Notes under the pieces: model-generated
What the model was told of the DNA's origin: nothing
The model's database searches: none
The model's input: only the letters and a program-made list of their open reading frames with translations
NCBI GenBank assembly: GCA_026394095.1
Contig: JAPKYY010000168.1
Location: forward strand, 1 to 13,012
Direction: 5' to 3'
Length of the DNA stretch: 13,012 nucleotides
Source of the DNA: Acidobacteriota bacterium
GTDB lineage: Bacteria; Acidobacteriota; Terriglobia; Bryobacterales; Bryobacteraceae
Shown here: positions 1 to 13,012 of the stretch, one piece after another
Position numbering within the stretch: position 1 is the first letter of the stretch
How the letters are laid out: each line of letters opens with the position of its first letter
Translations under genes and position numbers: made by a program

Positions 1-1452
1 AGGCAAAGTTGCGTTATCCAAATCCTTCGGTGAAACCATCAGGCCGCCTACATTGAACATCTGGGGCATGCCTGGAGCCGAACCGCCACGATTGCCGCGT
101 CCTGCAGGCATCGCGCCAGTCTTCTGCAGCTCGGCCGTCACTTTGGCCATGACTTCGGTGCGCTCTTCGGGGGTCATATCAGCCATGGCTTTGCCCTTGC
201 TGAACTTGGTTACCAGCTCACGCCGTTTGCGTTGCAACTCGGGATCCATGTTGCCGCCACCACCGCCACGCTGCCGCCCGCCGGCTTGCTCGGCTGGTGC
301 TGCAGCAGGCTGACCCATTCCCTGGGGCATGCCGCCTTCCGGCTGCGCAGCCATGGGAGGAGCGCTGAACGATGTCATCGGGCCCTTCTTGCGGTTGGTC
401 TCGGCTTGTGCCAGAATGCGGCTCACCTGCGATTCATTCGCGCCAAGGGCGCTGAGCAACTGCCGCATATCAATCGAAAAGATCACGTCAAACTTCTTCG
501 CCGGGTCAGAGCTGAACATGTTGGCCGAAGCCGTGCCACTCATCGACTTGATCTTGCCCGTAAACTTCTTGTCCGGCAACGCATCGAGGCGCATCGAAAC
601 TTCCTGACCCTCAGTCAAATTCGCACGGTCCAACTCGCCAACCTTGGCCACTACTTCCATCTCGCTCAGATCGAGAATGTCGGCCACTGGCATTCCTGGC
701 TGCACCTGGTCTCCCTCGCGAATATCCGGCAGCGACATGCCAAACATCATCACTGTCGAACGGTTCTGCTTCACTGCAACCAGACCACTCATCGGAGCCA
801 ACAACTTCACTTGCGCCAGCCGCTGCTTCTCTCGGTTCAGTTCGAGTTTGGCCTTATTCGTCTTCTCGCGCAACACAGCAAGCTCAGCCTGCGCCTGCTC
901 ACGACGGCTCTTGATGTCGCTCTCAAGCTGCGCCAGCCGGCGCTTGGATTCCTCCAGCGTCAATTGATTCTTCTTGGCATCAATGGCGCTGATCAACTCA
1001 TTGCGCTTGACCTCCAGCTCAGCCCGGCGAACTCCATAACGGGCGCGCAGCAACTCCACCTGATCCTGATTGTCACGAATCGCAAGATCAGCCTGCGCCT
1101 TCTTCACCTGCTCATCAATCTGGTCCAGCTCCAGTTGTTTTTCTTCAAGTCGCGATAACACTTCCGCATCGTCAAACTCAACCACCAGATCCTTCTCACG
1201 CGCCAGCGCACCCAGTGTCGCAAGCTTGGTCACCTGTACCGTGCCAAACAAATTCGGTGCAGTAAGGGTCGCACTCCGGACAGCCCTCAATTCACCGCGG
1301 GCAAAGCTGCGCACCACAACATCGCTCTGCTTCACCTTCGTTGTAGCCAGGGAATCTTCTCGCTGTGGAAGCTGCTTGTAGACGAGGAACGCGGCATAGC
1401 CAGCCCCCACGAGCACAAGGAGAATGATCAATCGAACAATAAGTTTTCGCAT
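1..1452 (-). CDS. HlyD/RND-family periplasmic adaptor, third of three (C-terminus off window)
   Basis: Membrane-fusion protein expected to link an inner-membrane ABC or RND exporter to the outer membrane. I translated it from the ATG at 1452; the frame stays open to base 1, giving 484 residues with no stop. Residues 1-23 are a basic, hydrophobic N-terminal anchor (MRKLIVRLIILLVL...). A half-lipoyl strand set lies at about 45-95 and ends in VVEFDDAE. A long charged helical hairpin (coiled coil) covers about 96-215, followed by the second lipoyl half (LLAPMSGLVAV, 217-227) and a beta-barrel starting near 265. After FDVIFSID (321-328), where the family normally reaches an LRPGM-type turn quickly, this protein enters a Gly/Met/Pro/Gln-rich stretch (about 357-470). 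That stretch includes a small charged helix, MTPEERTEVMAKVTAEL. The gene starts 9 bases after the preceding adaptor gene and has no clear Shine-Dalgarno, so translational coupling is likely. The real C-terminus lies outside the window. Confidence 0.9.
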   Translation of the reverse strand, partial: MRKLIVRLIILLVLVGAGYAAFLVYKQLPQREDSLATTKVKQSDVVVRSFARGELRAVRSATLTAPNLFGTVQVTKLATLGALAREKDLVVEFDDAEVLSRLEEKQLELDQIDEQVKKAQADLAIRDNQDQVELLRARYGVRRAELEVKRNELISAIDAKKNQLTLEESKRRLAQLESDIKSRREQAQAELAVLREKTNKAKLELNREKQRLAQVKLLAPMSGLVAVKQNRSTVMMFGMSLPDIREGDQVQPGMPVADILDLSEMEVVAKVGELDRANLTEGQEVSMRLDALPDKKFTGKIKSMSGTASANMFSSDPAKKFDVIFSIDMRQLLSALGANESQVSRILAQAETNRKKGPMTSFSAPPMAAQPEGGMPQGMGQPAAAPAEQAGGRQRGGGGGNMDPELQRKRRELVTKFSKGKAMADMTPEERTEVMAKVTAELQKTGAMPAGRGNRGGSAPGMPQMFNVGGLMVSPKDLDNATLP

Positions 1453-1461
1453 GTCGGGAAT

Positions 1462-2766
1462 TTATAGTTTCTTCTGCTTGCGTGCTGCTTCGGATGGGTT
1501 CTCAAGAGTGACCACTTCACCCTCCTTGAGCCCGTTCAGCACTACCGTCTCGTTATCGTTGCGCTTGCCCACTTCGATCTGGCGCACAGCAAAGACTTGC
1601 CCCTTCTGCACATACACAGAAGGCTTGCCGCCAACCGTAAAGCTGGCTCGAGTCGGGATCAGCAGCATGTTTGCTTCGCTCTCAATCAAAATTTCGGCCG
1701 AAGCGCTCATGCCAGGCCTCAACCTCTTGTCGGTCCCGCTAATGGTCGCCCGGGCCGGGAAAGACTTCTCAGTCATGCCCATGCCGCGCCATTGCACCGA
1801 TGCAATCGGGCTGATCCAGTCCAGCTTGGCATCAAATTCGCGGTCGGGAATGGCATCGATCCGCACCTTAACGGTCTGCCCCAACTCCAGCTTGCCACGG
1901 TCCACCTCATCCAGTTTCAAATCAATTCGCAGCAACGAAAGATCGGGAATCTCGGCGATCGCTGCACCAGTCCAGGCCCTGTCGCCTTCCTTGAATGGTG
2001 GAGGACTCGAGCCCCAGCTCCCCTGACTGCGGAAGTTCGGCAGCAGGTTCACAATACCGTCGCCAGGGGCGCGGAGAACCATGTTGCCGAGATAACCCTT
2101 CGCCCGGTTCACATCACGAACAGCCTTGTCTTTATTTTGATCGAGCCTCTCAAGATCTGCATTCTGCGTGGCCTTGTGCGTCTTGATCGTCTGCCCCACC
2201 TGCCCCAATTCGCCATCGGAAATCCCTACATCAATCCGGCTCTTGGCACCCTCAATTTCACTCACAACTTCGGCCTTGCTGGCCTCAAGCTTCGAGCGCT
2301 CAAGGTTATACTCTGCCGTCATCTTGTTCATGCCATCCATCTCGGTGACAATCCGGTGCGACGCCTTGGTCTGAACAATCTGGCTATCGATTGTACGAAC
2401 GCTCGTATTGCGTTCGAGCAAATTTTGCTCCTGCTGTGCGGCGTCAAACTCCACCACTACTTCACCCTTGCGAATCGGCTTGCCACTCTCGGCCAACCTG
2501 ACGATTCGCGGATCCGGCACCTGCGGCGCAATGATTGTCACCGAGTTAACGCTGCGAATCTCGCCGCGAGCCCTCACCACAATCGTAAAATTGCCCTTGC
2601 GCACCTTTGCCACAGGCACTTCCACCACGCTCGTCTTCTGGTTGTAGTTGAACGCAGCATAGCCGCCACCGGCGCAGGCCAGCAACACCACACCCATAAG
2701 GATGCGCTTGTTACGCACACTGGACTCAGTCTGTCCAATTCGGATTTTCGGTTTGATTTCTGACAT
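1462..2766 (-). CDS. HlyD/RND-family periplasmic adaptor, second of three
   Basis: Complete 434-residue membrane-fusion protein, a normal size for the family, and the most regular of the three. It has a cytoplasmic basic start and one membrane anchor (about 21-40, ILMGVVLLACAGGGYAAF). The first lipoyl half is about 58-108 (APQVPDPRIVRL, ending VVVEFD), with a coiled-coil hairpin about 109-228. The second lipoyl half begins LRAPGDGIVNLLP (231-243), and the beta-barrel includes LRPGMSASAEI (349-359). A membrane-proximal domain follows (VYVQKGQVFAVRQIEVG) and the tail is lysine-rich (QKKL). The ATG at 2766 is preceded by AGGGG about nine bases upstream, inside the last codons of the gene before it; the two genes are 6 bases apart. 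The order anchor, lipoyl, hairpin, lipoyl, barrel fits adaptors of MacA/HlyD type. The partner permease is not visible, so the exported substrate is unknown. Confidence 0.93.
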   Translation of the reverse strand: MSEIKPKIRIGQTESSVRNKRILMGVVLLACAGGGYAAFNYNQKTSVVEVPVAKVRKGNFTIVVRARGEIRSVNSVTIIAPQVPDPRIVRLAESGKPIRKGEVVVEFDAAQQEQNLLERNTSVRTIDSQIVQTKASHRIVTEMDGMNKMTAEYNLERSKLEASKAEVVSEIEGAKSRIDVGISDGELGQVGQTIKTHKATQNADLERLDQNKDKAVRDVNRAKGYLGNMVLRAPGDGIVNLLPNFRSQGSWGSSPPPFKEGDRAWTGAAIAEIPDLSLLRIDLKLDEVDRGKLELGQTVKVRIDAIPDREFDAKLDWISPIASVQWRGMGMTEKSFPARATISGTDKRLRPGMSASAEILIESEANMLLIPTRASFTVGGKPSVYVQKGQVFAVRQIEVGKRNDNETVVLNGLKEGEVVTLENPSEAARKQKKL

Positions 2767-2772
2767 ACAGCG

Positions 2773-4515
2773 CTACCCCTTACTTGCCACAAGGTTGGCC
2801 GTTGGAACTTTATCAAGGGCAATCACGTCCCCACGATTCAAACCCTTCACGGCAGCAACCAGATAATTTTCGAGACTTACTTCTACTTCGCGGCGATTCC
2901 AGGCCTCGCCATTCTTGATGTAGACCACCCGCTTGCCGGTCTCTTCGTCGGCAAACACACCAGCCAGCGGTGCAACCACTGCATCTTTCTCCTCAAGTAT
3001 CACCACGTCCACACTGCAGCTCAGGTCAGGAATAATTCGCTTGTCCATCTGATCAATCTTCAGCCGCACCGGAATCTCACGAACAAAGCTCGCTCTCATC
3101 CCACCACTTTTCGGTACCGCTGCGATGTTCACGATATGCGCTGGCACCTCAAGCCCGGGATAGGCATCAAAGCGAACCCGCGCCTTCATCCCGATCCGCA
3201 ACTGTTCGCCGTCCACCTGATTGACAGTCGCGTTGATGATCATGGAATTCGGATCTACAATCTGCATAAAGAATTGCCCGGGATAGATCTGATCGCCCTG
3301 CTGAATCTGGGCGAACTCACTCCCCCGGAAGATATTCTGCATTACCGTCATCCCGGCGATATTCGCCTTGGATAGCATCCGGTCTGCATTCTGTTGCGAA
3401 CGCTGATATTCGAGCTGCAGCGTCTTGAACTCAAGCTCGGCATATTTCAGCTGCGCTTTTTCCTGTTCATCGATAAACTTGCCTTCGGCCAACTGCTGCT
3501 TATACTGCGCCTCGGCTTCCTCAAGGGTCAGCTTCACTCGCTCAGCATCGATCGAACTCAATACCGGTAGCGTCTTCATATCCAGCTTCGCCTTGTCGAG
3601 CGCCCCTTTGGCCTTCTCAACATTCTGATTGTGGGTATATCGTGCCAGGTCCAGATTCGCCTTCTGCTGAGCCAACTGCGCCTTGGCTGTCTCCATCGTT
3701 GCCTGGTAGTCTTCAAGCCTTTGCAGCATGTACTGACGATCAAACTCCGCCACTGTATCGCCCTGCTTGACGATCGACCCTGGCTTCACCAAATTCTGCA
3801 GCACCAGCGTAAAATCGCCACCACCTCCGCCTGGACCACCGCCTCCGCCTGGCCCGCCCAGTCCAGAACCCAATTCTCTCGACGTCGAACCCAATCCATC
3901 GCTCCCTACGGACGAACTCGTTCCAGCGCCACCGCTGCCGCCAGTCGCACTTCTCGCCCCACCGCTACCAGAGGAAGCAACACGGCTCGATGCCGCCCGC
4001 GTCGCACCAGATCCCCCAAAACTCCTGGCCGCCCCGCCGCCAGTAGAGGCCAGCGAACCAGCAGCCCCAGCCGCTGCAGCCGAACCAGACGAAGAACCGC
4101 TACCACTACGAGCTCCGCCACCGCCAAGAGTCGGCAACGCCGCTACACTTGACGATTCCATACCAGCGAGGCTAAATCCGCTTCTTCCACGGCCAGACCT
4201 GCTACCACGAATTTGCGGTGCGATCAATGAAACAAATTTTTCGGCTGCCGTCACCCCAGCCAGGCGCTTCGTTTTCTCAACCGAACCGCTTTGCACCGTA
4301 GCCGTCCGTACCCCTTCACGAACCTGCGCCGCCTGCTTATCGATCGCTTCCTGCTTTTGCCACAGCCAGTAACCAACACCACATACAGCAATAAAACCCA
4401 GAATAATCAACCACTTAGAGGTAGGCCGACGCTCGTCTTCATGGCTGGGCACCGCCGTCGGGCCGGGCGGCTTAAGCGGAACTCCGCTGGAACCTGGATT
4501 CACATGGGGCTGCAT
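2773..4515 (-). CDS. HlyD/RND-family periplasmic adaptor with large Gly/Ser-rich insertion, first of three
   Basis: Membrane-fusion protein of 580 residues, well above the usual 350-450, because of an insertion. Residues 1-34 are proline-rich and cytoplasmic; 35-52 (WLIILGFIAVCGVGYWLW) form the membrane anchor. The first lipoyl strand ends in SLIAPQIRGS (about 96-105). It is interrupted by about 132 low-complexity residues (103-234) and resumes at DFTLVLQNLVKPGS to end in TVAEFD. A coiled-coil hairpin spans about 258-375. The second lipoyl half is atypical (NIAGMTVMQNIFRGSEFAQI) and leads into beta-barrel and membrane-proximal regions (RVRFDAYPGLEV; VVYIKNGEAWNRREVEV). The ATG at 4515 follows a GAGACA stretch and sits about 28 bases after a perfect TATAAT, making it the operon's first gene. 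It is probably part of an exporter. I cannot tell whether the three adaptors act as a hetero-oligomer or with separate permeases. Confidence 0.92.
   Translation of the reverse strand: MQPHVNPGSSGVPLKPPGPTAVPSHEDERRPTSKWLIILGFIAVCGVGYWLWQKQEAIDKQAAQVREGVRTATVQSGSVEKTKRLAGVTAAEKFVSLIAPQIRGSRSGRGRSGFSLAGMESSSVAALPTLGGGGARSGSGSSSGSAAAAGAAGSLASTGGGAARSFGGSGATRAASSRVASSGSGGARSATGGSGGAGTSSSVGSDGLGSTSRELGSGLGGPGGGGGPGGGGGDFTLVLQNLVKPGSIVKQGDTVAEFDRQYMLQRLEDYQATMETAKAQLAQQKANLDLARYTHNQNVEKAKGALDKAKLDMKTLPVLSSIDAERVKLTLEEAEAQYKQQLAEGKFIDEQEKAQLKYAELEFKTLQLEYQRSQQNADRMLSKANIAGMTVMQNIFRGSEFAQIQQGDQIYPGQFFMQIVDPNSMIINATVNQVDGEQLRIGMKARVRFDAYPGLEVPAHIVNIAAVPKSGGMRASFVREIPVRLKIDQMDKRIIPDLSCSVDVVILEEKDAVVAPLAGVFADEETGKRVVYIKNGEAWNRREVEVSLENYLVAAVKGLNRGDVIALDKVPTANLVASKG
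3814..4209 (-). repeat. Low-complexity Gly/Ser/Ala/Arg tract inside the first adaptor gene
   Basis: These bases encode residues 103-234 of the first adaptor. They are almost entirely Gly, Ser and Ala with scattered Arg, ending in two GPGGGGG-type units. Nearby short units repeat imperfectly (GGSG, SSG, ARS), and the + strand shows runs such as CCACCTCCGCCTGG and CCACCGCCTCCGCCTGG in tandem. The reading frame is intact throughout. The two neighbouring paralogues have only a few residues at the same place (VPD and LFG), so the tract is an insertion at the tip of the lipoyl-like hairpin. Confidence 0.85.
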
Positions 4516-4543
4516 AGATATGTCTCATTATGCAAGACGACGA

Positions 4544-4572
4544 ATTATAAAGAAAGGTTAGCCCCCCGCTAA
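4544..4572 (-). promoter_or_regulatory. Predicted promoter of the adaptor operon
   Basis: Reading the minus strand, a perfect TATAAT (4549 to 4544) lies 28 bases before the ATG at 4515. Seventeen bases upstream is TTAGCG (4572 to 4567), a weak match to TTGACA. Start of transcription would be near 4537, giving a leader of about 20 bases. It sits in the 61-85-base gap between divergent genes, so it may overlap the promoter of the acetyltransferase gene on the + strand. This is a consensus match only. Confidence 0.5.
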
Positions 4573-4600
4573 ATCGTTGAAGAGACGTACAATTCCAGTA

Positions 4601-5173
4601 GTGAAGCAAGGTCCATTTGGGCGTCTCCTCAATCACATTCAGGACTTCGGGCTTGCCGGTATCCATCTCCGCTTTCTCGCTGGCCTCAACCTCTATCGAA
4701 AAATGTCGATTTTCGAGCTTGACCTTGACCACCTCAAGCCAACCCCGGAGGCAAAAATCCCTGTTGTCATTTCTACCGACAACACCTCAGAAGCAGCAAC
4801 ATGCTACTCCGCCATGTATGACGGTCAAATAGTTTCCTGCCTCAAGAAATCGGAAGGCTCCATCCTTCTCCCCTATATTGCTCAAAGCCTCCACCTCACC
4901 CCTAATGAATGCTATCTCCATGGTGCCTTCACTGAACCGGACTTCCGCAGCAAAGGCCTGCTAGGTGCTCTCATCTCTTACGCCTGCCAGCACACCCATC
5001 ACTCCAGAGCCCTCGTCGCCATCACCAGCTACAACAAGTCATCCACAAGAGCTTTTTCGAAAGCTGGTTTCAAACTCAAACAGATCAGAGGCTACTACGG
5101 CCTTGGGCCGTGGCGCCATCACTTTGCCGCTCAGCCAGCGCCAACAGGAAATACCCGGTCTTCAGGCGCGTAG
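4601..5173 (+). CDS. GNAT-family N-acetyltransferase-like protein
   Basis: Predicted acyl-CoA-dependent N-acyltransferase, cytosolic, of about 190 residues. The core is recognisable in the second half. A strand with YLHGAFTEPDFRSKGLLGAL matches motif A (the R-x-x-G acetyl-CoA pyrophosphate loop, here R-S-K-G-L-L-G). It is followed by a strand with VAITSYNKSSTRAFSKAGF, the usual N-x-x-S-x-x-x-F-x-K-x-G-F end of GNAT domains, and a terminal KQIRGYYGLGPWR. The N-terminal 40 residues are helical and basic (RFLAGLNLYRK). The start is uncertain: GTG at 4601 is chosen because codon bias (C in third positions) begins soon after it. TTG at 4577 and ATG at 4703 are alternatives, and none has a clear Shine-Dalgarno. 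The 3' end overlaps the convergent methyltransferase gene by 89 bases. The acceptor is unknown; it may act on the product of the neighbouring oxidation/methylation genes, which is inference from position. Confidence 0.75.
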   Translation: MKQGPFGRLLNHIQDFGLAGIHLRFLAGLNLYRKMSIFELDLDHLKPTPEAKIPVVISTDNTSEAATCYSAMYDGQIVSCLKKSEGSILLPYIAQSLHLTPNECYLHGAFTEPDFRSKGLLGALISYACQHTHHSRALVAITSYNKSSTRAFSKAGFKLKQIRGYYGLGPWRHHFAAQPAPTGNTRSSGA

Positions 5174-5942
5174 GTAACTTCTCGAGCAAATCGAAAGGCC
5201 TCAGCATCTTGCGGTATAGGCCAGGGGTCAACCAGCGTTTCGCCCCACAGTATCGAGCCGTCGCTACCGCCAGCGCACGCGGCTCGTGTACCACCGCCGT
5301 GAATTCCTTCACCGCCCACCCAGTCCCGGCAAGCACCGCTCGAAATCCCTCTGCATCTAATGTTTTGCCGTACTCATAGGGAGCCAGGCCAATCCCCTGC
5401 AAAAAGCCATTCGGAATAAGGTTTCGCATTGCTAGCAATGGATTGCTGGCATTGTCGAGCGTGATCAGAAGTTGCCCACCAACCCGAGTTACCCGTGCCA
5501 ATTCCCGCAAACTATCCCCGATTTCCACCTCCGTCCGAAAGTGATCGAGCGTAGAGAACGAGGTAACAGCGTCAAAACTCGCTTCGGCATAAGGCTGAAC
5601 CTGCGCCGGAGCCTGCACCCACGAAACCCTTCGATTCCCGTGTAACCGGGCACCCTGCCGCAGCGCCGGCAATGCAAGATCAGCCACAACCACTTGCTCA
5701 AATCGCTCAGAGAGTGCTTCCAGAACTTCCTGCCCGCGGATCTCTTCAAATGCATCCGTCTTGAGCACCCGGCCACCACCCCTCAGATACCGGCGCACCC
5801 ACTCCGCATAGTGCTCTCGAGAGTACCTCAACCATTCGGTCTGCGTCTCCATACGCAACTCATCCGCCAGGTGTTCTTCCCAATAATGCTGGTCCCGCTG
5901 GCGTGTAGAGCTGTCGATTTCGTCCGTGAGCTTCAGATCCAT
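5085..5942 (-). CDS. Class I SAM-dependent methyltransferase, atypical motif I (paralogue A)
   Basis: Predicted soluble methyltransferase of 285 residues. An N-terminal helical cap with HYWEEH leads to the Rossmann core. Motif I reads GRVLKTDAFEE (about 57-67) instead of the usual glycine-rich V-L-D-x-G-x-G-x-G. The acidic residue ending strand 2 is D88 (VVVADLA). Motif IV region is FDAVTSFSTLDHF (123-135), and the strand-5 region is RVGGQLLITLDNASNPL (153-169). The C-terminus has EPRALAV and LPTR. These features recur in order in the methyltransferase gene at 10440-11189, so the two are paralogues along their whole length. The ATG at 5942 is preferred over TTG at 5948; neither has a good Shine-Dalgarno. 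It diverges from the molybdenum-hydroxylase operon with only about 30 bases between starts, suggesting shared regulation. Substrate (O-, N- or C-methylation) cannot be told. Confidence 0.85.
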   Translation of the reverse strand: MDLKLTDEIDSSTRQRDQHYWEEHLADELRMETQTEWLRYSREHYAEWVRRYLRGGGRVLKTDAFEEIRGQEVLEALSERFEQVVVADLALPALRQGARLHGNRRVSWVQAPAQVQPYAEASFDAVTSFSTLDHFRTEVEIGDSLRELARVTRVGGQLLITLDNASNPLLAMRNLIPNGFLQGIGLAPYEYGKTLDAEGFRAVLAGTGWAVKEFTAVVHEPRALAVATARYCGAKRWLTPGLYRKMLRPFDLLEKLPTRLKTGYFLLALAERQSDGATAQGRSSL

Positions 5943-5973
5943 GAACAAGCCATATACAGTATCCTACTTGAGA
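5943..5973. promoter_or_regulatory. Very short divergent intergenic region, probable overlapping promoters
   Basis: Only 31 bases separate the preferred ATG of the minus-strand methyltransferase (5942) from the preferred ATG of the molybdopterin subunit (5974). It holds an AT-rich core, CATATACAGTATCC. On the + strand TATACA (5953-5958) is a four-of-six match to a -10 box. On the minus strand GATACT and TATATG are similar weak matches. No good -35 box or Shine-Dalgarno is visible, so core promoter elements probably extend into both coding regions. Weak evidence; alternative + starts at 5926 (GTG) and 5941 (ATG) would remove the gap completely. Confidence 0.3.
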
Positions 5974-8016
5974 ATGCAGGATCGGATCGGAACATCGGCC
6001 CCCCGGCGTGAAGCCGCGTCAAAGGTATCAGGCAGGTCCATCTACACCGACGACGCTCCTAGCTACGAAACGCTTTACGGTGTCACTGTCCGCTCTACGG
6101 TCCCTCACGCACGAATTCGCAAGATTCACTTCGCCCCCGATCTCCCCTTGGACGAATTCACAATTGTCTCTGCCGACGATTTGCCTGGCCCAAACGTAGT
6201 AGCCTCCATTTGCGAAGACCAGCCCTGCCTTGCCTCCTCCAAAGTAAACCATGTCGAGGAAGCAATACTGCTTATCGCACATCCAGATCGATACCTCGCC
6301 GAGCGCGCCCGCCAGAGCGTCTGCATCGAATACGATCCACTCCCTGCGGTTTTCAACCCGGCGCTCTCTACTCACGCCTTCAAAACCTGCAACATCTCCA
6401 AAGGCCTCCCCACCCAGGCCTTTGCCAATGCTCCTCACATTATCGAAGGCACCTACACAACGGGCGCACAGGAACAGCTTTACATTGAGCCGCAGAGTAT
6501 TGATGCCGCTTTTCTAAACAACACGCTCACCATTTGGGGCTCCATGCAATGCCCCTACTTCATTCAGAAGGCTCTCGACAGGGTCTTCCCCTTCCCTTCC
6601 CGTGTCATCCAGATGGAGACTGGAGGAGGTTTTGGCGGTAAAGAAGATTACCCCTCCATCCTCGCCATCCACGCAGGCCTGCTCTCATGGAAATCAGGCA
6701 AGCCAGTTAAAATGATCTACTCGCGCGGGGAAGACATGGCCGCCACTACCAAGCGGCACCCGGCAATCGTCAAGCATCGCACTGCCGTCGATGCACAAGG
6801 CAGGCTCCTGGCCATGGAGGTCGACATCCTGCTCGACGGTGGTGCTTACGCTACCCTCTCACCTGTCGTGCTGTCCCGCGCCGCCATCCATGCCACCGGC
6901 TGCTACTTCTGCCCGGATATCCAGATCGAAGCCCGTGCCGTAGCAACAAACCATCCACCCCACGGAGCCTTCCGCGGCTTCGGCGTCCCTCAGGTAAATT
7001 TCGCTCTCGAGCGCCACATGGACGTAATTGCCGCATCGCTCCGGATCGACCCGGTCACCATCCGCCGCCGCAACTTCCTTCAACAGGGTCAAAGAACAGC
7101 CACCGGCCAGGTCCTTCATGAGTCAGTCCCACTCCAAGAGCTCCTCGATCGCGCACTTCTGGAATCCAGCTACGAAAGCAAATCAGGTCTCGGCATTGCC
7201 GCTTCCCTGCACGGTGCGGGCTTCACCGGTTCAGGCGAACGATATCTGCAATCAGTTGCCTGCCTCGAAAGAACCGCCGAAGGGAAAATCCGAGTCCTCG
7301 TCTCAAGCACAGAATTTGGCCAGGGCACCAATACGATCCTTTCCCAAATAGTGGCCGATGAACTACAACTCCCCCTCGACGACATCGAAATCGTCCAGCC
7401 CGATACCAGCATCGTCCCGGATTCCGGCCCTACCGTCGCCTCGCGCACTGCCATGATCGTCGGCAACCTCCTCGCAGATGCAGCCCGCCAACTCAAAAGT
7501 CCGGGGGTCAACAAGGCCAGCGCAAAATATGTCCCGCCACACGGAATCGCCTTCGACGAGGCCACCTTCACCGGTGACGCCTACGCCACCTTTTCCTGGG
7601 CAGTCAACATTGCCGAACTGGACATCGATCAGTCCACAGGGCAAACCAAGTTGAAAGATTTTGTTGCCGTTCAGGACGCTGGCAAAATCATCAACCCCAC
7701 TCTCGCCGCCGGACAGATCGAAGGCGGTGTTGCTCAGGGCATCGGTTTCGCGCTCATGGAAGAAGTCACCTACGAAGAGGGCCGCGTTTGGAACCAGCGC
7801 ATGGCCAACTACACCATTCCTACAGCCGCAGACTTGCCTCCTATACGCGTCTTTTTCCTGAATTCTGATGCTTCTCAAGCGAAAGGCCTCGGAGAACTTC
7901 CGATGAACGCTCCCGCCCCGGCCATCGCAAACGCCCTCTCAAGACAACTCGGTACCAATTTCAACCACCTACCCATCACTCCAGAGAAAATCCTCAAATG
8001 CGACAGATCCCGGTAA
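5974..8016 (+). CDS. Xanthine dehydrogenase-family molybdopterin-binding (large) subunit
   Basis: Catalytic subunit of a molybdenum hydroxylase, which inserts water-derived oxygen into a C-H bond of an aldehyde or N-heterocycle. Residues 1-120 form the a/b hammerhead domain (IGTSAPRREAASKVSG; YTDDAP). The Mo-cofactor domain shows GGGFGGKED (217-225), GAFRGFGVPQ (331-340), EFGQGTNT (447-454), ASRTAMIVGN (489-498), EGGVAQGIG (583-591) and GLGELPMNAPAPAIANA (638-654). In the last, E641 corresponds to the catalytic glutamate. FRGFG instead of the AYRCSFR loop places it with xanthine/aldehyde oxidoreductases, not CO dehydrogenase. At about 680 residues it is somewhat short; the stretch between ADAARQLKS and YVPPHG appears condensed. 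Start options are GTG 5926, ATG 5941 and ATG 5974. The last is chosen because family members usually begin just before the IG-x-S-x-PR motif. It is first gene of the operon and overlaps the next gene by 19 bases. Confidence 0.93.
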   Translation: MQDRIGTSAPRREAASKVSGRSIYTDDAPSYETLYGVTVRSTVPHARIRKIHFAPDLPLDEFTIVSADDLPGPNVVASICEDQPCLASSKVNHVEEAILLIAHPDRYLAERARQSVCIEYDPLPAVFNPALSTHAFKTCNISKGLPTQAFANAPHIIEGTYTTGAQEQLYIEPQSIDAAFLNNTLTIWGSMQCPYFIQKALDRVFPFPSRVIQMETGGGFGGKEDYPSILAIHAGLLSWKSGKPVKMIYSRGEDMAATTKRHPAIVKHRTAVDAQGRLLAMEVDILLDGGAYATLSPVVLSRAAIHATGCYFCPDIQIEARAVATNHPPHGAFRGFGVPQVNFALERHMDVIAASLRIDPVTIRRRNFLQQGQRTATGQVLHESVPLQELLDRALLESSYESKSGLGIAASLHGAGFTGSGERYLQSVACLERTAEGKIRVLVSSTEFGQGTNTILSQIVADELQLPLDDIEIVQPDTSIVPDSGPTVASRTAMIVGNLLADAARQLKSPGVNKASAKYVPPHGIAFDEATFTGDAYATFSWAVNIAELDIDQSTGQTKLKDFVAVQDAGKIINPTLAAGQIEGGVAQGIGFALMEEVTYEEGRVWNQRMANYTIPTAADLPPIRVFFLNSDASQAKGLGELPMNAPAPAIANALSRQLGTNFNHLPITPEKILKCDRSR

Positions 8017-8441
8017 CGGTCAACGGCACAGAACATCTCATCGAAGCCTGGCCAATGGAGCGGCTGCTCGATTTGCTCCGCCGCAATCTTGGCCTCACCG
8101 GCACCAAAGAAGGCTGCGGCGAAGGCGAATGCGGGGCTTGCGCGATTCTCTTCAATGGCCAGCTCGTTAACTCCTGCCTGATCCCGGCAGCACAATCGGC
8201 CGGATCAACCATCGTCACCATCGAAGGCCTTGAAGATTCCCGTCTCAAACAGGCCTTCATCGATACAGGCGGCTCGCAGTGTGGCTTCTGCACACCAGGC
8301 ATGATTCTTGCCTCTCACGTTCTGCTGGAATCAAATGAAAACCCCTCTGAACTTGAAATCCGCGAGGCTCTCGCAGGCAACCTCTGCCGCTGTACCGGCT
8401 TCACAAAAATCATCGAAGCCGTCCGCAAGGCCCGGCTATGA
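7998..8441 (+). CDS. Molybdenum hydroxylase 2Fe-2S (small) subunit
   Basis: Electron-transfer subunit of 147 residues, the standard size for the small subunit. It has an N-terminal plant-ferredoxin-like domain with C40-x4-C45-x2-C48-x11-C60 (KEGCGEGECGACAI). The C-terminal helical domain has C95-x2-C98 (QCGFCTPGM) and C130-x-C132 (LAGNLCRCTGF). All eight cluster ligands are present, so both 2Fe-2S clusters should form. It would pass electrons from the molybdopterin site of the preceding gene product to the FAD subunit encoded next. The ATG at 7998 lies inside the last codons of the large-subunit gene (19-base overlap), and the stop overlaps the next start as ATGA. No twin-arginine signal is seen, so the complex is presumably cytoplasmic. 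Confidence 0.96.
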   Translation: MRQIPVTVNGTEHLIEAWPMERLLDLLRRNLGLTGTKEGCGEGECGACAILFNGQLVNSCLIPAAQSAGSTIVTIEGLEDSRLKQAFIDTGGSQCGFCTPGMILASHVLLESNENPSELEIREALAGNLCRCTGFTKIIEAVRKARL

Positions 8442-9265
8442 GAAGTTTCGTCCCCGAATTTGAGCTCTCCACCCCGGCCTCACTGGCCGAAGCCCTAATG
8501 CTCATTGCCTCTGGTGCACGGCCCTTCGCTGGCGGCACAGACGTCATGGTCGGGCTCGATGCCGGCCAACTCACTCACCGCCACTTCGTCAATCTGGCGC
8601 CGCTGACAGAACTTCGCTCCATCCAGGACTGCAACAACTCGATTCAGATCGGCGCTCTGAGTACCTATACAGACATCGCCAACTCCAGCCTCATCGCAAA
8701 ACACTTCCCCATGCTCGCCGCGGCTGCACGTCAAACCGGCTGCCTGGCCATTCAGAATCGCGGCACCATTGGAGGCAACATCGCCAATGCTTCTCCGGCT
8801 GCAGACTCTTGCCCCGTCCTGCTCGCCTACGACGCAAGCATCCTCCTGCGCTCCTCCAACGGCCAACGCACCATCCCCTATCAGCAATTTCATACCGGCT
8901 ACAAAGCTATGGCCCTGGCCCCCGGCGAACTCATTGAAGCCATCCGCTTGCCGATCCGCGGAGGCATCTGGATCGATCGCTTTCGCAAGGTAGGCCCACG
9001 CCAGGCCCAGGCCATCGCCAAACTCAGCCTCGCCGCCTCAGCTCAAGTATGCAGTGGCAAGATCAGCGCAATCCGCATTGCCTTCGGCGGCATGGCCCCA
9101 ACCCCACTCCGTTGCCACCGCACCGAAGACCAGATCCTCTCCGGCCAACCCTGGCACCTCGACGAGCTCCAACCGATTACCGATAACCGCTCGACAGTCG
9201 AATACCGCAAACAAGTCGCCTACAATCTGATGAAGGACTTCATCCAGAGCCTCAACCACGAATGA
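8438..9265 (+). CDS. Molybdenum hydroxylase FAD-binding (medium) subunit
   Basis: FAD subunit of 275 residues, which hands electrons to the final acceptor. The PCMH-type FAD fold is shown by PFAGGTDVMVG (29-39) and TIGGNIANASPAADSCPVL (110-128), both FAD pyrophosphate-contacting loops. APGELIEAIRLP and RFRKVGPRQAQAIAKLS follow in the second half, then the C-terminal CO-dehydrogenase flavoprotein-like domain (IRIAFGGMAPTPLRC). There is no cysteine-rich insertion of the kind that adds a 4Fe-4S cluster in 4-hydroxybenzoyl-CoA reductase. It starts with an ATGA overlap with the 2Fe-2S gene and ends with an ATGA overlap with the P450 gene. The order large-small-medium completes a three-subunit enzyme; no maturation chaperone (XdhC/CoxI-like) or cofactor gene is in the window. 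Confidence 0.95.
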   Translation: MRSFVPEFELSTPASLAEALMLIASGARPFAGGTDVMVGLDAGQLTHRHFVNLAPLTELRSIQDCNNSIQIGALSTYTDIANSSLIAKHFPMLAAAARQTGCLAIQNRGTIGGNIANASPAADSCPVLLAYDASILLRSSNGQRTIPYQQFHTGYKAMALAPGELIEAIRLPIRGGIWIDRFRKVGPRQAQAIAKLSLAASAQVCSGKISAIRIAFGGMAPTPLRCHRTEDQILSGQPWHLDELQPITDNRSTVEYRKQVAYNLMKDFIQSLNHE

Positions 9266-10443
9266 AAGCGCAAACCCCGCCTGGCTCCCTCTCCCTCTTC
9301 TCTTCGCTCCGTGCCATCCGGCAGCGTAGCTTTTACAGCGAAGAAGTAAAGAAGTATGGCCCGGTCTTCAAGACCGCTCAATTCCATCACCGCGTGATCT
9401 GCATCGCCAACCTTCCGCTCGCACACCGCCTGCTGCGCGAGCAGGCAGCCTCCATTGCCCCATGCCCTCAGAATTTCACCAAAGATGTAACAGGTGGCTT
9501 CCTGCGCTTCATGTCCCCCATGAATTACAAGATCTACGGGCCCATGTTTCGACGGGCCTTTGCCAGACCCGTGGTCGAAGCTTCTTCTTCATTCGCTCGC
9601 AAAAAAATACATGAAGATCTCGCTGGACTTGCCTTGCCGCAAGATCCCCTAAATAAACTCAAAGATCTGACCCATCAGATTTTTGTGCGGATCCTCTTCG
9701 GCCTCGAACCAGGCTCACCGATGCTGGATAAGTTCCGCTCATCCTTTGCCGCAATGGCAGATAAATCGATGTCCCAACGTCTCGGCACTGCGGGCCTGGC
9801 TGCTCTGGCCGATCTGCGAGCCATGCTTCGCAATCCACCCGAGGCAATCTCTTCGATCTCTGATCTGGCCCAACAGCTAGACGGTACACTCAACGACACC
9901 GTAATCGACAACCTTCTCTTCACCCTCCGCATCTCTACCAACGATGCAGCAGGTCTGCTCGTCTGGATCCTCGAATTCCTCGGCCGCAATCCATACTGGC
10001 TCGACCAGGTGCGTAAGCAGGAAGATCCTACGCTCCCTTCCCGCATTATCAAAGAAACGCTCCGCCTCTCACGCAGTGAATTCCTCTACAGAAGAGTGGC
10101 CCAGGAATTCGAATTTGAGAACTTCCGTTTCCCTGAAGGCTGGCTCATTCGCATCTGTATCGCCGAGTGCCACCTGGACCCAACCCATTTCGCCGCCCCG
10201 TATACCTTCAACCCCGACAGATTCCTCGGCCCGCCACCCTCCGACCACATCTACTCCCCCTTCGGCATTCGGGATCACGCCTGCAGTGGTGTCGAGTTCG
10301 CTACGATGATTGCAAATCTGGTAATTGATGAGTTGCGGAACTACGACATCATTCTCTCCGGCCCGGCACTAGCGCAGCGTGGCTTCCGACATTGGAATCA
10401 CTGGTGCCCTTCCTCCAAAGTTGCTCTACGGCCTCGGACATGA
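9262..10443 (+). CDS. Cytochrome P450 with non-canonical I-helix
   Basis: Soluble bacterial P450-type heme protein of 393 residues, a typical length, with no membrane anchor. The ExxR motif is ETLR (265-268, within KETLRLS). The PERF-like segment is FNPDRFLG (316-323). The heme loop is SPFGIRDHACSGVEFA (332-347) with C341 as thiolate ligand; against F-x-x-G-x-R-x-C-x-G it has R337 in place of Gly and H339 in place of Arg. The I-helix reads LRISTNDAAGLL: D228 is kept, but the usual following threonine is A229. The C-helix reads YGPMFRRAF. The missing threonine may mean substrate-assisted oxygen activation or a reaction other than simple hydroxylation; this is inference. No ferredoxin or reductase gene is nearby. 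ATGA overlaps join it to the FAD-subunit gene and to the methyltransferase gene, so it is made with the molybdenum hydroxylase and probably acts in the same pathway. Confidence 0.93.
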   Translation: MKAQTPPGSLSLFSSLRAIRQRSFYSEEVKKYGPVFKTAQFHHRVICIANLPLAHRLLREQAASIAPCPQNFTKDVTGGFLRFMSPMNYKIYGPMFRRAFARPVVEASSSFARKKIHEDLAGLALPQDPLNKLKDLTHQIFVRILFGLEPGSPMLDKFRSSFAAMADKSMSQRLGTAGLAALADLRAMLRNPPEAISSISDLAQQLDGTLNDTVIDNLLFTLRISTNDAAGLLVWILEFLGRNPYWLDQVRKQEDPTLPSRIIKETLRLSRSEFLYRRVAQEFEFENFRFPEGWLIRICIAECHLDPTHFAAPYTFNPDRFLGPPPSDHIYSPFGIRDHACSGVEFATMIANLVIDELRNYDIILSGPALAQRGFRHWNHWCPSSKVALRPRT

Positions 10444-11189
10444 AGAGTGCTACTTACTGGGACCAAATCACCACTGGCTTCATCAGACATCGTCACCGTG
10501 GTATCTGGCGTGAATTTACTGATCAGTTAAACCAGTCTTTGGTCGCAGAACTTTTGGCTGGCCCACCCGCAGGACGCATCCTGAAAACCGATCTCTTCGA
10601 CGAAGCGATGCTGAAGGGCGTCGTTGACCCTATGGCCCGAATCGCATCTGAAGTCCATGGCATCGACATTTCTGATCTTGTCGCAAGAACAGCAGCAGAA
10701 CAGAACCCCAACGCTATCTTCAGGCAAGCCAGCGTTACGCAGATTCCGTATCCCGATCAATACTTCGACACCGTCGTCTCATTGTCCACACTCGATCAAC
10801 TGGAAACGATCGAAGAAGTCCACCAGGGCCTATCGGAAATCCATCGCGTACTCGCCCCCGGCGGACGTCTTCTGATCACCTTCGACAATCGCTCCAACCC
10901 GCTGATAGCCGTTCGCAAATACTTGCCCTTCATCTGCGGCCCATATTTCATGGGCGAATCAGTGAGAGTCGCCCAGCTCAAGCCACTGCTCGAATCACGC
11001 GGATTCCAACTGCAACGCATCTTCACCTACATGCATGCTCCAAGGGTGCTAGCGGTTAAAATCTGCCGCCTTCTCGAACACAAACCCTACGCACCAACCA
11101 TCGCCAAACTCCGTCTCTTCGAAGCCCTCGACAATTGGCCCACCAGAAATTGGACCGCAAACTACATCGGCGCAATTGTCCAAAAGTAA
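10440..11189 (+). CDS. Class I SAM-dependent methyltransferase, atypical motif I (paralogue B)
   Basis: Predicted soluble methyltransferase of 249 residues, last gene of the operon. Motif I is RILKTDLFDEA (46-56), again with Lys-Thr-Asp where glycines are usual. Strand 2 ends HGIDIS (D76), motif IV region is FDTVVSLSTLDQL (109-121), and then come VLAPGGRLLITFDNRSNPL (137-155), APRVLAV (200-206) and WPTR (233-236). This is the same motif order and C-terminal layout as the methyltransferase gene at 5085-5942, so they are diverged paralogues. The strand-2 and APGG regions are more canonical here than in paralogue A. The ATG at 10440 overlaps the P450 stop as ATGA and matches the coupling seen at the two previous junctions; an in-frame ATG at 10392 would force a 52-base overlap and is unlikely. 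It probably methylates the product of the preceding oxidation steps, which is inference. Confidence 0.88.
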   Translation: MKSATYWDQITTGFIRHRHRGIWREFTDQLNQSLVAELLAGPPAGRILKTDLFDEAMLKGVVDPMARIASEVHGIDISDLVARTAAEQNPNAIFRQASVTQIPYPDQYFDTVVSLSTLDQLETIEEVHQGLSEIHRVLAPGGRLLITFDNRSNPLIAVRKYLPFICGPYFMGESVRVAQLKPLLESRGFQLQRIFTYMHAPRVLAVKICRLLEHKPYAPTIAKLRLFEALDNWPTRNWTANYIGAIVQK

Positions 11190-11218
11190 AGAGGGTGCCC
11201 ATACAGGACACCCTCTTT
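11188..11218. terminator. Bidirectional intrinsic terminator between convergent genes
   Basis: The arms AAAGAGGGTG (11188-11197) and CACCCTCTTT (11209-11218) pair perfectly over ten bases, with two more C-G pairs inside a single C/A mismatch and a five-base loop ATACA. On the + strand the hairpin ends in CTCTTTG just after the methyltransferase stop. On the minus strand it is followed by CTTTACTTTT, a better T-rich tail, downstream of rho. It fills most of the 51-base gap between the two convergent genes. Confidence 0.85.
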
Positions 11219-11240
11219 GTCAAACCATCAGAGAACCAGA

Positions 11241-12620
11241 CTAGCCGTTCATGCTTGAAAGGAACTCGCCATTGCTCTTCGCCTTCGAAAGCCTGTCGAG
11301 CAACAACTCGATCGACTCGGTTGGCGACAACGGCGACAACACCTTGCGCAGAATCCAGACCCGGTTCAACTCATCCTTAGGCAGCAGCAACTCGTCCTTG
11401 CGAGTACCGCTCTTGTTGATGTCGATCGCCGGGAAGACACGCTTGTCTACCAGCTTGCGATCGAGGTGAACTTCCATGTTGCCTGTACCCTTGAATTCTT
11501 CAAAGATTACATCATCCATACGGCTTCCGGTGTCAATCAGCGCCGTAGCCATGATTGTCAGGCTGCCACCCTCTTCAATGTTGCGGGCCGCACCAAAGAA
11601 GCGCTTAGGGCGCTGCAGTGCGTTCGAGTCCACACCACCAGAAAGCACCTTGCCCGAAGGCGGCACTACCGTGTTGTAGGCACGAGCCAGACGCGTAATC
11701 GAATCGAGCAAAATCACAACATCGCGCTTGTGTTCCACCAACCGCTTCGCCTTCTCGATCACCATTTCAGCAACCTGCACGTGGCGGGCCGCTGGCTCAT
11801 CGAAGGTCGATGAAATCACTTCGCCCTTCACACTGCGCTGCATGTCGGTGACTTCTTCCGGACGCTCATCGATCAACAGAACAATGAGATTCACTTCTGG
11901 ATGATTTGTCGTAATCGAGTTTGCAATCGACTGCAACATCATCGTCTTACCGGTACGCGGCGGAGCAACAATCAAACCACGCTGGCCCTTGCCGATCGGC
12001 GTCAGCATGTCCATCACGCGACCAGAATAGTTGTCCTTGGTCGTCTCCAGCTTCAACCGTTCGTTCGGATAAAGTGGCGTGAGGTTGTCAAAGAAAATCT
12101 TGTTGCGGGTTTCTTCCGGCGCCTCAAAATTGATCGCATCCACTTTGATCAGCGCAAAGTAGCGTTCGCCTTCTTTGGGAGGACGAATCTGACCGGAAAT
12201 CGTATCGCCAGTTCTCAAATCAAAACGGCGGATCTGCGAAGGGGAAACGTAAACGTCATCAGGGCCCGGAAGGTAGTTGTACTCGGGAGCGCGCAGGAAT
12301 CCGAAGCCATCTGGCAAACATTCCAGCACACCTTCTGAGAAGATCAGGCCACTCTTTTCGGCTTGGCTCTGGAGGATCTTGAAGATCAACTCCTGCTTGC
12401 GCAACCCAGCCGTCTGAACGAGGCCAAATTCCTTGGCAATCACGTTCAGCTTTTGGATGCTCATGTCCTTGAGCTCCACCAGATTCAGGTTCGGCGCCTG
12501 TTCTTTAACTTCGCGGCGGCGTCCCTTGGGGCCTTCTGCGGCAGCGGGCGCACCCGCATCCTGCCCATTGTCCTGCCCCGGATTTACCGCGGCGTCTTTG
12601 ATTTCGTTATCGTTTGCCAA
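11241..12620 (-). CDS. rho: Transcription termination factor Rho
   Basis: Hexameric RNA-dependent ATPase/helicase that ends transcription at Rho-dependent sites. Complete at 459 residues, slightly longer than E. coli Rho because of a polar Ala/Gly/Asn/Asp N-terminal extension (about 1-42). The Rho N-domain follows ([20 protein letters not shown]), then the RNA-binding cold-shock-like domain with GFGFLR (105-110) and Y/F contacts. The ATPase core has Walker A APPRTGKT (219-226), the catalytic-Glu region [10 protein letters not shown] (251-260), Walker [17 protein letters not shown] (301-316), the Q-loop [12 protein letters not shown] (320-331) and the R-loop region FKGTGNMEV (376-384). The start is TTG at 12620, supported by GAGG five bases upstream. 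The first 37 bases of the gene overlap the end of engB in another frame, so the two are probably translated in a coupled way. Transcription ends at the hairpin at 11188-11218. Confidence 0.98.
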
Positions 12621-13012
12621 ATTTCCCTCACTCCGCGGCCACTTAAGGCCGAGAACGGCATGATTTCCCTGCCAGGCACTTCTGCCCGCATGGCTGCCAT
12701 GCTCTGGTTTTCTTCTTTACGGTTCAGCTTGTCGATCTTCGTAGCCACCACCAGATACGGCCTTTGGTAATGCTCGAGATAATCCCGCAATTGCCGGTCT
12801 GCATCCATCCACCCGCGTCGCGAGTCAACTAGCAGCAGCGACAATTCCAATGTCTGGCGTCCCAGCAGATACGCATCCGCAAGCGCCTTCCAGTGGCCCG
12901 ATTCCGATTTCGGAACCCTTGCGTACCCATATCCAGGCAAGTCCACCAGCAGGAATCGATCGCCTACCCGGTAGAAATTGATGGTCTGTGTCCTTCCAGG
13001 AGTTGAGCTGAC
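12584..13012 (-). CDS. engB: Ribosome-biogenesis GTP-binding protein EngB/YihA/YsxC (N-terminus off window)
   Basis: GTPase needed for large ribosomal subunit assembly. The frame is open to the right edge, giving the C-terminal 142 residues; roughly the first 55 to 65 residues, with the P-loop (G1), lie outside. Visible motifs are the G2 loop [13 protein letters not shown]3 VDLPGYGYA, then the family's switch region [15 protein letters not shown]. The nucleotide-specificity loop is TKID (the T-K-x-D form usual in this family), and G5 is [30 protein letters not shown] is the conserved strand and helix before G4. The stop codon lies 37 bases inside the downstream rho gene. The ATG-like start often assigned near 12946 (a GTG) is not real, because clear homology continues upstream to the window edge. 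Confidence 0.96.
12624..12629 (-). promoter_or_regulatory. Shine-Dalgarno of rho
   Basis: On the minus strand GAGGGA precedes AAT and then the TTG start, so the GAGG core is five bases from the start codon. It lies inside the engB coding sequence and decides for the TTG at 12620, since no ATG or GTG with a similar site is near. Confidence 0.7.

Follow-up and report, generated by a model that had tools for sequence, protein, structure and literature searches.

A rare operon encoding a xanthine-dehydrogenase-type molybdenum hydroxylase and a non-canonical cytochrome P450 in Bryobacteraceae: a candidate purine-modifying pathway

The lumichrome catabolic operon of Nocardioides simplex is a known pathway in which a cytochrome P450 and a xanthine-oxidase-type enzyme are encoded together. 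According to the available text of the report, it contains 25 genes, and the self-sufficient P450 LumU (81 kDa) and the xanthine oxidase LumJ (140 kDa) take part in the breakdown of one N-heteroaromatic (PMC12746152). The operon studied here likewise combines the two enzyme types, but differs from the available description in several respects: its Mo enzyme consists of three small subunits instead of one 140-kDa protein, its 393-residue P450 comprises the P450 domain only, with no ferredoxin or reductase fusion, and the amidases and dioxygenases of the lumichrome operon are absent from the window's 12 genes (PMC12746152). The main text of the lumichrome paper nowhere uses the term methyltransferase (PMC12746152). 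In the literature searched, which consisted mostly of titles and abstract openings, we found no description of a MoL-FeS-FAD-P450-MT2 operon. The preliminary description of this DNA had proposed an undescribed pathway, and the characterised counterpart that came to light is a different one.

The window, that is, the whole stretch of 13,012 nucleotides that was analysed, comes from a Bryobacteraceae soil bacterium (genome G000). The five plus-strand genes (Table 1) overlap at all four junctions exactly as first described, with 19 shared bases at 7998-8016 and ATGA overlaps at 8438, 9262 and 10440. MoL probably starts at 5974 and not at 5941, as its orthologue in G004, the second genome of the genus, begins at the residue matching ATG 5974. 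Three HlyD-type adaptor genes adjoin the operon. In agreement with the preliminary description, no core synthase was found among the window's 12 genes, and a cluster built round such an enzyme was rejected. The same 12 genes include no ferredoxin or P450 reductase gene, and none of them encodes an amidase, a ring-cleaving dioxygenase or any other ring-opening enzyme.

Table 1. Features of the operon and its neighbours, in window coordinates.
Feature	Position	Strand	Basis
MoL, molybdopterin-binding subunit, xanthine-dehydrogenase-type Mo-hydroxylase	5941..8016	+	Pfam Ald_Xan_dh_C, MoCoBD_1, MoCoBD_2
2Fe-2S subunit (FeS)	7998..8441	+	Pfam Fer2, Fer2_2; 19-base overlap with MoL
FAD subunit	8438..9265	+	Pfam FAD_binding_5, CO_deh_flav_C; ATGA overlap
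Cytochrome P450, 393 aa	9262..10443	+	Pfam p450; family alignment; CYP120A1 register; model pLDDT 91.9
MT2, methyltransferase-fold protein, degenerate motif I (LKTDLFDEA)	10440..11189	+	Pfam Methyltransf_11 from profile position 12
MT1, distant MT2 paralogue, divergent neighbour; system membership doubtful	5085..5942	-	
GNAT acetyltransferase; system membership doubtful	4577..5173	+	Pfam Acetyltransf_1, 26 bits

The five genes were found in the same order in G004 (locus L033), where all junctions again overlap (25, 4, 1 and 4 bases). The proteins of the two operons are 51-69% identical and synonymous sites are saturated; order and overlaps kept at such divergence show that the operon is real, beyond chance. 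All five genes are present in only these two of 237 family genomes, and the P450 subfamily in four. Of the other two, G007 contains the P450 and MT2 with the Mo genes absent, and G173 contains the P450 with both the Mo genes and MT2 absent; the link between the Mo enzyme and the P450 is therefore loose. Comparison with G007 indicates purifying selection on both the P450 and MT2 (dN/dS of 0.08 and 0.17, respectively). In the protein database, relatives of FAD, P450 and MT2 come from contigs of matching lengths (72315 and 5123 bases), presumed to be the same contigs. A foreign origin of the island was unsupported because the island and its flanks show similar synonymous divergence from G007 (0.88-1.72 and 0.81-1.06, respectively); dN/dS against G007 is higher in the island than in the flanks. 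A weak scar suggests that G007 once had the Mo genes and then lost them. When a FAD remnant was sought at the expected place, the best position was 9195, and values as high occurred in 10 of 5000 shuffles and in 9 of 3231 overlapping windows. Alignment of G007 with the complete Mo trio gave no significant match (score of 30; shuffle mean of 24.8 and maximum of 38), and a FAD-gene remnant, significant in the expected-place test alone, was not accepted.

As evident from the Pfam matches, the Mo, two 2Fe-2S and FAD domains lie on the matching subunits of a xanthine dehydrogenase, and the best PDB matches are xanthine oxidoreductases. The positions that we take to bind xanthine (Gln768, Glu803, Arg881, Phe915, Phe1010, Thr1011 and Glu1262 in human numbering) are all kept in the MoL proteins of the window and of G004. 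Twelve further Mo-hydroxylases from four related genomes served as controls; 11 keep one to three of the seven residues and one keeps all seven. In 14 of 20 contexts examined, MoL relatives sit with purine-catabolic genes. The operon thus shares its three subunits, their domains and the xanthine-binding residues with the PucCDE/XdhABC-type xanthine dehydrogenases of purine catabolism, which are found in the uricase operons of Bryobacteraceae. In contrast to these, its genes overlap those of a P450 and MT2, and no purine reference gene was present in the window or in L033. A search limited to Pfam uricase gave no match in G000 or G004, although a uricase might be missed in G000 because this genome is 88.9% complete. 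Additionally, the tree places the two P450-linked Mo subunits in a clade of their own (99/97), separate from a 17-row group (96/91) with every purine-operon row, and MoL is 50-58% identical to the other aligned family copies. MoL falls far below every NCBIfam equivalog cut-off (best match pucD, 376 against 784 bits), and the Mo subunits encoded in three uricase operons likewise fail to reach the pucD value (452-464 bits); we therefore claim active-site likeness and not equivalog identity. On the retained residues and the purine-operon relatives, the substrate class, first proposed as perhaps a heteroaromatic, can be sharpened to a purine-like compound.

The nearest solved structure to the operon P450, by profile and by fold, is the cyanobacterial retinoid P450 CYP120A1 (TM-score of about 0.8 on the query), to which it is about 20% identical. 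The model shows a P450 fold, the haem ligand Cys341 being present in all 36 family members and Glu265 and Arg268 of the ExxR motif being invariant. Compared with CYP120A1, the operon P450 has Asp228 at the I-helix Thr position and Arg337 in place of the usual haem-loop Gly, and it is devoid of the N-terminal extension found in longer relatives. An acid-alcohol pair in the I-helix is usual in P450s but not universal; here it is missing, with Asp or Asn at the Thr position in 35 of the 36 members (register from CYP120A1). The family, which ends in an invariant C-terminal HW, is rare and occurs in records labelled as five phyla. A survey of 297 Acidobacteriota genomes revealed the P450 in two, one of them the window's own, and a survey of 294 planctomycete genomes returned the one member already known and no new one.

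We also found Mo-hydroxylases beside distant members of this P450 family. Of 16 genomes, four have such an enzyme in the flank, a xanthine dehydrogenase in two cases, and none was seen in the other 12; many flanks are truncated where the contig stops. At L040 the neighbour is a curated xanthine dehydrogenase (1151 bits, cut-off 849.5), and at L162 it lies 0.4 bits below the cut-off, accompanied by an XdhC above its own cut-off, while the Mo subunit of L039/L041 has Asn in place of the xanthine Arg. Three Mo neighbours were observed at nine distant loci against 0.17 expected (P of 0.0004, or 0.011 counting two alike clusters once), both values having been calculated after the pattern was noticed. 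The Mo label showed no clustering in the P450 phylogeny (328 of 500 shuffles were as low). The other partners differ by lineage, being methyltransferase-like in the window, an aminotransferase and a glycosyltransferase in a planctomycete and sulfotransferases in a gemmatimonad, as expected of a common oxidised core that is differently decorated.

In the reading that we prefer, and hold with roughly even confidence on the basis of sequence, the five genes would encode a recruited xanthine-dehydrogenase-type enzyme of three subunits and a non-canonical P450 that successively convert a purine-like N-heterocycle, and MT2 would serve as a tailoring protein. The Mo enzyme would hydroxylate a ring carbon adjacent to nitrogen; the P450, with Asp for the I-helix Thr, would oxidise or couple this product, perhaps by substrate-assisted oxygen activation; and MT2 would methylate the oxidised product. 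The preliminary description had a single substrate, perhaps a heteroaromatic, oxidised by two chemistries, methylated at one or two positions and optionally acylated. One unit kept in the divergent G004 and the plausible pairing of Mo-hydroxylase and P450 uphold the first part, whereas methylation by two enzymes and acylation were not supported. As the search for Pfam uricase gave no match in both operon-bearing genomes, we consider a part in modification or biosynthesis more likely than simple purine degradation, and the operon may mark an uncharacterised purine-modifying pathway, since the P450 family adjoins xanthine dehydrogenases in some other phyla. If true, the purine reading would provide a substrate class for a rare uncharacterised P450 family and a second role for xanthine dehydrogenase beyond purine breakdown. 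Extending it to an undescribed pathway class across phyla is speculative, and we consider it improbable: a xanthine dehydrogenase would supply an oxidised purine, which a P450 lacking the I-helix Thr would couple or further oxidise to give a purine-derived metabolite or a surface decoration, with methyl, glycosyl or sulfate groups added depending on lineage, and, in the boldest form, the Mo enzyme would also be the electron source of the P450.

Alternatively, the operon could catabolise or detoxify an environmental N-heteroaromatic, with the Mo-hydroxylase and P450 priming the ring for breakdown as LumJ and LumU do and with MT2 being incidental. The lumichrome precedent, as far as its text was available (PMC12746152), and the adjoining HlyD-type genes fit this proposal, but the window's genes offer no ring-opening enzyme, MT2 is kept together with the P450 in both G004 and G007, and LumU, as described there, is a self-sufficient fusion unlike the single-domain P450 of the operon; we judge it unlikely. 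Slightly less probable is a housekeeping-type xanthine dehydrogenase that shares a transcript by chance, and no substrate, with an unrelated P450-MT2 pair. Of 24 family genomes with a related Mo subunit, 22 lack the operon's P450 subfamily, which the preliminary description had named as counter-evidence, and G007 and G173 show the reverse case. However, the P450-linked Mo subunits are a separate clade, a weak scar suggests loss in G007, translational overlaps are kept in two divergent genomes, the P450 family adjoins Mo-hydroxylases of other lineages, and neither operon-bearing genome yielded a Pfam uricase. It is very unlikely that the Mo enzyme serves as the P450's electron source, passing ring electrons through its FeS and FAD centres: a window devoid of ferredoxin and P450 reductase genes, the FAD-P450 gene overlap and the recurrence of the neighbourhood in other phyla would agree with it, but bacterial P450s commonly have donors encoded away from the P450 gene, and the P450 persists without Mo genes in G007, under purifying selection, and in G173, where a different donor must therefore serve.

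The preliminary description had also treated 4601-11189 as one island containing two sister methyltransferases. The five-gene operon stands within this span, but GNAT and MT1 are not beside the operon in G004; MT1 adjoins the P450 in G007. MT1 is indeed an MT2 paralogue (33% identity over MT2 residues 4-247, E of 9.1e-27), but sisterhood is too strong a term, as MT1 is absent from the best 120 of 224 MT2 relatives, all with E of 1.1e-34 or better; this and the 30-33% identity led us to reject a recent tandem duplication. MT2 has a Rossmann-like methyltransferase fold similar to that of the class I SAM methyltransferases RebM, MitM and AtmM, with weak sequence similarity (MitM, E of 7e-7). In contrast to these enzymes, motif I is degenerate in the MT2 family, reading LKTD[LA]F[DE]E in all 37 members. 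GxGxG occurs in one member (P0162), directly after LKTDLFDE, and in neither MT1 nor MT2, and one near-invariant glycine, Gly60, remains. The string KTDLFDEA was not found in the literature searched. The family is a large one of methyltransferase fold, with a SAM loop that appears rebuilt around the invariant LKTD motif. Methylation by two enzymes was unsupported because the set of genes common to the window's operon and G004 excludes MT1 and because both proteins have a degenerate SAM motif. The GNAT call itself held (26 bits, cut-off 20.7); acylation by this protein was unsupported because nothing ties it to the operon, and in G006, a genome without the operon's P450 subfamily, a GNAT gene lies near an MT1 relative. 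The GNAT and MT1 genes overlap convergently by 89 bases, and the same overlap is present in G007 (L032 2924-3012).

The three subunit genes of a xanthine-dehydrogenase-type Mo-hydroxylase (MoL, FeS and FAD) are followed by genes for a P450 and a methyltransferase-fold protein, MT2, and the overlaps that the preliminary description had claimed for this operon proved exact upon checking the window sequence. The ATG at 5941, the earliest in the MoL reading frame, shares bases with the start codon of MT1, a second methyltransferase-fold protein encoded on the minus strand (5942). Because the first residue of the MoL orthologue in the family genome G004 matched ATG 5974 of the window in a sequence comparison, a MoL start at 5974, with a gap of approximately 31 bases to MT1, is likelier. 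The window makes up all of contig C946 of a Bryobacteraceae genome, G000. The adjoining acetyltransferase gene (GNAT) and MT1 had an 89-base tail-to-tail overlap in both G000 (window 5085-5173) and G007 (locus L032, 2924-3012).

Genes of the window and their coordinates
Feature	Position	Strand
Three HlyD-type adaptor genes	1-4515	-
GNAT	4577-5173	+
MT1	5085-5942	-
MoL, FeS, FAD, P450, MT2, in that order	5941-11189	+
Rho	11241-12620	-
GTPase	12584-13012	-

The operon is genuine and rare, and is conserved in two divergent genomes. Profile matches to the P450 at E 1e-25 or better were found in 11 of 237 family genomes, and the subfamily itself was present in only four of these (G000, G004, G007 and G173; 563-578 bits); a second, longer relative in G173 scored 405 bits, and the remaining seven genomes scored 94-105 bits. 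G004 contained all five operon genes in the same order, with overlaps of 25, 4, 1 and 4 bases. The G173 P450 lies without the Mo genes, and neither MoL (at E 1e-110) nor MT2 (at E 1e-12) had a match in that genome. In the protein database, contigs of 72315 and 5123 bases recurred among near relatives of P450, MT2 and FAD, and from these matching sizes they are taken as two more putative operon copies. A contig size of 3774 bases was common to one P450 and one MT2 relative; no FAD relative on such a contig was present among the 120 of 7990 FAD matches listed.

In G007, which belongs to the same genus as G000, the locus lies on contig 93 (9408 bases), where GNAT, MT1, P450 and MT2 are arranged as in the window and no Mo genes were found between MT1 and P450. 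When the 52-base stretch preceding P450 in G007 was compared with successive windows across the Mo trio, it aligned best at the 3' end of the FAD gene (best start 9195). Scores as high as that of the window at the gene end were reached by 9 of the 3231 overlapping windows and by 10 of 5000 shuffles; aligned with the trio as a whole, it gave no significant score. Additionally, 29 bases beside MT1 in G007 aligned with the stretch beside MT1 in the window (1 of 5000 shuffles). With reserve, we read this G007 stretch as a possible deletion scar of the Mo genes; the five-gene unit would therefore be older than its loss there. The island is retained, yet it is evolving faster than the HlyD-type genes, as evident from dN/dS values against G007 of 0.08 (P450), 0.10 (MT1), 0.17 (MT2) and 0.28 (GNAT) compared with 0.01-0.04 for the three HlyD-type genes. 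In G007 (L032, 3600-9406), these three successive adaptor genes were 91-98% identical to those of the window and were followed by a MacB-type permease gene.

The best PDB matches of the window Mo enzyme were xanthine oxidoreductases. We checked MoL for human Gln768, Glu803, Arg881, Phe915, Phe1010, Thr1011 and Glu1262, which we take to be the xanthine-binding set, and found all seven aligned residues kept in the window and G004 proteins. G000, G004, G007 and G173 contain 21 further MoCoBD_1 genes, and 12 of these served as a control; 11 of the 12 kept one to three of the seven residues, with some positions gapped because several contigs are cut. The twelfth, a Mo-hydroxylase encoded elsewhere in G173 than the subfamily P450 (L175, 1754-4036), kept 7/7.

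Of the 237 genomes, 24 had MoL relatives (E 1e-110 or better); the P450 subfamily was absent from 22 of the 24, and the contexts of 20 of those 22 were inspected. At least two purine-catabolic genes were found in 14 of the 20 contexts, 12 of which included uricase; among the other six, two lay on contigs shorter than 5 kb and one adjoined IMP dehydrogenase. The gene set comprised uricase, hydroxyisourate hydrolase, OHCU decarboxylase, allantoinase, allantoicase, allantoate amidohydrolase, ureidoglycine aminohydrolase and a purine-type deaminase. NCBIfam supplied the names of the reference proteins, with three exceptions: the allantoate amidohydrolase clears only the hydantoinase/carbamoylase subfamily cut-off, the deaminase scores below the TadA cut-off, and the allantoicase reference, from locus L129, carries a fused OHCU decarboxylase domain. 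In the tree, window and G004 MoL formed a clade (99/97) outside a 17-row group (96/91) containing every purine-operon row. Pfam uricase was present in one of eight genus genomes and was not found in G000 (88.9% complete) or G004 (98%). The best reading, at about even odds, is that a xanthine-dehydrogenase-type enzyme was recruited to work with the P450 family on a purine-like ring, on which MT2 would perform a tailoring step in this operon; the substrate class is proposed from active-site residues and kinship.

At 393 residues, the P450 is without the N-terminal extension seen in its relatives of approximately 500 residues. Its predicted model was confident (pLDDT 91.9) and nearest to CYP120A1, and a gapless alignment with that protein gave the residue register. 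Among 36 aligned members, Cys341 was invariant, and the I-helix Thr position was occupied by Asp (20 members), Asn (15) or Ser (one). Arg took the place of the haem-loop Gly in all ten short Bryobacteraceae-like sequences and in no others. On one gemmatimonad contig (L042, 4825-9668), three overlapping ORFs matched the P450 family, as copies or frame artefacts.

MT1 and MT2 (10440-11189) are members of a large methyltransferase-fold family whose fold resembles that of RebM, MitM and AtmM. The usual motif I was replaced by LKTD[LA]F[DE]E in all 37 aligned members, and GxGxG was found in only one, directly behind this sequence. Methyl transfer is likely but putative.

Distant P450 members were examined in 16 genomes (G261-G269, G308, G366, G393, G544, G564, G1077 and, as its second copy, G173), and a Mo-hydroxylase was present in the available flank in four: G263 (L039), G264 (L040), G265 (L041) and G308 (L162). 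L040 contained, on one strand, FeS-FAD, MoL, aminotransferase, P450 and glycosyltransferase genes, and its MoL was a curated xanthine dehydrogenase (1151 bits against a cut-off of 849.5). L162, also on one strand, contained FeS-FAD, MoL (849.1 bits against 849.5), XdhC (166.3 against 161.6), a sulfotransferase, P450 and a second sulfotransferase. The Mo subunits of L039 and L041 had Asn in place of the xanthine Arg, and L039 carried glycosyltransferase and flippase genes. At nine extra-family loci, three Mo neighbours were seen against 0.17 expected from genome counts (P 0.0004, post hoc), or P = 0.011, likewise post hoc, if L039 and L041, alike as one cluster type, count once. The Mo label required six changes on the P450 tree, and 328 of 500 shuffled labels were as low, hence no extra clustering; this fits repeated gain or loss and is by itself no argument for a functional link.

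Longer P450 members (L039, L040, L038 and L162) occur together with surface-glycan or sulfation genes, namely glycosyltransferases, a flippase, an ABC-2 exporter and sulfotransferases. A weak family member at L163 (1668-7155) adjoins an AMP-binding/carrier/thioesterase protein, a TauD dioxygenase and a deaminase.
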